Source: Flavobacteriaceae bacterium (GTDB lineage Bacteria; Bacteroidota; Bacteroidia; Flavobacteriales; Flavobacteriaceae). From it: 64,000 bases of DNA. Within the stretch, counting starts at the first letter, position 1. The number at the start of each line of letters is the position of its first letter. Position numbers and translations under genes: made by a program. The stretch lies in contig CP031964.1 of assembly GCA_003443635.1 (NCBI GenBank), forward strand, positions 2,016,321 through 2,080,320, written 5' to 3'. The notes below the pieces were generated by a model. That model saw only the letters and a program-made list of their open reading frames with translations. It was not told where the DNA came from and ran no database searches. Shown here piece by piece: positions 1-64,000 of the stretch.

Positions 1-374
1 CTATATTTATTTCCCAAATGCATTGTTTTACCATCTGTAGATATAGCCACTTCCCCAGTGCGATCTTCTGCGTATGTCTCATGCCACTTACCATTTTCAT
101 ATTTAATAATATGCGTTTTAGGCTTTTCACCTTTTACCTGTCTGGTAAAAAAGAACTCCTTCATACCAAGTGCAAAAACACCCTCAATTTCCAGATTATC
201 TGTTGAAACCATACCAGGCGCAAACGGTTCTGGAATGAGGCCAGGTGGTTTTTGTCCAAGATAAGAGCTTTCTGAAGCAGAGACATCATTAGTCACAGAT
301 TCCTGTTTTTTGGTATTGCAAGCATTAAGAAATAATGTTCCTGCAATAAGGAACGTAAAATGTATTTTTTGCAT
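1..374 (-). CDS. PD40-like lipoprotein, partial (3' end outside window)
   Basis: The gene runs off the left edge, so only about 124 N-terminal residues are visible. The start ATG at 374 opens a lipoprotein signal peptide ending in LFLNAC, with Cys19 as the lipidated residue. It is followed by [19 protein letters not shown], a segment almost repeated in the next gene, so the two are tandem paralogs. The visible strands resemble the start of a WD40-like/PD40 beta-propeller of the TolB type. It probably sits in the outer or inner membrane facing the periplasm. No enzyme motif is visible and the substrate is unknown. Only 22 bp separate it from the upstream paralog, so co-transcription is likely. 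Confidence 0.75.
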
Positions 375-396
375 TGATGACAATTTGTGTTATAGA

Positions 397-1257
397 TTAT
401 TCTTTAGGCCTTAGATCTTCAATCACCTTTGCATCCATCCAATAAGGGTTACCTGCTAAAACTCTACTTCCATCTTCTTTAGTCTTAAAATATCCTCTCC
501 AAAAAGTAAAATACTTTCCATCGGGTGTTACTTTAGGGCGTTGTTCATAGACTGGGGTGTTTATTTGATCGCCCATATTAATTGCTGTTCCCCATGAACC
601 ATCTTTCTGTCTAAAACTAATATAGACATCAGGTCTGTTTTCATTTTCCTTTTCAGCATCCCACATTAAATAGGATTCATCTGGCGCTATAAAAGGATGA
701 GCAATGTACTTCCCTCTATTAATCGCGCTACTCATTTTCTGAGGGGTTTCGTACTTGCCATTTATAAGACGAGAATACCCCATATAACCACTGCCATCCG
801 AATCTAAAACATAGAAATAATACGTTCCTATAGCAGATAGTGTCCCTCCCCAAATAGGAATATCCTTGAAAGGCTCTTGACTATTCAATTCTTTATACCT
901 GGGACTGAACCGCTCTCTATAATTATCGGTGTCAGATGAAGGAATAGATTTTCTAATCCAGTTATCATCTTTGTATTCCATAACAATTAATCTCTCAGGT
1001 TCGCCATTTACTCCACTAGCTCTGGCAAAAGAAAGTTCTGTCATATCTGGTAGAAACAAAACTTCAGTTTCAATATGTTCTTCAGTAGAAACAACACCAG
1101 GTGCAAACAATTTAGGAGTAAGACCTGGTGGTTTTTGCTTCAGATAGCGATTTTCTATAGGTGGAAAATTGGAATTATTTCCTTTCTGTTTTATGCTATT
1201 ACAGGCATTAAGAAATAGTGTTCCTGCAATAAGTAAAATAAAATGTGTTTTTCTCAT
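397..1257 (-). CDS. PD40 (WD40-like) repeat lipoprotein
   Basis: A 286-residue lipoprotein with signal sequence [19 protein letters not shown], so Cys19 is the lipid anchor. A longer upstream frame exists, but it overlaps the 3' end of the preceding gene. The ATG at 1257 was chosen because it matches the start of the downstream paralog (1-374) and puts the signal peptide at the N-terminus; ATG 1263 is an alternative. PD40-type blade motifs are visible, such as AHPFIAPDESYLMWDA and RPKVTPDGKYFTFWRG, typical of TolB-like propellers. No catalytic residues are apparent. It lies 13 bp downstream of the SUMF1-like gene and is probably in its operon. A role in binding or sensing an envelope ligand is inference only. 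Confidence 0.8.
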   Translation of the reverse strand: MRKTHFILLIAGTLFLNACNSIKQKGNNSNFPPIENRYLKQKPPGLTPKLFAPGVVSTEEHIETEVLFLPDMTELSFARASGVNGEPERLIVMEYKDDNWIRKSIPSSDTDNYRERFSPRYKELNSQEPFKDIPIWGGTLSAIGTYYFYVLDSDGSGYMGYSRLINGKYETPQKMSSAINRGKYIAHPFIAPDESYLMWDAEKENENRPDVYISFRQKDGSWGTAINMGDQINTPVYEQRPKVTPDGKYFTFWRGYFKTKEDGSRVLAGNPYWMDAKVIEDLRPKE

Positions 1258-1270
1258 GGTCATTACTTTT

Positions 1271-2020
1271 TTATTCTGAAGCCACACGAAATCCAAAATA
1301 CTCATATACTTCACCACTACTATCATTACCTCCATAACGAAAAGCAAGATTGGTATTGAAGTTCCAGCTACCACTTCGAATTACCCTGGCTTCTCCTTCT
1401 GCAGCTCCTTTAGGATTTTTTTTAGGACTGTTTGCATAATAATCGGCTGCAAATATATCCATACACCATTCCCAAACATTACCACTCATATCGTAAAGTC
1501 CTAATTCATTGGCTTTTTTACCTGCTACTGGATGAGCTTTATTATTTGAATTGTCTCTAAACCAACCTACTTCATCTATATTGTTTCCTCCACTATGCTT
1601 ATATCCTTTGGATTTTTTGCCTCCACGTGCAGCATATTCCCATTCAGCTTCGTAAGGAAGTCGTACTTTTTTACCTAGTTTATTAGAAAGCCAATTCGTA
1701 TAATTAATAGCATCTTGCCAAGTTACATTTACTATGGGGTAATTATCTTGCCAACCCCAACTAGGTTCTTTGGGCATAGTTACTCCTGTTTCATTGCAAT
1801 AATAGCGATATTGTGCAACGGTAACTTCGGTTTCACTTATACGAAAACTATTTAGATTTACTTTGTGAGTAGGTCGTTGATTTTCTCTACCTAAACCTGT
1901 TTCGTCTCCCATTATAAAAGCTCCGCCTTTTATATGAACAAATTTTGGCAGCTTTTGTCCAAAGCTAATACCTGTTATAAATAGAAGAATTAAACATAAT
2001 AATCGTGTTATTTTTTTCAT
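1271..2020 (-). CDS. Formylglycine-generating-enzyme (SUMF1/FGE-sulfatase) family secreted protein
   Basis: About 249 residues. The start at 2020 (MKKITRLLCLILLFITGISFG) gives a clean signal peptide; a longer frame from 2056 does not. The mature part shows the SUMF1 fold landmarks in order: GGAFIMGDETG, an EVTVAQYRYYC segment, PIVNVTWQDAINYTNWLS, VRLPYEAEWEYAARGG, DMSGNVWEWCMD and a terminal FGFRVA. True FGEs oxidise a sulfatase Cys to formylglycine using a copper-binding Cys pair. Most secreted bacterial members, such as GldJ/GldK-like and ergothioneine-type proteins, do not, and no sulfatase gene is in the window. I therefore assign the fold, not the reaction. It probably heads an operon with the two PD40 lipoproteins downstream. 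Confidence 0.85.
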   Translation of the reverse strand: MKKITRLLCLILLFITGISFGQKLPKFVHIKGGAFIMGDETGLGRENQRPTHKVNLNSFRISETEVTVAQYRYYCNETGVTMPKEPSWGWQDNYPIVNVTWQDAINYTNWLSNKLGKKVRLPYEAEWEYAARGGKKSKGYKHSGGNNIDEVGWFRDNSNNKAHPVAGKKANELGLYDMSGNVWEWCMDIFAADYYANSPKKNPKGAAEGEARVIRSGSWNFNTNLAFRYGGNDSSGEVYEYFGFRVASE

Positions 2021-2139
2021 TGTTTTTAGTTTTATTATTTTCAACATATAGTACATACTATTTCAATCTATGTATGTTATTTTACAAACATATCAAGTAA
2101 AATCAATGAAAAATTGTAAAATGGACGAACCGTGTCTTC

Positions 2140-2177
2140 TAACAGAAATAAATGTTTTAGTAACGGAAAATCTGTTA
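2140..2177. promoter_or_regulatory. Inverted repeat in divergent promoter region
   Basis: TAACAGA at 2140-2146 and TCTGTTA at 2171-2177 form perfect 7-bp arms separated by 24 bp. They lie between the divergent SUMF1-like gene (start 2020) and the histidine kinase (start 2269). It could be a regulator site or a leader hairpin. The arms are short, so chance occurrence is possible. Confidence 0.25.
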
Positions 2178-2268
2178 ACTCCGTAGAAAGTATAAATTGA
2201 GCATTAGATTATTAAGATTCGTCTTTTTTAATAAAGTACCAGGTTCTTATTTTATATATTTATACGCT

Positions 2269-3348
2269 ATGGCTAAAAGGAAAAATATAATTGATTGGGT
2301 TGTTCAGAACAGGTTAGTTTCACACTTTATATTTTGGTCTATACTGTTTATAAGTTTACCGTTATTGGCTGCATTAAATGATGGAAGCATAAAAAAAGCT
2401 ATCATCTTCTCAAATCTAACCTATTTACCTGCCCAATTATTAGCCAGTTATTTTCTACTTTATTATCAAGTTCCTAAACTTTTATTCAAAAAAAAATACT
2501 TCAAGTTTGTAGTGTCTTTTTTAATATCTGCATACGTATTTTTAGTTATTTCTGAGCTTTTCTATTTGTATTTGTTTGAAGTATTTAGCCCTAACGATAG
2601 CAACGATAAAACTTTTATAGAAATATTAAACTCCCCATTTCATTTGGCTGTAGTTTATTTTCCCAGAGTATATGTTGTTGTTTTCTTAATGTTTATAGTA
2701 AAAGCTTTTAAGGATCGTTTTGAAGAGCGTCACCAGTTAGAAGTCTTACAAAAAGAAAAGGCGAATACCGAGCTTAAATTTTTAAAAGCGCAAACTAACC
2801 CCCATTTTTTGTTTAATACTCTAAATAATCTATATTCATTAACACTAGAAAAATCTGAAAAAGCTCCTGAAGTCGTTTTAAAATTATCTGATATGCTAGA
2901 TTATATGTTGTATCGGTGTAAAGATCCTGAGGTGCCAGTAAAGCAGGAAATTGATTTGATACAAGATTATATAGACTTAGAATCATTACGTTATGGTAAT
3001 AAGTTAACATTGAGTTTTACACACCATCTTCATGACCCTAATGTGATGATAGCGCCTTTAATCTTAATATCATTTGTCGAAAATGCTTTTAAACATGGTG
3101 CAAGTAATAATCTAAACAATTCGGTAATTAATATTGAATTAACTACAGATCAAAACCAACTTTGTTTTAAAGTTTTTAACACCCTACCTGTTAATACGCA
3201 AGACAATAAAGTAGACTCTTCCCGTTCTGGAATTGGGTTTTCCAATTCGCAAAGGCAATTGGAACTAAATTATAAAAATAATTATGATTTGAAAAACACA
3301 AAGACAGGTACTAGTTTTGAGATTGTATTAACTATTAATTTGAAATGA
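2269..3348 (+). CDS. LytS/YehU-type sensor histidine kinase
   Basis: A 359-residue membrane kinase. The ATG at 2269 (MAKRKNIIDW) is preferred to an upstream TTG at 2197. Four hydrophobic segments fill the first 150 residues, as in the integral-membrane sensors of this class. A short coiled coil leads into the His_kinase domain with KAQTNPHFLFNTLNNLYSL, where His179 is the predicted phosphorylation site. The ATP-binding region shows a N-box (SFVENAFKHGA) and a late GIGFSN glycine motif. The response-regulator gene starts 1 bp after this stop, so the two are one transcript and cognate partners. The signal sensed is unknown. The kinase is divergent from the SUMF1/PD40 operon, which is a plausible target. 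Confidence 0.92.
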   Translation: MAKRKNIIDWVVQNRLVSHFIFWSILFISLPLLAALNDGSIKKAIIFSNLTYLPAQLLASYFLLYYQVPKLLFKKKYFKFVVSFLISAYVFLVISELFYLYLFEVFSPNDSNDKTFIEILNSPFHLAVVYFPRVYVVVFLMFIVKAFKDRFEERHQLEVLQKEKANTELKFLKAQTNPHFLFNTLNNLYSLTLEKSEKAPEVVLKLSDMLDYMLYRCKDPEVPVKQEIDLIQDYIDLESLRYGNKLTLSFTHHLHDPNVMIAPLILISFVENAFKHGASNNLNNSVINIELTTDQNQLCFKVFNTLPVNTQDNKVDSSRSGIGFSNSQRQLELNYKNNYDLKNTKTGTSFEIVLTINLK

Positions 3349-3349
3349 T

Positions 3350-4060
3350 ATGGGAATAAAATGTGTTGTTATAGATGATGAACCTCTAGCTATTAAAGTG
3401 CTTGAAAAACATATAAAACAAGTTCCTGAACTAGAGCTTATAGCAACCTTTGATAATCCTATTACCGCTGGGCAGTTTCTTCAAAGTAATGTTGTTAATC
3501 TCTTGTTTTTAGACATTCAAATGCCTGTGGTTACTGGTATTGACTTTATAAAAAATACGAGTATACAGCCCAAAGTGATATTAACAACAGCCTACAGAGA
3601 ATATGCTTTAGAAGGCTATGAATTAGATATCATTGACTATTTATTAAAGCCAATATCCTTTATTCGGTTTTATAAAGCCATAAATAAGTACAATGCGTTG
3701 AATGCAAGCACCCAACATACTTTAGGTGAGCCATTAGAAATAAATAATGGCACAGTAGATCACATCTTTGTAAATTCAAACAAAAGGATGATTAGAATTG
3801 AGCTTGGTACTATTTTATATATAGATAGTATTAAAGATTATGTACGGATACACACTACAAATGATACCATAACCACAAAAGATAAAATAAGCACTTTTGT
3901 ACAAAAACTATCTGCAGATTTTTTAAGGGTTCATCGTTCTTATATTATAAACACTAAAAAAATTGCTTCTTTAACCGCAAAAGATGTTGTTTTACTTGGA
4001 GGTATTGAAATCCCTATTGGCGCTTCTTATAAAGAAATTATTAAATTGATTAATAATTAA
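3350..4060 (+). CDS. LytTR-family response regulator
   Basis: A 236-residue cytoplasmic transcription factor. The N-terminal receiver domain has the acidic pair D9/D10, phospho-acceptor Asp55 in LLFLDIQMP, the switch region TTAYREYALEG and Lys100 in DYLLKP. A linker precedes a C-terminal LytTR DNA-binding domain (about 138-236) with the family signatures LYIDSIKDYVRI and FLRVHRSYIIN. It is translationally close to the histidine kinase (1-bp gap), so it is almost certainly that kinase's partner. LytTR proteins usually bind paired direct repeats upstream of envelope or secreted-product genes; the regulon here is unknown. Confidence 0.93.
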   Translation: MGIKCVVIDDEPLAIKVLEKHIKQVPELELIATFDNPITAGQFLQSNVVNLLFLDIQMPVVTGIDFIKNTSIQPKVILTTAYREYALEGYELDIIDYLLKPISFIRFYKAINKYNALNASTQHTLGEPLEINNGTVDHIFVNSNKRMIRIELGTILYIDSIKDYVRIHTTNDTITTKDKISTFVQKLSADFLRVHRSYIINTKKIASLTAKDVVLLGGIEIPIGASYKEIIKLINN

Positions 4061-4376
4061 TAACGTTAAAACTTTAATTATTTAGACCTTTCTGATAACC
4101 TTCATCATTTATTTATCTATATTAAAGAATTAAGAACGCCTTATACATGACTGTGAATCAATTAAATGTATGTTTGACTTATATTTATCTTTTTATTAAT
4201 AAAAAAATATTACTCGATTAATATTTACTTGATAAATATGAAAATAGATTACGTTGTACTAGCTATGTAGTTCATCGATGAAACTCCTTTTCAGCGAAAA
4301 AAAACTATAACACAACAAACAAATTTGATATAAAATGTAGCAATTACGATCTTTAATTATGTTAAACCCTTAATCT
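4061..4376. other. Intergenic region, 316 bp
   Basis: No protein-coding frame or RNA gene is supported. It is very AT-rich. A TATGTTTG at 4169-4176 matches the Bacteroidota TAnnTTTG -7 consensus and could drive the small gene at 4377 with a leader of about 200 nt, or a small RNA. No convincing terminator follows the response-regulator gene. Confidence 0.4.
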
Positions 4377-4652
4377 ATGGACGCGAATCTATCACTATTC
4401 AATCAGATCAATAGTTTATCGTATTGGTTTTTATTAGAGAGTAATTATAAAAGTTCTATAATGTTTGATGCTGAAAAAGACACCTATTATATAAAAATAA
4501 AAAAAGGTAGTCAACGACTTTACACACATCATATTAGTCATTTTAGTACTAAAAACAAACGTTTTTTACAATTTGAATTGGCAGCTATTGTTAATAGTTT
4601 ACTCCACATTAAAGAAACTATTGTTAGCAAACAAAAAAAAATAGCTAATTGA
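4377..4652 (+). CDS. Small hypothetical protein (91 aa)
   Basis: I do not recognise this protein. It is 91 residues with no signal peptide, no membrane segment and no Cys. The middle (FDAEKDTYYIKIKKGSQRLY) looks like a two-stranded beta hairpin, and the C-terminal half is likely helical with a basic tail (KQKKIAN). The frame is closed by a stop and preceded by an A-rich stretch. It is isolated by long AT-rich spacers on both sides and has no obvious operon partner. It is probably a real gene because codon use looks normal for the window, but function cannot be assigned. Confidence 0.55.
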   Translation: MDANLSLFNQINSLSYWFLLESNYKSSIMFDAEKDTYYIKIKKGSQRLYTHHISHFSTKNKRFLQFELAAIVNSLLHIKETIVSKQKKIAN

Positions 4653-4922
4653 ATGGTTTTGAAACTACATTAGTGCAGGTTTTTTTTAATAAGAAAGACC
4701 TCTATTAATATTTTTAATTGCTTTTCAATTTAAATTGATTATTTAAAAAATCTGCCCCTCAAAACTATAAGTAAGATACCATTCAAAGAATAAACAACTA
4801 TAATATTAACTAAAAAAAAACCTACACAACTTATATTGTTAACTTTTGTGAAACTATTTTAACAAATAGTTAAGCTAATAAATATGAATTTTTATTGGTT
4901 GTGAACTAAAAGAACTTGTTCT

Positions 4923-5384
4923 TTATTTTACTAGTGTAACTTTTACAGCATTCATTCCTTTTTGCCCTTTTTCCAGTTCAAAAGAAACTTTGTCATTTTC
5001 AGTAATTTCATCAACTAAGCCACTAACATGGGTAAAGTATTTTTCTTGATTTTCAGCATCAACTATAAATCCAAACCCTTTTGAAGAATCAAAAAACGAT
5101 ACTGTTCCATTTCTAATTGGATCAATTTCTTCTTTATCTCCTGCTAATGTTTTTGGAATACTTATTTCAATACTCTCAGCTTGTACTTTAATTTTTCTAG
5201 AAGGATCTGGCGGAGTATCTGTTAAATTACCATTATGATCTACATAGGCAAATTCAATTCCCTTTTTTCCATTCTCTTTCGCTTCAGCTTTTCGAGCTTC
5301 CATTTTCTTTCTCTTATCCTCACGTTTTTTTAAACGTTTTTTTTCTTTTTCACTCTTGTTAAATGTCTGTTGCGATTTTGCCAT
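4923..5384 (-). CDS. Cold-shock-domain protein with basic N-terminal extension
   Basis: A 153-residue RNA-binding protein. Residues 1-45 are an extremely Lys/Arg/Glu-rich helix (KSEKEKKRLKKREDKRKKME). The C-terminal 65 residues are a cold-shock domain (OB-fold) beginning GTVSFFDSSKGFGFI, which carries the RNP1-type motif, then YFTHVSGL as RNP2. Classical CspA proteins are about 70 residues, so the N-terminal half is a lineage-type extension seen in Bacteroidota. It follows the DbpA-like helicase on the same strand after 125 bp. That is a functional pairing, since both remodel RNA structure, for example at low temperature. The 5385-5509 spacer may hold its own promoter or a structured leader; no clear element was seen. 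Confidence 0.92.
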   Translation of the reverse strand: MAKSQQTFNKSEKEKKRLKKREDKRKKMEARKAEAKENGKKGIEFAYVDHNGNLTDTPPDPSRKIKVQAESIEISIPKTLAGDKEEIDPIRNGTVSFFDSSKGFGFIVDAENQEKYFTHVSGLVDEITENDKVSFELEKGQKGMNAVKVTLVK

Positions 5385-5509
5385 TCTTTTATTTCAAAAT
5401 TTTAATCAATATTAGTAATTATCATTCAAAGATATCTCTTTACTTTAAACTATAAAGGGTATTATCCCTAGTTTTTTATATTAGCACAATTAAGATACTA
5501 TATTTTAGA

Positions 5510-6826
5510 TTAAATAATAGTAATTCTTACTTTTTTCTTTTTTAATCGAGTATTATTTAATTTAGAAACTAAGCTAGCAGCAATATTTGCTGGGATAGCT
5601 ACAAATGCACAATCTTGTTTTAGCTCAATAAGGCCTAACTGATCTTTTGTAATATTACCTTGTTTAAAAAATAATCCAGCGATATCGCCTTTTGATATCT
5701 TATCTTTTCTTCCTCCAGAAATAAATAGAGTTTCCCAATTCATTATTTTTTTCTTAGCGTTGGGAAGAAGAGTTACATCTTTCATTTCAGAATTTTGAAT
5801 AAATTCTGGTAAACTCTCATCTTTCCATTTAATAATATATGCGATCCCTTCTTCAGATACCCTAGCTGTTCTGCCATTTCTGTGAATAAACTCCTCTTTA
5901 AATAGAGGTAATTCATAATGAATAATATTTTTCATTTCTGGAACATCAATCCCTCTTGCTGCTAAATCGGTTGCAATTAATAATGGATTGGTTCCATTTC
6001 TAAATTTAATTAGAGAGCGCTCTCTATCTTTTTGTTCCATTCCACCATTAAAACAGCTATGACGTATATTTTTACTTTCTAAAAAAGCGCTTACACTTTG
6101 TATACTGTTTTTTAAATTACAAAATATAATACCTTGTTGGTTTCCTATGTAATTTAATAGTTGTAATAAAGTATCCAACTTATTTTTATCTGGAGAAATA
6201 ACTGTTTTTAAGGTTAATTTTGAAGCTGAAACATTTAAATAGTTAATAATATTTGGGTTTTGTAAACCAACAAAATTTGGAATGGATATACCCTGTGTTG
6301 CAGAAGTTAATATGCGATTATTTAATGCAGGTAGCTTACTAATAATATACTTCATTTCGTGTTCAAAACCCACTTCTAGTGATTTATCAAATTCATCTAA
6401 AATTAAAGTATGAATATTATTTCTTAAAAAACGATTATTATCAAAGTGATCAGCAATTCTTCCAGGAGTACCTATTAAAATTGCTGGTAAATGTTTCAAC
6501 TCTATTTTATCTTTTGAAATTGATCTACCTCCGTAAACGGCATTTACTTTATAACCGGACCCCATAGAGCGAATGACTTGTTCGATTTGAATTGCAAGCT
6601 CTCTAGATGGGACTAATATTAATACTTGAATATCTGCACATTCTATATCTAATTTGTCAAGCAATGGCAACGAAAAAGCTAATGTTTTTCCTGTTCCAGT
6701 TGGGGACAATAAAATTGTATTCGCATTTTTACTAATGCTAGAATGTGCTTCTTTTTGCATAGCATTTAATTCAGAAATATTTAATTTATTTAATATCTCT
6801 TCTTGCCTTTTTATTTGATTGGTCAT
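5510..6826 (-). CDS. DbpA-like DEAD-box RNA helicase
   Basis: A 438-residue cytoplasmic RNA helicase. Ordered motifs are Walker A SPTGTGKT (41-48), PSRELAIQ (Ia), GTPGR (Ib), motif II as DEFD (144-147, not DEAD), SAT (175-177), ATDLAARGID (V) and HRNGRTAR (VI). The last 70 residues (from about GGRKDKISKGDIAGLF) match the RRM-like RNA-binding domain of DbpA, which targets 23S rRNA hairpin 92 during large-subunit assembly. A Q-motif-like ELNAMQKEA is near the N-terminus. Ribosome biogenesis or mRNA unwinding is the likely role. The gene precedes a cold-shock-domain gene on the same strand, consistent with cold-responsive RNA metabolism. Confidence 0.93.
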   Translation of the reverse strand: MTNQIKRQEEILNKLNISELNAMQKEAHSSISKNANTILLSPTGTGKTLAFSLPLLDKLDIECADIQVLILVPSRELAIQIEQVIRSMGSGYKVNAVYGGRSISKDKIELKHLPAILIGTPGRIADHFDNNRFLRNNIHTLILDEFDKSLEVGFEHEMKYIISKLPALNNRILTSATQGISIPNFVGLQNPNIINYLNVSASKLTLKTVISPDKNKLDTLLQLLNYIGNQQGIIFCNLKNSIQSVSAFLESKNIRHSCFNGGMEQKDRERSLIKFRNGTNPLLIATDLAARGIDVPEMKNIIHYELPLFKEEFIHRNGRTARVSEEGIAYIIKWKDESLPEFIQNSEMKDVTLLPNAKKKIMNWETLFISGGRKDKISKGDIAGLFFKQGNITKDQLGLIELKQDCAFVAIPANIAASLVSKLNNTRLKKKKVRITII

Positions 6827-7049
6827 TTATTTAAATTATAAATGTAATTTAGTTAACCAAGCAAAGATAGTTACTGTTAAAATTAGATAGCTATAAATAA
6901 CAATCATAATTTGTGATTACCTTCCTGTTTATTAGGAAAATAATTTATTTTTTTTGCAAAAAATAAAACCTGATTAGCGTAAAAATCATTATAAGTGTAA
7001 CATTTTAATTAATATTTAATCTGTATGATATTAAACTAAAAATATTAAT

Positions 7050-9077
7050 ATGCAACTTATAAAATCAATAAGCTCTTTACTACTACTATTATTATCTTAC
7101 AGCAACAAAGCACAAAATTTACAAACTCATAATATTATTTACAGTAATCCTATTGACACTACTATAAAAATAGATGGTAATATCAATGATTGGCCATCTA
7201 ATTTAAATCATTATCCAATTGAAAAACCTTTGCAAAGAATTAATAATAAAAATGAAGGGAATTTTTCTGCTTATTTTATGACTGGATATAATTTAAACCA
7301 AAACGCATTGTATCTAGCTATAGTGGTGGAAGACGATATGTATTTTTCAGATAAAGATAACCCAAGTATAAGAAATCAAGATTCGTATTCACTATATCTT
7401 AATGAGAAATATTCACGAGTTGGATCAGGTGTTGGTTATTATGCCATTACTGAAAATTATAAAGAGCTTATGAATGCTTCAAATAATTGGGATCCAAAAT
7501 TAAAAGAACTCCTTGATTGGAAAAAAGTTGATTATAAAATAAGTACAAAAGATAAACAAAGGATTTATGAATTAAAAATTACATTACAAAAACCAATATA
7601 TGATGGTAGGGTTATTGGATTAGATCATATAATAAATGATGTAGACAAGGACTCACAAACTAGATATGGGTGGGTTAATAGCAGTAATAAAGATGCTACT
7701 TCTCAGCCTGGAAAAATAGGTGCTCTAGTATTTCATGAAAACCCTAGAAAGTTAGGAACAATTACTGGTAAGGTTAGCTGGAGGGATAGTGCAATAACTA
7801 CCAAACCAGAAGGAGTAATTTTAACTTCTAAAAAAAACAATAGGTTTTGGATATATCTTCCAGTTGATAATGATGGAAGATTTTCTACACTTTTACCTAA
7901 AGGAGAATATGTTTTGACACCAGGAAAACTTGCTTTTTTTAGCGGCTATACCTTTTATAAAGCAAATAGTTCTATAACTAAAACCATTAAAGTCAAAGAA
8001 GGTATTTTAAATGATGAAGTAAATTATTATTTACAACCAGAAAAGACACCCTATTTTGAAGAAGAAGGAAACTTTTTATATGATATAAGTGAAAATGGAA
8101 AGCAAAAAATCGACGAAACTATTAAAGCACATATGCAGTTTTACGGTATTGAAGGTGTTGCATTTGCAGCATTAAAAAATGGAAAAATAACTTATCACAA
8201 TACTTATGGAGTAAAAAACAATTATACTAAGGAGAAAGTTACAGAAGAAACACTTTTTGAAGTGGCATCCATTACAAAACCAGTATTCGCATATGCTGTC
8301 TTACGATTATATGAAAAGGGATTAATCGATCTAGATAAACCTTTATATGAATACCTTCCTTTTGATATAATTTCTGATGATGAGTATTCAAAATTGATAA
8401 CTGCACGAATTGTATTATCTCACCAAACAGGATTACCAAATTGGAGGCGAAATGGAGTTTTAAAATTTAAATTTAAACCTGGGACAACTTTTGGTTATTC
8501 TGGCGAAGGTTATGAGTACTTAAAACGAGTTATAGAAAAAATAACTAATAAAGAAATTAATGAAGTTTTAAATGAAGAAGTAGTTACCCCACTTGAATTA
8601 GAGCATATGTATTTTAAAAAAAATGAATATGCTGCTAAATACAAATCAAGTGGACATTATAATTCTTATCCTGGGAAAATTGATTTACCTGAAAATCCAT
8701 GGGTAGCTGGTTGCTTAATTACTAATGCTAAATCTTTTGCAAAATTTATAATTGCTTTGCAAAATCGTAAAGGATTAAAACCAGAAACTTTTGAAATGAT
8801 GCTATCTTATCATACTAATGTACCTCAGGATTTTAGAGAAAATATTTGGGGATTTGATGAATATATGGGTTTAGGTCTTTTTGTTGAAAAAACACCTTTT
8901 GGTAATGTGTTAAGGCATAGTGGCGATAATGGTGATTTTCAAGCTGTTTTTAAACTATATGATGATTTAGATATGGCATACATTATTATGTTAAATAGCA
9001 ATAGTGGACATTTTCTTCTTGATAATATTGAAAAAATCTTAATAGATGTAGATGAATTAAGTAAAATTAAACAGTGA
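7050..9077 (+). CDS. Secreted CBM9-like / beta-lactamase-family serine hydrolase fusion
   Basis: A 675-residue secreted protein in three parts. A signal peptide (1-21) is followed by a CBM9/DOMON-like domain (about 35-230; IDGNINDWPS, then ALYLAIVVEDD). Next comes a small carboxypeptidase-regulatory-like beta-sandwich (about 235-330; GTITGKVSWRD to GEYVLTPGKLAF). Last is a class C beta-lactamase/penicillin-binding fold (about 350-665) with SxxK as SITK (Ser407, Lys410), YSG at 483-485 in place of YxN, and HSG near the C-terminus replacing KTG. These features fit serine esterases or D-amino-peptidases of the AmpC-like family. A true beta-lactamase is unlikely. The substrate may be a glycan-linked or peptidic compound held by the N-terminal domain; that is inference. 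Confidence 0.85.
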   Translation: MQLIKSISSLLLLLLSYSNKAQNLQTHNIIYSNPIDTTIKIDGNINDWPSNLNHYPIEKPLQRINNKNEGNFSAYFMTGYNLNQNALYLAIVVEDDMYFSDKDNPSIRNQDSYSLYLNEKYSRVGSGVGYYAITENYKELMNASNNWDPKLKELLDWKKVDYKISTKDKQRIYELKITLQKPIYDGRVIGLDHIINDVDKDSQTRYGWVNSSNKDATSQPGKIGALVFHENPRKLGTITGKVSWRDSAITTKPEGVILTSKKNNRFWIYLPVDNDGRFSTLLPKGEYVLTPGKLAFFSGYTFYKANSSITKTIKVKEGILNDEVNYYLQPEKTPYFEEEGNFLYDISENGKQKIDETIKAHMQFYGIEGVAFAALKNGKITYHNTYGVKNNYTKEKVTEETLFEVASITKPVFAYAVLRLYEKGLIDLDKPLYEYLPFDIISDDEYSKLITARIVLSHQTGLPNWRRNGVLKFKFKPGTTFGYSGEGYEYLKRVIEKITNKEINEVLNEEVVTPLELEHMYFKKNEYAAKYKSSGHYNSYPGKIDLPENPWVAGCLITNAKSFAKFIIALQNRKGLKPETFEMMLSYHTNVPQDFRENIWGFDEYMGLGLFVEKTPFGNVLRHSGDNGDFQAVFKLYDDLDMAYIIMLNSNSGHFLLDNIEKILIDVDELSKIKQ

Positions 9078-9177
9078 GTAAATAGAAGTATACCTTTATG
9101 ACAGTCTTTTTTTGAAAAATACTTTAAGAAACAGCTAGTGGTATTATTGTAATAAATTTGAATAGGTATATTTACAA

Positions 9178-9906
9178 ATGGATTACGAAAAAGAATTGTC
9201 TTTTGTTAATGAGATTGATTGTTATTGGGAATCAACTGAAACTGGTAATTACCCTACTCTACCTGAGCCATATATAAATTTATTTTTCCCTATTAAATTA
9301 CCTCTAGAAGCAAAAATTAAAGGAATTACTTCTAATTATGATTATTTAAAAATAGAATCCAAATTATTTGGAGTTAGACTTTATCTTAGAGGGTTTTATT
9401 ATCTTAAGTTAACCCAATGCTTTGAAATTTCGGATAAAATCGTTGATTTAAAACAAATTGGTACAGGTGCAGAACTTTTATTATCAAAACAGATATCAAA
9501 TGCTAAAACGTTTGAAGAAAGGGTAGTTATTTTTAAAACATATTATAATAAGAAAAGAAAAAAGTTTCTTACTAAAAAAGAATTGAATATATCTATAGCT
9601 TTACAATATTTAAGAGAATCTTATAAAGATGAAAATATAATTAAAAATTATGCTAGAATAGTAGCTTTATCTCCAAGAACAATTAATCGATGGTTTGTAA
9701 AAGATATAGGAATTAATCCAAAAAAAATATCTAGAATTGTTAGATTCCATAATGCTTTATCCTGCTTACATTCATATAATACCAAGGGATTTTATTTTGA
9801 TTTTGGCTATTACGACCAAGCACATTTTATTAAAGAATTCAAAGAATTTACTGGAAAATCTCCAGAAAGTTATTTAAAGAGAGTGTCCGATTTATACAAG
9901 ACTTAA
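9178..9906 (+). CDS. AraC-family transcriptional regulator (DUF6597-like N-terminus)
   Basis: A 242-residue regulator. The N-terminal 125 residues resemble the DUF6597-type sensing domain found in many AraC proteins of Bacteroidota (a CYWES start and a TGAELLLSKQ segment). The C-terminal HTH_18 module has two helix-turn-helix units, ending in DFGYYDQAHFIKEFKEFTGKSPESYL, a textbook AraC signature. A TAAATTTG at 9153-9160 matches the -7 consensus just upstream. It lies 100 bp after the beta-lactamase-fold gene on the same strand and before the RDD gene. Its ligand and targets are unknown. Confidence 0.9.
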   Translation: MDYEKELSFVNEIDCYWESTETGNYPTLPEPYINLFFPIKLPLEAKIKGITSNYDYLKIESKLFGVRLYLRGFYYLKLTQCFEISDKIVDLKQIGTGAELLLSKQISNAKTFEERVVIFKTYYNKKRKKFLTKKELNISIALQYLRESYKDENIIKNYARIVALSPRTINRWFVKDIGINPKKISRIVRFHNALSCLHSYNTKGFYFDFGYYDQAHFIKEFKEFTGKSPESYLKRVSDLYKT

Positions 9907-9946
9907 TAATTTATAATAAATATTTTTGATGTATAAATTTTAAAAC

Positions 9947-10444
9947 ATGATACTAAAAAGGATTTATGCATATTTAATTGACTATCTAATTATTCTAATT
10001 TATGCCGGATTACTATTTTTATTAACTCTTTTGATTTATAAACTCATTGGAAAATCTCCAAAACCACAAGGTCCTATTATAGGGAATTTAATAAGTTTTT
10101 TTACTCTTACGTTGCCAGTATTTTTGTATTTCTATTTATATGAAAGTAGTTATAAAAAAGCAACTTTAGGAAAACAGAAACTTAAATTAATTGTACTTAA
10201 CAATTCAAAAAAAAATATTTTAATTCGAGTGGTTTTTAAAATAATACCCTGGGAAATTGCACACTTTGGGATACATTGGTCAGTTTTTTATTCAACTCAA
10301 AATTCAGATATTCCGCTTTGGAATTGGATAGTTTTAATTAGCCCTCAAGTTATTGTTCTAATTTATTTTATTAGTATTATTATTAGTAAGGGAACAGCAA
10401 GTATATATGATAGAATAGCAAAAACAAAAATAGCAACTATTTGA
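9947..10444 (+). CDS. RDD-family membrane protein
   Basis: A 165-residue integral inner-membrane protein. It begins MILKRIYAYLIDYLIILIYAG, the RDD signature in which Arg and two Asp residues sit around the first helix (R5, D12 here). There are four hydrophobic segments (about 10-32, 45-65, 125-150 and a weaker one around 85-100). It also has the conserved middle motif TLGKQKLKLIV and the terminal SIYDRIAKTKI. RDD proteins are loosely linked to transport or Na+/H+ exchange, but the general function is unknown. It follows the AraC gene by 40 bp and probably shares its transcript. Confidence 0.88.
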   Translation: MILKRIYAYLIDYLIILIYAGLLFLLTLLIYKLIGKSPKPQGPIIGNLISFFTLTLPVFLYFYLYESSYKKATLGKQKLKLIVLNNSKKNILIRVVFKIIPWEIAHFGIHWSVFYSTQNSDIPLWNWIVLISPQVIVLIYFISIIISKGTASIYDRIAKTKIATI

Positions 10445-10544
10445 TATTTAATGAGAAAACATATGCCATCTCAATGATTAATACACTATTATCATCATTC
10501 TTTTCAGAATTTTTATATTTGCTACTAGTCATGAAAATCAAAAA

Positions 10545-11099
10545 ATGATGAAAAAAATTATTAAATGGTTTTTAATTATAGTAATCATTTTGGGTATTGG
10601 TTTATTTGGAGCATATAAATACATGATTTCTCAAACAAAAAAGGCAAGCCCAGAAGATACTGTTGTTTATAATCAAGAAGACTTAAATCTTTCTGTTTTT
10701 TATAATCGTCCATCAAAAAAAGGACGTGTTATTTTTGGAGACCTTGTCCCTTATGGAAAAGTTTGGAGAACTGGAGCTAATGAAGCTACTACTTTTGAAA
10801 CTAATAAAGATATTTCGATCAATGGTAAAAAACTTCCTGCTGGCAAATATTCATTATTCACAATTCCAGGAAAAAATAGTTGGGAAATTATCTTCAATAG
10901 TAAAAGTTACTCTTGGGGAGTTAAAGGCAGAAACGAAGCTTCTTTAGAAAGAGAATTTGATGCGCTTGTTACTAATGTTTCAGTAAGTGAGATAAGTGAG
11001 GTTGAAGAGTTATTTACTATTTCTTTTGAGAACACTCCTGATCTTGCTTTGCTATTATCTTGGGATCAAACAAAAATAGTTATACCTATCCAACAATAG
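10545..11099 (+). CDS. DUF2911 secreted/membrane-anchored protein
   Basis: 184 residues with an N-terminal hydrophobic helix (about 6-26) that acts as anchor or signal peptide. The remainder matches DUF2911: SVFYNRPSKKGRVIFGDLV, GKVWRTGANEATTFET, LPAGKYSLFTIPG and a late LLLSWDQTKIVIPI. The family is predicted to be a beta-rich periplasmic domain of unknown function, common in Bacteroidota. A double ATG (10545 and 10548) makes the exact start uncertain by one codon. It lies 100 bp after the RDD gene and converges with the EamA gene after only 23 bp, with no obvious terminator between. Confidence 0.9.
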   Translation: MMKKIIKWFLIIVIILGIGLFGAYKYMISQTKKASPEDTVVYNQEDLNLSVFYNRPSKKGRVIFGDLVPYGKVWRTGANEATTFETNKDISINGKKLPAGKYSLFTIPGKNSWEIIFNSKSYSWGVKGRNEASLEREFDALVTNVSVSEISEVEELFTISFENTPDLALLLSWDQTKIVIPIQQ

Positions 11100-11122
11100 C
11101 AATTTTATAGGGTATTTAAAAC

Positions 11123-12034
11123 TCAACTGTTTTTTCTATAGTTTCTTTTATTATCTTTTCTGCTATTTATAAAATATACTCCTGTTAAAAGTACACAAGC
11201 TGCTATAATAGATTGAAGTGTAATTTGCTCTTCTAAAAAATACCAACCTAATAATAGAGCTATAACTGGATTCACATAAGCAGATGTAGCTACTTTTTCT
11301 GTAGAAACTACTTTTAGTAAATAATTAAAAGAGGTGAAAGCAGCAATACTTCCAAAAAATATTAAGCATATTAGTGAGGTTTGTGTTTCAAAACTCCATA
11401 CCGTAGGCAGCGTCCATGTTTCTTGAAATATTAAACTACCGACTGCTAACATTACCCCTGCTGTGATCATCTGATACCCTGTAGCAATAAAAAAGTTTTT
11501 TGGAATATCTGCTTTAGCAACAAAGAGGCTTCCAAAACTCCAGCATAAGATACAAGTAAAAATCATGATAATCCCTATAGTACTTCCGTCTTGCATTGTT
11601 AACTCTTGCTGGCTTATTAATAAATACATACCTATTACCCCCAATAATATTCCTATAATAGATTTAGGCTTTATTCTTTTTCTTTGAATTGCTCTCATTA
11701 ATATCAATATAATAAGAGGTTGTAAAGATGCTTCTAAAGCAGCAAAACCACTATCTACAAATTGTAAAGCCCAAACTATAACACCATTACCATAACCAAG
11801 GAATAAGAAGCCAGCAAAAAAACAATTAAAAAATTGTTTTTTTGTAATAGCTAAACTTTTCCCCATGGATTTAGCTATTAAAAATATGATAATACCAGCT
11901 GTAGTAAAACGTATGGAAGCTAACATAAATGGAGGTAATTCAGTAACGGCTATTTTATTCCACAGATATGTGGATCCCCAAAATACATAAATAGAGAAAA
12001 AAGCTAGAATAATAAGCATTGTACGCTTTTCCAT
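11123..12034 (-). CDS. EamA/DMT-family drug/metabolite exporter
   Basis: A 303-residue integral membrane protein with about ten transmembrane helices arranged as two EamA repeats. The first repeat opens FSIYVFWGSTYLWNKIA and PPFMLASIRFTTAG, and the second has CWSFGSLFVAK and AYVNPVIALLLGWYFLEE. These are signatures of the RhaT/YdcZ-like DMT superfamily. Members export amino acids, metabolites or drugs by proton antiport; the substrate cannot be read from the sequence. The C-terminal tail is basic (NSRKDNKRNYRKNS), consistent with a cytoplasmic end. It is divergent from the sugar-dehydrogenase gene. Confidence 0.92.
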   Translation of the reverse strand: MEKRTMLIILAFFSIYVFWGSTYLWNKIAVTELPPFMLASIRFTTAGIIIFLIAKSMGKSLAITKKQFFNCFFAGFLFLGYGNGVIVWALQFVDSGFAALEASLQPLIILILMRAIQRKRIKPKSIIGILLGVIGMYLLISQQELTMQDGSTIGIIMIFTCILCWSFGSLFVAKADIPKNFFIATGYQMITAGVMLAVGSLIFQETWTLPTVWSFETQTSLICLIFFGSIAAFTSFNYLLKVVSTEKVATSAYVNPVIALLLGWYFLEEQITLQSIIAACVLLTGVYFINSRKDNKRNYRKNS

Positions 12035-12129
12035 AGTTGAGATACCTTTTTTACAAGCGCGAAAGTACGTTTTTTAATACATTAATTGAGTTAATGTTAT
12101 TGAAACTATATATTAAGTGTTTTAAAGAT

Positions 12130-12137
12130 TAAATTTG
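12130..12137 (+). promoter_or_regulatory. Putative -7 element upstream of sugar dehydrogenase gene
   Basis: TAAATTTG matches the Bacteroidota -7 consensus TAnnTTTG and lies 66 bp before the ATG at 12203. No well-spaced -33 TTG is visible, so this is a weak call. Confidence 0.3.
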
Positions 12138-12202
12138 TTAAACCAATTATATTCAAATAATTATAGATATACATCGTTAAATAAACATACATTAACCTAC
12201 AA

Positions 12203-13369
12203 ATGATGAAATCAATTTTTAAACTATTTTTATTTTTAAGCATCTTATTTTCTTGTAGTGATAGTATTTTAGATAATGAAATTACTCCTATCGCCACAGA
12301 TATAGAAATCATAAATGCATTCCCTAATCTTCAATTTATTCGTCCTTTAGATTTGCAGAGTCCAAATGATGGGACTAATCGAATATTTATTGTTGAGCAA
12401 CGAGGCATTATTAATGTTTTTGAAAATAGCTCTACGGTAACATCCAGTAATATTTTTTTAAACATAGAATCTATTGTTGATGATTCTGAAGATGAAATGG
12501 GGTTATTAGCACTTGCATTCCACCCCAATTATCAAACTAATGGTTATTTTTATGTAAACTATTCTTTATCAAGAACATTATCGGTAGTATCTCGTTTTCA
12601 AGTTTCACCTCCAAACTCTGCTATAGCAGATCCAAATAGTGAATTGAGGTTATTAGAAATACCACAGCCTTTTACTAATCATAATGGTGGTAAACTAGCT
12701 TTTGGACCCGATGGTTTCTTATATATATCTTCTGGTGATGGAGGCTCTGCAGGAGACCCTCAAGGGAATGCTCAAAACAGAACGAATTTGCTTGGCAATA
12801 TACTTAGAATTGATATTGATAATACTGAAAACGGATTAAACTATGCTATTCCAAATAATAACCCATATGTAGGGAGTCCTACTTTTAGAAATGAAATTTT
12901 CGCATACGGATTAAGAAATCCATGGCGAATTAGTTTTGATATACAAACAGGAGTGTTATGGGCAGGTGATGTAGGGCAAGATAATTTTGAAGAAATTGAT
13001 ATTATCGAGAATGGTAACAATTATGGATGGAATATTCTTGAAGGTAATAACTGTTTTCAAATGACTATTTGTGATGCGTCTAACTTAACATCTCCAGTAT
13101 TTCAATACTCCCATGATAATGGTGATGTGTCAATTACTGGAGGTTATGTTTATCGTGGTAATAATATACCGCAATTACAAGGGCGCTATGTATATGGAGA
13201 TTTTGTCTCAGGTAGAATTTGGTCTTTTAGTGCAGAATTAAGTAGTAATCCAGATAATGAACTTATTGAAGATACTGATTTAAATATTGCCTCATTTGGT
13301 ACAGATATGAATAACGAATTATATATCTGTGCTTTTGATGGTGCTATTTATAAATTTGAAGAAAACTGA
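12203..13369 (+). CDS. PQQ-dependent aldose sugar dehydrogenase-like lipoprotein
   Basis: 388 residues. The N-terminus MMKSIFKLFLFLSILFSC is a lipoprotein signal with Cys18 as anchor, followed by acidic SDSILD. The body is a GSDH/Asd beta-propeller: FIVEQRGIINVFE, GLLALAFHPNYQTNGYFYVNYS, NHNGGKLAFGPDGFLYISSGDGG (start of blade with the catalytic-type His), YGLRNPWRISFD, DVGQDNFEEIDII and GGYVYRG. Soluble PQQ aldose dehydrogenases oxidise sugars to lactones in the periplasm, passing electrons from PQQ to quinones or other acceptors. PQQ must be acquired; no PQQ synthesis gene is in the window. Some homologs of this fold have no demonstrated PQQ activity. Confidence 0.88.
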   Translation: MMKSIFKLFLFLSILFSCSDSILDNEITPIATDIEIINAFPNLQFIRPLDLQSPNDGTNRIFIVEQRGIINVFENSSTVTSSNIFLNIESIVDDSEDEMGLLALAFHPNYQTNGYFYVNYSLSRTLSVVSRFQVSPPNSAIADPNSELRLLEIPQPFTNHNGGKLAFGPDGFLYISSGDGGSAGDPQGNAQNRTNLLGNILRIDIDNTENGLNYAIPNNNPYVGSPTFRNEIFAYGLRNPWRISFDIQTGVLWAGDVGQDNFEEIDIIENGNNYGWNILEGNNCFQMTICDASNLTSPVFQYSHDNGDVSITGGYVYRGNNIPQLQGRYVYGDFVSGRIWSFSAELSSNPDNELIEDTDLNIASFGTDMNNELYICAFDGAIYKFEEN

Positions 13370-13406
13370 ATATTATTAAAATTTCATGAGAATTGTTAAC
13401 TGGCAC

Positions 13407-13414
13407 TATTTTTG
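13407..13414 (+). promoter_or_regulatory. Putative -7 element shared by tandem paralogs (copy 1)
   Basis: TATTTTTG matches TAnnTTTG and sits in the context TGGCACTATTTTTG. The second paralog has TGGCATTATTTTTG at the equivalent place, about 40-90 bp before its start. Conservation of the context between the copies supports it as a real promoter core. Confidence 0.45.
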
Positions 13415-13505
13415 ACGACTATTAAATAATATTTTAAGATATTTTTATATATCTAATTAATCTTAATAAAACTTATTATCACTAACTTTATAAAAAAATA
13501 AAAAA

Positions 13506-14165
13506 ATGAAAAAAGCAATTACATTATTAGCCATCTTTTGTATTAGTTTTGGGTTTTCGCAGCGCCCTATATTTGTTGACTTATCAGCTCAAGCTGAACC
13601 ATTATTCTCTAATAAATTATATCATCCTCCCGTAGCTGCAATTGGTACACCTTATGTAAATGAAGAATTTTCTTTTGCAAAAATAAATAATTCTAAAGAG
13701 CTTTATTTAGTACGTTATAATGCTCATCAAGATGTTATGGAAGTTAAAAAAGGTGAAAATACAGAAATAATAGTATTAGATAATGAGAAGAATTATGTTA
13801 TTTCTATGAATGGAAAAGAATACATAACAACAGCTTTTGATAATGGGGAAAGAGGTATAGCTCATATTGTTTGGGAAGATACTGATCATGCACTGTTTCA
13901 AAAAGAAAATGTAAAATTTTCTCCAGCTACTAAAGCTAAAACTAGTTATGAAGCGTCTACAAAAGCTAAATATTCTGAAATAACTAACTCATATTATGTA
14001 GATTTTGGTAATGGTTCTTTAGTTCAGGTTCCTAAAAAGAAAAAGAAATTTTATGCTCTATTTTCAGATAATACAAAAAATGTACAACAGTTTGTAAAAA
14101 AAGAGAAATTGAAAATTGATAATAAAGAAGATTTAATTAAGATTCTAAATTTTTATTTCTCTTAA
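13506..14165 (+). CDS. Secreted protein of unknown function, tandem paralog 1
   Basis: I do not recognise the family. It has 219 residues with a signal peptide MKKAITLLAIFCISFGFSQ. The mature protein is clearly homologous to the next gene: IGTPYVNEEFSFAKINNSKE, YLVRYNAHQDVMEVK, HALFQKENVKF, ATKAKTSYE and the C-terminal KEKLKIDNKEDLIKI are shared. The predicted fold is mostly beta strands with a final helix. No Cys and no catalytic motif are visible. A related layout (strands, KKFYALF-like block, helical tail) is common in small secreted flavobacterial proteins of unknown role. It has its own promoter-like element and terminator, so the copies are separately transcribed. Confidence 0.8.
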   Translation: MKKAITLLAIFCISFGFSQRPIFVDLSAQAEPLFSNKLYHPPVAAIGTPYVNEEFSFAKINNSKELYLVRYNAHQDVMEVKKGENTEIIVLDNEKNYVISMNGKEYITTAFDNGERGIAHIVWEDTDHALFQKENVKFSPATKAKTSYEASTKAKYSEITNSYYVDFGNGSLVQVPKKKKKFYALFSDNTKNVQQFVKKEKLKIDNKEDLIKILNFYFS

Positions 14166-14195
14166 ACGAATCTTAAGTAATAAATAATAATAAAG

Positions 14196-14222
14196 ACCTA
14201 CTCTAATCAGTAGGTTTTTTTT
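14196..14222 (+). terminator. Rho-independent terminator
   Basis: Arms ACCTACT (14196-14202) and AGTAGGT (14209-14215) with a 6-nt loop, followed by a T-run, about 30 bp after the stop of paralog 1. Confidence 0.85.
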
Positions 14223-14336
14223 ATGCTATCATTCTTCTTTTTGATCAAGGTTATAGAATAAAGTATAATTATGAAAGTTTGATTTGTAATAAGTTTATTA
14301 CATCATAAAGAAATAAAGCATTACTTTAATTGGCAT

Positions 14337-14344
14337 TATTTTTG
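14337..14344 (+). promoter_or_regulatory. Putative -7 element shared by tandem paralogs (copy 2)
   Basis: TATTTTTG in the context TGGCATTATTTTTG, 38 bp before the ATG at 14383. It nearly repeats the element before paralog 1. Confidence 0.45.
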
Positions 14345-14382
14345 TCATGTTGCTTGTATCTTATAACTAAATAATTTATAAA

Positions 14383-15039
14383 ATGAAAAAAACAATTATA
14401 GTATTAGTCGTTTTTAGTATTACTTTTGGGTTCTCTCAAAATAATGCTGATCAATTTGGTATTAATTCAGGAATTTTTCCACCAAATAAATCGTATGATC
14501 TTCCAGAGGAAGCAATTGGCACACCATATGTAGATAATGAATTCTCCTTTGCAAAAATAAATAAATCTAAAGAGTTTTATTTAGTACGTTATAATGCTTA
14601 TCAAGATGTTATGGAAGTTAAGAAAAATGAGAAGACAAAAATTATAACATTAGATAATAATAAAGATTATGTTATTTCATTAAATGATAAAGAATATATA
14701 ACTAGAACTTTTGCTTCTGGCGAAAGAGGTATTGTACATATTATTTGGGATGACATAGATCATGCACTGTTTCAAAAAGAAAATGTAAAACTCACTCCAG
14801 CGACTAAAGCTAAAACTAGTTATCATACATCTATAAAAGCCAAATACTCTGAAATAAGCAATGAATACTATATGGATTTTGGTAATAAATCTTTAATAAA
14901 AGTTCCTAAAAATAAAAAGAAATTTTATGCTCTATTTTCAAATAGTGCAAAAAATGTACAACAGTTTGTGAAAAAAGAAAAATTAAAAATTGATAATAAA
15001 GAAGATTTAATTAAGATAGTAAAATACTATTTTTCTTAA
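14383..15039 (+). CDS. Secreted protein of unknown function, tandem paralog 2
   Basis: 218 residues with signal peptide MKKTIIVLVVFSITFGFSQ, and homologous along its whole length to the gene at 13506. The most conserved stretches are EFSFAKINKSKEFYLVRYNA, QDVMEVKK, the central GERGIVHI-W region and the C-terminal QFVKKEKLKIDNKEDLIKI. The variable parts are the first 25 mature residues and some surface-type loops. Function is unknown. The two copies arose by a gene duplication that included the promoter region. It is flanked by terminators and so forms its own transcription unit. Confidence 0.8.
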   Translation: MKKTIIVLVVFSITFGFSQNNADQFGINSGIFPPNKSYDLPEEAIGTPYVDNEFSFAKINKSKEFYLVRYNAYQDVMEVKKNEKTKIITLDNNKDYVISLNDKEYITRTFASGERGIVHIIWDDIDHALFQKENVKLTPATKAKTSYHTSIKAKYSEISNEYYMDFGNKSLIKVPKNKKKFYALFSNSAKNVQQFVKKEKLKIDNKEDLIKIVKYYFS

Positions 15040-15066
15040 AAGAGAAATAATTTTAAATTAGAATAC

Positions 15067-15099
15067 AAAAAAGATCTGCTATAGAGCAGATCTTTTTTT
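15067..15099. terminator. Bidirectional terminator
   Basis: A long stem AAAAAAGATCTGCT / AGCAGATCTTTTTT with loop ATAG. It has A-tract and T-tract flanks, so it can serve the plus-strand paralog 2 and the convergent DUF4251 gene. Confidence 0.88.
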
Positions 15100-15124
15100 G
15101 TGTCATTTTATTTTAATATTATTA

Positions 15125-15712
15125 TTAATTAGAAGCTATCTTTTTTTCAATTTCTTTTAAAGCTACTACTCTTCCTTGATACCGAATACTCTCGCGATTA
15201 CTACTGTTAACGGTAAGATAAGTATTCCCTTTTGCATTTATAATTAAATGTATTTGCAAACTTTCCTGAGATTTATTAGTTATAAATTTAACATCTATTC
15301 TACGCTTAGAATCTTTATATGTAATTTTTAAATCTTCAATATTGTTTTTAAATTCAAAACCGTTATCATCTCTATTGTTATAGCTCGTAACTCTATAGAC
15401 TTGACCAAAATATGGTAAAGATATATTAGCAAACTCATAATTCAGTTTAATATAATTTGTATTACCTATTAAATTAATCCTATTTCCTTGAAAGATATTA
15501 TTACCTCCACTAAAATTTATTTTAGTTATATCATTACCTAAAGGAAATGCCCAAGATGCTTCAAATTGAAATTTGCCAGATTCAATTAATTCTTTCATTT
15601 CGTTATATGCAGCTATACTTACTTCTTTTTTTAAAGCTCTTTTTTCAGATTTAGATTGTGCAGTAATTATTCCAAATCCAAATAATATCATTAATAATAA
15701 AATCTTTTTCAT
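15125..15712 (-). CDS. DUF4251 secreted protein
   Basis: 195 residues with signal peptide MKKILLLMILFGFGIITAQ. It matches the DUF4251 pattern: a basic lead (SKSEKRALKKE), a helix ending LIESGKFQFEASWAFPLGN, then INFSGGNNIFQGNRINLIGN, a YFGQVYRVTSYN strand pair and IDVKFITN. DUF4251 proteins are small periplasmic or outer-membrane-associated beta proteins found throughout Bacteroidota. Their function is unknown. It is monocistronic and convergent with paralog 2. Confidence 0.8.
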   Translation of the reverse strand: MKKILLLMILFGFGIITAQSKSEKRALKKEVSIAAYNEMKELIESGKFQFEASWAFPLGNDITKINFSGGNNIFQGNRINLIGNTNYIKLNYEFANISLPYFGQVYRVTSYNNRDDNGFEFKNNIEDLKITYKDSKRRIDVKFITNKSQESLQIHLIINAKGNTYLTVNSSNRESIRYQGRVVALKEIEKKIASN

Positions 15713-15780
15713 ATCTAATTGTTTAATAATCAGTATAAATATAGCAAATATTATACCATATTCAGTGCTTTAAATAAAGT

Positions 15781-16542
15781 TTAACGTATATGACTTCCAG
15801 CATTTACATCTATAGTAGCACCAGTTGCATGATCCATTAATCCACTACACATTAACCCAATAAGTGGTGCTAAATCTTTTGGTTTTGTTAATTCATTTAG
15901 AGCAATTTCATTAAGAACACGTTCTTCACCATACTCAGCAATAAACTGTTCAGCCATTTGTGTACGAGTAAACCCTGGAGATACTACAAAAGATTTTATA
16001 TTATCTTTTCCAAAAGAACGCGCCACACTTCTTGCCAGTGAGGTAACACCTCCTTTAGAAGCTGCATATGCAAGATATTCTTCAGTTTCTCCTCTAAACA
16101 CAGCACGGCTGCCTATATAAACAAACCTTCCTTGTTTATGTTTTTTATAATGATCTATCCCTAATTTAGTTAATAATCCGACAGAATTTAAATTAATATC
16201 TAATGTTTTTCTCCAAACAGACATCCAATCATTAGTGTTAATTTTTGTTGAATGCTCTATAAAAACTCCTGCATTTAAAATAATGGTATCTATGGTTTCA
16301 AAAATATTTTCTACTTCTTCAAAAAGACGAAATACATCTGCCTCATTTGCTAAATTAGCTTGAAATATTTGAGATTCATTTCGATATTTATTAGCTAGTT
16401 CTTCTGCTGAACTTCTATTACTGTTATAATGAATGGCAACTTGAGCTCCGTTTTGCATTAAAAAATCGGCAACGCCTTTTCCTATACCATCAGAAGCTCC
16501 AGTAACTAATATTTTTTGGCCTGTTAAATCAATTTTAGTCAT
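15781..16542 (-). CDS. SDR-family NAD(P)-dependent oxidoreductase (canonical active site)
   Basis: 253 residues, the normal length for a classical short-chain dehydrogenase. The nucleotide-binding TGASDGIG is at 14-21, NAG in the middle, an active-site Ser in IGSRAVF, and YAASKGG supplies Tyr and Lys of the catalytic tetrad. The C-terminus has the PGFTRTQM segment. It is FabG-like but probably acts on a small carbonyl compound or sugar derivative, not an acyl carrier protein. It is the last gene of a tight operon: cupin, SDR, SDR, with gaps of 5 and 3 bp. Confidence 0.92.
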   Translation of the reverse strand: MTKIDLTGQKILVTGASDGIGKGVADFLMQNGAQVAIHYNSNRSSAEELANKYRNESQIFQANLANEADVFRLFEEVENIFETIDTIILNAGVFIEHSTKINTNDWMSVWRKTLDINLNSVGLLTKLGIDHYKKHKQGRFVYIGSRAVFRGETEEYLAYAASKGGVTSLARSVARSFGKDNIKSFVVSPGFTRTQMAEQFIAEYGEERVLNEIALNELTKPKDLAPLIGLMCSGLMDHATGATIDVNAGSHIR

Positions 16543-16545
16543 TAT

Positions 16546-17310
16546 TTATAAAATATTTTTAACCCAACCTCCATCTACAGCTAAAGAAGTTCCCGTAATA
16601 TAACTAGCACGTTCACTAGCTAAAAAAGTAACTGCTGCAGCAAACTCTTCAGGGTTGCCAAAACGTTTTAATGGTATTTCATTAACTGCATTACCAAAAT
16701 CAGGATTATTATCAATTAATGTTTTTAAACGATTGGTTTGTGTGTAACCAGGCATTACGTTATTAACTGTAATGTTATCTGAACCTAGTTCGCTTGCTAA
16801 AGTTTTCATTAAACCAACGACCGAAGCTCTTACTGAATTTGATAGTATTAAATTTTCAACGGGTTGTTTTACTGCTTGAGAAGTAATCGAAATAATACGA
16901 CCCCAAGGTTGTGATTTCATACCTGGCAAAAAACTTCTAATCATAGATACTGCACTACCCAATAACAATTGATAAGTTGCATCCCATTGTTCTTGTGTTA
17001 AAGTTTCAAACCTACCAGCTGGAGGCCCTCCAGTATTAGTAACTAAGATATCTATATATTTAAATTCGTCTAGCGTAGATTTAATCACCGAATTACGCTC
17101 TGCTTCAATAGATAAATCCCCTACAAGAGCTAAAACATTTCCGCTACCAATAGCATCAATTTCTTGCCGAGTTTCTTCTAATAACTTTACGTTACGACCA
17201 TTAATTATAACGTTAGCGCCTTCTTTAGCGAGTTCTAAAGCAACACTTTTGCCAAGTCCTTGACTTGATGCTGCGATAAAAGCATTTTTATTTTTTAAAC
17301 CTAAATCCAT
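16546..17310 (-). CDS. SDR-like protein lacking the Tyr-xxx-Lys active site
   Basis: 254 residues with a Rossmann fold. The cofactor motif is degenerate (ASSQGLG at 14-20 instead of TGxxxGIG), and NTGGPP replaces NAG. The Ser of SITSQ (144) is present, but where YSASK is expected the sequence reads SNSVR (157-161), so Tyr is Ser and Lys is Arg. As I recall, the conserved-domain group BKR_like_SDR_like (cd05344) is described as having just such imperfect motifs. It may still bind NAD(P) or act with altered chemistry. It lies between the cupin and the canonical SDR in one operon, suggesting a joint pathway or a hetero-oligomer. Confidence 0.88.
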   Translation of the reverse strand: MDLGLKNKNAFIAASSQGLGKSVALELAKEGANVIINGRNVKLLEETRQEIDAIGSGNVLALVGDLSIEAERNSVIKSTLDEFKYIDILVTNTGGPPAGRFETLTQEQWDATYQLLLGSAVSMIRSFLPGMKSQPWGRIISITSQAVKQPVENLILSNSVRASVVGLMKTLASELGSDNITVNNVMPGYTQTNRLKTLIDNNPDFGNAVNEIPLKRFGNPEEFAAAVTFLASERASYITGTSLAVDGGWVKNIL

Positions 17311-17315
17311 AGAAA

Positions 17316-17690
17316 TTATGAATCATTCCTTAAGTAATCATCGCTTCCATCTAACCAATCTTCACGAATTGGTGTCCATGTGTCAATTTCTTCAACATCT
17401 GTTACCATTAAGGCTTCATGAGGGACATTTGCAGGAATTACAACTACATCTCCAGAATGCATATCAAATGTTTCTTCTTTATTCTCTCCAAACCAAAAGC
17501 GCATTGTTCCAGAAACAACCTGAGTTACTTGCTCATTAATATGTTGATGTAATGGTACTGAGAATCCAGCTTTAAATTTCATTCTAGCGATCATTACTTT
17601 TTCGCCATAAACTAATTTACGTTCCATTTTAGGGCCTACTTGTTCTGTTGGAACTTCATCCCAGTTCACTCTTTTTACTAAGCTACTCAT
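17316..17690 (-). CDS. Cupin-domain protein
   Basis: 124 residues, a single cupin barrel. Motif 1 is PLHQHINEQVTQVVSGTMRF with two His and a Glu as metal ligands, and motif 2 is GDVVVIPANVPHEA with the third His. It resembles KdgF-like cupins that open unsaturated uronate rings, and other small metal-dependent cupins; I cannot separate these by eye. It heads the operon with two SDR proteins. In uronate catabolism, KdgF and SDR reductases occur together, so a role in sugar-acid metabolism is possible, but no lyase is nearby. Confidence 0.88.
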   Translation of the reverse strand: MSSLVKRVNWDEVPTEQVGPKMERKLVYGEKVMIARMKFKAGFSVPLHQHINEQVTQVVSGTMRFWFGENKEETFDMHSGDVVVIPANVPHEALMVTDVEEIDTWTPIREDWLDGSDDYLRNDS

Positions 17691-17767
17691 TTTTATATTT
17701 GGTTTAGATTAATATTAAAACAAATATATTTAATAGTCTTTAAAAAAATCTTAGTAAAATCATAAAC

Positions 17768-19324
17768 TTATTCTTCTGGGGGATGCCCATGAATTTCTTC
17801 AAAAATTGTATCAAAATTTTCTCGTAAATAAGCTCTTAATTTTTTACGATAATCATCTCTTAACCAGTCTACAAAGTTGTGAGTACTTTTACTTATACAT
17901 TTAGTATAACGTTGTATGCGATAATCAATATCATCACCTAATGATTTCATTAAAATTAAAGCATCAAAAATATCTTCACTATTTTCTATACAAATTTTTG
18001 CATGCTGTTCTATAGATCGCTTTAAAACAACTTTAGAAGATTCCCCGTTTCTAATTGATTCTAAGTATGTTTTTCTAATATCAAAATACACTTCCTTAGA
18101 GTTAGCAAACTCAGCTCTTAAAGCTTCAGGCATTTCATACCTAAAATTGCTTTCTAATTCCTCATCACTTAACAACCCATTTAAATAATAATCTGGAGAT
18201 CTAAATATGCGTTGCCAATCTAAATCTGCTCCCCAGGGTCCGAATCGATGAAAATTATTACCTAAATCAATAACATCAAATGTATCTTTATTATCTAAAA
18301 TACGAGAACCTCTTCCTATCATTTGATAATATAGAGTTAACGATTTTGTTGCTCTATTTAAAATGATTGATTCTACAGTAGGCTCGTCAAACCCAGTTGT
18401 TAAAATACTTACAGATGTTAAAATAGCATCAGGAGTATTTTTAAACCATTCTAATATCGCTTTCCTTTCTTTTTTAGATGCAGTATTATCTAGATGGGCA
18501 ATTGGCAAGCCTAAACGTCTAAAAGTATCATAAACCATTAATGAAGTTTTAATACCGTTATTAAAAATTAAGGTTTTTTTACCTTTTGACCGCTCTTCAT
18601 ACGCACTAGTTAGTTTAAAGAGCATGTCTGAATTAGTATATAAATCTTCAGAAGATTTTACTGTATAGTCTCCATTTGCACCTACTACTAAAGAAGTTAA
18701 TCCTACATTATAAGAAAACATTTCTGCTCTCGATAAGAATTTATTTTTTATAAGAGATTCTATTGACTCGCCTACAATTAATTCGTCATAGTTATCAGTC
18801 ATTGGCATGTCAATATTAGAGCTTAAAGGTGTTGCCGTAACTCCTAATATAAATGATTGATAGAAAAATTTGAATAATTTTGTAAAGGAATTGTAATGTG
18901 CTTCATCAATAATTACTAAACCTATATCAGAAATATCTAATTTATTGTCATTTAATCTATTATTTAGAGTTTCAACCATAGCGACAAAACAGCTATAATC
19001 ATTTTGATCATCCAGACTAGCCTTACTATCTATAACCTTATTAATAACACCAAATTCTGTAAGCATATTAGAAGTTTGCTTACATAATTCTATACGATGC
19101 GTTAAGACTAAAACTCTTTTTTTATGATGTTTTAAATATTGCCTAACAATTTCCGAAAAAATAACAGTTTTTCCACCCCCTGTTGGTAATTGATATAATA
19201 AATGATAATCTTTAGGCGCATCTTCAAAGCTTTTAAAAATTTTACTAATAGCACCTTTTTGATAACTATATAAATCTTTACCTGTTTTTCTTTCTTCTAA
19301 TTCTGTAGTTGATATTATGGACAT
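17768..19324 (-). CDS. SF2 DEAD/DEAH-box helicase (SSL2/type III restriction-like)
   Basis: About 518 residues from the ATG at 19324 (MSIISTTELEERKTG); a longer frame starts at 19345. Motifs are Q-like YSYQKGAI, Walker A LPTGGGKTVIF, DEAH (in VIIDEAHYNSF), TAT (GVTATP), ILTTGFDEPTV and QMIGRGSR as motif VI. The C-terminal 170 residues are a helical domain without nuclease motifs. Standalone helicases of this architecture are usual in flavobacteria and are thought to act in DNA repair or RNA work. No restriction or modification subunit is adjacent, so a defence role is not supported. Confidence 0.9.
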   Translation of the reverse strand: MSIISTTELEERKTGKDLYSYQKGAISKIFKSFEDAPKDYHLLYQLPTGGGKTVIFSEIVRQYLKHHKKRVLVLTHRIELCKQTSNMLTEFGVINKVIDSKASLDDQNDYSCFVAMVETLNNRLNDNKLDISDIGLVIIDEAHYNSFTKLFKFFYQSFILGVTATPLSSNIDMPMTDNYDELIVGESIESLIKNKFLSRAEMFSYNVGLTSLVVGANGDYTVKSSEDLYTNSDMLFKLTSAYEERSKGKKTLIFNNGIKTSLMVYDTFRRLGLPIAHLDNTASKKERKAILEWFKNTPDAILTSVSILTTGFDEPTVESIILNRATKSLTLYYQMIGRGSRILDNKDTFDVIDLGNNFHRFGPWGADLDWQRIFRSPDYYLNGLLSDEELESNFRYEMPEALRAEFANSKEVYFDIRKTYLESIRNGESSKVVLKRSIEQHAKICIENSEDIFDALILMKSLGDDIDYRIQRYTKCISKSTHNFVDWLRDDYRKKLRAYLRENFDTIFEEIHGHPPEE

Positions 19325-19427
19325 AGCAATTTTTGTGACGCACAAAAATACAACGTTTTAAAAGTTTTTAAAGAGTGATATTGTTAAATCTTATTAACTT
19401 TTAATACAATTTATTAAAAATTAGAAA

Positions 19428-20858
19428 TTAATTCCATCTAATGTTTGTATTCTGATTTAAACAAGAAAAATCAGGTTCTTTATAAGGGGCATCTAAAAAT
19501 TCTCTAGATATATTAAAAAAACAAGAATTAAAAAAACTATGCCCGTCAGATTTAAATTCTGCATAGTAAGAATTTGATAAATTCTTACTTGCTAAAATTG
19601 CATTTCGAGGAGGTGTTACGGGATCAAATTTCCCATTAGCAATAAGTGTTGGAATGTCAGAAACAACAGGTTCATTTTCAATAGGTAAGGATCGGTAAGG
19701 ATGCCATTCTTCTAATAGTTTAATATCTGAAGCAAAATAAGCGGGAATTAATGCTTTTTTTGAATTAGAATTTGCGTTAGCAAAAAATGCTTTAGTACGT
19801 TCACTTGTAAACGGTAATTCATCATTAGCGTTCATGGACATGTTCATTGCAAAATTTATAAGATTTGATACATTTATCGTTGGTTGTAAACCTCTTTTAA
19901 TGATATCAACATTTTTATTATTAACAGCTTTAATAAATAAAGGAATTTGTGCTATAGTTGCTCTACTATATAGCATTTGATGCACAGCTAGTAACATATC
20001 TTGAGAGTTTAGTATAAACGAATTTCCGTTTAAGTCAAATTCATAGGGAGTTTTGTCTAAAATATCTAAAGCTTTAAAAAGCTCTTTTTTTAAAGCTGGG
20101 TAACGCTTACTACAATCAAGATCATTATTACATTCTTGAAAAACACCAAACAGAGATTGTTCAAAATTATTTATTAGATCATCATATAAACTAACCTCTG
20201 GTGAAAACACTCCGAAAATGGTTCCAGTTCTAACCGCCTCAGGAAAATCTCTCATAATGGTTAACGCCAATCTTGATCCGTAAGATCCACCATAAACATT
20301 CCATTTTTCATAACCAAGATGTTTTCTTAAATCTTCAAAATCAGCTGCATTTTCTTTACTATTGTAGGCAGAAAGATCTATTTCTTTATCTATAGCTATA
20401 GATTTACATTTTTTTAGCAACTTGCGCATTTCATGATATTCACCTTCGGGAGAAAGGTTTTTAGCTAAAACTGCAAACATTTTAGAGCCAAAATCAGAAC
20501 AAATTGAATTAGATAACCCAGTACCCCTTTGATCCATTAAAACAATATCTCTATCATTTCGTAAGTTATTATTTTCCCAAAACCGTTCCATAAAAAGTGT
20601 AGGTGCTCCTGGACCACCTTGTAAATATAAAATAGGGTGTTTTTTAGAATTAGAGTTCCTTGATTTTATAACAACATAAGCTAACTTTATCGTTTTATTA
20701 TTTTTAAGCGTTCTATTTTCTGGAACTTCAATAAACCCTGATTCTCTTGTTTCTGTATTTTCTATTTTTAAACTTAAATCTTTATGTGACGTTTTAGTTG
20801 AGCTGTTACAACTTATTAAAAAGAATAAAATAGCAACTAATATTAATTTGATTTTCAT
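19428..20858 (-). CDS. Alpha/beta-hydrolase lipoprotein (TAP/proline-iminopeptidase-like)
   Basis: 476 residues from MKIKLILVAILFFLISC, a lipoprotein signal with Cys17 as anchor. The hydrolase fold shows the oxyanion motif YLQGGPGAPT, then MDQRGTGLS, the nucleophile elbow GGSYGS (Ser192), an Asp in ANGKFDPVTPP and a His in SDGHSFF. This order matches the S33 tripeptidyl aminopeptidase (TAP) group, including its C-terminal Asp/His lobe. These enzymes release N-terminal residues or tripeptides from peptides in the periplasm. A Cys pair (ECNNDLDCS) in the lid may form a disulfide. It is divergent from the WD40-amidohydrolase gene. Confidence 0.9.
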   Translation of the reverse strand: MKIKLILVAILFFLISCNSSTKTSHKDLSLKIENTETRESGFIEVPENRTLKNNKTIKLAYVVIKSRNSNSKKHPILYLQGGPGAPTLFMERFWENNNLRNDRDIVLMDQRGTGLSNSICSDFGSKMFAVLAKNLSPEGEYHEMRKLLKKCKSIAIDKEIDLSAYNSKENAADFEDLRKHLGYEKWNVYGGSYGSRLALTIMRDFPEAVRTGTIFGVFSPEVSLYDDLINNFEQSLFGVFQECNNDLDCSKRYPALKKELFKALDILDKTPYEFDLNGNSFILNSQDMLLAVHQMLYSRATIAQIPLFIKAVNNKNVDIIKRGLQPTINVSNLINFAMNMSMNANDELPFTSERTKAFFANANSNSKKALIPAYFASDIKLLEEWHPYRSLPIENEPVVSDIPTLIANGKFDPVTPPRNAILASKNLSNSYYAEFKSDGHSFFNSCFFNISREFLDAPYKEPDFSCLNQNTNIRWN

Positions 20859-20992
20859 ATTTTTTAATTTGATCGATATTAACAAAGATAACTGTCATTT
20901 TAATACGTTAAGTATTGATTATGGACAAAAAATGCTTATGGTAACATTTATTAAGGTATTGTTAATACTTCCTTATGTTAATTTATAATAAA

Positions 20993-21000
20993 TATATTTG
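20993..21000 (+). promoter_or_regulatory. Putative -7 element of the WD40-amidohydrolase gene
   Basis: TATATTTG fits TAnnTTTG exactly and lies 29 bp before the ATG at 21030. A -33 TTG is not clear. Confidence 0.45.
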
Positions 21001-21029
21001 AACACTAACACTAAAATACTACCAAAACT

Positions 21030-24000
21030 ATGCAAGTTTTAAAAGCAATGCTTAGCTTTAAATTTCTTAAGCGATTAGGTTTTATTTCCTTTTTATGTTT
21101 AGGTTTAATAAGTACAGCACAAAAAAAAGACTCCTTATCTAATCAAACAAAATTTAAAGGTTTACCTCTTGAAAGTGGAAGAGTTTTAAAGTTTAACACC
21201 ACAGAAGGTACTTGGTTATCTTTAGATATTAGTCCAGACGGGAAAACAATCATTTTTGATATGTTGGGTGATTTATATACTATCCCTGTAAGTGGTGGTA
21301 ATGCAACTCGTATTACAGATGGATTAGCTTTAGATACCAATCCACGTTTTAGTCCTGACGGCAAAAGCATTGTTTTTACTTCAGACAGAAGTGGAAATGA
21401 TAATGTTTGGACAATGGAATTAACTTCTAAGGAAACCCAACAAATTACTAAAGATAAAAAGGGAGAAGTACAATCTGCAGATTGGTCTCCTGATGGTAAT
21501 TATATAACTGTGGCTAAAGGCAAAAGAAGCTTAAAATTACATTTATACCACAAAGATGGCGGTGGCGGTACTCAACTTATTAAAGAGCCTAGAAATTTAA
21601 AAACAATTGAGCCTACATTTAGTCCAGATAATAAGTATATTTATTACTCAAGACGTACTGGAGCATGGAATTACAATGCACAATTACCACAATACCAAAT
21701 AGCACGTTATGATCTTGAAACTGGGCGTTCTGCGACAGTTACATCTAGATATGGATCTGCCTTTACTACAACTTTATCTAATGATGGAAATTGGATGGTA
21801 TATGGTTCACGTTATGAAGAAAAAACAGGATTGGTTTTACGTAATTTAAAATCCGGCGATGAGAAATGGCTAGCTTACCCAGTTCAAAGAGACGAACAAG
21901 AATCTGTAGCGCCACTAGGTGTTTTACCTGCAATGACATTTACTCCAGACAATAAAAATGTATTAGCATCATATGGTGGTAAAATATATAAAATCCCTGT
22001 TTCTGGAGGCAATGCTATAGAAATTCCTTTTAATGTTAACGTAGAATTAGCAATAGGTCCAAAATTAGAGTTCAAATATCCTATTTCTGATGAGAAAGAA
22101 ATGTTTGCAAATCAAATACGCTATGCAAAACCTTCACCAGATGGAAAACAATTGGTTTTTAGCGCTCTTAATAAATTATATATTATGAAGCTTCCTAATG
22201 GAAAGCCAAAACGCTTAACAAAAATGGATATCGCAGAAACTCAACCAAGCTGGTCTCCAGATGGTAAAGAAGTTGTGTATACCACTTGGTCTGAAGCAAA
22301 TGGAGGACATCTTTACAAAGCTGGAACTGCTAATAATTCAACTCCTGTTAAACTAACTAGAGAATCTGCTTTATATGGTACACCTGTATGGGATGCAAAA
22401 ACTAACCGTATCTTATTTACTAAAGGAAGTGCGCAGAATTTTAGAAATGCTTATTTAAGAGGCGCTTTTTCTGGTGCTGAAGATTTTGCATGGATACCTT
22501 CGAATGGTGGTGAAATTACATTTATTACTAAAACTAATGGAAGGAGGAATCCTCATTTTATTGATACTGATGATCGCATTTATTTGAGTAGTGGTCGTGG
22601 ATTAAGTTCAATGCGTTGGGATGGTACAGATGAAAAAGATATTATAAGTATTACTGGCATTGTAACTTTTGGAAGTGCTACAGATGATAGTGATCATTCA
22701 CATTTAGATCAAGATCATATTCCAGAAGAAAATGCTCAAGGTGCTAGACCTGTAGAAATTTATATGGCACCAAAAGGAGATAAAGCAATGGCATTGATCG
22801 CTAATGATGTGTATGTAGTTACTGTTCCTAAATATGGACAAACACCTAGAATATCTGTTGCTAAACCTGAATCATCTCAGTTCCCATCTAAAAAGCTTAC
22901 AATTTTTGGAGGAGAGTTTCCAGCTTGGTCCTCAGATGCCAAAAAAGTACATTGGTCTCTTGGAAGTGCACACTTTATATATGACTTAGAAACTTCTAAA
23001 ATTGAAGAAGATAGGTTAAAAGCAGAAAAAAAAGCTCGAAAGAAAGAGTTAGAAAACCTTCCAGAAGATAAACGTAAAGAGGAAGAAAAAAAGGATAAAG
23101 AAAAAGCTAAGAAGGATAAAAAAGAGACTTATAAAGCGACTGAACTTAAAGTAAAAGTTGAAATTACTAGAGATATTCCTAAAGGAACTGCTTTAATTAA
23201 AGGTGCACGTATCATTACTATGAACGGAGATAATGTAATTGAAAATGGAGATATTTTAATTGTAGATAACCGTATTAAAGGTGTTGGTCCTTCAGAAAGT
23301 TTAGACGTACCAAGAAATGCAGAGATTATTGATGCTTCTGGAAAGACAATTATTCCTGGTTTGGTAGACACACATTCACATTTAAGAACTTATTCTGGAA
23401 TTCATAAAAGTCAAGTATGGTCTTATGCAGCTAATTTAGCTTATGGTGTAACTGCTTCTCGAGACCCTCAAACCGGTAGCACAGATGTATTAACATATTT
23501 TGATCTAGTAAAAACAGGAGAAATGTTAGGGCCAAGAGCATACTCTACGGGGCCAGGTTTAGGATCTTGGGCATATTACTTAAAAAGTTTAGATCATACA
23601 CGTGAAGCTTTAAAGAAATATAGCGAGTATTATAATACTAATACTATTAAAATGTATAATGTTGGTAATAGGCAGCACAGACAATGGGTTATTGAAGCTT
23701 CAAAAGAGCAACAATTAATGCCTACTACAGAAGGTAGTTTAGATTTTAAACGTAACATTACTGAAATTTTAGATGGTTATCCAGGACACGAGCACTCCTA
23801 CCCTATTACGCCTATATATAAAGATATTATTCAAGCAGCTGCACAATCTAAAATTGCTTATACACCTACACTTTTAGTGTCTTATGGTGGACCTTGGGCA
23901 GAAAATTATTTTTATTCAAGAGAGAATCCATATCACGATAAGAAAATGCAATACTTTACGCCTTATACAGATTTAGCTAGTAAATCTAGGAGAAGACCAG

Positions 24001-24440
24001 GTTGGTTTATGGATGAAGAGCATGTATTTACTAGACATGCCGAGTTTGTTGAAGATTTAATTAATGCTGGTGGTTTAGCAGGAGTTGGTAGTCATGGTCA
24101 ATTACAAGGTCTTGGATTTCATTGGGAGCTTTGGGCAACAGCATCAGGAACATCTATCGTAAATGCTCTAAAAGCTGCAACAATACTAGGAGCAAAATCT
24201 ATAGGATTAGATGGAGATATTGGTTCAATTGAAGTTGGAAAATTAGCAGATTTAGTGATTTTAGAAAGAAACCCACTAGATGATATTAGAAATACAAACA
24301 CAGTAATTCAAGTAATGAAAAATGGCCGTTTGTATGATGGGAATACTCTAGATGAAGTTTATCCAAGGCAAAAGAAAGCTGATAGTTTTTGGTGGCATCA
24401 AGAAAAAAAACCACAAAACTTGCCAGGAGTTAAAAATTAA
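21030..24440 (+). CDS. WD40/TolB-like propeller plus amidohydrolase, secreted
   Basis: A 1136-residue exported protein. After the signal peptide (hydrophobic core about 15-30, cut near STAQ), the first 630 residues are two TolB/PD40-type propeller modules with repeated ISPDGKTI/FSPDGKSIVF blades. A highly charged Lys/Glu linker (about 655-705) joins them to a metal-dependent amidohydrolase (about 715-1115). The hydrolase has GARIITMNGDNVIENGDIL, VDTHSHLR (metal His pair), GHEHSYP and GVGSHG, and it closes with the typical IGSIEVGKLADLVIL. Family members act as peptidases, imidazolonepropionase-like or prolidase-like enzymes. The substrate is unknown; a periplasmic peptide or cyclic amide is likely. 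It ends at a strong terminator. Confidence 0.92.
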   Translation: MQVLKAMLSFKFLKRLGFISFLCLGLISTAQKKDSLSNQTKFKGLPLESGRVLKFNTTEGTWLSLDISPDGKTIIFDMLGDLYTIPVSGGNATRITDGLALDTNPRFSPDGKSIVFTSDRSGNDNVWTMELTSKETQQITKDKKGEVQSADWSPDGNYITVAKGKRSLKLHLYHKDGGGGTQLIKEPRNLKTIEPTFSPDNKYIYYSRRTGAWNYNAQLPQYQIARYDLETGRSATVTSRYGSAFTTTLSNDGNWMVYGSRYEEKTGLVLRNLKSGDEKWLAYPVQRDEQESVAPLGVLPAMTFTPDNKNVLASYGGKIYKIPVSGGNAIEIPFNVNVELAIGPKLEFKYPISDEKEMFANQIRYAKPSPDGKQLVFSALNKLYIMKLPNGKPKRLTKMDIAETQPSWSPDGKEVVYTTWSEANGGHLYKAGTANNSTPVKLTRESALYGTPVWDAKTNRILFTKGSAQNFRNAYLRGAFSGAEDFAWIPSNGGEITFITKTNGRRNPHFIDTDDRIYLSSGRGLSSMRWDGTDEKDIISITGIVTFGSATDDSDHSHLDQDHIPEENAQGARPVEIYMAPKGDKAMALIANDVYVVTVPKYGQTPRISVAKPESSQFPSKKLTIFGGEFPAWSSDAKKVHWSLGSAHFIYDLETSKIEEDRLKAEKKARKKELENLPEDKRKEEEKKDKEKAKKDKKETYKATELKVKVEITRDIPKGTALIKGARIITMNGDNVIENGDILIVDNRIKGVGPSESLDVPRNAEIIDASGKTIIPGLVDTHSHLRTYSGIHKSQVWSYAANLAYGVTASRDPQTGSTDVLTYFDLVKTGEMLGPRAYSTGPGLGSWAYYLKSLDHTREALKKYSEYYNTNTIKMYNVGNRQHRQWVIEASKEQQLMPTTEGSLDFKRNITEILDGYPGHEHSYPITPIYKDIIQAAAQSKIAYTPTLLVSYGGPWAENYFYSRENPYHDKKMQYFTPYTDLASKSRRRPGWFMDEEHVFTRHAEFVEDLINAGGLAGVGSHGQLQGLGFHWELWATASGTSIVNALKAATILGAKSIGLDGDIGSIEVGKLADLVILERNPLDDIRNTNTVIQVMKNGRLYDGNTLDEVYPRQKKADSFWWHQEKKPQNLPGVKN

Positions 24441-24456
24441 TTATAATATTAATATT

Positions 24457-24496
24457 AAAAAACCTCGTTCTATTTGAGTTTAGAATGAGGTTTTTT
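24457..24496 (+). terminator. Rho-independent terminator
   Basis: Stem AAAAAACCTCGTTCTA / TAGAATGAGGTTTTTT (one G-U-type mismatch), T-tract included. It separates the amidohydrolase gene from the LamG-like gene. Confidence 0.85.
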
Positions 24497-24538
24497 AATT
24501 CATTATCTTTACAATCAACTAAAATTGATAAAACTATT

Positions 24539-25405
24539 ATGAAAATTTATAAAATAACATTTATTATTCTGTTTTTAGTAGCTTTTAATTCGTGTGCAGA
24601 AAAAGATACTACTCATGAAGATTTAAAAGCAGCATTGACTCTCTACTCTTCTTTTGATAATGGCGTTGAAGCAGATTTTGCTTTAGGAGATAAACAGTTA
24701 TATACTGTTCCAAATCGTAGAGCAAGAGATTCTGCTAAAGTTGGATTACATAAACCCGATATTAAATTAGTAAAAGGTCAAGGTAAATTTGGTGGTGGGC
24801 TTTTATTTACAGAAAGAAGTAGAGGTAACATTTATTATCCAAGTACTAAAAATATTGCTTATTCTAAAACTGATTGGAGCGGAGCTGTATCATTTTGGCT
24901 AAGCCTCGATCCAGCTACAGATTTGGAACCTGGATATTGTGATCCTATCCAAATTACAGATGTTAGTTACAATGATGCTGCAATTTGGGTAGATTTTACA
25001 AGAGATAATCCAAGAGACTTTAGATTAGGTGTAATTGGAGATCGAGATGTTTGGAACCCTAATCCCGATGGTCCAGATAATGAAAATGAAAACTTTATTA
25101 AAGCTTTAGCTGCAGTTAAAAATCCTCCATTTGCAAAAGGACAATGGACACATATACTTATTAATTTTTCTAATTTAAACACCGAGAATGGTCAAGCTTC
25201 ATTATATATGAATGGTGAACTAAAAGGAACGCGTTCAAATATATCTGATCCTTTTACTTGGGAGTTAGATCAATCAAACATTTATTTAGGTTTAAGTTAT
25301 ATAGGATTATATGATGAGCTATCTATTTTTAACAAACCTCTGTCTGAAAAAGAAATTACAACTTTATATAATTTAGAGAATGGAGTTAAAGAGTTATTAA
25401 AATAA
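24539..25405 (+). CDS. LamG/concanavalin A-like lectin-domain lipoprotein
   Basis: About 288 residues. ATG 24539 gives MKIYKITFIILFLVAFNSC, a lipoprotein signal; a longer frame from 24485 would run through the terminator hairpin, so it is rejected. The mature part is a LamG-like jelly roll: ALTLYSSFDNGVEADFA, GKFGGGLLFTERSRGNIYYP, WSGAVSFWLSLDP, GQWTHILINFSNL, ASLYMNGELKGT and the terminal YIGLYDELSIFNKPLSEKE. This domain binds carbohydrates or serves as a structural module. No catalytic motif is visible. The next gene begins 9 bp after the stop, so they are co-transcribed. Confidence 0.85.
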   Translation: MKIYKITFIILFLVAFNSCAEKDTTHEDLKAALTLYSSFDNGVEADFALGDKQLYTVPNRRARDSAKVGLHKPDIKLVKGQGKFGGGLLFTERSRGNIYYPSTKNIAYSKTDWSGAVSFWLSLDPATDLEPGYCDPIQITDVSYNDAAIWVDFTRDNPRDFRLGVIGDRDVWNPNPDGPDNENENFIKALAAVKNPPFAKGQWTHILINFSNLNTENGQASLYMNGELKGTRSNISDPFTWELDQSNIYLGLSYIGLYDELSIFNKPLSEKEITTLYNLENGVKELLK

Positions 25406-25414
25406 TTACTTTAA

Positions 25415-26005
25415 ATGAAACATAACAGCTTATTTTCTATAGTGATGCTATTGTTGTTTTTTACGGTATCAGCTCAAGAGCAAACAAGAAAACAGTCTTT
25501 TTTAATGGATGCTCCGGATAATTGGAGAAAAGAAACTTTAACTTTACCATTAAGTTTTGCTCCAGAGTTAGATTATAAAGGCTTGGAGTTTGTAAGATTT
25601 TCTAGTGGATGGGGTGATAAAAACAGTGAGGAATTCTGGACTTATAAATTTGCTTGGCATCTAGATGTAGATCCAAATATTACAGCAGAAAGTTTAAATA
25701 AAGAATTAAAAATTTATTTTGATGGCTTGCTCAATCTTGTAGGTACAGGGAAAGGTTTAACAAAAGAAGCAATCGTACCTACTAAAACGAATATTATTCG
25801 TAGTAACAGTGAAAAATTGTTTATAGGTGAAGTAACTATTTTTGATGTGTTTTTTACAGAAGCGCTAAAAATTTTAAATGTAAAAGTATCTACTACCTAT
25901 TGTGAGATTACAAAAAAGCATATCGCATATTTTGAATTTTCTCCTCAACCCTATCAACATAAACTTTGGGATATAATGAATCAAATTATTATTCCTTGTA
26001 AATAA
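25415..26005 (+). CDS. Secreted hypothetical protein
   Basis: 196 residues with signal peptide MKHNSLFSIVMLLLFFTVSAQ. I do not recognise the family. The mature part starts with SFLMDAPDNWRKETLTLPLSFAP and a GLEFVRFSSGWGDKNSEEFWTY segment rich in aromatic residues. Two Cys (YCEIT and the terminal PCK) could pair. The fold looks alpha/beta. It is co-transcribed with the LamG-like lipoprotein and likely acts with it in the periplasm. Function cannot be assigned. Confidence 0.75.
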   Translation: MKHNSLFSIVMLLLFFTVSAQEQTRKQSFLMDAPDNWRKETLTLPLSFAPELDYKGLEFVRFSSGWGDKNSEEFWTYKFAWHLDVDPNITAESLNKELKIYFDGLLNLVGTGKGLTKEAIVPTKTNIIRSNSEKLFIGEVTIFDVFFTEALKILNVKVSTTYCEITKKHIAYFEFSPQPYQHKLWDIMNQIIIPCK

Positions 26006-26023
26006 TGTAGGGATTCAAGACTT

Positions 26024-26057
26024 AAAAACTCCAACTTGATTAAGTTGGAGTTTTTTT
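26024..26057. terminator. Bidirectional terminator
   Basis: Stem AAAAACTCCAACTT / AAGTTGGAGTTTTT with loop GATT, between convergent genes ending at 26005 and 26065. Confidence 0.9.
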
Positions 26058-26064
26058 ATATCTA

Positions 26065-27438
26065 CTATTTTACTAATCTTGTATTGGGATAAGCAGATTG
26101 CCATCCAAACCAAAAAGCATTAAATGTGTTTATACGCCTCAAAATATTGCCATTATTATCTTCTAATCTATTTTCGTAAACAGTCCATTTTTCACCTTCT
26201 ATATCTATTGCTGTTATATTTTTATCGTAATTTTTAAACGATTCGTTATTTCGTTCGTATACACGATTTGCTCCTGTATTATCTGTTAATACCACAAACT
26301 TTTGAGTACCGATTTTATCTTCATAAATAGGATGTTTTTCTAAATATTTAACAGAAATTGCCAAAGGTTCTTCTTGAAGCTCTGGAAAACGAATCGCTAA
26401 GATAGATTGTTTATTTTTTAACTTTTTATTTACTTCCGGGACATTAAACATGAGTTCATCAGTTGCAAAATAATTTTGATAGGCCACACCTTCACCATAA
26501 TCTCTTCTAAAACCGGTATTTAAAGCTAAAACTGTTGTTTCTGGGTGTCTACGTTTCCATTCTCCCCAAGTTGTCGTTATTACACTCAAATATTCAAATT
26601 CAATTCCTTTATCAACCAAAGGCCCTACTACTGGTTTCCCCCATAATGTATTCCAAAGGGATTGTGTTTTTTTATCATACATTAATTTATTAGATCTATA
26701 TAAAAATCCACTAGTACCCATTTTATATTTTATTCCACTATGCTCTGTTTTGTAAAGAATTACCGTGCCACATAAAGTACAATACACTCCAGCGACAGAA
26801 ATCCCTCCAATATCATCTGTAAACATTTCATGCCAAGCTAATATACGTTTGGGGTAAGCTCTAAAATCTCCATTAATTTCAACACCAAATACCACATTAT
26901 CATCTTCTAAATATCTAGCTTTATTAGCTAAAATCATCTTGGGATTCCTCAATGGTGGGATTCCATCTTGTAAAACACCACCCCATCGAATCTCATCTAA
27001 GCGAATAGTTCTTTCATTTTGTCTATCTAAGAAATATTTTGAGAAATGAAAATCTATATTTTTATGCAATTCTGCTTTAAATTCGTGATATTCATTAGTT
27101 AATTGTTCTTCTTTGTTCCATATCCATTCGTACCATTTATTAAAATCGTAACCAAATTTTTGTTTCGTTTTCTTTTCTAATAAGTTTAAGTAATTATGTC
27201 CTGATGATTGGTTTACTTTAAAATAAAAAAGTTCTAATATCATAATTTCGTATTCAGATTTCCAATGTTCATCTATCCACTTAATGGATTTTGATTGTAT
27301 ATCTATATCTGAATTAGAAATTAACGTTTTAAAGTGTTTAAATCCTTCTACATCTGGTAAATAATTCTGGCTGTTAATAGAAATTATGAATGTAAAAAAG
27401 AAAATTAATCCAGCTATAAAAGTTTTGTGTATATTCAT
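26065..27438 (-). CDS. DUF3179 secreted protein
   Basis: 457 residues with a signal peptide (MNIHKTFIAGLIFFFTFI). The N-terminal third is helical. The DUF3179 core shows KARYLEDDNVVFGVEINGDF, RAYPKRILAWHEMFTDDIGG, AGVYCTLCGTVILYKT with a CxxC pair and a Gly, SGFLYRSNKLMYDKKTQSLW, and the C-terminal NTFNAFWFGWQSAYPNTRLV. The domain is found in many bacteria and archaea and its reaction is unknown; the conserved Cys pair and Asp/His residues suggest a metal or redox site. It is monocistronic. Confidence 0.9.
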   Translation of the reverse strand: MNIHKTFIAGLIFFFTFIISINSQNYLPDVEGFKHFKTLISNSDIDIQSKSIKWIDEHWKSEYEIMILELFYFKVNQSSGHNYLNLLEKKTKQKFGYDFNKWYEWIWNKEEQLTNEYHEFKAELHKNIDFHFSKYFLDRQNERTIRLDEIRWGGVLQDGIPPLRNPKMILANKARYLEDDNVVFGVEINGDFRAYPKRILAWHEMFTDDIGGISVAGVYCTLCGTVILYKTEHSGIKYKMGTSGFLYRSNKLMYDKKTQSLWNTLWGKPVVGPLVDKGIEFEYLSVITTTWGEWKRRHPETTVLALNTGFRRDYGEGVAYQNYFATDELMFNVPEVNKKLKNKQSILAIRFPELQEEPLAISVKYLEKHPIYEDKIGTQKFVVLTDNTGANRVYERNNESFKNYDKNITAIDIEGEKWTVYENRLEDNNGNILRRINTFNAFWFGWQSAYPNTRLVK

Positions 27439-27514
27439 TTTTGTAAGATCTATTTTATTTTGAGTCGTCTAATTATATAATAGCTAACTCATTGATAATT
27501 AAAAAGTGATAATT

Positions 27515-27537
27515 TGTAACATATTATGAATGTTACA
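27515..27537. promoter_or_regulatory. Perfect 8-bp inverted repeat upstream of GH113-like gene
   Basis: TGTAACAT (27515-27522) and ATGTTACA (27530-27537) with a 7-bp spacer, ending 21 bp before the ATG at 27559. Size and place suit a dimeric repressor operator. Confidence 0.4.
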
Positions 27538-27558
27538 GTCTAGTATGTAAATTAGTTT

Positions 27559-28869
27559 ATGAAAAAGAAAGTTTTCTTAATTATTAAAGTATATATCCTT
27601 ACTTTTCTTTTAGTATTTATTCTGTTATTTTTTAACACTTCATTTTCAAGATCACTAGAAGCATTATATACTTTAATGACTACTAAACAAGGACTATTAT
27701 TTTTTCACAGCATTTTTATCGTCGTTTATTTAATCTTTTTAATTTCACGTTACTTTATTAGACTTTATAAAAAGAAAGGAATAAAAATTGCCTTTAAATA
27801 CTTTTTATTACGTTTGATACTTCCTGTTTTTATTATTGTCATTTCAATAAAACTAATTATTCATAATAATACACAAGAAGATTTCAATTTTATTTGGGAT
27901 CATAGTGTAGAAAACACAAAAGAGTATTCTAATAACTTATACAAAACAGATGGAAAACACAGAGGAATGAGCGTATATCGCTTGGGAAGGAATAATAATT
28001 CTCAAATTAATAATTTATTAAAAACTAATATAGAATGGATTTCCCTGTTTCCTTATTTCTATCAAAAAGATGAGCAATCTAAAACAGTAAATGTTCCTGA
28101 TGAAGTTGGAAAATGGACTGATAGAGATTCTATTTTTATGAATGATATAAAAGCATTGCAGGATAAAGGAATTCATATTATGCTTAAGCCTCATTTATGG
28201 ATGTCTGACGGTTGGCGTTCAAACATTAAAATGAATTCAAAAGCAGAATGGGATACTTGGTTTGAGTCTTATAAAAAAAATATATTGCATTATGCAAGAA
28301 TGGCAGAAGCAACAAATGTAGAATTACTTTGTATTGGCACAGAATTAAGATCTTCTGTAGAAAACCAACCAAATCAATGGAGGGTTTTAATAAAAGAAAT
28401 TAAAAAAATATATAATGGTAAGCTTACTTATGCTGCAAATTGGGATGGAGAGTTTAATAATATTGATTTTTGGGATGAATTAGATTATATAGGTGTACAA
28501 GCTTATTTTCCATTAACATTAACTAAAAACCCAGATTTAGAAACTATAAAAAAAGGTTGGGATAAACACATTAAAGTATTAGAAGATATTTCTATAACCT
28601 ATAATACTCCTGTTTTATTCACTGAAGTAGGTTATAGAAACGATGCTTACGCTACTGTCGAGCCCTGGGTATGGGGTTCTATATTTACTAGATTATACAC
28701 TAAAAAATCTGATAAAACTCAACAACTTGCTTATCAAGCACTTTTTGAAAAACTATGGAATAAAAAATGGTTTGCTGGAACTTATGCTTGGCAATGGAGT
28801 AGCGGTGATTTTCCTATTCGCTCTAAACCAGCTCAAAATACAATTGCTAAATGGTATGGGAAAGAATAA
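27559..28869 (+). CDS. Membrane-tethered GH113-like glycoside hydrolase
   Basis: 436 residues. Three hydrophobic segments (about 7-27, 48-66, 83-101) anchor the protein, and the rest is a TIM barrel outside the membrane. The barrel matches the GH113 / clan GH-A pattern: YRLGRNNNSQI, WISLFPYFYQKD, GIHIMLKPHLW, then CIGTEL with Glu262 as acid/base and PVLFTEVGYR with Glu356 as nucleophile, ending in YAWQWSSGDFP. GH113 enzymes characterised so far are beta-1,4-mannanases. The extra three-helix N-terminus is unusual for a secreted glycanase and suggests a cell-wall or membrane-proximal substrate. A perfect inverted repeat precedes it. Confidence 0.85.
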   Translation: MKKKVFLIIKVYILTFLLVFILLFFNTSFSRSLEALYTLMTTKQGLLFFHSIFIVVYLIFLISRYFIRLYKKKGIKIAFKYFLLRLILPVFIIVISIKLIIHNNTQEDFNFIWDHSVENTKEYSNNLYKTDGKHRGMSVYRLGRNNNSQINNLLKTNIEWISLFPYFYQKDEQSKTVNVPDEVGKWTDRDSIFMNDIKALQDKGIHIMLKPHLWMSDGWRSNIKMNSKAEWDTWFESYKKNILHYARMAEATNVELLCIGTELRSSVENQPNQWRVLIKEIKKIYNGKLTYAANWDGEFNNIDFWDELDYIGVQAYFPLTLTKNPDLETIKKGWDKHIKVLEDISITYNTPVLFTEVGYRNDAYATVEPWVWGSIFTRLYTKKSDKTQQLAYQALFEKLWNKKWFAGTYAWQWSSGDFPIRSKPAQNTIAKWYGKE

Positions 28870-28885
28870 AATTTTATTAAATGAA

Positions 28886-28915
28886 GAAAGCCGAGATTAT
28901 TACACCTCGGCTTTC
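28886..28915. terminator. Hairpin between convergent genes
   Basis: Arms GAAAGCCGAG (28886-28895) and CTCGGCTTTC (28906-28915), loop 10 nt. It is GC-rich for this genome but has only a short T-run. Confidence 0.7.
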
Positions 28916-28964
28916 ATTGTTTAAATGTTTACTAACCTAAAACTTAAACAAAATATAACTTATA

Positions 28965-31900
28965 TTAATTATTTGCTGCTCCCAAAGTAGGTGAACTTTC
29001 TTCAAACCAATCTGCTGAAGTGTTGCCTTCACCATCAAAAGCAAAACTATAATTAATGTCAGAGATTTGAGGGATAAAATCACCAGCTGTCCAAAGACCA
29101 GCACCTACAGCTACTGGTTCTCGTTGGTTACCTCCATCTCCCCATTGTACGAAATCTACCATAGCAGCTGAACTTCCAAAAGCATTACTTGAATATAATC
29201 CAAATCCACCATCTGTAACATTTAAATTAGGGTATTCTATTACCAAATATTCACCTGGCGCCAAATCAATATTACCGCTAACAACTGTTACGCTAGCTGC
29301 GTTTCCAATTTGTCTATAAGTTCCACTACCTAAACACAACCAGTGATCACTCAAATCAAAATTTACATTTCCATTATTAAATATTTCAATTTGTCCACCA
29401 GTACCTGAAGTATTAAATTGGATTTCGTTTATTACCACTGAGCTGTTTACAGCTGGAGGAACTGCATCTCCATTTTCTGCTCCAAATGACGGTGTTGTAG
29501 TCTCAGCAAAATCTGCTGCTGTATCTCCTTCTCCATCAAATATTATACTATTGTTTACATCATTTACAACCGTCACAAATTCTCCAGCTGTCCATATTCC
29601 TGCAGCTACTGCTGTAGTTTCTCTTACACTTCCTGCTGCTCCCCATTGTACGAAATCTGATATTGTATCTGGATTTGCAAAACCTGTATTATTAATATAA
29701 AGACCTAATCCTCCTGTACCATTTACTCCTGATATTTGACCTGCAGTTACATTTAATTGATCGTAAGTTACTACCAAGAACTCTCCTGGTGCTAAAGTTG
29801 TTGATCCAGAAACTGCTGGTAATGCACTTAACTGTCTGTATGTTCCAGGACCTAAGCATAAAAAGTATCCACTAATATCTGCTGATACATTTCCGTTATT
29901 TAAAATCTCTACACGGTCTCCTAAATATTCTACTTCATTTAACACTATTGAACGTACTGGAGGAACTGCTGCTCCATTTTCTGCTCCAAATGATGGTGTA
30001 ATTGTTTCTGAAAAATCTGCTGCTGTATCTCCTTCTCCATCAAACACAATACTTGTATCTTCTACATTAGCAACTGACACAAATTCTCCAGCTGTCCATA
30101 TTCCTGCAGCTACTGCTGTAGTTTCTCTTACACTTCCTGCTGCTCCCCATTGTACGAAATCTGATATTGTATCTGGATTTGCAAAACCTGTATTATTAAT
30201 ATAAAGACCTAATCCTCCTGTACCATTTACTCCTGATATTTGACCTGCAGTTACATTTAATTGATCGTAAGTTACTACCAAGAACTCTCCTGGTGCTAAA
30301 GTTGTTGATCCAGAAACTGCTGGTAATGCACTTAACTGTCTGTATGTTCCAGGACCTAAGCATAAAAAGTATCCACTAATATCTGCTGATACATTTCCGT
30401 TATTTAAAATCTCTACACGGTCTCCTAAATATTCTACTTCATTTAACACTATTGAACGTACTGGAGGAACTGCTGCTCCATTTTCTGCTCCAAATGATGG
30501 TGTAATTGTTTCTGAAAAATCTGCTGCTGTATCTCCTTCTCCATCAAACACAATACTTGTATCTTCTACATTAGCAACTGACACAAATTCTCCAGCTGTC
30601 CATATTCCTGCAGCTACTGCTGTAGTTTCTCTTACACTTCCTGCTGCTCCCCATTGTACGAAATCTGATATTGTATCTGGATTTGCAAAACCTGTATTAT
30701 TAATATAAAGACCTAATCCTCCTGTACCATTTACTCCTGATATTTGACCTGCAGTTACATTTAATTGATCGTAAGTTACTACCAAGAACTCTCCTGGTGC
30801 TAAAGTTGTTGATCCAGAAACTGCTGGTAATGCACTTAACTGTCTGTATGTTCCAGGACCTAAGCATAAAAAGTATCCACTAACATCTGCTGTAGAATTA
30901 CCATTATTTAAAATCTCTACTCGATCTCCTAAATATTCTACTTCATTCAATACGATTGAACGTACTGGTGCTACAGCATTTCCATTAGCTTCTCCAAAAG
31001 ATGGCGTTGCAGTTTCTTCCCAATCTGCTGCTACATCTCCTTCTCCATCAAATATTATACTATTATCTATACCATTAACAACAGATACAAATTCTCCAGC
31101 TGTCCAAATTCCAGCTTCTACTGCTGTAGTTTCTCTTACACTTCCTGCTGCTCCCCATTGTACGAAATCTGATATTGTAGTTGGATCAGCAAAACCTGTA
31201 TTATTAATATAAAGACCTAACCCTCCTGTACCAGAAACATTATTTATTTGCCCTGCATCTGCATTTAATTGATCGTAAGTTACTACCAAGAACTCTCCTG
31301 GTGCTAAAGTTGTTGATCCAGAGACTGCTGGTAATGCACTTAATTGTCTGTATGTTCCAGGGCCTAAGCATAAAAAGTATCCACTAATATCTGCTGATAC
31401 ATTTCCAGTATTTAATATTTCTACTCGATCTCCTAAATATTCTACTTCATTCAATACGATTGAACGTAATGGTGCTACAGCATTTCCATTAGCTTCTCCA
31501 AAAGATGGAGTAGTAGTTTCCGAAAAATCTGCTGCTGTATCTCCAGTTCCATCATATATAATACTTGTTCCTGTATTTGTAGTTACAGTAACAAATTCAC
31601 CTGTTGTCCATATACCTGCATCTACTGCTGTAGTTTCTCTAATACTTCCTGCCGCACCCCATTGCACGAAATCTGCTAATGTACTTGGATCACCAAAAGA
31701 ACCACCTTGAGTATATAACCCTAAACCTCCTGTTCCTGGAGTATCATTAATTTGTCCAGCTGAAGTATTTAATTGATCATAAGTTACTACTAAAAAGCTA
31801 CCAGGATCTATACTAGCAGTTTCGTTTGTTAAATCTCCTATTCTTCTATAAGTACCAGGACCTAAACATAAAAAATAATCGTTAATATCTGCTACTGCAC

Positions 31901-32072
31901 TTCCAGTATTTAATATTTCTACTCTATCCCCTAAAAACTCTATTTCATTAAGTACTACAGAAATAGGTGCTTCTGGAATTGGAGCCTCAACGATTGTATC
32001 GTCATCATTTGAACATGATGCTATAAACATCATTGTAATAATTGCTAATAATAAGTTTGTTTTCTTCATCAC
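28965..32072 (-). CDS. Six-repeat lamin-tail-domain (LTD) surface lipoprotein
   Basis: 1035 residues. The signal MMKKTNLLLAIITMMFIASC is followed by SNDDD, an acidic stretch like the lipoprotein export signal of Bacteroidota, so surface exposure is likely. The body is six LTD-like units of about 168 residues. Each opens SIVLNEVEYLGDRVEILN, carries FLCLGPGTYRQL with a single Cys, then LAPGEFLVVTYDQLN, GGLGLYINN, DFVQWGAAGSVRE and GIWTAGEF. The sixth is more diverged. LTD domains are beta-sandwiches found in nuclear lamins and many bacterial surface proteins. The unit count may vary because the DNA repeats are nearly perfect. It may act as adhesin or scaffold (inference). Confidence 0.9.
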   Translation of the reverse strand: MMKKTNLLLAIITMMFIASCSNDDDTIVEAPIPEAPISVVLNEIEFLGDRVEILNTGSAVADINDYFLCLGPGTYRRIGDLTNETASIDPGSFLVVTYDQLNTSAGQINDTPGTGGLGLYTQGGSFGDPSTLADFVQWGAAGSIRETTAVDAGIWTTGEFVTVTTNTGTSIIYDGTGDTAADFSETTTPSFGEANGNAVAPLRSIVLNEVEYLGDRVEILNTGNVSADISGYFLCLGPGTYRQLSALPAVSGSTTLAPGEFLVVTYDQLNADAGQINNVSGTGGLGLYINNTGFADPTTISDFVQWGAAGSVRETTAVEAGIWTAGEFVSVVNGIDNSIIFDGEGDVAADWEETATPSFGEANGNAVAPVRSIVLNEVEYLGDRVEILNNGNSTADVSGYFLCLGPGTYRQLSALPAVSGSTTLAPGEFLVVTYDQLNVTAGQISGVNGTGGLGLYINNTGFANPDTISDFVQWGAAGSVRETTAVAAGIWTAGEFVSVANVEDTSIVFDGEGDTAADFSETITPSFGAENGAAVPPVRSIVLNEVEYLGDRVEILNNGNVSADISGYFLCLGPGTYRQLSALPAVSGSTTLAPGEFLVVTYDQLNVTAGQISGVNGTGGLGLYINNTGFANPDTISDFVQWGAAGSVRETTAVAAGIWTAGEFVSVANVEDTSIVFDGEGDTAADFSETITPSFGAENGAAVPPVRSIVLNEVEYLGDRVEILNNGNVSADISGYFLCLGPGTYRQLSALPAVSGSTTLAPGEFLVVTYDQLNVTAGQISGVNGTGGLGLYINNTGFANPDTISDFVQWGAAGSVRETTAVAAGIWTAGEFVTVVNDVNNSIIFDGEGDTAADFAETTTPSFGAENGDAVPPAVNSSVVINEIQFNTSGTGGQIEIFNNGNVNFDLSDHWLCLGSGTYRQIGNAASVTVVSGNIDLAPGEYLVIEYPNLNVTDGGFGLYSSNAFGSSAAMVDFVQWGDGGNQREPVAVGAGLWTAGDFIPQISDINYSFAFDGEGNTSADWFEESSPTLGAANN
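29574..30883. repeat. Tandem 504-bp near-perfect direct repeats inside the LTD gene
   Basis: Bases 29574-30379 read the same as 30078-30883, an offset of 504 bp, with no difference seen by eye over about 806 bp. That is roughly 2.6 units in perfect register, one unit encoding 168 residues. Flanking units (up to about 31,500) are similar but diverged. This indicates recent unit amplification or gene conversion. Confidence 0.88.
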
Positions 32073-32257
32073 TTACATTTTAATATTTATTTATTTTGAT
32101 TTAATTTACCTACAAGTAGTCTTTATATATTTTAAAACTTTCATGTATAAAGTTAATGTTTTCTTAAAATATATTTATATATTTTAATTTTTAATTCATT
32201 GATTATTAATTATTTATAATTATTTTTTGTTAAATCAATTAATTCAAGCTAAGTATT

Positions 32258-32290
32258 AAAAGGGGTAAGAAATTTCTTTCCACCCCTTTT
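32258..32290 (-). terminator. Terminator after the LTD/spondin gene
   Basis: Arms AAAAGGGGT (32258-32266) and ACCCCTTTT (32282-32290), loop 15 nt. It lies downstream of the minus-strand gene ending at 32367 and ahead of the promoter region of the six-repeat LTD gene. Confidence 0.75.
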
Positions 32291-32366
32291 CGTGTTTAAA
32301 TTAATCAACCAACTTAAAAAACCTAAACAAAACTATTTTTAGTAAACAATAAATGCTATACTATTC

Positions 32367-34769
32367 TTATCGAGGTTGGATATCAATACGAATTAAATTA
32401 TATCCTCCTCTTGGGTCTTCTAAAAACACTACTCCTGGACCATTATCAATAAGCCCTTTTCCAAACTGTACGTCTGTTAATGCAGCTTGTCTTCTAATAA
32501 TTGTGTTATCATCTGCAGGTCCTTGATTAGGGCCAGCTTGTCTTGGAGCCTGATTAGAACCAAACCCTACAGGTTCATCTTCTTCAGTACCTAAATCAAA
32601 TAGGTATGATTCATCACTTTCAGAAGTTCCTGAGAAAGGAGTACCATTTTCATCAAATAAAGCAACTCCATTATTATTATAAGTAATAAACCAATCGTTA
32701 GAGTCTACAAACATAGTTCCTATTCCTAATTTATAATTCTGACCTTGTGGTACTTCAATAGTAAAAGTAAGATCTTCACCTGGACCAACATTTGCTGTTT
32801 CTGTACTAGCAGATACAGGTAAACCTAAACTTTCAAAATAAGCTACAGCAGGTGCATTATTACCATCTTCTGCCAATTGTTCTAATCCACTTTCAGGGTT
32901 AACAGTAGCTCCTTGAGTAAAAAATGGATCTGAATCTGTGTTAAAAGCATATACAAGTCCTGGAGAGAATACTGTTAAAGTAGAAGCTAAACGTAATGGA
33001 GCTCCATTTGTTCCAGTTTCATTAAACCAAGCATCTAAAGCATCTGGATTTCCATCTTCTGCTATACCTTCTAAACCTACACCTCTATCTTCTTCACCTA
33101 AAGTGAATAATGGTTCTGGTTGAGTATGTAAAACAACAATACCAGGAGTAATTACAAATCCATTTTGAGAACTAACTGGCTGTGCTGGATCCGGAGTTCT
33201 AATTGCGGTAATTGTTAACGTAAACGTTCCAGCAGAACTTCCATCTCCTACTTGGTAGTCTAATATAGCAGTCATATAGAAATCTCCTCTACGCCCACCT
33301 CTATCTACTAATCTTACTAGTGGGTTAGCATCGTCTGGTCCTACATTTGCACCAGCTGGAGGGAAAGTAGAAGGATCGTTATCTGCTTCAGTACCTAAAT
33401 CGTATAATACTAATTGGTCTGCAATATCTACACCGTCAAGTGCTGGCCCTCCGTTAGGAAATAAATCAATACCTGCAAGATCTTCTGGCGCTAAGAACCA
33501 ATCGTTACTGTTACCCATCATAGTTACAGGGAAGAATTGTGTCCCTCTTACTGCTGGGAAAGTAATTTGATATTGATCTCCGTCCATAGTTAAAGGACCA
33601 CGTGTAGGAGCTTCTCCAGTTCTAATTCTTTCAGTAAACGTATGTACGTTTAAATAATCGATTACATTGCTTATTGTAATATCAAATGTAGTTGTTTGAT
33701 TTTCTGTATCATTAGCTAAACCTAAAGATGGGTTAATTTCTTCAGCCCAATCTGTAGAAGCGTCTCCTTCACCATCAAATTCAATACTATAGCTTTCTAA
33801 TCTTACAGTAGGAACAAAATCACCAGCAGTCCAAATACCAGCTTGTACAGCTACATTTTCACGAGCAGTTCCAGCAGCTCCATATTGTACGAAATCTACA
33901 ATAGCATCTGGATTAGCAAATTGATTTACTGAATATAAACCTAAACCTGCTTCATCATCTGGCATTGAGTATGGCAATGCTAAGAATTCTCCTGGTGCAA
34001 GTTGAATATTTCCGCTTTGTGGTGTTATTCCACTAATTTGTTGATATGTTCCAGGGCCTAAACATAACCAGTATGTTTCAAGATCTACAGTAACGTTACC
34101 ATTGTTAAATAGCTCTACTATGTCTTGATTTCCATATTGTACTTCGTTAATTACTATAGAACGTACTGGCATCATTAATTGATTAGCTTGACCAAAAGTA
34201 GGAACAGTAGTCTCTGCCCAGTTAGCTGCACCATTACCATTACCATCAAAAACAATACTATTATCTGAACCTAATACAGTTGGTACGAATTCACCTAAAG
34301 TCCAAATACCAGCTTGTACAGCTACACTTTCACGAGCAGCACCAGCTTCTCCATATTGTACGAAATCTACAATAGCATCTGAATTAGCAAATGTATTTGT
34401 AGAATATAAACCTAAACCTGCACTATCATCTGGCATTTCATAAGGTAATACTAAAAATCCTCCTGGTTGTAGATTAGTAATCGATCCGCTTTGAGCTGTA
34501 ATGTCACCAATTCTTTGATAAGTACCAGGCCCTAAGCATAACCAATAATCGCTTAAATCTGCTGCAGATGATCCCGTATTTTGGATTTCTACAAGATCAT
34601 TTGTTTGATATTGTACTTCACTTAATACAACTTCGATTGCAGCAGGAGCATCCACTATTGGGTCTTCTACTACATTATTGTTGTCATCATCAGAACATGA
34701 TGAAACTATTAATGCAGACATAGCCAATCCACTTAATAGTGCTTTTCTAAATAAATTTTTCTTTTTCAT
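32367..34769 (-). CDS. LTD-repeat plus spondin-like-domain surface lipoprotein
   Basis: About 800 residues from ATG 34769 (MKKKNLFRKALLSGLAMSAL), with lipobox ending in SSC and then SDDDNNN, a likely surface-export signal. A longer frame starting at 34847 lacks a proper signal. Two LTD units, each with CLGPGTYQ, occupy about 45-340. They are followed by two spondin_N-like domains; the first starts FDITISNVIDYLNVHTFTER and contains PVTMMGNSNDWFLAPED, the second has FTIEVPQGQNYKLGIGTMFV and DSNDWFITYNNNGVAL. Spondin_N proteins are usually secreted and bind ligands or metal. It shares its LTD module with the six-repeat gene downstream and is divergent from the LytTR sensor. Confidence 0.88.
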   Translation of the reverse strand: MKKKNLFRKALLSGLAMSALIVSSCSDDDNNNVVEDPIVDAPAAIEVVLSEVQYQTNDLVEIQNTGSSAADLSDYWLCLGPGTYQRIGDITAQSGSITNLQPGGFLVLPYEMPDDSAGLGLYSTNTFANSDAIVDFVQYGEAGAARESVAVQAGIWTLGEFVPTVLGSDNSIVFDGNGNGAANWAETTVPTFGQANQLMMPVRSIVINEVQYGNQDIVELFNNGNVTVDLETYWLCLGPGTYQQISGITPQSGNIQLAPGEFLALPYSMPDDEAGLGLYSVNQFANPDAIVDFVQYGAAGTARENVAVQAGIWTAGDFVPTVRLESYSIEFDGEGDASTDWAEEINPSLGLANDTENQTTTFDITISNVIDYLNVHTFTERIRTGEAPTRGPLTMDGDQYQITFPAVRGTQFFPVTMMGNSNDWFLAPEDLAGIDLFPNGGPALDGVDIADQLVLYDLGTEADNDPSTFPPAGANVGPDDANPLVRLVDRGGRRGDFYMTAILDYQVGDGSSAGTFTLTITAIRTPDPAQPVSSQNGFVITPGIVVLHTQPEPLFTLGEEDRGVGLEGIAEDGNPDALDAWFNETGTNGAPLRLASTLTVFSPGLVYAFNTDSDPFFTQGATVNPESGLEQLAEDGNNAPAVAYFESLGLPVSASTETANVGPGEDLTFTIEVPQGQNYKLGIGTMFVDSNDWFITYNNNGVALFDENGTPFSGTSESDESYLFDLGTEEDEPVGFGSNQAPRQAGPNQGPADDNTIIRRQAALTDVQFGKGLIDNGPGVVFLEDPRGGYNLIRIDIQPR

Positions 34770-34975
34770 AGATTTTTTTGTTAAACTTTTATTTTTCTTT
34801 CGAATTTTAAATCTGGTACAAATCAATGCTATTACTGGCTTATACATAAATAAAATAGTGTGAAAAGGAATTTTTAGCTTTAAAAGTGAATAAAAATACT
34901 TGTAAATTTCACTTCATATTTTAATAAATATCTATAAAGTATTACTTACTTATCTTTTAATTTAAAACATACATT

Positions 34976-34983
34976 TATATTTG
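34976..34983 (+). promoter_or_regulatory. Putative -7 element of the LytTR sensor gene
   Basis: TATATTTG fits TAnnTTTG and lies 26 bp before the ATG at 35010. Confidence 0.45.
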
Positions 34984-35009
34984 TACAATCTAAAAAAGCA
35001 GCATTGAAA

Positions 35010-36218
35010 ATGAGAAAAGATAGACTTTACTTATATACATTTTTAGCAGTAACAACTATTTATATATTAATATCAAGTATTGCTATACAATATTTAATAA
35101 AATCCAGTACAAATCAATTAATAGAAACACAGTTGGAATCTAGCAAAAGAGAAGCTAAAGAATTTGCTAGTATGATAGGTTATCAAATAAAAACAGGAAT
35201 TGACAAAGATTCTATTATTAATGATTTAAGAAATGGAATTGATAAAAATGATATTATTAAAAGTATTAAAAGCGGAATTAATCGGGAAACTGTTAGAAGG
35301 AACTTACAAGAAAGTATTGAAAACACTGATTTAGAAACGGGTTTTATAAGTATGTTTAATTGGTCTGGCATTCATATTAGTCATCCAGAAAAAAAACGAA
35401 TAGGTCAAGAAATAGCTCCAGAAGAATCTTTAGTAAGCACAATAGGCGATAATATTAATCCAGAAGATTTTTATAAAATTTTATTAGATAATCAAGATAC
35501 CAATACTGATGAACAAGTATCAAGAATTATTTTTCAATTTCCAGTAATTGAAGAAGAATCTGATTGGGTAATAGGTGCACATTTAAATGTTACAAAAATT
35601 TTGAGTCAGATTCAAAATTTAAAAAATCGATTTTACGTTATATTCATTATAATAGGATTCGTTTTCGTTTTAGGATCTGTTTCAATTGCACGGCTTATAG
35701 GTAGTTTATATGAGAAAAATTTAGAGGCCGAGAATAAAAAATTAGAAGATGAAGTTATTAATTTAGCAAAATTAAATAAAGCTATAGATAAATTTCAACA
35801 AAAAGCTAGCGAAGAAAAACAGGAACAAGAATTAGACAAAACAAAAGCTCCATCTACTGAAGGGAATTTAAAAGAAAAAGGGAAAAAACGTATTTTAACC
35901 TATTTACGACATGAAATTTTACCTGTTAACACTGAAGATATTGCGTATATCTATACTGAAAACACAATTACATATGTTGTAGATATTAAAGGTAAGCGTT
36001 CTACAGTAAACAGTAGTTTAGATGAGTTACAATCCAATTTTGATAATAATCTTTTTTATAGAGCAAATAGGCAATTTATTATTTCGATTACTGCTATTGA
36101 AAAAATTATTAGATATGGTAATAGTCAGCTAAAAATATTAATGATACCTGCTTCAGAAACCGATATTATTATTGGAAAAAATAAAGCTTCAGAATTTAAG
36201 CAATGGTTAAACTTATAA
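35010..36218 (+). CDS. Membrane LytTR regulator with periplasmic sensor
   Basis: 402 residues from ATG 35010 (MRKDRLYLYTFLAV). One helix (about 8-30) crosses the membrane, a periplasmic region spans 31-205, a second helix (208-231) returns, and a coiled coil (233-275) leads to a C-terminal LytTR DNA-binding domain (297-400; DIAYIYTENTITYVVD, FYRANRQFIISI). The periplasmic part looks Cache-like (GFISMFNWSGIHISHPEKK, DWVIGAHLNV). Before it sit three imperfect 14-residue repeats at about 61-103. It is therefore a one-component sensor that may bind DNA while in the membrane. It is divergent from the LTD/spondin lipoprotein gene, a plausible target. Confidence 0.85.
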   Translation: MRKDRLYLYTFLAVTTIYILISSIAIQYLIKSSTNQLIETQLESSKREAKEFASMIGYQIKTGIDKDSIINDLRNGIDKNDIIKSIKSGINRETVRRNLQESIENTDLETGFISMFNWSGIHISHPEKKRIGQEIAPEESLVSTIGDNINPEDFYKILLDNQDTNTDEQVSRIIFQFPVIEEESDWVIGAHLNVTKILSQIQNLKNRFYVIFIIIGFVFVLGSVSIARLIGSLYEKNLEAENKKLEDEVINLAKLNKAIDKFQQKASEEKQEQELDKTKAPSTEGNLKEKGKKRILTYLRHEILPVNTEDIAYIYTENTITYVVDIKGKRSTVNSSLDELQSNFDNNLFYRANRQFIISITAIEKIIRYGNSQLKILMIPASETDIIIGKNKASEFKQWLNL

Positions 36219-36277
36219 ATAAGTTCAGAGTAAAATTAATTTATAATTAATTAGGGTAGGAAGAGTTAATTAAGTTG

Positions 36278-37180
36278 TTATAATTTTTTCTTCTTTAAAT
36301 GCAATGCATAAGTTAAACTTACTCCTATATGAAGATTCCCATTATTGAAGTTAAAATTGTTAAACGTATTCACAACATTAGCTGTTTCAGCAAAATTTCT
36401 AGTATTCGTCAATGAAAATTGTACGATAACATTTCTGATATCCCAATTAACTCCTAAAGCAAAAGGTCCAAAAAATGATAAATGTGTATCTTCTATAGGA
36501 TTAGCGACATAATAATATTCAGAAGCTATAGATACATGATTTGCAACCTTATATCTCACTCCAAATCCTAAAGCAAAATGATTATTAGGTTCTCCTGCAA
36601 ATTGATCAGAATTTCTGCGAATAAACGTAGGTGTTAGTTGAAATGAGAAATTAGAATCAAATTTACGAGCTAAAATAACTTGAGTTGCAAAAGATAAACG
36701 GTCAGAAATGCTATTTTGGAGGTCAATATGGTTAAAACTTCGAGATTGATAGGATGTGCTTTGAAATAAAGTAATACCAATTGGAGCTTTTTTGTCAGAA
36801 TCTTTTTGTCTTACCAATCTATATTTTCCATATCCATTAAAAATCCCATCAAACGTACCAACACCAAAACCTGTAGTAAAACGATCGGTAATGGCATAAT
36901 CTATACCAAATCTAGCTGTAACAAAATCTGCTCCAAAGTTCTGTGTTTGACTATCAGGCATATTCCAATACTTAGTCCTAACATTAAATTCTAAAATTCC
37001 TTTTTTACGCGTTTCTACAGATTGTCCAAAAGTAATTCTGTTTGCTTTAAAAGTAGCTTGTGTATAACGAGTTATTTTTTGAAGTTCTTTATCTAATTCT
37101 TCAAATGGATCTTGCGCTTTAACAGATTGTGTTATTACTATAAAGCAAAAGAATAAGTATGTAAAATTAGTTTTATCCAT
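36278..37180 (-). CDS. DUF5777 outer-membrane beta-barrel protein
   Basis: About 300 residues. The ATG at 37180 overlaps the previous stop in ATGGATAA. A signal peptide (NFTYLFFCFIVITQSVKAQ) precedes FEELDKELQKITRYTQATF and then a series of alternating amphipathic strands ending in VSLTYALHLKKKKL. The NRITFGQSVETRKKGILEF start, GADFVTARFGIDYAI and TTGFGVGTFDGIFNGYGKY match the DUF5777 barrel family. It likely sits in the outer membrane; the cargo is unknown. It is the last gene of the OB-fold/YceI/DUF5777 operon. Confidence 0.85.
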   Translation of the reverse strand: MDKTNFTYLFFCFIVITQSVKAQDPFEELDKELQKITRYTQATFKANRITFGQSVETRKKGILEFNVRTKYWNMPDSQTQNFGADFVTARFGIDYAITDRFTTGFGVGTFDGIFNGYGKYRLVRQKDSDKKAPIGITLFQSTSYQSRSFNHIDLQNSISDRLSFATQVILARKFDSNFSFQLTPTFIRRNSDQFAGEPNNHFALGFGVRYKVANHVSIASEYYYVANPIEDTHLSFFGPFALGVNWDIRNVIVQFSLTNTRNFAETANVVNTFNNFNFNNGNLHIGVSLTYALHLKKKKL

Positions 37181-37727
37181 AGGGTTCGTATTCAAATCTA
37201 AATTTCACTTTAATAATTTTTGCAATATTTCCAGCCAGTAATGGCGGAACTTTAATATTATAATCTTTTACACCAACTTCAAAATCACCGGTTAAAATAT
37301 ATTTACCATTCAAATTATCTATATCAACTTTAATTTCTACATCTTTGGTAACACCATGTAACGACATTTTACCTTTAACAATTCTTGTTTGCTTACCTAC
37401 TATAGATGGATCAAAATCTATAATTTTTCCTTCTAATCTCGATTTTTGATAGATATCAGATTCAATGTAACTTTCATTAAAATGCTCTTCCATTAATGCC
37501 TTTTTAAATGTAAAAGCATTCATTAACATAGTCACAAAAATACCTCCATCATCAAGCACTATTATACTTTGAGCTTGATTGTTAACCGCTTCAATATTTT
37601 CTACTGAGGTATAAGAAAAAAACGAAACCTGTCCTTGGCTTGCTTTGACTCGTTTTTCGGATTGCGAGAATCCAAAAGATGTTATTAAAATAAAAATAAG
37701 TGTTACTATTCTATCCATTTTATTCAT
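37173..37727 (-). CDS. YceI-like secreted protein
   Basis: 184 residues with a signal peptide (MNKMDRIVTLIFILITSFGFSQ). The lipocalin-like YceI fold is suggested by VKASQGQVSFFSYTSVENIEA, FTFKKALMEEHFNESYIES, RIVKGKMSLHGVTKDVEIKV and GDFEVGVKDYNIKVP. YceI proteins bind isoprenoid or fatty lipids in the periplasm. The start ATG overlaps the stop of the upstream OB-fold gene in ATGAATAA, and its own stop overlaps the DUF5777 start the same way, so the three proteins are translationally coupled. Confidence 0.88.
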   Translation of the reverse strand: MNKMDRIVTLIFILITSFGFSQSEKRVKASQGQVSFFSYTSVENIEAVNNQAQSIIVLDDGGIFVTMLMNAFTFKKALMEEHFNESYIESDIYQKSRLEGKIIDFDPSIVGKQTRIVKGKMSLHGVTKDVEIKVDIDNLNGKYILTGDFEVGVKDYNIKVPPLLAGNIAKIIKVKFRFEYEPYG

Positions 37728-38154
37728 CGGCTAATATACAGTTTAACATAATAACGTCCAACAGATATCCTTTACAAATACCTTTAATATTTACCTGTTG
37801 ACCGGTTCTTAATTTTTTAATTTTTTCGCTATCAGATAAAGACATATCGCATATAATTTGCGAGAACTTATTATTGCCTTGTAGTATAACAGTGTAACGA
37901 TCATTTAAATAAGTGACATCTTTCACTACTCCTTTTACTGTAATAACTTTTTCTACATAAGTAGTATTAGCATAGTTTTCATTAGTTGCAAATAAAGCTA
38001 TTAGCTTATTTGAGCTTATTGATTGTTCTGTTTTTACTGTATTAACATCTATAGCAGATGGGGCATTATATAATTTTATTCCTAAATAAACACATACGAT
38101 TATTATGAGTACGAATACGATACTTAATGCTTGTATTTTAGATTTTCTACTCAT
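37720..38154 (-). CDS. Membrane-anchored OB-fold (tRNA_anti-like) protein
   Basis: 144 residues from ATG 38154 (MSRKSKIQALSIVFVLIIIVC); a longer start at 38166 is possible. One N-terminal helix anchors it in the inner membrane. The rest fits the tRNA_anti-like OB-fold family: KLIALFATNENYANTTYVEK, VITVKGVVKDV, YTVILQG and a C-terminal RTGQQVNIKGICKGYL with two Cys (ICDM and GICKG), plus NCILADE. The role in nucleic-acid binding is unproven for secreted members. It heads the operon with YceI and DUF5777 proteins. Confidence 0.82.
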   Translation of the reverse strand: MSRKSKIQALSIVFVLIIIVCVYLGIKLYNAPSAIDVNTVKTEQSISSNKLIALFATNENYANTTYVEKVITVKGVVKDVTYLNDRYTVILQGNNKFSQIICDMSLSDSEKIKKLRTGQQVNIKGICKGYLLDVIMLNCILADE

Positions 38155-38305
38155 TAGTAAGTTCAATTACAATATAAAAAGTTATATAATAAACTCTAAA
38201 TATTTTTTTTACAAAAGTAATCGATTAAACAGTTCTTGTAAGTAAAAAACTGCTTTGAAGGGAAATTTCATCTTTAAAAGTGAATTATATAAATGGTAAA
38301 TTGTA

Positions 38306-38321
38306 TATAACATGTGTTATA
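38306..38321. promoter_or_regulatory. Short palindrome upstream of the transporter gene
   Basis: TATAACA TG TGTTATA, 7-bp perfect arms with a 2-bp centre, about 130 bp before the ATG at 38453. It could be an operator; AT-rich content makes chance possible. Confidence 0.25.
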
Positions 38322-38452
38322 CTTTCAGGAAAACGAATAATTGATAAAAAATACACCTAATTAATTCCTTTAAAATTATTTAACAATTAATGTTTCATAA
38401 AAAACTTATTTCAATTTTTATTTATTTATATATTGTCGCTTGAAAAAAAAAT

Positions 38453-39730
38453 ATGCCTATGAGAAAACTAGCGTTACATTGGAAAATATTACTTGGAATG
38501 TTATTAGGAGTAATAATTGGAATTTTAAGTATTCAATTTTCTTGGGGAGCAGAATTTGTAAAAGATTGGATTAAGCCTCTTGGGCAAATTTTTATAAGTT
38601 TACTTAAACTCATCGCTGTACCGCTAGTAATTGTCTCTTTAGCTAAAGGAATTACCGATTTTAAAGATTTAACTGCATTATCAAAAATTGGAGGAAGAAC
38701 CATAGGGTTTTATATGTTTACTACTGTATTAGCAGTTATTTTAGGGCTTTTTCTTGTAAATACATTTTCTCCTGGATCTAGTATAAACCCAGATACCATT
38801 GCAAATTTATCTCAAGATTTTACTGCTATGATGGGTGATAAAATTGCAATGGCAGATATGGCAGACAAAGGGCCTTTAAGCTTTTTTGTAGACTTAGTGC
38901 CTCAAAATATGTTTAATGCTTTTACTGATAATGGAAGAATGTTACAAGTTATATTTGTTACCATATTTTTTAGTATTAGTATGTTATTTCTTCCTGCAAC
39001 ACAAAACGAACCTGTAAAGAAATTTATAGATTCAGTTAACGGTATTATGCTTAAAATGGTAGATATCATAATGCTTTCTGCTCCTTATGCAGTTGCAGCA
39101 CTTATTGCAACACTCATAGCAGAAACTACAAATGCAGAATTATTTATTGCGCTTTTAAAATATGCTGGATTATTACTTTTTGGAATGCTAACCTTATTAG
39201 GAGTTTATGTTTTATTAGTTGCTTTGTATGCAAAAAAACCACCTAAGTATTTTTTAAAGGGAATATTACCTGCCCAATTAACTGCTTTAACTACAAGTTC
39301 AAGTATGGCCACATTGCCTGTTACTATGAAATGTGTAGAAGAAAACTTAGGTGTAGAAAAAGAAATTAGTAGTTTTGTATGCCCTGTTGGTGCCACTATA
39401 AATATGGACGCCACAAGTTTAATGCAAGCTATAGCAGCAGTATTTGTATGTCAAGTTTTAGGACATGATTTAAATTTAACAGATCAATTAACAATTATAT
39501 TAACAGCAACTTTAGCTTCAATTGGAGCTGCAGCAACTCCTAGTGCAGGAATAATAATGTTAGTTATTGTATTAGAGTCTGTTGGGTTTCCTTCAAATAA
39601 ATTAGCCATAGCCTTGGCAATGATCATGTCTGTAGACAGGCCCCTAGATATGGCTAGAACCGTTATTAATATTTCGGGAGATAGCTGTGTTTCTGTATTG
39701 GTTGCTAAATCTTTAGGGAAATTAAAATAG
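38453..39730 (+). CDS. Dicarboxylate/amino-acid:cation symporter (DAACS family)
   Basis: 425 residues with about eight membrane helices and two re-entrant loops. Signatures are LHWKILLGMLLGVIIGIL at the start, GQIFISLLKLIAVPLVI, the Ser-rich hairpin TTSSSMATLPVTMKC, CPVGATINMDATSL in helix 7 (usually NMDG), and SIGAAATPSAGIIMLV. Members of this family take up glutamate, aspartate or C4-dicarboxylates with Na+ or H+. The NMDAT variant is seen in other Bacteroidota members, and the substrate is not certain. The gene is followed after 8 bp by an HD-domain gene and probably co-transcribed with it. Confidence 0.93.
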   Translation: MPMRKLALHWKILLGMLLGVIIGILSIQFSWGAEFVKDWIKPLGQIFISLLKLIAVPLVIVSLAKGITDFKDLTALSKIGGRTIGFYMFTTVLAVILGLFLVNTFSPGSSINPDTIANLSQDFTAMMGDKIAMADMADKGPLSFFVDLVPQNMFNAFTDNGRMLQVIFVTIFFSISMLFLPATQNEPVKKFIDSVNGIMLKMVDIIMLSAPYAVAALIATLIAETTNAELFIALLKYAGLLLFGMLTLLGVYVLLVALYAKKPPKYFLKGILPAQLTALTTSSSMATLPVTMKCVEENLGVEKEISSFVCPVGATINMDATSLMQAIAAVFVCQVLGHDLNLTDQLTIILTATLASIGAAATPSAGIIMLVIVLESVGFPSNKLAIALAMIMSVDRPLDMARTVINISGDSCVSVLVAKSLGKLK

Positions 39731-39738
39731 TTTTTAGT

Positions 39739-40305
39739 ATGCATAAAAATGAAACTGTAAGTTTTACAGCAATGAAAGATGGCTCTATAAGAGATTATCA
39801 AATAATTGCAGCAAATGATGAGATTACTGTACGAGAATTGCCTGATCGTCTTATTGAACATTTAAAAGAAATGGCTAAAGATGATGGCGCTTATAAAATA
39901 AGTAGATTAGATCATGTCCTTCAATGTGCTACTCGAATTTATAATGATAATGCTGGAGATGATTGGGTTATTGCAGGTTTGTTTCATGATATAGGAGATG
40001 TATTAGCACCTTATACTCATGGGCAAGTGGCATCAGAAATTATACGACCGTTTGTAAAAGACGAAGTAAGTTGGGTTGTTCGCAATCATGGAAGTTTTCA
40101 AATGTATTATAACGTTAGTCTAGCTGAAGAACTTCGTAATACAAGAGAACAATTTAAAGATCATCCTTATTATAAATCGGCTGTAGATTTTTGTGAGAAT
40201 TGGGATCAAAATTCGTTTGATCCGGATTATGAAACTAAATCACTAGAGTTTTTTATCCCTATAATAAAAGAAGTATTTTCAAGAGAACCATTTAAACATA
40301 ACTAA
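39739..40305 (+). CDS. HD-domain protein, possibly a diiron MIOX/PhnZ-type oxygenase
   Basis: 188 residues. Candidate metal ligands are His59 (LDHVLQCATR), His83-Asp84 (GLFHDIGDVLAP), His94 (THGQVASEIIRP), His117 (NHGSFQMYY) and a late Asp in ENWDQNSFDP. The H...HD...H...H...D order resembles HD-fold diiron oxygenases such as PhnZ and myo-inositol oxygenase more than a simple phosphohydrolase, which needs only H...HD...D. The distances between ligands are not identical to PhnZ, so this is tentative. It follows the DAACS transporter gene by 8 bp, suggesting that the transporter supplies its substrate or a related compound. Confidence 0.75.
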   Translation: MHKNETVSFTAMKDGSIRDYQIIAANDEITVRELPDRLIEHLKEMAKDDGAYKISRLDHVLQCATRIYNDNAGDDWVIAGLFHDIGDVLAPYTHGQVASEIIRPFVKDEVSWVVRNHGSFQMYYNVSLAEELRNTREQFKDHPYYKSAVDFCENWDQNSFDPDYETKSLEFFIPIIKEVFSREPFKHN

Positions 40306-40306
40306 A

Positions 40307-40343
40307 AAAAGGAAAGTTTACTTAACAAATAAACTTTCCTTTT
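40307..40343. terminator. Bidirectional terminator
   Basis: Stem AAAAGGAAAGTTTA / TAAACTTTCCTTTT with a 9-nt loop, between convergent genes ending at 40305 and 40361. Confidence 0.9.
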
Positions 40344-40360
40344 AAGGTTGTTTTTATTTT

Positions 40361-40777
40361 TTATATTGCATCTGCACCTGCGGCAGCAACAACATGGTCG
40401 TTTTCTATACTACTACCACTAACACCTATACCACCGATAACTTCTCCTTTAAAGTTTTTAATAGGAACTCCTCCCGGGAACGTAATTAAACCTCCATTAG
40501 AATGCTCTATATTAAATAGAGAACCTCCTGGTTGTGATAATTGACCTATAACACCAGTTTCCATATCGAAATAGCGAGCAGTTTTAGCCTTTTTTATAGC
40601 AATATCTAATGAACCTAACCACGCATCATCCATACGAACAAATGCAAGTAAATTTGCGCCAGCATCAACAATTGCAATATTCATTTTTGTATCTATTTCT
40701 TTTGCTTTTGCTTTAGCCGCAGCTATAATTTTTTCAGCTTGTGCTAATGAGATATTATGTAATGAGTTGTCTTTCAT
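40361..40777 (-). CDS. GlcG/HbpS-family (DUF336-like) protein
   Basis: 138 residues, no signal peptide. Family landmarks: [67 protein letters not shown] and [13 protein letters not shown], ending in the alanine-rich [10 protein letters not shown]. GlcG/HbpS proteins bind haem or small ligands; others are cobalamin-type adenosyltransferase-like or linked to glycolate oxidation. No clear partner is adjacent. Function is open. Confidence 0.9.
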
Positions 40778-40843
40778 AATTTATTATTTTAGTTTCTTGA
40801 TACGACGATAATTTTAAGAGTTGCTTACTTAATATTTTAATTA

Positions 40844-43800
40844 TTATTCTAATTCTTTTTTTACATTTTCAAATTTAAGAGTCAATTCTTCAAATCTATC
40901 TTTAACATCTTGCCCGGGAATTTGGTCTGCATCATCAATAATTCCTTGAAGATATGATATTTGAGCATTAAGTACAGGTTTTGGGTATGCACCATCTTCA
41001 TTTTTTAATTGAGAAAGTATTTGTTTTATTTTTTGCAATCGTTCTTTATTATTTTCATTCTTTCCATCTTTTAATTTGTCTATTTCTTTTTCAAGATTAT
41101 CTTGCAGCTTTCGAGATGCTGTCATTAAATTCATAATCTGTTTTTGCAATTCAATTTGTTCTTGAATATTGGCTTCTGTTATTCCTTCCTCTTTAACTCT
41201 CGGATCAATTAATAATTCAAAATTTTGTTCGAAAGATTGATCGCCAATTGTTAATTTAGCTGTATAAACCCCCGGTGCAGCAATTGGACCATTCTGATAC
41301 CTTTGGTTTTTCGATTTTGCCCAGGGTCCGGTATGTTTCATGTTCCAATGAAAACGATTTAATCCTGGTTTTGCATTTAAAGATTTATCTACTAAATAAA
41401 TAACTTTATTAGTACTCATAACATCTATGACTTGATCTGGTAATTTCTGTTTAGAGCTATCACTAACGATTGTCACAACAATTTCTTTATTGTCATCAAG
41501 AATATCAAGTTTTATTCCTGACTTATTCCCTTTAGGTATATAGTAATCAATTGCTACGTTAGCTTGCGGGTACACAGGGAATGTTGTATTTCCATTACGA
41601 ATTTTAGGGTAACGATACCTAATCGTATTATCTGGTTTAAAAAGCCAGGGGGTATTTCCTAAAGTATTAATTTCGGGTTGTCTTAAAGAAGTAATATTAT
41701 CTAATATCCAAAACGAACGCCCCATTGTACTTACAATAAGATCACCTCTAAAAATTTTAATATCCGTAATAGGAGTTATCGGTAGATTTTGTTGAAATGC
41801 TTTCCAATTTTTACCGTCATCAAACGAGATAAATAATCCAAACTCTGTTCCAGCATATAAAAGCCTTTCTCGCACCGGGTCTTCTCTTATTACTCTTGTT
41901 GAATAATCCATAGGAATACCATTAGTTTCCGTCGTAAGCAATTCCCAGGTTTTACCATAATTCTCAGTTTTATATATATATGGTTTTTCATCCCCTAAAA
42001 GATGGCGTTCTACAGCTATATATGCTTTAGCTGGATCATAAACAGAAGGTTCTATTGCATCTACTCTTCCTCCTTTTGGTAATCTTGAAGGTGTAACATT
42101 TCTCCATGTTTTTCCTCCGTCTTTTGTTAACTGTACAAGACCATCATTAGACCCTGTCCAGATTAAACCTTCTTGAAGTTTTGATTCTCTAATAGAATAT
42201 AATGTGCTATAATTTTCTTCTCCTGTAATATCTCGCGTAATCGGACTTCCGGAAATAACTTGTTTATCTTTTTCAAAAGCGGTAAGATCTGGTGAAATGG
42301 TTTCCCAATTTAAACCATCATTAGTTGTTTTATGTACAAATTGAGAGCCATGATATATTACATTGGCATTATGTGGTGATATATGAATAGGTGCCACACG
42401 TTGAAAACGATGTAACATCTCTATAGGATTATGCCCATAATTATTTTTAGCACCCACATAATACCCTCTTTCAATACCTGTTTTTTTGTTAAAAACACCG
42501 AAACGTCCTTTACAATTAGAATATACAATGTTATGATTTCCAGGTTTAGGAACAGCAGGTCCGGTTTCACAACCTCCAGTATTTATAATCCATCCAACCC
42601 CGGTATTTTGAATAGCATTAGGCGCAAAACTAGGTACAGCAATGGTAGTATAATTGTCTTGTTGGCCTGCATAAAGCCAATATGGATATTGATCGTCAAC
42701 CTCTACCTGATATAATTCTGCAGTAGGTTGATTAAATTGAGTTGACCACGTTTTTCCTCCATTATGTGTTACATTGGCTCCTCCATCATTTGCTTGTATA
42801 AATAAATCAGGATTGTCGGGGTTTATCCATATATCATGATTATCACCATGAGGAGGGCTTAATCTTTTCCATGTTTTCCCTCCATCTGTCGATTTTAGTA
42901 TCGGGTTTGCATTTGAATACAAAACATCAGTATTTTTAGGATCAACATCAATATTGGTATAATAAAAAGGTCTGTTTACCAATCCAATATTGCTAGATAT
43001 CTGTTTAAATGATTTTCCTTGATCTATAGATTTGTATAGTCCACCTTCTTTTCCCGGTGCTTCAACAACCGCATATAAAATACTTGAATTAGCAGGAGAA
43101 ACTGCTAAATCTATTTTACCTATAAGTCCTTTAGGTAGTCCCTTGCTTAATTTCTCCCAGGATTTTCCCCCATTTATAGATTTATAAACCCCACCTTCAT
43201 TATTATTCCCTCCGGAAATAATAGTCCATGGTTTACGTTCAGCTTTCCAGGCTGCTGCGTAAATTACATCTGAATTTCCAGGTAATAATTCTAAATCTGC
43301 AAAACCAACCTTATCTGATATAAAAAGTACTTTTTCCCAGGACTTTCCACCATCAATAGTTTTATAAATACCACGTTCATTATTCGATTTAAATGCATTA
43401 CCAATAGCGGCAACCCAAACAATATTGTGATTTGTCGGGTCAATTTCTACGGCGCCTATTTGACCTACTTTCTCTAAACCAACAGACTCCCATGTCTTTC
43501 CCGCATCAATTGATTTATACACTCCCCGACCAGCAATAACATTACTTCTTAATCCATCAGAACCCGTGCCTGCATAAACTATATTTGGATCATTAGCAGC
43601 AACTCGTATTGCGCCAATTGATGGTGTTGCAAAAAAACCATCAGAAATATTCTTCCATGTAATGCCATAATCTTCAGTTTTCCAGACACCGCCACCTGAA
43701 GACCCTAAATAAAAAGTAGACGGGATAAGAGGAACTCCTGTTACTGTTGTGACACGCCCTCCTCTGGCAGGCCCAACAGTTCTATACTTTAAAGCTTCAA

Positions 43801-43873
43801 AATTTTGAGCTGTGATTGACTCTACGATTAATAAAAAAAATACAAAAAGAGATGCGCTAGTATACGATTTCAT
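40844..43873 (-). CDS. Large secreted BNR-repeat (sortilin/VPS10-like) protein 1
   Basis: 1009 residues from ATG 43873, with signal peptide ending SITAQ. The protein is mostly two seven-bladed propellers of BNR/Asp-box repeats, for example SIDAGKTWESVG, TIDGGKSWEKVL and STDGGKTWKRLS. A C-terminal beta domain (PGLNRFHWNMKHTGPW, GVYTAKLTIGDQSFEQ) and a helical coiled-coil region (about 900-1009) follow. Automated pipelines call these glycosyl hydrolases, but no catalytic acid pair can be read and a binding or sialidase-like propeller is as likely. A paralog of the same architecture is at 57919-61143. Confidence 0.87.
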   Translation of the reverse strand: MKSYTSASLFVFFLLIVESITAQNFEALKYRTVGPARGGRVTTVTGVPLIPSTFYLGSSGGGVWKTEDYGITWKNISDGFFATPSIGAIRVAANDPNIVYAGTGSDGLRSNVIAGRGVYKSIDAGKTWESVGLEKVGQIGAVEIDPTNHNIVWVAAIGNAFKSNNERGIYKTIDGGKSWEKVLFISDKVGFADLELLPGNSDVIYAAAWKAERKPWTIISGGNNNEGGVYKSINGGKSWEKLSKGLPKGLIGKIDLAVSPANSSILYAVVEAPGKEGGLYKSIDQGKSFKQISSNIGLVNRPFYYTNIDVDPKNTDVLYSNANPILKSTDGGKTWKRLSPPHGDNHDIWINPDNPDLFIQANDGGANVTHNGGKTWSTQFNQPTAELYQVEVDDQYPYWLYAGQQDNYTTIAVPSFAPNAIQNTGVGWIINTGGCETGPAVPKPGNHNIVYSNCKGRFGVFNKKTGIERGYYVGAKNNYGHNPIEMLHRFQRVAPIHISPHNANVIYHGSQFVHKTTNDGLNWETISPDLTAFEKDKQVISGSPITRDITGEENYSTLYSIRESKLQEGLIWTGSNDGLVQLTKDGGKTWRNVTPSRLPKGGRVDAIEPSVYDPAKAYIAVERHLLGDEKPYIYKTENYGKTWELLTTETNGIPMDYSTRVIREDPVRERLLYAGTEFGLFISFDDGKNWKAFQQNLPITPITDIKIFRGDLIVSTMGRSFWILDNITSLRQPEINTLGNTPWLFKPDNTIRYRYPKIRNGNTTFPVYPQANVAIDYYIPKGNKSGIKLDILDDNKEIVVTIVSDSSKQKLPDQVIDVMSTNKVIYLVDKSLNAKPGLNRFHWNMKHTGPWAKSKNQRYQNGPIAAPGVYTAKLTIGDQSFEQNFELLIDPRVKEEGITEANIQEQIELQKQIMNLMTASRKLQDNLEKEIDKLKDGKNENNKERLQKIKQILSQLKNEDGAYPKPVLNAQISYLQGIIDDADQIPGQDVKDRFEELTLKFENVKKELE

Positions 43874-44057
43874 AATATTGGTAATGTTAGAATAGTTATC
43901 ATCAAATTTAGGTAAAATTAGTATCAACCAATATTTTCATAATATTATTTTATATAAAGTATCGTTATTAAATTCTTAAAAAAAACTTAATATTTAAAAG
44001 TGATTGTTATATAAATAGTAATTTCAACGCTCTTTTTAATTAACATTAACTCATACT

Positions 44058-45677
44058 ATGAAGTTTAAATTTTTATTCATTATAACTGGATGCTTGATTT
44101 TTACAAATTCATTCAAGTTATTTTCACAACAAGATTATCGGAATTCAAGTCAGATTACTAATGACTTGAAGTCATTGGTTTCGAAGCATTCATCTAATGC
44201 ATCTTTAAAATCACTCACTAAAACCATTGGTAAAAAAGATATTTGGGCTTTAACTTTATCTAATGGAAATCCTGATAATAATCCTGCAATTGCTATAGTT
44301 GGTGGTGTAGATGGAAGCCATTTATTAAGTGTTGAACTATCGGTTAAACTTGCAGAAAATATTTTGACCAATCATAAAAACCTTTTAGAAACCACAACGT
44401 TTTATATTTTTCCAAATATGAGTCCCGATGCTACTGAGCAATATTTCAAAACTTTAAAATATGAGCGCAAAGGAAATAGTAATGCTACAGATGATGATAG
44501 AGACGGAACTATTGGAGAAGACGGATTTGAAGATCTTAACAATGATAACTTAATTACATTAATTAGAGTTGAAGACCCTACCGGAGATTATAAAATGTTA
44601 GATGATGATAATCGTATTATGGTAAAAGCTAATACTAAAAAAGGAGAAGTCGGATCTTACAAGGTATTTTCTGAAGGAATAGATAATGATAAGGATGGTA
44701 ATTTTAACGAAGATGGCGAAGGAGGTGTAGTTTTTAACAAAAATATGAGTTATAAATTTCCTTATTTTAAACCTGGAGCTGGAGAGCATCCAGTTTCTGA
44801 GAAAGAAAATAGGGCTCTTTTAGATTTTTTATATGAAAAGTGGAATATTTATAGCATTCTTACATTTGGTCCTGCAAATAATTTATCTAAACCTCTTAAA
44901 TATACTGCTTCTGCTGCTAATAAACGAGTGGTAACCAGCATTCTAAAAAAAGATGAAGCATTAAATAAGTTTATTTCTGAACGTTATAACAAAATTACTA
45001 AAACTAAAGGAGCGCCAAATTCAATCGCCAAAGGTGGAGGCTTCTTTGAATGGTCATATTTTCATTTCGGAAAACTAGCAATGAGTACTCCTGGATGGTG
45101 GCCTTCAAAAATAAAAGGAGACTCTATTACAAAACCATTTAAGAATCCTAAAGCTAGTTTTTTACAGTGGGCAGAACAAGAAGGGATAAATGATGTTTTT
45201 GTAGATTGGACAGAAATTAAACATCCTGATTTTCCTAATCAAAAAGTTGAAGTTGGAGGTATTGTACCTTTTAAAATGAATAACCCTCCTTATAAAGAGA
45301 TTGATGGTATTGTTGAAACACACTCAGCATTTATTGCAGAAATTGTAAAAATTCAACCTTCAATAGCATTGACAAACGTTAAGCAGGAAGATTTAGGCTC
45401 CGGGCTTACAAGAATAACTGTTGATATTCATAACTCAGGGTTAATTCCTACACATACTGAAATGGGGGATCGTTCAAGATGGTTACGTCAAATAAATGTA
45501 GATATAAGAATCAATAAAAATCAAGAAATAGTTTCTGGGCGTAAACATCAACTCATTAATGTAATTGCTGAAGACAGTTCGGTTCAATTAACTTGGCTAA
45601 TTAAAGGAAAAGGAAATCTACAATTAGAAGTTGGTGCGCCACACGTAGGAACTAAAAACTTATCTATCAAACTTTAA
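44058..45677 (+). CDS. M14 carboxypeptidase-like protein, apparently catalytically dead
   Basis: 539 residues with a secretion signal (FLFIITGCLIFTNSFKLFSQ). The layout mirrors the next gene: a propeptide-like start, a conserved core, two Asp-rich Ca-binding-like loops (DDDRDGTIGEDGFEDL, DNDKDGNFNEDG) and a C-terminal beta domain. The Zn motif HxxE of M14 is missing. The site HSNE of the neighbour is DGSH here (Asp85 and His88 instead of His109 and Glu112). The second Zn His is Gly271 (TFGPAN for SFHNSG), and the catalytic Glu region TNEIF has become STPGWW. It is probably a pseudoenzyme that binds a peptide or its active neighbour. Confidence 0.82.
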   Translation: MKFKFLFIITGCLIFTNSFKLFSQQDYRNSSQITNDLKSLVSKHSSNASLKSLTKTIGKKDIWALTLSNGNPDNNPAIAIVGGVDGSHLLSVELSVKLAENILTNHKNLLETTTFYIFPNMSPDATEQYFKTLKYERKGNSNATDDDRDGTIGEDGFEDLNNDNLITLIRVEDPTGDYKMLDDDNRIMVKANTKKGEVGSYKVFSEGIDNDKDGNFNEDGEGGVVFNKNMSYKFPYFKPGAGEHPVSEKENRALLDFLYEKWNIYSILTFGPANNLSKPLKYTASAANKRVVTSILKKDEALNKFISERYNKITKTKGAPNSIAKGGGFFEWSYFHFGKLAMSTPGWWPSKIKGDSITKPFKNPKASFLQWAEQEGINDVFVDWTEIKHPDFPNQKVEVGGIVPFKMNNPPYKEIDGIVETHSAFIAEIVKIQPSIALTNVKQEDLGSGLTRITVDIHNSGLIPTHTEMGDRSRWLRQINVDIRINKNQEIVSGRKHQLINVIAEDSSVQLTWLIKGKGNLQLEVGAPHVGTKNLSIKL

Positions 45678-45688
45678 ATCTATACGTA

Positions 45689-47428
45689 ATGAAAACATAT
45701 ACATATATAATTACAGCATTTCTCGTTTTTGCATTACTTCCTATAAATATTTCTGGACAAACTTCAGAAGATATATTTAGAGCCGTAGGCACGCCTCATA
45801 ATCCAAAGGTTAGTATTGCATTTAATAAATATTATACATCAGAAGGTTTAGCAGCTTTAGGCAAAAAAATTGCTGATGCTCATCCCAATCTAGTAAAACG
45901 TCAATCTATTGGCAAATCTTCTAAAGGAAGAGATATTTGGATGCTAGCAATTACCGATTATTCAGTTGGAAACCCTGATCGCAAACCGGCATTTTATGTA
46001 GATGGAAACATCCACTCCAATGAAATTCAAGGAGGTGAAATATGTACTTATACAGCTTGGTATTTAACTGAAGGATTTAAAGATATTACTTATGTAAAAG
46101 AATTACTTCGGGACCGTATTTTTTATATCGTACCAACGATAAATCCTGATGCTCGTAATGATTTTATGAAAGAAGCTAATACAGCTAATAGTCCACGATC
46201 TGGGTTAATTGCTTTAGATGATGATAGCGATGGACTTTTTGATGAAGATGGTTATGACGATTTAGATGGTGACGGTTCAATTACTCAAATGAGAAGAAAA
46301 AACCCAAATGGAAATGTAATTGTTGACCCTAAAGACCCAAGAAGAATGATACGAATTGGTCCGGATGATATTGTTACTGCACAACGTTATGAGTTCTTAG
46401 GAGCAGAAGGAATTGATAATGATGGAGATGGGCGTATAAATGAAGATGTATATGGATATTACGACCCTAATAGAGATTGGGGTTGGAAATGGCAACCAGA
46501 TTATATACAAAGAGGTGCTTATAAATATCCTTTTTCTGCACCAGAAACAAGAGCAGTTGCAGACTTTGTAAAGAATCATCCTAATATAGCAGGGGCACAA
46601 AGCTTTCATAATTCAGGTGGAATGATTCTTCGTGGTCCAGGAGCAGAAGAAGATTTAGCAACATATAATAGAGCTGATATTAGAATTTATGATGCTATTG
46701 GGGAAAAAGGAGCCGAATTACTTCCTGGTTACAGGTACCTAACAGTTTACAAAGATTTATATTCTGTGTTTGGTGGTGAATTAGATTGGTTTTATGGTGG
46801 TAGAGGTATTTATACATTTACTAACGAAATCTTCAATAGTTATGCTTATTATAAAAAAGAAAGAGGCGGTCAAGATGAACGCTACAAAGCTGAAAAAGAT
46901 TTATTATTAGGAGATGGGTTTACTCCATGGAAAACATTTAACCACCCAACGTATGGTGAAGTTGAAATAGGTGGATTTAAAAAGAATTTTGGAAGAGCAA
47001 CCCCTGGGTTTTTATTAGAAGAAGAATGTCATCGTAATATGGTATTTACTTTTTATCACGCTTATCATATGCCTAATTTATCTATAAATGATATTTCAGA
47101 AAAATCATTAGGAGGTGGTTTAAAAGAAATTACTGCAATTATTAAAAATGATCGTTTAATGCCTACTCATGCTAGTCAGGATTTAAAGTATAAAATTGAG
47201 CGTCCTGATTTTATTTCTCTTTCTGGAGGAAATGTAATCGCCGGAATGATCGTTAATAATGATGACTTTAATGTCACCACAGAACAAAAAGTAAATCCAG
47301 AAAAACTTAGAGTTAATAATATCTCAGGAAACAGTACTATTAAAGTACGTTGGATAGTAAAAGGAGGTAGTAATTATAAAATAACTGTTGATAGTGCAAA
47401 AGGAGGCTTAGTTTCTAAAACTCTTTAA
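45689..47428 (+). CDS. M14-family zinc carboxypeptidase, secreted
   Basis: 579 residues with a signal peptide (about 1-24). Catalytic signatures: DGNIHSNEIQGGE (His109 and Glu112 as Zn ligands), NRDW at 261-264 (substrate carboxylate region, NRD of M14), SFHNSGG with His307 as third ligand, and TFTNEIF with Glu380 as general base. Two EF-hand-like loops (DDDSDGLFDEDGYDDLDGDG, DNDGDGRINED) probably bind calcium. A beta domain at the C-terminus (from about 470) may help sorting. The gene starts 11 bp after the apparently inactive paralog, so both are made together. It likely trims C-terminal residues of extracellular peptides. Confidence 0.9.
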   Translation: MKTYTYIITAFLVFALLPINISGQTSEDIFRAVGTPHNPKVSIAFNKYYTSEGLAALGKKIADAHPNLVKRQSIGKSSKGRDIWMLAITDYSVGNPDRKPAFYVDGNIHSNEIQGGEICTYTAWYLTEGFKDITYVKELLRDRIFYIVPTINPDARNDFMKEANTANSPRSGLIALDDDSDGLFDEDGYDDLDGDGSITQMRRKNPNGNVIVDPKDPRRMIRIGPDDIVTAQRYEFLGAEGIDNDGDGRINEDVYGYYDPNRDWGWKWQPDYIQRGAYKYPFSAPETRAVADFVKNHPNIAGAQSFHNSGGMILRGPGAEEDLATYNRADIRIYDAIGEKGAELLPGYRYLTVYKDLYSVFGGELDWFYGGRGIYTFTNEIFNSYAYYKKERGGQDERYKAEKDLLLGDGFTPWKTFNHPTYGEVEIGGFKKNFGRATPGFLLEEECHRNMVFTFYHAYHMPNLSINDISEKSLGGGLKEITAIIKNDRLMPTHASQDLKYKIERPDFISLSGGNVIAGMIVNNDDFNVTTEQKVNPEKLRVNNISGNSTIKVRWIVKGGSNYKITVDSAKGGLVSKTL

Positions 47429-47455
47429 TTTAACAGTTATTCAAAAATGTTTTAT

Positions 47456-47497
47456 AAAAACGCTTTATTCTATTTGGTATAAGAATAAAGTGTTTTT
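47456..47497. terminator. Bidirectional terminator
   Basis: Arms AAAAACGCTTTATTCT and AGAATAAAGTGTTTTT with a 10-nt loop and one or two mismatches, between the convergent M14 and OsmC genes. Confidence 0.82.
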
Positions 47498-47513
47498 AAT
47501 ATAATCAATATAT

Positions 47514-47918
47514 TTAATTCTGAGTAGCTCTAAAAGTGACTCCTTTTTTCATTGTATTTACAGAAATACAACCTTGCTCAGCTATAGCCAATAATTTTTC
47601 AAATTCCGAAGGATGACTACAGTTTTCGTATGAAGTATATAAAACTATATCCGTAAAACGTTTTGGTAACTCATCACTCAAAGTTGCTTCTACTATTACT
47701 TTTAATCCATTAATTTGTATGTCTCTAGATTGGGCAGCTGCAAACAGGGTACTACAAAAACATCCTCCTACTCCAGTTAGCATATATTGACCTCCCATTA
47801 AGCCCTCACTTCCCCCTCCTTTTTCTTTTGGACGATCTACAATAATTTTAAATTGGTCATGCTGTAATTGTACTGAGGTTTCAGAATTCTGCTTTAATAT
47901 AATCTTTATAGTTCCCAT
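47514..47918 (-). CDS. OsmC-family protein
   Basis: 134 residues, cytoplasmic. It keeps the two OsmC cysteines: Cys53/Cys55 in GVGGCFCSTLF and Cys117 in AEQGCISV. QYMLTGVGGC and DIQINGLKVIVEATLSDELP fit the fold. OsmC/Ohr proteins reduce organic hydroperoxides with the Cys pair; this short form belongs to the OsmC/YhfA-like group and the substrate is uncertain. Monocistronic. Confidence 0.9.
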   Translation of the reverse strand: MGTIKIILKQNSETSVQLQHDQFKIIVDRPKEKGGGSEGLMGGQYMLTGVGGCFCSTLFAAAQSRDIQINGLKVIVEATLSDELPKRFTDIVLYTSYENCSHPSEFEKLLAIAEQGCISVNTMKKGVTFRATQN

Positions 47919-48211
47919 AGTTTTATTTTAATCTAAAATAACATTTTTTGTATAAAATAATAAGTTTTGAATAGCTTAATAACTTAATTAACTATTTTAA
48001 ATTTATTCATTTTTGAAAACTTATGATGTTTAGTAAACATAAAATAAGATGTTATAGGCCATAATAAAAATTGTTTTTTTAGTACTCAGTATTTTTTAAT
48101 TTAGTAATTATTAATTTTTCACTGCGAATTCACAAGTATTAAAATAATAGTATTTAAAAAAATTCTGCAAAAAAGTTAGAGTTAAGTATTCATCTAAATA
48201 ATTAATAAATA

Positions 48212-48682
48212 ATGAATGCAATAGATAAAAGGCAAACAAGTATTAAATTAGAGAATAGTTTTTCAATTCACCACGATTTATTTATCAAATCAGATTCTAA
48301 AACTATTTTTGATGCCATAACACAGCCAGAACATCTCAATAATTGGTGGACATTAGAATGCTCTGGAGAACCTAAATTAAATACCGAATATAATTTTTAT
48401 TTTACACCTGAATATAATTGGTACGGTAAAGTAATTCAATGCATGGTAAACGAATCTTTTTATATTAAAATGACGAAATCTGATACGGATTGGAATCCGA
48501 CTTCTTTTGGTTTTGATCTCGAAAAAATGGATAATGGAGTACAATTAAGATTTTCACATATTGGATGGCATGAATGTAATAATCATTTTAGAAGAAGTTC
48601 TTTTTGTTGGGCAATGCTTCTAAATGGATTAAAAAACTATCTAGATAAAGGGATTATTATCCCGTTTGAAGAAAGAGAATAA
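48212..48682 (+). CDS. SRPBCC (START/AHSA1-like) domain protein
   Basis: 156 residues, cytoplasmic. The START-like fold is indicated by FSIHHDLFIKSDSKTIFDAI, TQPEHLNNWWTLECSGEP, GKVIQCMVNESFYIK, FGFDLEKMDNGVQLRFSHIG and SFCWAMLLNGLKNYLDKG. It resembles AHSA1-type SRPBCC proteins that bind a hydrophobic ligand. The role is unknown. An AT-rich 283-bp spacer precedes it. Confidence 0.9.
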   Translation: MNAIDKRQTSIKLENSFSIHHDLFIKSDSKTIFDAITQPEHLNNWWTLECSGEPKLNTEYNFYFTPEYNWYGKVIQCMVNESFYIKMTKSDTDWNPTSFGFDLEKMDNGVQLRFSHIGWHECNNHFRRSSFCWAMLLNGLKNYLDKGIIIPFEERE

Positions 48683-48718
48683 AAAAGGTAGAAAAATACT
48701 TTAACCTTTCTACCTTTT
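48683..48718. terminator. Bidirectional terminator
   Basis: Arms AAAAGGTAGAAA (48683-48694) and TTTCTACCTTTT (48707-48718), loop 12 nt, between the SRPBCC gene and the convergent alkene reductase. Confidence 0.9.
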
Positions 48719-48742
48719 ATAATAAATAAAATTCAAGGAGTA

Positions 48743-49810
48743 TTAAACATAATCTATATATCCTACTTCATCAGCAGTATAAAATGTATTAAAGTCTGGT
48801 TGCACTAATGTTTCTTTGGTTTGTAGTTTTTCAACTAAGTTTGGGTTAGAAATAAAAGGACGACCAATATATATCAAATCATACCCTTTGTTTAATAATG
48901 CTTCACCTTGTTCAACAGTATGAACATTTCCTCCTACAATGACAGTGCCTTCAAAATTATCTTTTATTGTTTTTTGAATATCTGTAGCAAATTCAGGTGC
49001 TTCAAAAGCAACACGCTGATCTACAATATGAATATATGCTAAGCCTAGTTGCTTTAATTCTGACGCCAAATAGGTAAATAAATCTACTAAATCATCATAA
49101 TTACTTTGAAGATCATTAAATGCTCCATACGGAGAGAATCTAATTCCAACTTTATTACCTCCAATTTCGGCAACTACTTTTTTAGCAGTTTCTAAAACAA
49201 ATCGCGCTCTATTTTCAAAACCACCACCATATTCATCAGTTCTGATATTTGTTTTAGGGTTTAAAAATTGATTTAATAAATACCCATTCGCACTATGTAA
49301 TTCAATACCATCTGCACCAGCTTCAACCAATCGTTTAGAAGCGTTTACAAATTCGTTTTGTGCAATCTCAATATCTTCTAAAGTCATTTCTCTAGGCATT
49401 GTATGTGGTAGCATTCCTGTATCACTATAAATTTCACCTTCAAGAAAAACCGGAGATGGCGCTACAACTTCACCACCTTCTGGCAAATTAACTTGTGACG
49501 TAACACGACCTGTATGCATTAATTGAACAAATACTTTACTGCCATTTTCATGAATGCCTTCAAATACATTTTTCCAACCTTTGATTTGATCATTATTAAA
49601 AGCACCAGGAATTCTTGGGTATCCTAAACCATTGATAGAAGGAGATGTACCTTCTGTAATAATTAATCCAGCTCCAGCTCGCTGAGAATAATACGTTCTC
49701 ATTAAGTCATTTGGGATATTATTTATGGCTCTACTTCGTGTTAGAGGCGCCATTACAATTCTATTCTTTAATTCTATACCACCTAATGTGGTTGGTTTAA
49801 ATAAGCTCAT
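48743..49810 (-). CDS. Old Yellow Enzyme-family alkene reductase
   Basis: 355 residues, full length for this FMN enzyme. Signatures are APLTRSRAINNIPNDLM at the N-terminus (FMN site), HTGRVTSQVNLP, the substrate-binding His/Asn pair in ELHSANGYLLNQFLNPKTN, GIRFSPYGAF and the terminal DLIYIGRPFISNPNLVEKL. It is of the NemA/xenobiotic-reductase type, reducing activated C=C or nitro groups with NAD(P)H. It is divergent from an HxlR regulator with a perfect palindrome between them, which suggests induction by reactive electrophiles. Confidence 0.93.
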   Translation of the reverse strand: MSLFKPTTLGGIELKNRIVMAPLTRSRAINNIPNDLMRTYYSQRAGAGLIITEGTSPSINGLGYPRIPGAFNNDQIKGWKNVFEGIHENGSKVFVQLMHTGRVTSQVNLPEGGEVVAPSPVFLEGEIYSDTGMLPHTMPREMTLEDIEIAQNEFVNASKRLVEAGADGIELHSANGYLLNQFLNPKTNIRTDEYGGGFENRARFVLETAKKVVAEIGGNKVGIRFSPYGAFNDLQSNYDDLVDLFTYLASELKQLGLAYIHIVDQRVAFEAPEFATDIQKTIKDNFEGTVIVGGNVHTVEQGEALLNKGYDLIYIGRPFISNPNLVEKLQTKETLVQPDFNTFYTADEVGYIDYV

Positions 49811-49873
49811 ATTTTTTTTTAATTTTTTATCAATTGTCGAAACAATATTGATTTAATTTCATGTTTTATATAT

Positions 49874-49898
49874 TAATAGTTACCAAAAGTAACTATTA
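49874..49898. promoter_or_regulatory. Palindromic operator candidate (OYE/HxlR intergenic region)
   Basis: TAATAGTTAC (49874-49883) and GTAACTATTA (49889-49898), perfect 10-bp arms with a 5-bp spacer. The same GTAAC core recurs twice at about 49944-49959. This is typical for the site of an HxlR dimer. Confidence 0.6.
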
Positions 49899-49921
49899 TT
49901 AGTTTCAAAAAAATATTTTTA

Positions 49922-49929
49922 TACTTTTG
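49922..49929 (+). promoter_or_regulatory. Putative -7 element of the HxlR regulator gene
   Basis: TACTTTTG fits TAnnTTTG and lies 35 bp before the ATG at 49965. It sits between the palindrome and the GTAAC repeats, so a bound regulator could block it. Confidence 0.4.
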
Positions 49930-49964
49930 TTTAAAATAAAGTAGTAACCTAAAAGTAACTAGTG

Positions 49965-50306
49965 ATGACAAGAAAGTGTATAAATAACCCAAATAATTGC
50001 CCTATCACCCACTCTATGAACATTATAGGGAATAAATGGACCTCTATTATTATTTATATACTTGATAATCGAAAATTACGATTTGGAGAACTTGCAGCAA
50101 GGATAGAAAATATAAGTCGAAAAGTATTAACCGAACAACTTCGGGAAATGGAAACACGTGGAATTATATTAAGAGAGTCATTTCAAGAAACACCTCCTAG
50201 GGTTGAATACTCTTTAACCACAAAAGGTATTGAGTTAATTCCTATTTTAAATCAACTATGTGAGTGGAGTAAAGATATTTATATAGAAAATAAAACTCCT
50301 ACTTAG
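49965..50306 (+). CDS. HxlR-family winged-helix regulator
   Basis: 113 residues from ATG 49965 (a GTG directly before it is less likely). The HxlR pattern is complete: CPITHSMNIIGNKWTSIIIY, RKLRFGELAARIENISRKVL, TEQLREMETRGIILRES and PPRVEYSLTTKGIEL. Cys5 and Cys12 lie near the N-terminus. Cys at this end is the redox or electrophile sensor in YodB, CatR and QorR of this family. With the divergent alkene reductase it makes a classic self-regulated pair: the reductase clears quinone-like compounds that the regulator detects. Confidence 0.92.
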   Translation: MTRKCINNPNNCPITHSMNIIGNKWTSIIIYILDNRKLRFGELAARIENISRKVLTEQLREMETRGIILRESFQETPPRVEYSLTTKGIELIPILNQLCEWSKDIYIENKTPT

Positions 50307-50337
50307 TTTTTATTTAAATATTTACCTATGCTATCAA

Positions 50338-50535
50338 TTAATTAGAGTTAATAGTGGATGTTACTCCTAGTGGCTCTGGTTCGGGGAAATCACAAGGAAC
50401 TTCTATTTGTTGTTCTGGAAGAAGGCTCCCTCCAATTGTATCTATTCTTGTACATTCATCAGATTCACAACTTTGCAAAACCCAGATAGATAATAAAATA
50501 GATATAATTAAAGTAGATTTTTTGTTTTTTTTCAT
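50338..50535 (-). CDS. Small lipoprotein of unknown function
   Basis: 65 residues. MKKNKKSTLIISILLSIWVLQSC is a lipoprotein signal with Cys23, followed by ESDEC with acidic residues. The short mature part is rich in Pro and Glu with two further Cys (DECTR and VPCDFP), which could pair. No relative recognised. It is convergent with the HxlR gene and isolated. Confidence 0.6.
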   Translation of the reverse strand: MKKNKKSTLIISILLSIWVLQSCESDECTRIDTIGGSLLPEQQIEVPCDFPEPEPLGVTSTINSN

Positions 50536-50735
50536 AAACTAATATTTATATATAATTCCATTAATGACTTCAATTACGAAACTTACTTAATAAGCTAAGT
50601 TAGATTTTAAAAGTTAAAAAATCAATAGATGAGAAGTGCTATATTATTTTAAAATTATAAATAATCAAATTTCTTTTTAAAAATTAGCATTTCTTTTATA
50701 AGTCTATTATTTTCACAAGCTAAACATAAATTCTC

Positions 50736-52916
50736 ATGAAATATCTACCATTTCTTTTTCTTTTAGTATTATTTTCTTGTAAAACAGAGAAAAAACTTTC
50801 GGACGAGCAAATTCGTTGGCAAAAACATGCAGATAACACAGAAATTATTAGAGATAATTTTGGAGTGCCTCATATTTATGGAAAAACTGATGCTGATGCT
50901 GTTTTTGGATTATTATACGCACAAGCTGAAGATGATTTTAATCGTGTCGAACAAAATTATATTTGGGCTACGGGAAGATTAGCAGAGGTTGAAGGAGAAG
51001 ATGCTCTATATAGTGATTTACGTGCAAAATTATTTATGACGCAAGAAGAAGCTATTGCTAATTATGAAAAAAGCCCCAAGTGGCTAAAAGAACTATGTAA
51101 TGCGTTTGCAGATGGTTTAAATTATTATTTATATACACATCCAGAAGTTACTCCTAGGTTGTTAACACGATTTGAACCTTGGATGCCAATGTATTTTAGC
51201 GAAGGATCGATTGGAGGAGACATAGAAAGAGTACGTACTGCAAAGATAAAAGCTTTTTATGAAGGGGATATGGAAGTTCCCGAAACACAAAAAGTAGCAA
51301 TGCTATTAGAGGAAGAAGCATTGGAACCAAAGGGTTCAAACGGAATCTCAATTTCTGGAAAATTAACTGAATCTGGAAACCCTATTCTATTAATAAATCC
51401 TCACACATCATTTTTCTTTAGAGGAGAAGTACATGTAGTAAGTGAGGAAGGTCTTAATGCATATGGAGCAGTAACTTGGGGGCAATTTTTTGTATACCAA
51501 GGGTTCAATGAAAAAACAGGCTGGATGCACACTTCTACTTACACAGATGTAATTGATGAATTTAAAGAAGATATCATAAAAATTGATGATAAATTAATGT
51601 ATAAGTATGGTGAAGAGTTACGCCCAGTAGAATCTTCAGAAGTGACTTTAAAATATAAGATTGGAGATACATATAAAGAAAAAACATTTCCAATGTATCG
51701 TACACATCATGGACCTATAACACATATAACTAATGGTAATTGGACTTCTACTGCTATGATGTGGGATCCAGTAAATGCATTACATCAATCTTATGTTAGA
51801 ACAAAACAAATAGGTTATAAAGGTTTTCGTGAAATGATGGATATTCGTACCAATTCTTCAAACAATACTGTTTATGCTGATGCCGAAGGTAATATTGGGT
51901 ATTTTCATGGTAACTTTATTCCTGTAAGGAATACAAAATTTGATTATACACAACCGGTGGATGGTAGTAATCCAGAAACTGATTGGAATGGTTTACATAC
52001 TGTTGACGAAGCAATTACATTATTAAATCCTGAAAATGGATGGTTACAAAATTGTAATTCAACACCATATACATCTGCTTTAGAGTTTAGTCCTAAAAAA
52101 GAAGATTATCCAAATTATATGTCTATCGATAGAGAAAATTTTCGTGGAATACATGCTATAGGTTTACTTAAAAATAGCAATGGCTATACTTTAGATCGAG
52201 TGATTGAAATGGCGCATGATACTTACCTTCCTGCGTTTGAAGCATTAATTCCTGGGTTAGTAGAAGCTTACGATAAATCTACAGCTAAAAACCCAGAGTT
52301 AAAAGATGCTATTGAAATATTGAGAGCTTGGGATTTTAGAACTTCAAAAACTTCTGTAGCCATGGCATTAGCACATTTTTATGGAACACATTATGGGCGC
52401 AAAGGAAAACGACCAAGTAGAATGAATGATATGGAACTTATGACCTATTTTGGATCGAAATCACCTTTAGCTGAACGCCTAGCTATTTTTGAAGAAGTTA
52501 TCGATCAAATGACAGCAGATTTTGGAACTTGGAATACGCCTTGGGGAGATATTAATAGGTATCAACGCTTAAACGGAGATATTCGTCAAGCATTTGATGA
52601 TAATAAACCAAGTATTCCTATTGGTTTTGCATCTGGCCGTTGGGGAGCTTTAGCTGCTTATGGTGTAAGTTATACAAATCCAACTGCAAAAAAAATCTAT
52701 GGCACCCGAGGTAATAGTTTTGTAGCTGCTGTAGAATTTGGTGATAAAGTAAAAGCGAAGACCATGCTTGCTGGTGGACAAAGCGGAGATCCATCATCTC
52801 CTCACTTTAATGATCAAGCACAACGTTATGCGGATATGGAGTTTAAAGATGTTCCTTATTATAAAGAAGATGTATTAAAAGTTGCTAAAAAAACATATCA
52901 CCCAGGCGATAAATAA
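50736..52916 (+). CDS. Penicillin-acylase-family N-terminal-nucleophile hydrolase, lipoprotein
   Basis: 726 residues. Lipoprotein signal MKYLPFLFLLVLFSC, Cys15. Family features: TEIIRDNFGVPHIYGKTDAD, GLLYAQAEDDFNR, then the self-cleavage point before KGSNGISISG, where Ser201 would become the N-terminal nucleophile of the beta chain. Later landmarks are INPHTSF, ARTNSSNNTVYADAEGNIGY-like DIRTNSSNNTVYADAEGN and GTRGNSFVAAVEFGD. Members cut amide bonds of beta-lactams, cyclic lipopeptides or acyl-homoserine lactones (quorum quenching). Which substrate applies here cannot be read. A small gene follows 4 bp later. Confidence 0.9.
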   Translation: MKYLPFLFLLVLFSCKTEKKLSDEQIRWQKHADNTEIIRDNFGVPHIYGKTDADAVFGLLYAQAEDDFNRVEQNYIWATGRLAEVEGEDALYSDLRAKLFMTQEEAIANYEKSPKWLKELCNAFADGLNYYLYTHPEVTPRLLTRFEPWMPMYFSEGSIGGDIERVRTAKIKAFYEGDMEVPETQKVAMLLEEEALEPKGSNGISISGKLTESGNPILLINPHTSFFFRGEVHVVSEEGLNAYGAVTWGQFFVYQGFNEKTGWMHTSTYTDVIDEFKEDIIKIDDKLMYKYGEELRPVESSEVTLKYKIGDTYKEKTFPMYRTHHGPITHITNGNWTSTAMMWDPVNALHQSYVRTKQIGYKGFREMMDIRTNSSNNTVYADAEGNIGYFHGNFIPVRNTKFDYTQPVDGSNPETDWNGLHTVDEAITLLNPENGWLQNCNSTPYTSALEFSPKKEDYPNYMSIDRENFRGIHAIGLLKNSNGYTLDRVIEMAHDTYLPAFEALIPGLVEAYDKSTAKNPELKDAIEILRAWDFRTSKTSVAMALAHFYGTHYGRKGKRPSRMNDMELMTYFGSKSPLAERLAIFEEVIDQMTADFGTWNTPWGDINRYQRLNGDIRQAFDDNKPSIPIGFASGRWGALAAYGVSYTNPTAKKIYGTRGNSFVAAVEFGDKVKAKTMLAGGQSGDPSSPHFNDQAQRYADMEFKDVPYYKEDVLKVAKKTYHPGDK

Positions 52917-52920
52917 TAAA

Positions 52921-53100
52921 ATGTATCCTTATCATAATAAAATAAAACAACGTATTGCAAATAATGAGCTTGTTAAATATGAATTTATAGAGTGTTACAA
53001 GGATATTTCACCCTGTCTATTACTCTATTTTAACACCGAACCTTATGTAAGACCCATACGAGAACATCGTTTTGAAGAATATAAAAGAATACTGAAATAA
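52921..53100 (+). CDS. Conserved small protein (59 aa)
   Basis: 59 residues from ATG 52921 (MYPYHNKIKQRIANNELVKY). The sequence is basic at the start, then FIECYKDISPCLLLYFNTEP and a final RPIREHRFEEYKRILK. I recall similar short flavobacterial proteins annotated as thermostable hemolysin delta-VPH, a name that is likely misleading; I would not infer a toxin. No signal peptide or membrane helix. It lies 4 bp after the acylase gene and before a terminator, so it is transcribed with it. Confidence 0.7.
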   Translation: MYPYHNKIKQRIANNELVKYEFIECYKDISPCLLLYFNTEPYVRPIREHRFEEYKRILK

Positions 53101-53107
53101 GGAAATC

Positions 53108-53146
53108 AAAAAGCCACCATATTTATAAACATGATGGCTTTTTTTT
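53108..53146. terminator. Bidirectional terminator
   Basis: Arms AAAAAGCCACCAT and ATGATGGCTTTTT with one mismatch and a 10-nt loop, followed by a T-run. Confidence 0.85.
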
Positions 53147-53169
53147 ACTAATAAAATTTATAATTTATA

Positions 53170-53805
53170 TTATAATGCAGCTAAAATTTCAGATGGATCT
53201 GCTCTTAATTTATAATCTTCTTCTAAAAAATGATAAGAAACTGTTCCGTCTTGCTCAACAACATAAGTTGCAGCAATTGGCAACTCTTGATTTGTATTAG
53301 CTTGATTGCTATCTAAATCAATTCCAAATCCTTTATATAATTCTTGTAATGGTTCTGGTAATCTAAAAACTAAATTTAAATCTTTAGCTACTTTATTATC
53401 AGTATCTGATAAAACTTCAAATGATAATTCATTCTTTTCTTTTGTGGTTAACGAATTATCTGGAGCTTCAGGAGCTATTGCAATTAGTTTTGCACCTTTA
53501 GCTTCAATCTCAGGTAAAGCATTTTGTAATGCTTTTAATTCTAGATTGCAATAAGGGCACCAACCACCTCTATAAAATGCTAAAACTATTTTATTATTTG
53601 TTAATATGTTATTTATATTAACCATTTCTCCAGTAGCATTAGGTAACGTAATTTCTGGAAGCTTCCCTCCCGTTTTTAAAGCATTATTTAAAATAGAATC
53701 GTTAATCAATTCATCTATTGCCGATCTCATAATATCTTGTGCTGGCTGAGGAATACGTTCTGCGCTTCCTGCTGCGTGTGCTTTAAGTTGTTCTGTTAAT
53801 GACAT
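53170..53805 (-). CDS. Peroxiredoxin-like (AhpC/TSA) protein
   Basis: 211 residues, cytoplasmic. After a helical N-terminal 45 residues comes a thioredoxin-fold with FYRGGWCPYCNLELKAL, where Cys83 and Cys86 form a CxxC instead of the single peroxidatic Cys of typical AhpC. LIAIAPEAPDNS and VLSDTDNKVAKDLNLVF follow the peroxiredoxin-like 2 pattern. It likely reduces peroxides or thiols. Monocistronic and convergent with the acylase unit. Confidence 0.9.
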   Translation of the reverse strand: MSLTEQLKAHAAGSAERIPQPAQDIMRSAIDELINDSILNNALKTGGKLPEITLPNATGEMVNINNILTNNKIVLAFYRGGWCPYCNLELKALQNALPEIEAKGAKLIAIAPEAPDNSLTTKEKNELSFEVLSDTDNKVAKDLNLVFRLPEPLQELYKGFGIDLDSNQANTNQELPIAATYVVEQDGTVSYHFLEEDYKLRADPSEILAAL

Positions 53806-54036
53806 ATTTATTTTTTATTATATAGTTTTAGACTCGTTTACTACTTCAAAATTACAGCTAAAATAATTTACTTGAGTAATCAGATAAGGCTTTAACAAAT
53901 TTTAACAGTAGCTTCAAAAAAACAAAACATATTTTATACTCTAAAGTTTTCTCTTTCTTCAATCATCATCATTTTATATTTATATGGTATTGTTTTTGAT
54001 TCTTTTCTAATACATTAACATATAAATAAATAACTT

Positions 54037-54588
54037 ATGAGAAATTCAAAAGCACCAGAAGTAAATGCAGGATCAATGGCAGATATTGCATTTTTATTAC
54101 TTATCTTTTTTTTGGTTACAGCAGTAATTCCAAATGATAAAGGTATTGCTAGAAAACTCCCTCCTCTTTGTTTAGAAATGGATTGCAGTGAGGAGTTATC
54201 GGAGCAAAACGTCTTAAGAATTTCTTTAAACGCTAGTAATCAAATATTTGTTCAAAATGAGATTATCTCAATAGAAACATTTAAAAATAAAATAAAAGCA
54301 TTTGTAGATAATAACGGAGACAAAAGCTGTAATTATTGTAAAGGATTAAATTTAAATAAGTCTTCAGATAATCCAAAAAAAGCAGTGATATCATTTCAAG
54401 TACACCCAGAAACATTTTATAATACATTTATAAAAGTACAAGATGAATTATCTAAAGCCTATTATGAACTACGTAAGCAATATGCATTAAATATTTTAGG
54501 AAAGCATATTGATGTCCTAAATTCTGAAGATATCAAAACATTAAAAAAAGCGTACCCATTTAAAGTTTCAGAAGCAGAAGTAAAGTAA
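54037..54588 (+). CDS. ExbD/TolR-family energy-transduction protein
   Basis: 183 residues. One transmembrane helix (about 17-33) carries the functional Asp16 in SMADIAFLLLIFFLV. The periplasmic part contains two Cys pairs, Cys45/Cys50 (PLCLEMDCS) and Cys98/Cys101 (SCNYCKG). ExbD works with ExbB and TonB to energise outer-membrane uptake. No ExbB, TolQ or TonB gene is adjacent, so this copy must use partners encoded elsewhere. It ends 55 bp before the dipeptidase gene. Confidence 0.9.
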   Translation: MRNSKAPEVNAGSMADIAFLLLIFFLVTAVIPNDKGIARKLPPLCLEMDCSEELSEQNVLRISLNASNQIFVQNEIISIETFKNKIKAFVDNNGDKSCNYCKGLNLNKSSDNPKKAVISFQVHPETFYNTFIKVQDELSKAYYELRKQYALNILGKHIDVLNSEDIKTLKKAYPFKVSEAEVK

Positions 54589-54643
54589 TTTAAATACTAT
54601 TGTTTTATTAGTATATTTGATTTTATAACTAACATATTATTTT

Positions 54644-55981
54644 ATGAAATCATTTGTCCAAAGAAAATATCTTTTAAAGTCAATCACATTCTTAAATTTT
54701 GCTTTTTTAACTAGCATTGCATTTATATCTTGTAAACAAGAACCTTTAACTGAAGCAGAACTTATTGCTAAAGCTACTGAGATTCACGAACGCGTGATTA
54801 CTTTAGATACGCATTGCGATATTAATATCAACAATTTTACAAACAAGGTAAATTATACACAAGATTTAAACAATCAGGTTAATCTTCCTAAAATGAAAAA
54901 AGGAGGGCTTGATGTAGCATGGTTTATTGTTTATACAGGTCAAGATTCATTAACTTTAGATGGATATGCGAATGCGTATGACAATGCTATAAGTAAGTTT
55001 GATGCCATTCATAAATTAGTAGAGGATATTGCACCTAATGACATAGAATTAGCGGTGACTTCTGATGATGTGAAACGTATTCAAGCTGCTGGTAAAAAAG
55101 TAGCGATGATCGGTATTGAAAATGGGTACCCTGTAGGCTTAGATATTAGCAATGTGAAAAAGTTTTACGATATGGGAGGGCGTTATATGTCCTTATCACA
55201 TAATGGGCATAGTCAACTAAGCGATAGTAACACGGGAGAAGGTGATGGTGTTTGGTTACATAATGGATTAAGTGATTTCGGGAAGGAAGTCGTTAAAGAA
55301 ATGAATAAATGGGGAATGATGATAGACGTTTCTCATCCATCTAAAGAAGCAATGCGACAAATGATCGAACTCACAAAAGCTCCTATTATTGCTTCACATT
55401 CTTCTGCACGAGCATTATGTGACCATAGTCGTAATTTAGATGATGAACAATTACAATGGTTAAAAGAAAATGGTGGTGTTGTGCAGACTGTAGCTTTTAG
55501 GAGTTATGTTAGTAAAGAAAAAAGTGATGCACGTAATGAAGCAGCAAACAAATTACGCCATCAAATTGCAAATGAACTTGGTGTAACTTGGTATGGCAGG
55601 CGAGAGTTTAGAGATTTAGACAAAGCTGTTCAGGATTCTATTAGAGCAACTGGTAATTTGGAAAAGATTACAGAGCTAGTAACTGCTAAAATTGAAACAA
55701 TGAACGATTTTCCTGCAGATGTAAATGTATCTGATTATGTAGACCATATTGATTATTTAGTAGAAAAAATGGGATTAGATCATGTAGGTATTAGTAGTGA
55801 TTTTGATGGAGGCGGCGGTGTTGAAGGTTGGAATGATGCGTCAGAAACTTTAAATGTTACTATCGAGTTAGTACGTCGTGGTTATACCGAAGCACAAATA
55901 GAGCAATTATGGAGTGGTAATTTATTACGTGTTTTAGATAAAGTACAAGCTATAGCAAAAGAAATTCAAACACAATCTTAA
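54644..55981 (+). CDS. M19-family membrane dipeptidase, lipoprotein
   Basis: 445 residues. Lipoprotein signal ending AFISC (Cys30). The Zn site begins TLDTHCD with His57 and Asp59, followed by the bridging Glu in IGIENGYPVG, a metal His in DVSHPSKEA, another in IASHSSARAL and the substrate Asp in SSDFDGGGGVEGW. The family hydrolyses dipeptides, including D-amino-acid containing ones. It likely works in the periplasm on peptides produced by the acylase, M14 and S33 enzymes nearby. Ends at a clear terminator. Confidence 0.92.
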   Translation: MKSFVQRKYLLKSITFLNFAFLTSIAFISCKQEPLTEAELIAKATEIHERVITLDTHCDININNFTNKVNYTQDLNNQVNLPKMKKGGLDVAWFIVYTGQDSLTLDGYANAYDNAISKFDAIHKLVEDIAPNDIELAVTSDDVKRIQAAGKKVAMIGIENGYPVGLDISNVKKFYDMGGRYMSLSHNGHSQLSDSNTGEGDGVWLHNGLSDFGKEVVKEMNKWGMMIDVSHPSKEAMRQMIELTKAPIIASHSSARALCDHSRNLDDEQLQWLKENGGVVQTVAFRSYVSKEKSDARNEAANKLRHQIANELGVTWYGRREFRDLDKAVQDSIRATGNLEKITELVTAKIETMNDFPADVNVSDYVDHIDYLVEKMGLDHVGISSDFDGGGGVEGWNDASETLNVTIELVRRGYTEAQIEQLWSGNLLRVLDKVQAIAKEIQTQS

Positions 55982-56006
55982 TTATTTACAATTAAATAAA
56001 TGTATG

Positions 56007-56038
56007 AAGCAGTAATTAAAAAGATTACTGCTTTTTTA
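56007..56038 (+). terminator. Rho-independent terminator
   Basis: Arms AAGCAGTAAT (56007-56016) and ATTACTGCTT (56024-56033), loop 7 nt, then a T-run. Confidence 0.88.
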
Positions 56039-56146
56039 TTTCTAAAGCTTAATTTTTATGATAAGTAATATCAACTACAACCTATCTAGTACTTTTGTAC
56101 ATCTTTTTTCAAACTCTAAAAAGTTATAGTTTTATATTTAGCGATA

Positions 56147-56154
56147 TACTTTTG
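56147..56154 (+). promoter_or_regulatory. Putative -7 element of the duplicated-repeat secreted protein
   Basis: TACTTTTG fits TAnnTTTG and lies 27 bp before the ATG at 56182. An identical octamer occurs at 56090-56097. Confidence 0.4.
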
Positions 56155-56181
56155 TCTCATAACTTTTAAAAATCAAAAATC

Positions 56182-56799
56182 ATGAAACGAACAGTTAAAT
56201 TATCAGCAATTCTTATAGTACTATGTTTAAGCACACATCTATCTTTTGCACAAAGCAAAAGCATTGAGAAAACAATTACATTGAATGGAAAATCTAAAAC
56301 AGAGGCCATTAATATCAATGTAAATAAGAATATAAAATCTCTAGTATCTTTTGCGCAAAGCAAAAGCATTGAGAAAACAATTACATTAGATGGAAAATCT
56401 AAAACAGAGGCCATTAATATCAATGTAAATAAGAATATGAAATCCCTAGATTTAAACATTAAATGTGAAATTGATAAAGGTTTTATAATTATAGAAATAT
56501 TAAGCCCTGAAAAAAAAGAAAAAGGTAAGTTATTGATTTTAAATAAAATAAATGATAAGTTAAGTATTTATAGTCCAATAACTCATGAAGGCAAAAAACA
56601 ATTTGAAGATAAATTCAAATATTTTTTAACTATAAAAGATACTACACTCTATAAAGGTTATACTCCAATAGATAATTTTAATTCTACTAATGGCGAGATT
56701 AATAAAAAATTTAGTTTGCCAACTGAAGGTGAATGGCAAATAAAAGTAAAGTCAGAAAAAGGTAAAGGGAAAATTTCGATTAAAAGTAAAACCAACTAA
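56182..56799 (+). CDS. Secreted protein with internal 35-residue tandem duplication
   Basis: 205 residues. Signal peptide MKRTVKLSAILIVLCLSTHL then SFAQ. Right after it comes a 35-residue unit, SFAQSKSIEKTITLNGKSKT and the following EAININVNKNIKSLV, which is repeated once with only two substitutions. The second copy thus includes another SFAQ, a signal-peptidase-like site, inside the mature part. The remaining 120 residues look like a beta-sandwich (GEWQIKVKSEKGKGKISIKS end). I do not recognise the family. The next gene, a membrane LuxR-type regulator, starts 15 bp later, so the two are an operon. Confidence 0.8.
   Translation: MKRTVKLSAILIVLCLSTHLSFAQSKSIEKTITLNGKSKTEAININVNKNIKSLVSFAQSKSIEKTITLDGKSKTEAININVNKNMKSLDLNIKCEIDKGFIIIEILSPEKKEKGKLLILNKINDKLSIYSPITHEGKKQFEDKFKYFLTIKDTTLYKGYTPIDNFNSTNGEINKKFSLPTEGEWQIKVKSEKGKGKISIKSKTN
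56242..56451 (+). repeat. 105-bp tandem duplication inside a secreted-protein gene
   Basis: Unit 1 is 56242-56346 and unit 2 is 56347-56451. They are in frame and differ at only about four bases, so the duplication is recent. Confidence 0.92.
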
Positions 56800-56814
56800 T
56801 AGCATATAGTGTTA

Positions 56815-57852
56815 ATGAATCGTTTATTTATAGACATGCCTAAAAATAACAGTTATTTATCTATATTATTTATACTCTATTTTGGTTTATTTGGATACGC
56901 TCAATTAGATAAAGATAAAGGATTAATTCAAGGAGAGGTTCAAATAGATACTACAGTTTGGGAATCTACAGTGTATCTTTCCTATATTCCTACTTTCAAC
57001 TATATGTCTGTTATATCGTATGATATGATTATTACTGCTGCAAAGATAGATAGTACTGGGCATTTTAAATTTGACACTAGTTTTTTACCGGAAGAACAAC
57101 AGTTATATAGAATACACATCCCTAAGAAGGATACCTCGCCAATTTCTCTAATCATTGGCGGCAAAGAGGAAAATCATATGTTTCTTATTGCTAACAAGAC
57201 TTCTCATATTACCATTAACTCCGTAAGTTCTATTTCGCTATTTAGTGACGTTTCATTTTCTGATAATCATGTCAACTCAGATTTTCAAAAAGTGATTAAC
57301 ATTGTAAAAAGTGAAGATGATATCGATTTCAATACCACTTTAATGCAACGGAAACTCATTAAAGAAAGCATAAAAAAAGAACTTAAAGCAATTGCAGAGA
57401 AAAATCAAAATCCATTAGTAGCACTTTATGCTATATATAAAAGTGATATTGATGACAGCAATATAGAAGATCAGCAATTTATTAAAACATTTGATGATAA
57501 ATGGCATTCTGAAGACAATCCCTATTTTAATGCATATAGGAATACTTACACAATGCAATCATCTAATAACTATTATTTGGTATTCTTATCTATTGGTGCT
57601 TTTCTATTAATTATGGGATATGTTTTTATTTATGTATTCAAAAAGAAAAAGAGCAGCAATAATAAAAAACAATTACAATCGCTTAGCATTCAGGAACGAA
57701 AAATATTAGGTTTAATTCAACAAGGGCTATCTAATAAAGAAATCTCTGATGAATGTCATATCGAATTAAGTACTGTAAAAACCCATGTGAGTAATATTTA
57801 TTCTAAACTCAATATTAAATCCAGAAAAGATGCAATGGGAATTAATTCGTAA
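56815..57852 (+). CDS. Membrane-anchored LuxR-type regulator
   Basis: 345 residues from ATG 56815; ATG 56836 is an alternative. An N-terminal signal (LSILFILYFGLFGYAQ) exports a beta-rich region of about 220 residues (GLIQGEVQIDTTVWESTVYL; FKFDTSFLPEEQQLYRIHIP), followed by a helical stretch. One transmembrane helix (YYLVFLSIGAFLLIMGYVFI) is followed by a short basic linker. A C-terminal LuxR helix-turn-helix comes last: LSIQERKILGLIQQGLSNKE and STVKTHVSNIYSKLN. It is likely a one-component sensor that reads the periplasm and controls genes from the membrane. It lies 15 bp after the secreted repeat-duplicated protein, a possible ligand or target. Confidence 0.85.
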   Translation: MNRLFIDMPKNNSYLSILFILYFGLFGYAQLDKDKGLIQGEVQIDTTVWESTVYLSYIPTFNYMSVISYDMIITAAKIDSTGHFKFDTSFLPEEQQLYRIHIPKKDTSPISLIIGGKEENHMFLIANKTSHITINSVSSISLFSDVSFSDNHVNSDFQKVINIVKSEDDIDFNTTLMQRKLIKESIKKELKAIAEKNQNPLVALYAIYKSDIDDSNIEDQQFIKTFDDKWHSEDNPYFNAYRNTYTMQSSNNYYLVFLSIGAFLLIMGYVFIYVFKKKKSSNNKKQLQSLSIQERKILGLIQQGLSNKEISDECHIELSTVKTHVSNIYSKLNIKSRKDAMGINS

Positions 57853-57863
57853 ATGTTTGATAT

Positions 57864-57900
57864 AAAAAAGAAACTCTGTAAACTACAGAGTTTCTTTTTT
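57864..57900. terminator. Bidirectional terminator
   Basis: A long stem AAAAAAGAAACTCTGTA / TACAGAGTTTCTTTTTT with loop AAC, between the LuxR-type gene and the convergent BNR giant. Confidence 0.92.
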
Positions 57901-57918
57901 AATGAACTTTATTTTAGT

Positions 57919-60900
57919 TTAATTATTAATTAATCCCTGCCCTTCTATCCAAGGAGCTCCGGCTTGCTTCAAGCTACGTTCAATAGCTGGTAATGTATTC
58001 ACAATACGTTGAAGTTTAGATTTAACCTCCTGTAATTGTTTCTTGGCTCTATTAAAGGATGCTTTTTGATTGCCTGTTGGTCCATACGTATTTGATAAAC
58101 CATTAAATACCATTCGATTGCCGTCGTTTGGTGTTGGATTAGAACGTTCTCCAATCTCTCCTTTTACAGGGTGGCCTCGTAATTCTTTTTGTACTTTTAA
58201 TAAAGCTAATCGCGTATCATTAATTTGTTTTAATAAAGCATCATTAAGTGCTGTCGTTTTATTCGCTGCACGTTTCATAGCGGCGATACGCTGTATACTA
58301 TTGGTCATCATTAAATTAGTAGCCGTTAAATCTTGTTGGAAGCTAAAGGCCTCTTCTCTAAATTGATTGAATTCATCAAACGACTTACGAGGTAAATGGC
58401 CATCATACATCGGTACGACTTTAAATTCTTTAGGTCCTTGTAATTCTGTAGTAACACCATCCACACGTTTTACTAAAGTTACTGTGTAAGTCCCAGGTGT
58501 CGCCATTATAAAGCCACTACCAATACCATCACCACGTCCATTTAATCGCTCACCATTTTTATTGGGATGATTTAACCCCCAACTCACACGATTAAATCCT
58601 TTTTTATTCGTTCCTCTAACCGTGTTCACTATCTTTCCATCTACATCCTTTACAATTAGTAAAACATCTGGGCCATCTTGGTTATTCTCCGCTTCAAGTG
58701 CATCCCATCCAGGGAAATCTGTATTTGTTTTTTCTCGTGTTTTACGTTCTCCTTTTAAAGATTTAATACTATTTGACATAAAATACGTAAACGTGGCTCC
58801 AAACGCTGGATTAGGTGCAATGTATTCTGCATCCCCTTGACTTCCCACTCGTGTAGACGGGCGATACCATAAAGCATCTTTAATATCGAATAAAGTCGCT
58901 TCAGCTTTTAACATCGAAGCATCAAAATTTCGTATTGGTGAAATATCATCTAAAATAAAGAACCCTCTACCAAATGATGCTCCAACTAAATCATTCTCTC
59001 GACGTTGAATCGTAATATCTCTAAAAGCGATAGTTGGCACGCCTCCATTAAGTTTTATCCAGTTACTACCTCCATCATTAGTAAAATAAATACCATATTC
59101 TGTAGCGGCAAACAATAGATCTTTCTTTACGTGATCTTGTACCAAACGCCATACTAAAAGGCGTTCTGGTAAGTTTCCGTTAATCAATTTCCAGCTTTTA
59201 CCTTTATCTGTACTTTTAATAATATAAGGCTTATAATCACCATATTTATGATTATCTACAGCGGCATACACCACATTAGCATCAAATAAATCTGCACGGA
59301 CATCATTTACAAAAGGTACATTTCCTAGTCCTTTTATCGTTGCTAAATTAAATTTACTCCACGATTGTCCTCCGTTTTCTGTCACTTGAATCATTCCATC
59401 ATCAGTTCCTGCATAAATTAAGCCTTCTTGTTTTGGCGATTCTGCTAGAGACGTAATGGTATTATAATTAGACATCGCGCCAATATCCCAAGCATTGTCC
59501 CAGCTTTGTTGTTTACCAAACATTGGTAAAGTAATACGATCTTGATTTAAAGTAAGGTCATTAGATATTGGTGTCCAATCATCTCCTCTATTTTCAGACC
59601 TCCAAACACGTTGTGAAGCAAAATATAAACGTTTAGGATTATGAGGGCTCACTAAAATTGGAGCATCCCAATTAAAACGCTCAAAAGGTTCTCCTTCTCT
59701 AGCTTGTGGTTGAATGAACACTGTTTCTTTTGTCGTTTGATCAATTCGCCATAAAGCACCTTGTTGAAATTCGCCATAGGTAATATTAGGATTGCCTGGT
59801 TCTACAGCAGATTGATGACCATCAGCGCCTAACGTTTTCCACCAATCAGAATTTGCAATTCCATCTGAACTTGTGGTACGAGATGGTCCGCCGTGTGATC
59901 CGTTATCCTGAGTTCCTGCATAAATTTTATAAAATGGCTTGGAATCATCTACACCTAATTTAAAATATTGTGTAATTGGCAAGTTTCTTATGAACTTCCA
60001 ACTTTTCGTTAAATCAAAACTTTCGTACAAACCTCCATCTGTTCCAAACAACACATAATTAGGATCACCATCTTTAAATGCCATTGCGTGGCTATCAACA
60101 TGCTTATTACGTTCGTTCATCGTGTAAAACGTTTTTCCATGATCATCAGAAATCAGTACACGATTGTTCATCAAAAATAGTTTTCCTTCATGATGCGGAG
60201 ACGCATATAACTCTTGATAATAATGTGGTCCTGTTCCACCAGAAACCGCATCTGATTGTTTGGTCCAAGATTCACCGCGATTGTTTGATATAAATACACC
60301 TCCTGTTTTACGATCTAATTCTATCGCAGCATAAATCACATCTGGATTAAATGGTGACATTGCTAAACCTATTTTACCTTTATTTGAACTAGGAATACCT
60401 TTTTTAAGCTCAATCCAAGTTTCACCACCATCAGTACTTTTATGTATTCCTGTTCCTGGTCCACCACCTAAGTAAGCAGCAACCGTACGTTGGCGCTGCC
60501 AAGTAGCTGCATATAATACATCGGGATTTCTAGGATCTATAAGTAAATCAGTTGCTCCAATCCATTCTGCATTTCCAAGTGTTCTATTCCAAGTTTTACC
60601 GCCATCTGTAGTTTTATACACGCCGCGTTCTCCTCCACTCGTCCATAAAGGGCCTTGTGATACTGCCCAAACGATATTAGAATCTTCAGGGTGTACAATA
60701 ATTTTAGATAAGTGCTCAGAATTTTTCAACCCCATATTCTTCCATGATGCACCATCATCGTGGCTTACATAAATACCATCTCCAAAAGCAACGTGACGCC
60801 CACCAACATTTTCACCAGTACCCACCCAAATAGTATGTGTATTATTAGGGTCGATTGTAATACAACCTATAGAGTATGATTTCTGGTTATCAAAAATAGG

Positions 60901-61143
60901 CTTCCATGTGGTTCCTGAATTTACTGTTTTCCAGACACCTCCTGAACCTACAGCGACATACCATACATTTTCATTGTCAGGATGAATTGCAATATCAGCA
61001 ATTCTACCTGAGGTAAATGCGGGTCCAATGTTTCTAAACGACAAACCACTAAAGGTCTTATCTGTTACTTTTTGTGCCTGTACAGACACAATCATTCCTA
61101 TAAGACATAGCCATAAGAATGATGCTTTTAAAATTGATTTCAT
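57919..61143 (-). CDS. Large secreted BNR-repeat (sortilin/VPS10-like) protein 2
   Basis: 1074 residues with a signal peptide (MKSILKASFLWLCLIGMIVS, cut near VQAQ). Like the protein at 40844-43873 it has two propellers of BNR/Asp-box blades: TVNSGTTWKPIF, TTDGGKTWNRTL, STDGGETWIELK and STDKGKSWKLIN. A C-terminal beta domain (GFNRVSWGLNHPNKNGERLN, GTYTVTLVKRV) and a helical tail (about 930-1060) follow. The paralogs share layout but are clearly diverged. Active-site acids of a glycosidase are not evident. The base composition is slightly richer in G+C than the neighbours. It is followed (on the minus strand) by the terminator at 57864. Confidence 0.87.
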   Translation of the reverse strand: MKSILKASFLWLCLIGMIVSVQAQKVTDKTFSGLSFRNIGPAFTSGRIADIAIHPDNENVWYVAVGSGGVWKTVNSGTTWKPIFDNQKSYSIGCITIDPNNTHTIWVGTGENVGGRHVAFGDGIYVSHDDGASWKNMGLKNSEHLSKIIVHPEDSNIVWAVSQGPLWTSGGERGVYKTTDGGKTWNRTLGNAEWIGATDLLIDPRNPDVLYAATWQRQRTVAAYLGGGPGTGIHKSTDGGETWIELKKGIPSSNKGKIGLAMSPFNPDVIYAAIELDRKTGGVFISNNRGESWTKQSDAVSGGTGPHYYQELYASPHHEGKLFLMNNRVLISDDHGKTFYTMNERNKHVDSHAMAFKDGDPNYVLFGTDGGLYESFDLTKSWKFIRNLPITQYFKLGVDDSKPFYKIYAGTQDNGSHGGPSRTTSSDGIANSDWWKTLGADGHQSAVEPGNPNITYGEFQQGALWRIDQTTKETVFIQPQAREGEPFERFNWDAPILVSPHNPKRLYFASQRVWRSENRGDDWTPISNDLTLNQDRITLPMFGKQQSWDNAWDIGAMSNYNTITSLAESPKQEGLIYAGTDDGMIQVTENGGQSWSKFNLATIKGLGNVPFVNDVRADLFDANVVYAAVDNHKYGDYKPYIIKSTDKGKSWKLINGNLPERLLVWRLVQDHVKKDLLFAATEYGIYFTNDGGSNWIKLNGGVPTIAFRDITIQRRENDLVGASFGRGFFILDDISPIRNFDASMLKAEATLFDIKDALWYRPSTRVGSQGDAEYIAPNPAFGATFTYFMSNSIKSLKGERKTREKTNTDFPGWDALEAENNQDGPDVLLIVKDVDGKIVNTVRGTNKKGFNRVSWGLNHPNKNGERLNGRGDGIGSGFIMATPGTYTVTLVKRVDGVTTELQGPKEFKVVPMYDGHLPRKSFDEFNQFREEAFSFQQDLTATNLMMTNSIQRIAAMKRAANKTTALNDALLKQINDTRLALLKVQKELRGHPVKGEIGERSNPTPNDGNRMVFNGLSNTYGPTGNQKASFNRAKKQLQEVKSKLQRIVNTLPAIERSLKQAGAPWIEGQGLINN

Positions 61144-61393
61144 TACTTAAAATTATATTTCTGTGATTGAAAAAGTTAGAACAAGCAATTTAATACAATT
61201 TAATAGAAAGGCAATCAGATATTAACAAGTCATATGTTAAATTATAAGGGTTGAGTTCTTACTCATAAATATCTATTAAAATGTTAAAATTTCACTTCAA
61301 GTCATAATTAAATGACTCTGTAAAGCCCTGTCAATACTCAATAGTAAGCTTTTAGTAAGATTTAGGGGATATAGGTGTAGATAAATTGTAATT

Positions 61394-61437
61394 AAAAAAC
61401 AAGACAAACGAATTACTTCGATCTGTCTTGTTTTTTT
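61394..61437. terminator. Terminator downstream of the double-glycine peptide gene
   Basis: Arms AAAAAACAAGACA (61394-61406) and TGTCTTGTTTTTT (61424-61436), with an inner CGAA-TTAC-TTCG. A-tract and T-tract on both sides allow use by the minus-strand peptide gene. Confidence 0.82.
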
Positions 61438-61468
61438 AGTAAGAGTAACCTAAAAGAGAAATCTTTTG

Positions 61469-61512
61469 TCAAGATTGCTTTTGGTATATTTCTCTGAACA
61501 GAGCAATCTTGA
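61469..61512. repeat. 11-bp inverted repeat after the peptide gene
   Basis: TCAAGATTGCT (61469-61479) and AGCAATCTTGA (61502-61512), perfect arms with 22-nt loop, just downstream of the peptide stop. It lacks a T-tract, so it is not a normal terminator; it may stabilise the transcript end. Confidence 0.6.
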
Positions 61513-61544
61513 AATGTTTTTAACATTCATTTATATCGTTAAAA

Positions 61545-61739
61545 TCAACCATTTGTATCTGGAATGCAAACGCTACCCCCACATCTACCTGTTGGACAAT
61601 GCGGCAAACCTGTAAAGCAAGCAAAACCTTCTGTTCCCGAACCACAATGTTCTATATATTCTATAAGAGTAAAGCCTCCATTAATAGATTTCTGTTCTGT
61701 TTTGTTTAGGGCAGCGCCTAATTTTAATAAATTTTTCAT
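61545..61739 (-). CDS. Double-glycine-leader, Cys-rich peptide (bacteriocin-like precursor)
   Basis: 64 residues. The leader MKNLLKLGAALNKTEQKSIN ends in GG (21-22), matching the leader common in Bacteroidota for peptides exported by C39-peptidase ABC transporters. Cleavage after Gly22 would release a core of 42 residues with five Cys (32, 41, 48, 53, 58), much Gly and Thr, and no Lys. The core could fold by disulfides or be modified, but no lanthipeptide synthetase, radical-SAM enzyme or C39 transporter is in the window. Activity (bacteriocin or signal) is unproven. It has its own terminator at 61394. Confidence 0.8.
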   Translation of the reverse strand: MKNLLKLGAALNKTEQKSINGGFTLIEYIEHCGSGTEGFACFTGLPHCPTGRCGGSVCIPDTNG

Positions 61740-62002
61740 AATAAAAAGTTTTAATAATTATTTTAAAACCGTGAACATTTAATGGCATTCACAGCATATG
61801 CCAATTCTTCGCGAATGAGAATTAATAATACATCCAAAGTAAGAAAAATATTAAAATACAGCACTATTATTCTTATACTTTTAACAAATACATTTTAAAA
61901 CAATAAATTTATTTTATCTCATAATATGGCTATAAATGCTCTAACAGTTTATCAATTCTGTTTAAAATAAACTTAGTATATTAGATTAATTAAACCTTAA
62001 AA

Positions 62003-62605
62003 ATGAAAAATATTTTTTTGAATATAATTTTACTAATGTCTTTTTCAATAAGTTTTTCTCAAAAAAATACTGATGGTATTTATTTAAATTTTAATCAATT
62101 TAAGAATGGAAAACCTTGTCTTGTAGAAAATATTGTATTCAAGAATAAATCTGAAAAACTTTTAACCGTAGATGAAATAATAAATCAATGTGATGGATTT
62201 GATAAAATAAATAAATTGATTGCAATTTCTCATAAAGGGAATATCTATTATAATATGAAACATAATATTGAATTTACAACAAAAAATAGATTCTCTAAAT
62301 TAGTGATTACAGGTAAATATTGTGCTTTTATTGTAGATGAATCATATCCAAGAAATATTCAGGGTCAAGCAGGTTTTACTAACGGGCGTTTTGGTGGATA
62401 TATAGATGAAGTATCTGAATCAGGGAAGAAAATGGGTAAGAAAAAGGTGTATTTTTTAGATACTAATAGAGATTATAGGCTGCGTGTTTTAACAAGAAAA
62501 AGATTGAAAAGCTTACTTTCTGACCATCCTGAAGGTCTAAAAAGATTATCAGATTCAGAAAAATCCACAAAATTATATCTAGAATTATTAAATAGTCTTA
62601 ACTAG
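62003..62605 (+). CDS. Secreted hypothetical protein
   Basis: 200 residues with signal peptide MKNIFLNIILLMSFSISFSQ. The mature part is basic, with DGIYLNFNQFKNGKPCLVEN, a SHKGNIYYNMKHNIEFTT segment, KLVITGKYCAFIVDESYPR and a C-terminal helix DHPEGLKRLSDSEKSTKLYL. Three Cys. The overall order of strands then a helical tail recalls the tandem paralogs at 13506 and 14383, but no convincing sequence match was seen. Function unknown. Isolated by AT-rich spacers. Confidence 0.75.
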   Translation: MKNIFLNIILLMSFSISFSQKNTDGIYLNFNQFKNGKPCLVENIVFKNKSEKLLTVDEIINQCDGFDKINKLIAISHKGNIYYNMKHNIEFTTKNRFSKLVITGKYCAFIVDESYPRNIQGQAGFTNGRFGGYIDEVSESGKKMGKKKVYFLDTNRDYRLRVLTRKRLKSLLSDHPEGLKRLSDSEKSTKLYLELLNSLN

Positions 62606-62674
62606 TTAGAAGTACTCTAACGAGCGTACTTAAATCTATATTACTTTGTATTGATTTTTTAAGGTTAATTTCTT

Positions 62675-63493
62675 TTAGAATTGATTTTTCATCTGCTCAC
62701 TAATTAATGTATAAAATGTATTAAAATCAGGATCAATAATAATTCGAGTAACGGTATCTACACCCTCTGTAGCATATTCGCTTTTACCCATGGCATTCAT
62801 ACGTTTAGGAGCAATCTCATAATCATTTTGTAAAACTCTTACAACGGAAGCAGCTTGTCTAGCACTGAGATCCCAATTATCAATAAGGTTTTCATCTTTA
62901 AATGCCAAAGCATTACTATTACCTTGTACTGTGATTTGCATTCCAGGATTACCACTTAGTATTTTAGCCAATTGTTCCAGTACAGTTTTACCACTTTCAT
63001 TAACATTAAAATCTTTATCTGTATTTTCAAAGAGTTTTGTATTAGGAATACTTATGATTACACTTCCATTAACAAGTTTTACAGGAATACTATCTCCTAT
63101 ACCCTCTTTAAATTGCGTAAGCGTTACTAGTTTTAAAGAGTCTATTCGCGTTAGAGCACTATTAATACTTTCTACCTGACCCTCTTTTTCTTTTAAAATT
63201 TGAAATGTTTTACTAACATTTTCAGATCTCTTTTTAGAGGTTTCTGTCATTAGATTTAAATTGGTTAAAAGCGATGCATTAGTTTGTTTTAAACCAGAAA
63301 TCTGTTCTTCGAGAGAAGACAACTTAACTTTACTGACTTTCTCATTTTTTTGAGAAGTTGCTAAAGATGCTTGAGTAGATTCTATTTCTGATTTAAGTGC
63401 TTCGATCTCTAATAACAAGTCTTTTTTCTTTTGCGCAATGGCTATAATTGCAATTAAAGAAAAGATAAGAGTCAAAAAAGTAGTTTTTTTCAT
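62675..63493 (-). CDS. OmpA-family protein with coiled coil
   Basis: 272 residues from ATG 63493 (MKKTTFLTLIFSLIAIIAIAQ), a signal peptide. Residues 22-110 form a long coiled coil (LLLEIEALKSEIESTQASLA and so on). The C-terminal 110 residues are an OmpA-type peptidoglycan-binding domain: VNESGKTVLEQLAKILSGNP, ITVQGNSNALAF, LSARQAASVVRVLQ and PKRMNAMGKSEYATEG. It likely anchors the outer membrane to peptidoglycan. The domain keeps a NxxLSxxRA-like NWDLSARQA. Monocistronic. Confidence 0.9.
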   Translation of the reverse strand: MKKTTFLTLIFSLIAIIAIAQKKKDLLLEIEALKSEIESTQASLATSQKNEKVSKVKLSSLEEQISGLKQTNASLLTNLNLMTETSKKRSENVSKTFQILKEKEGQVESINSALTRIDSLKLVTLTQFKEGIGDSIPVKLVNGSVIISIPNTKLFENTDKDFNVNESGKTVLEQLAKILSGNPGMQITVQGNSNALAFKDENLIDNWDLSARQAASVVRVLQNDYEIAPKRMNAMGKSEYATEGVDTVTRIIIDPDFNTFYTLISEQMKNQF

Positions 63494-63696
63494 AAGCTTC
63501 AATTTTCTGTATTTCTAAATAAAATACTCTGTGCGAAAGTAAAAACAATTTTTCAAAAAAAAATATTATAATCTGTTGATAAAAGTATTTTAACAATTTT
63601 AATATTTAGTTTAAGAATAAGCTTCATCAAGCCTATAGGAAAAAGCTAACGCTTTAATGTAAGTAGTACATTATTAAATTATAATAGCGTGTGAAA

Positions 63697-64000
63697 TTAA
63701 TATGCTAATAACTCTTTTAAAGCAGCTTCAAATCGATTCTTCCCTAAATATTGTTCTTCTAGCTGATTGATAAACGGGATTGGAGTTTCTAAGCTTGCAA
63801 CTCGTTTTACTGGAGCATCTAAATACTCAAAGCACTCCTCCATTAGCATCGCAGAAATATCTGATGCTATACCACCGAACATAGAATCTTCTTGAAGAAT
63901 AATAGCTTTCCCTGTTTTTTTAACCGAATTAAAAATAGCGTCTTTATCTAAAGGCTGTAAAGATCTTAAATCGATTAAATCTGCATTAATATCAGTATTC
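63697..64000 (-). CDS. 2-oxoacid dehydrogenase E1 component, beta-domain C-terminus (partial)
   Basis: The gene enters from the right edge; about 100 C-terminal residues are visible. The sequence DLIDLRSLQPLDKDAI, GKAIILQEDSMFGGIASDIS, FEYLDAPVKRVASLETPIPF and EAALKELLAY matches the transketolase C-terminal domain of E1-beta in pyruvate or branched-chain 2-oxoacid dehydrogenase. In Bacteroidota this is often one fused alpha/beta chain of about 650-690 residues, which cannot be tested here. It takes part in central or branched-chain oxidation. The stop is at 63697. Confidence 0.92.
   Translation of the reverse strand, partial: NTDINADLIDLRSLQPLDKDAIFNSVKKTGKAIILQEDSMFGGIASDISAMLMEECFEYLDAPVKRVASLETPIPFINQLEEQYLGKNRFEAALKELLAY

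Follow-up and report, generated by a model that had tools for sequence, protein, structure and literature searches.

The 64-kb stretch of flavobacterial chromosome analyzed here (64,000 nt; hereafter the window), part of a one-contig genome of 3.35 Mb, carries on its minus strand a small gene that probably encodes a secreted, disulfide-stabilized, bacteriocin-like peptide, probably one of some 20 that lie dispersed over the genome. The best explanation, in which we have good though not full confidence, is that this set constitutes a dispersed regulon of exported, disulfide-rich, bacteriocin-like peptides marked by a structured RNA. The initial annotation of this locus had described an orphan double-glycine-leader peptide; that interpretation finds partial support and is best broadened, with a dispersed, RNA-marked export regulon taking the place of a single orphan.

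The precursor gene occupies positions 61545–61739 (minus strand, as are all features of this locus; stop codon included) and encodes 64 amino acids: a double-glycine leader of 22 residues, MKNLLKLGAALNKTEQKSINGG (61674–61739), with a predicted cut after GG, and a core of 42 residues, FTLIEYIEHCGSGTEGFACFTGLPHCPTGRCGGSVCIPDTNG (61548–61673), with cysteines at positions 32, 41, 48, 53, and 58 and no lysine. The reading frame, the leader, and the five-cysteine, lysine-free core are as first reported, with the strand now assigned as minus. Scans of the peptide against Pfam, PHROGs, and PADLOC gave no match, nor did a phage search at E 1, and every match in a PDB profile search with the four-sequence family had E > 1. 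The NCBIfam model leader_Chryseo (NF047798) scored 11 bits on the window peptide, below its cut-off of 23.5. The one match from a plasmid search (E 0.9) was judged to be chance, and a structure prediction (mean pLDDT 59.3) was too poor for use. Elsewhere in the window, at 56182–56799, an ORF of 205 residues harbors a nearly exact internal repeat some 34 residues long.

The window core recurs in four other genomes (L001, L073, L074, and L075), and alignment of the homologous cores shows the five cysteines kept in all five genomes. The L001 homolog comes from the MAG of an uncultured Dokdonia and shares 65% identity with the window precursor over residues 1–63; this is a homologous leader–core pair of the kind whose absence from related genomes the initial annotation had regarded as telling against its reading. 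In the other three, genomes of another genus (G319, G586, and G822), the core stands behind a clearly different leader, the G319 core being 66% identical to that of the window. The neighborhoods vary: a mogA-like gene, named by eye, lies upstream of the core homolog in the three G319-type genomes, and ECF sigma and CHAT genes are found near the homolog in L001. A more distant five-cysteine peptide occurs in Dokdonia pacifica (L002), with a similar one in the G319 island. A core profile matched 5 of 395 genomes across the order and 2 of 116 in the G319 genus; two of the five order-wide matches (G653 and G133; loci L051 and L052) are unrelated frames matched by chance. Core dN/dS (Nei–Gojobori) is 0.20–0.33 between the window gene and its four homologs, and 0.08–0.11 between L073 and its two close relatives, rough values given about 29 synonymous sites. 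Judged by these ratios, purifying selection acts on the window core. On comparative evidence of this kind, the ORF is a real protein-coding gene. Its product is probably exported by the cell.

The gene is an orphan only locally. With the window precursor as query, a protein search of its own genome (E ≤ 10) returned 16 further places, mostly by way of the leader, or 17 with itself. A leader profile (A3) was assembled from 17 leaders, largely those just described, drawn from this genome and three further ones; it found 20 places, where 18 of the leaders end in GG, one in GD (L026), and one in GS (L029). Other such leaders, which the initial annotation had thought worth seeking, are thus present in number; judged by leader similarity, the genome has 20 genes of this kind, that of the window among them, and the designation "orphan" does not hold genome-wide. 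Peptide genes outside the export islands described below, including that of the window, lie elsewhere on the chromosome, singly or in small groups.

Just upstream of the gene, immediately beyond the interval covered by the initial annotation, which missed it, is an RNA-like structured element (61765–61822), placed by a covariance model and by covariation. An AT-rich linker of 25 nt (61740–61764), bounded by the end of the element in the covariance model, separates it from the ATG. The common motif was first spotted by reading upstream of the peptides of this genome. In the fold that we propose, hairpin P1 (61804–61822; arms 61822–61818 and 61808–61804, assigned by eye from the sequence and the covariation columns) is followed by stem P2 (61783–61803; arms 61803–61798 and 61788–61783, TGGCAT/ATGCCA; covariation helix 3). 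The loop of P2 holds the 5′ arm of a further stem, P3 (61769–61794; arms 61794–61789 and 61774–61769, CTGTGA/TCACGG, with one G–U pair; covariation helix 4), and the 3′ arm of P3 lies downstream, so that P2 and P3 form an H-type pseudoknot.

Covariation was assessed in two alignments. The first (A4) contains 62 copies aligned by sequence, of which this genome contributed 16 and other genomes the remainder; a loose P2 pattern had yielded 73 distinct segments, of which 10 without the element were removed by eye, 62 being left after re-cutting. Here 88.9% of cells are paired, versus 79.5% when shuffled, both partners have changed in 15 of 18 pairs, and covariation scores 0.334, versus 0.179 when shuffled (0/500) and at most 0.130 in slid controls. 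All six pairs of P3 have changed on both sides, with 91.6% of cells paired, as have all five pairs of covariation helix 2 in P1, the weakest stem (78.7%). The corresponding 98.1% for P2 is biased, four P2 pairs having served to select the sequences; P1 and P3 are unbiased in this respect. For the second alignment, 18 loci were chosen and their 40 matches aligned by a model pairing only P1 and P2. In it, P3 is paired in 93.2% of cells, versus 78.3% when shuffled, with a score of 0.414 versus 0.191 (0/500). Twenty of its 40 rows are also in A4; in the 20 rows outside A4, P3 has six pairs in 13, five in four, and four in one, and its 5′ arm is absent in two. The stems themselves differ widely, including CTGTGA/TCACAG, CCTTGA/TCAAGG, CTGTAC/GTACAG, and TGGTGA/TCACCA.

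Energy folding of the single window copy, with a program that does not model pseudoknots, gave nested hairpins only (z −1.14; 28 of 200 shuffles as good), a modeling result that speaks neither for nor against the pseudoknot. An over-loose stem finder, positive in 94 of 106 cases with many false, was discarded. No Rfam 15 family reached its gathering score on the window element, on eight loci of this genome, or on four further loci with the element. Rfam scanning of stretches from this genome separately recovered a tmRNA gene (L030:4953–5346) and a SAM-I/IV riboswitch (L026:17248–17353). No description of the element was found in the literature surveyed. Ahead of the window copy, TACTTTG (61835–61841) is a tentative −7 box that falls one base short of TAnnTTTG, the Bacteroidota consensus given in the available text of PMC9723704. 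The likeness is only suggestive: the pattern was found in 6 of 25 stretches upstream of the element, in some at unlikely distances, and a general −7 box was not confirmed.

A covariance model of the element (R1), trained on 62 copies that include the window's, singles out this gene within the window, with 66.8 bits (E 7.5e-13) as the only strong hit; the next-best match scores 13.5 bits (E 0.95). In the whole genome it gives 21 hits at E ≤ 1; 16 of these had served for training, and a further two have the same sequence as a trained copy. Of the 21 hits, 19 precede leader-profile genes, one precedes a BlaR1-like gene, and the remaining hit is weak, with nothing convincing downstream. The element is accordingly found upstream of 19 of the 20 leader genes, the one without it sitting 70 nt behind another peptide gene. 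The copy before the BlaR1-like gene (L116:1501–1558; G000:C1:3270451–3270508), a gene named by eye and not a peptide gene, has a complete P3 (ACTTGA/TCAAGT). In 42 fetched loci, mostly islands, the model recorded 78 hits: 68 before leader-profile peptides, eight before variant or decayed GG peptides, and two before machinery genes. The copies before an ABC gene and a fusion gene (L003, L092) both lack the 5′ arm of P3. A GG-type ORF starts 17–27 nt after the element in 73 of 91 readings. Two of the 73 (L119, L122) duplicate places that L092 had supplied, and among the remaining 18 readings, six (L120, L121, L128–L131) were taken on the wrong strand and then read again.

Among 106 leader peptides, 38 are without the element: 19 lie within 70 nt behind another ORF, and others have another leader type or are the core homologs in L001 and L073–L075. 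That these core homologs lack it ties the element to the regulon of this genome and not to the window core. Under strict filters, a phylum-wide draw gave matches at E 1e-4 in 4 of 282 genomes, and three of the four had contributed copies for training. Untrained hits number seven in G319 and one in G1039, a member of another family, and all eight stand 22–25 nt before GG-leader ORFs, some with quite different leaders. The three GG peptides neighboring the G1039 hit have different upstream sequence.

Other arrangements were seen in the same survey. In one G319 island (L076:7304–16474), Cys-rich GG peptides number over a dozen, and some only are preceded by the element. Locus L134 (3082–9063), from another family, encodes four Cys-rich GG-leader peptides of another leader type, three of them behind different upstream sequence with the inverted repeat GATCGG/CCGATC. 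In L001, L002, and L004, just upstream of base 9998, genes with MLKN-type leaders share another motif that includes TACGGTTTT or TATGGTTTT and in some cases takes the form of a hairpin; it is possibly a second regulatory element.

Candidate export machinery lies at a distance from the window. A Peptidase C39 search of the genome gave six matches: C39-ABC genes in three places (near 0.75, 1.77, and 3.14 Mb) and three partner genes that match C39 weakly. None of these six matches is inside the window, so that the earlier statement that no transporter is encoded there holds for C39 transporters, and the nearest C39-ABC gene is about 0.3 Mb from the window gene. Export in trans, one of the two options originally offered, is the one to which these far-off genes point: a distant C39 exporter would carry the window peptide. 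The three islands (L024, L027, and L031) share a trio of genes, whose domains were assigned by scanning the first of them: one encodes a protein of 538 residues that fuses a C39-like segment to VKOR and thioredoxin, another a C39-ABC exporter of 730 residues, and the third an HlyD adaptor of 430 residues. Various Cys-rich GG peptides sit between and behind these machinery genes. The literature surveyed gave no description of such a fusion together with GG peptides.

The islands near 0.75 and 1.77 Mb differ at 3 of 1617 bases in the fusion gene, 5 of 2193 in the ABC gene, and 50 of 1293 in the HlyD gene; the third island diverges more. The differences are patchy, with all five in the ABC gene confined to its last 31 bases, and in two slots the element and the start of the leader are almost identical between the two islands before giving way to unrelated cores. 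Such patchy differences in near-identical islands suggest gene conversion, while the cargo cores differ. In two genomes (L027, 2227–4837, and L009, 1805–4376), the fusion gene has upstream of it genes for a TPR-histidine kinase and a LytTR response regulator, as in peptide-sensing circuits. ECF sigma and CHAT-TPR genes adjoin one island of this genome (L031, 2553–7436) and the L001 homolog of the window peptide (10386–16114).

Leader and fusion tend to occur together. Among 397 genomes of the family, the leader (E 1e-4) was matched in 39 and the fusion (E 1e-20) in 55, with both in 36 versus 5.4 expected, a comparison in which related genomes are not independent. From 26 island loci, 22 fusions and 21 ABC genes were collected by pattern, and the near-identical L027 copy was excluded. 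In the 21 fusions compared, the four VKOR cysteines, the thioredoxin CxxC, and one more cysteine are invariant, as are C16, H89, and D105 in 20 ABC C39 domains. The C39-like part of the fusion matches Pfam weakly (26 bits, cut-off 22) and from profile position 27 only, that is, without the stretch that holds the catalytic cysteine of the ABC proteins; it also aligns weakly to the ABC C39 domains (E 0.0008 at best, mostly non-significant). A structure prediction for the fusion, made with two sequences only, was too poor for use (mean pLDDT 45.3). We infer that the C39-like segment would dock the leader at the oxidoreductase, and that the C39-ABC protein would cut and export the peptide. The make-up of the islands points to a single machine, shared by many unlinked cargo genes, in which docking of the leader would be coupled to cleavage, export, and disulfide formation.

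Under the regulon explanation, transcription would probably begin a little ahead of the element, whose hairpin and H-type pseudoknot would form in the 5′ UTR, with the 3′ edge of the latter some 24–25 nt from the start codon. The footprint of an initiating ribosome has its rear edge near that position. Flavobacterial mRNAs are described as being without Shine–Dalgarno sequences (available text of PMC9723704). Taken together, these two points favor control of translation initiation or of mRNA stability; the element would mark the regulon, most likely exerting such control as a response to some signal or protein, and may control the approximately 20 scattered peptide genes together. The GG leader of the precursor would be recognized in trans by one of the three C39-ABC/HlyD exporters, cut after GG, and exported, while the C39-like/VKOR/thioredoxin fusion of the islands would oxidize pairs of cysteines as the core emerges. 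The exported peptide could have antibacterial or signaling activity.

The main rival gives the element a role at the DNA level: it would be an operator, for example for a LytTR response regulator, or else a site of recombination for cassette exchange. In favor of this are the two slots in which the element and leader start are shared and the cores are completely different, the LytTR and histidine kinase genes near the fusion in L027 and L009, and a TCGCGA-centered palindrome that is well conserved in most copies. A protein-binding site, however, would be expected to keep its letters, whereas the letters of the stems vary with their pairing kept, in arms that interleave as in a pseudoknot. This argues against a DNA role, as does the placement of the element, upstream of the gene, on the gene strand, and 17–27 nt before the ATG in the 73 of 91 readings noted above, and we consider such a role distinctly unlikely. 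The same regulatory genes bear on the function of the peptide, which might be a pheromone, exported by C39 proteins and sensed by the kinase and LytTR pair near the islands. The ComABCDE-type circuits of streptococci provide a model for this arrangement, and the window core, unlike the variable cores of the island slots, is conserved between genera. Yet the pair accompanies the fusion in L009 and, in the stretches fetched, in just one of the three islands of this genome; the kinase has TPR and His_kinase domains, and peptide sensing by it would be putative; moreover, a 42-residue core with five cysteines is large for a pheromone. A pheromone role seems unlikely.

Double-glycine leaders are common in lanthipeptides, and the odd number of cysteines, along with threonine and serine in the core, would be compatible with a thioether-bearing or radical-SAM-modified RiPP. 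But no LanC-like protein was found in the genome, in a search whose control was positive in 1 of 14 genomes, which favors disulfides over thioethers, and the islands encode a VKOR/thioredoxin fusion instead. Mostly even cysteine counts fit disulfides as well: the count is even in 86 and odd in 20 of the 106 cores of distinct leader-bearing ORFs in the 42 loci, with related ORFs counted separately and leaders cut from cores by a script whose cut is doubtful in variant leaders (in L029, 7311–7496, a cut after GS would give five cysteines, not four). With the LanC search, the islands, and the cysteine counts taken together, we consider a modified RiPP highly improbable. The odd count had originally been read as leaving a free thiol or allowing a thioether, dimer, or other modification; the thioether has lost ground on these three lines of evidence, and five cysteines would leave one thiol over, free or in a dimer. 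Finally, the solitary position of the window gene, among neighbors unlike those of its homologs, might suggest a spurious ORF or a decayed remnant, but the purifying selection on its core and the intact state of both its leader and its upstream element make this scarcely credible.

The reading that we prefer, of a dispersed and RNA-marked regulon, has a wider form to which we give an evenly balanced chance: that the element represents a new class of compact H-type pseudoknot RNA outside Rfam 15, a shared ligand- or protein-responsive switch at a near-fixed distance from the start codons of many scattered genes for exported peptides, and that flavobacteria thereby deploy a variable arsenal of peptides as a single regulon defined by this RNA, for which shared exporters and the fused disulfide-forming enzyme provide the machinery. 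The element is, in any case, a handle on exported-peptide genes that protein searches miss, having led to variant-leader, decayed, and solo genes and to one gene in another family. If it does sense something, its ligand or protein would show when flavobacteria deploy peptide weapons or signals.

The nearest described system that we found is that of bacteroidetocins A and B (class IIf; Coyne et al., 2019), and by analogy with it, killing by the window peptide would be putative. According to the available text of that report (PMC6671954), bacteroidetocins have four cysteines, leaders of 15 residues, and a four-gene locus, and their disulfides are likewise inferred. Like the window peptide, they are Bacteroidota peptides with a GG leader and a 42-residue core, and their locus encodes both a thiol oxidoreductase and an ABC exporter that includes a double-glycine peptidase (PMC6671954). 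Such components are also encoded in the islands of this genome. The sets nonetheless differ by description: the window peptide has a 22-residue leader and five cysteines, and lies far from its presumed exporters. Whereas a bacteroidetocin locus brings together the peptide, a transmembrane protein, the oxidoreductase, and the exporter, the window gene stands alone; the oxidoreductase of this genome is fused to C39-like and VKOR segments, and an RNA-like element marks the genes. A weaker likeness links the last 12 residues of the window leader to leader_Chryseo (a bacteriocin-like protein), which also matched three of six other peptides, all below cut-off. In broader terms, a leader ending in GG before a short core, in a genome with C39-ABC proteins whose catalytic residues are intact, is characteristic of GG peptides exported by C39 proteins, with cleavage and export here predicted; LanC-type lanthipeptides would be accompanied by a LanC-like protein, for which the genome search was negative.

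The element, for its part, behaves as structured RNAs do: its stems, including those of the pseudoknot, covary beyond shuffled and slid controls, and its transcription and regulatory role are predicted. The preQ1-I and SAM-II riboswitches are compact cis-regulatory RNAs built on an H-type pseudoknot. SAM-V has also been described as an H-type pseudoknot with a cis-regulatory role. The element resembles all three as a compact H-type pseudoknot in a putative 5′ leader near the start codon; unlike them, it is without a match in Rfam 15 in the loci scanned and precedes genes for exported peptides rather than for metabolic enzymes.
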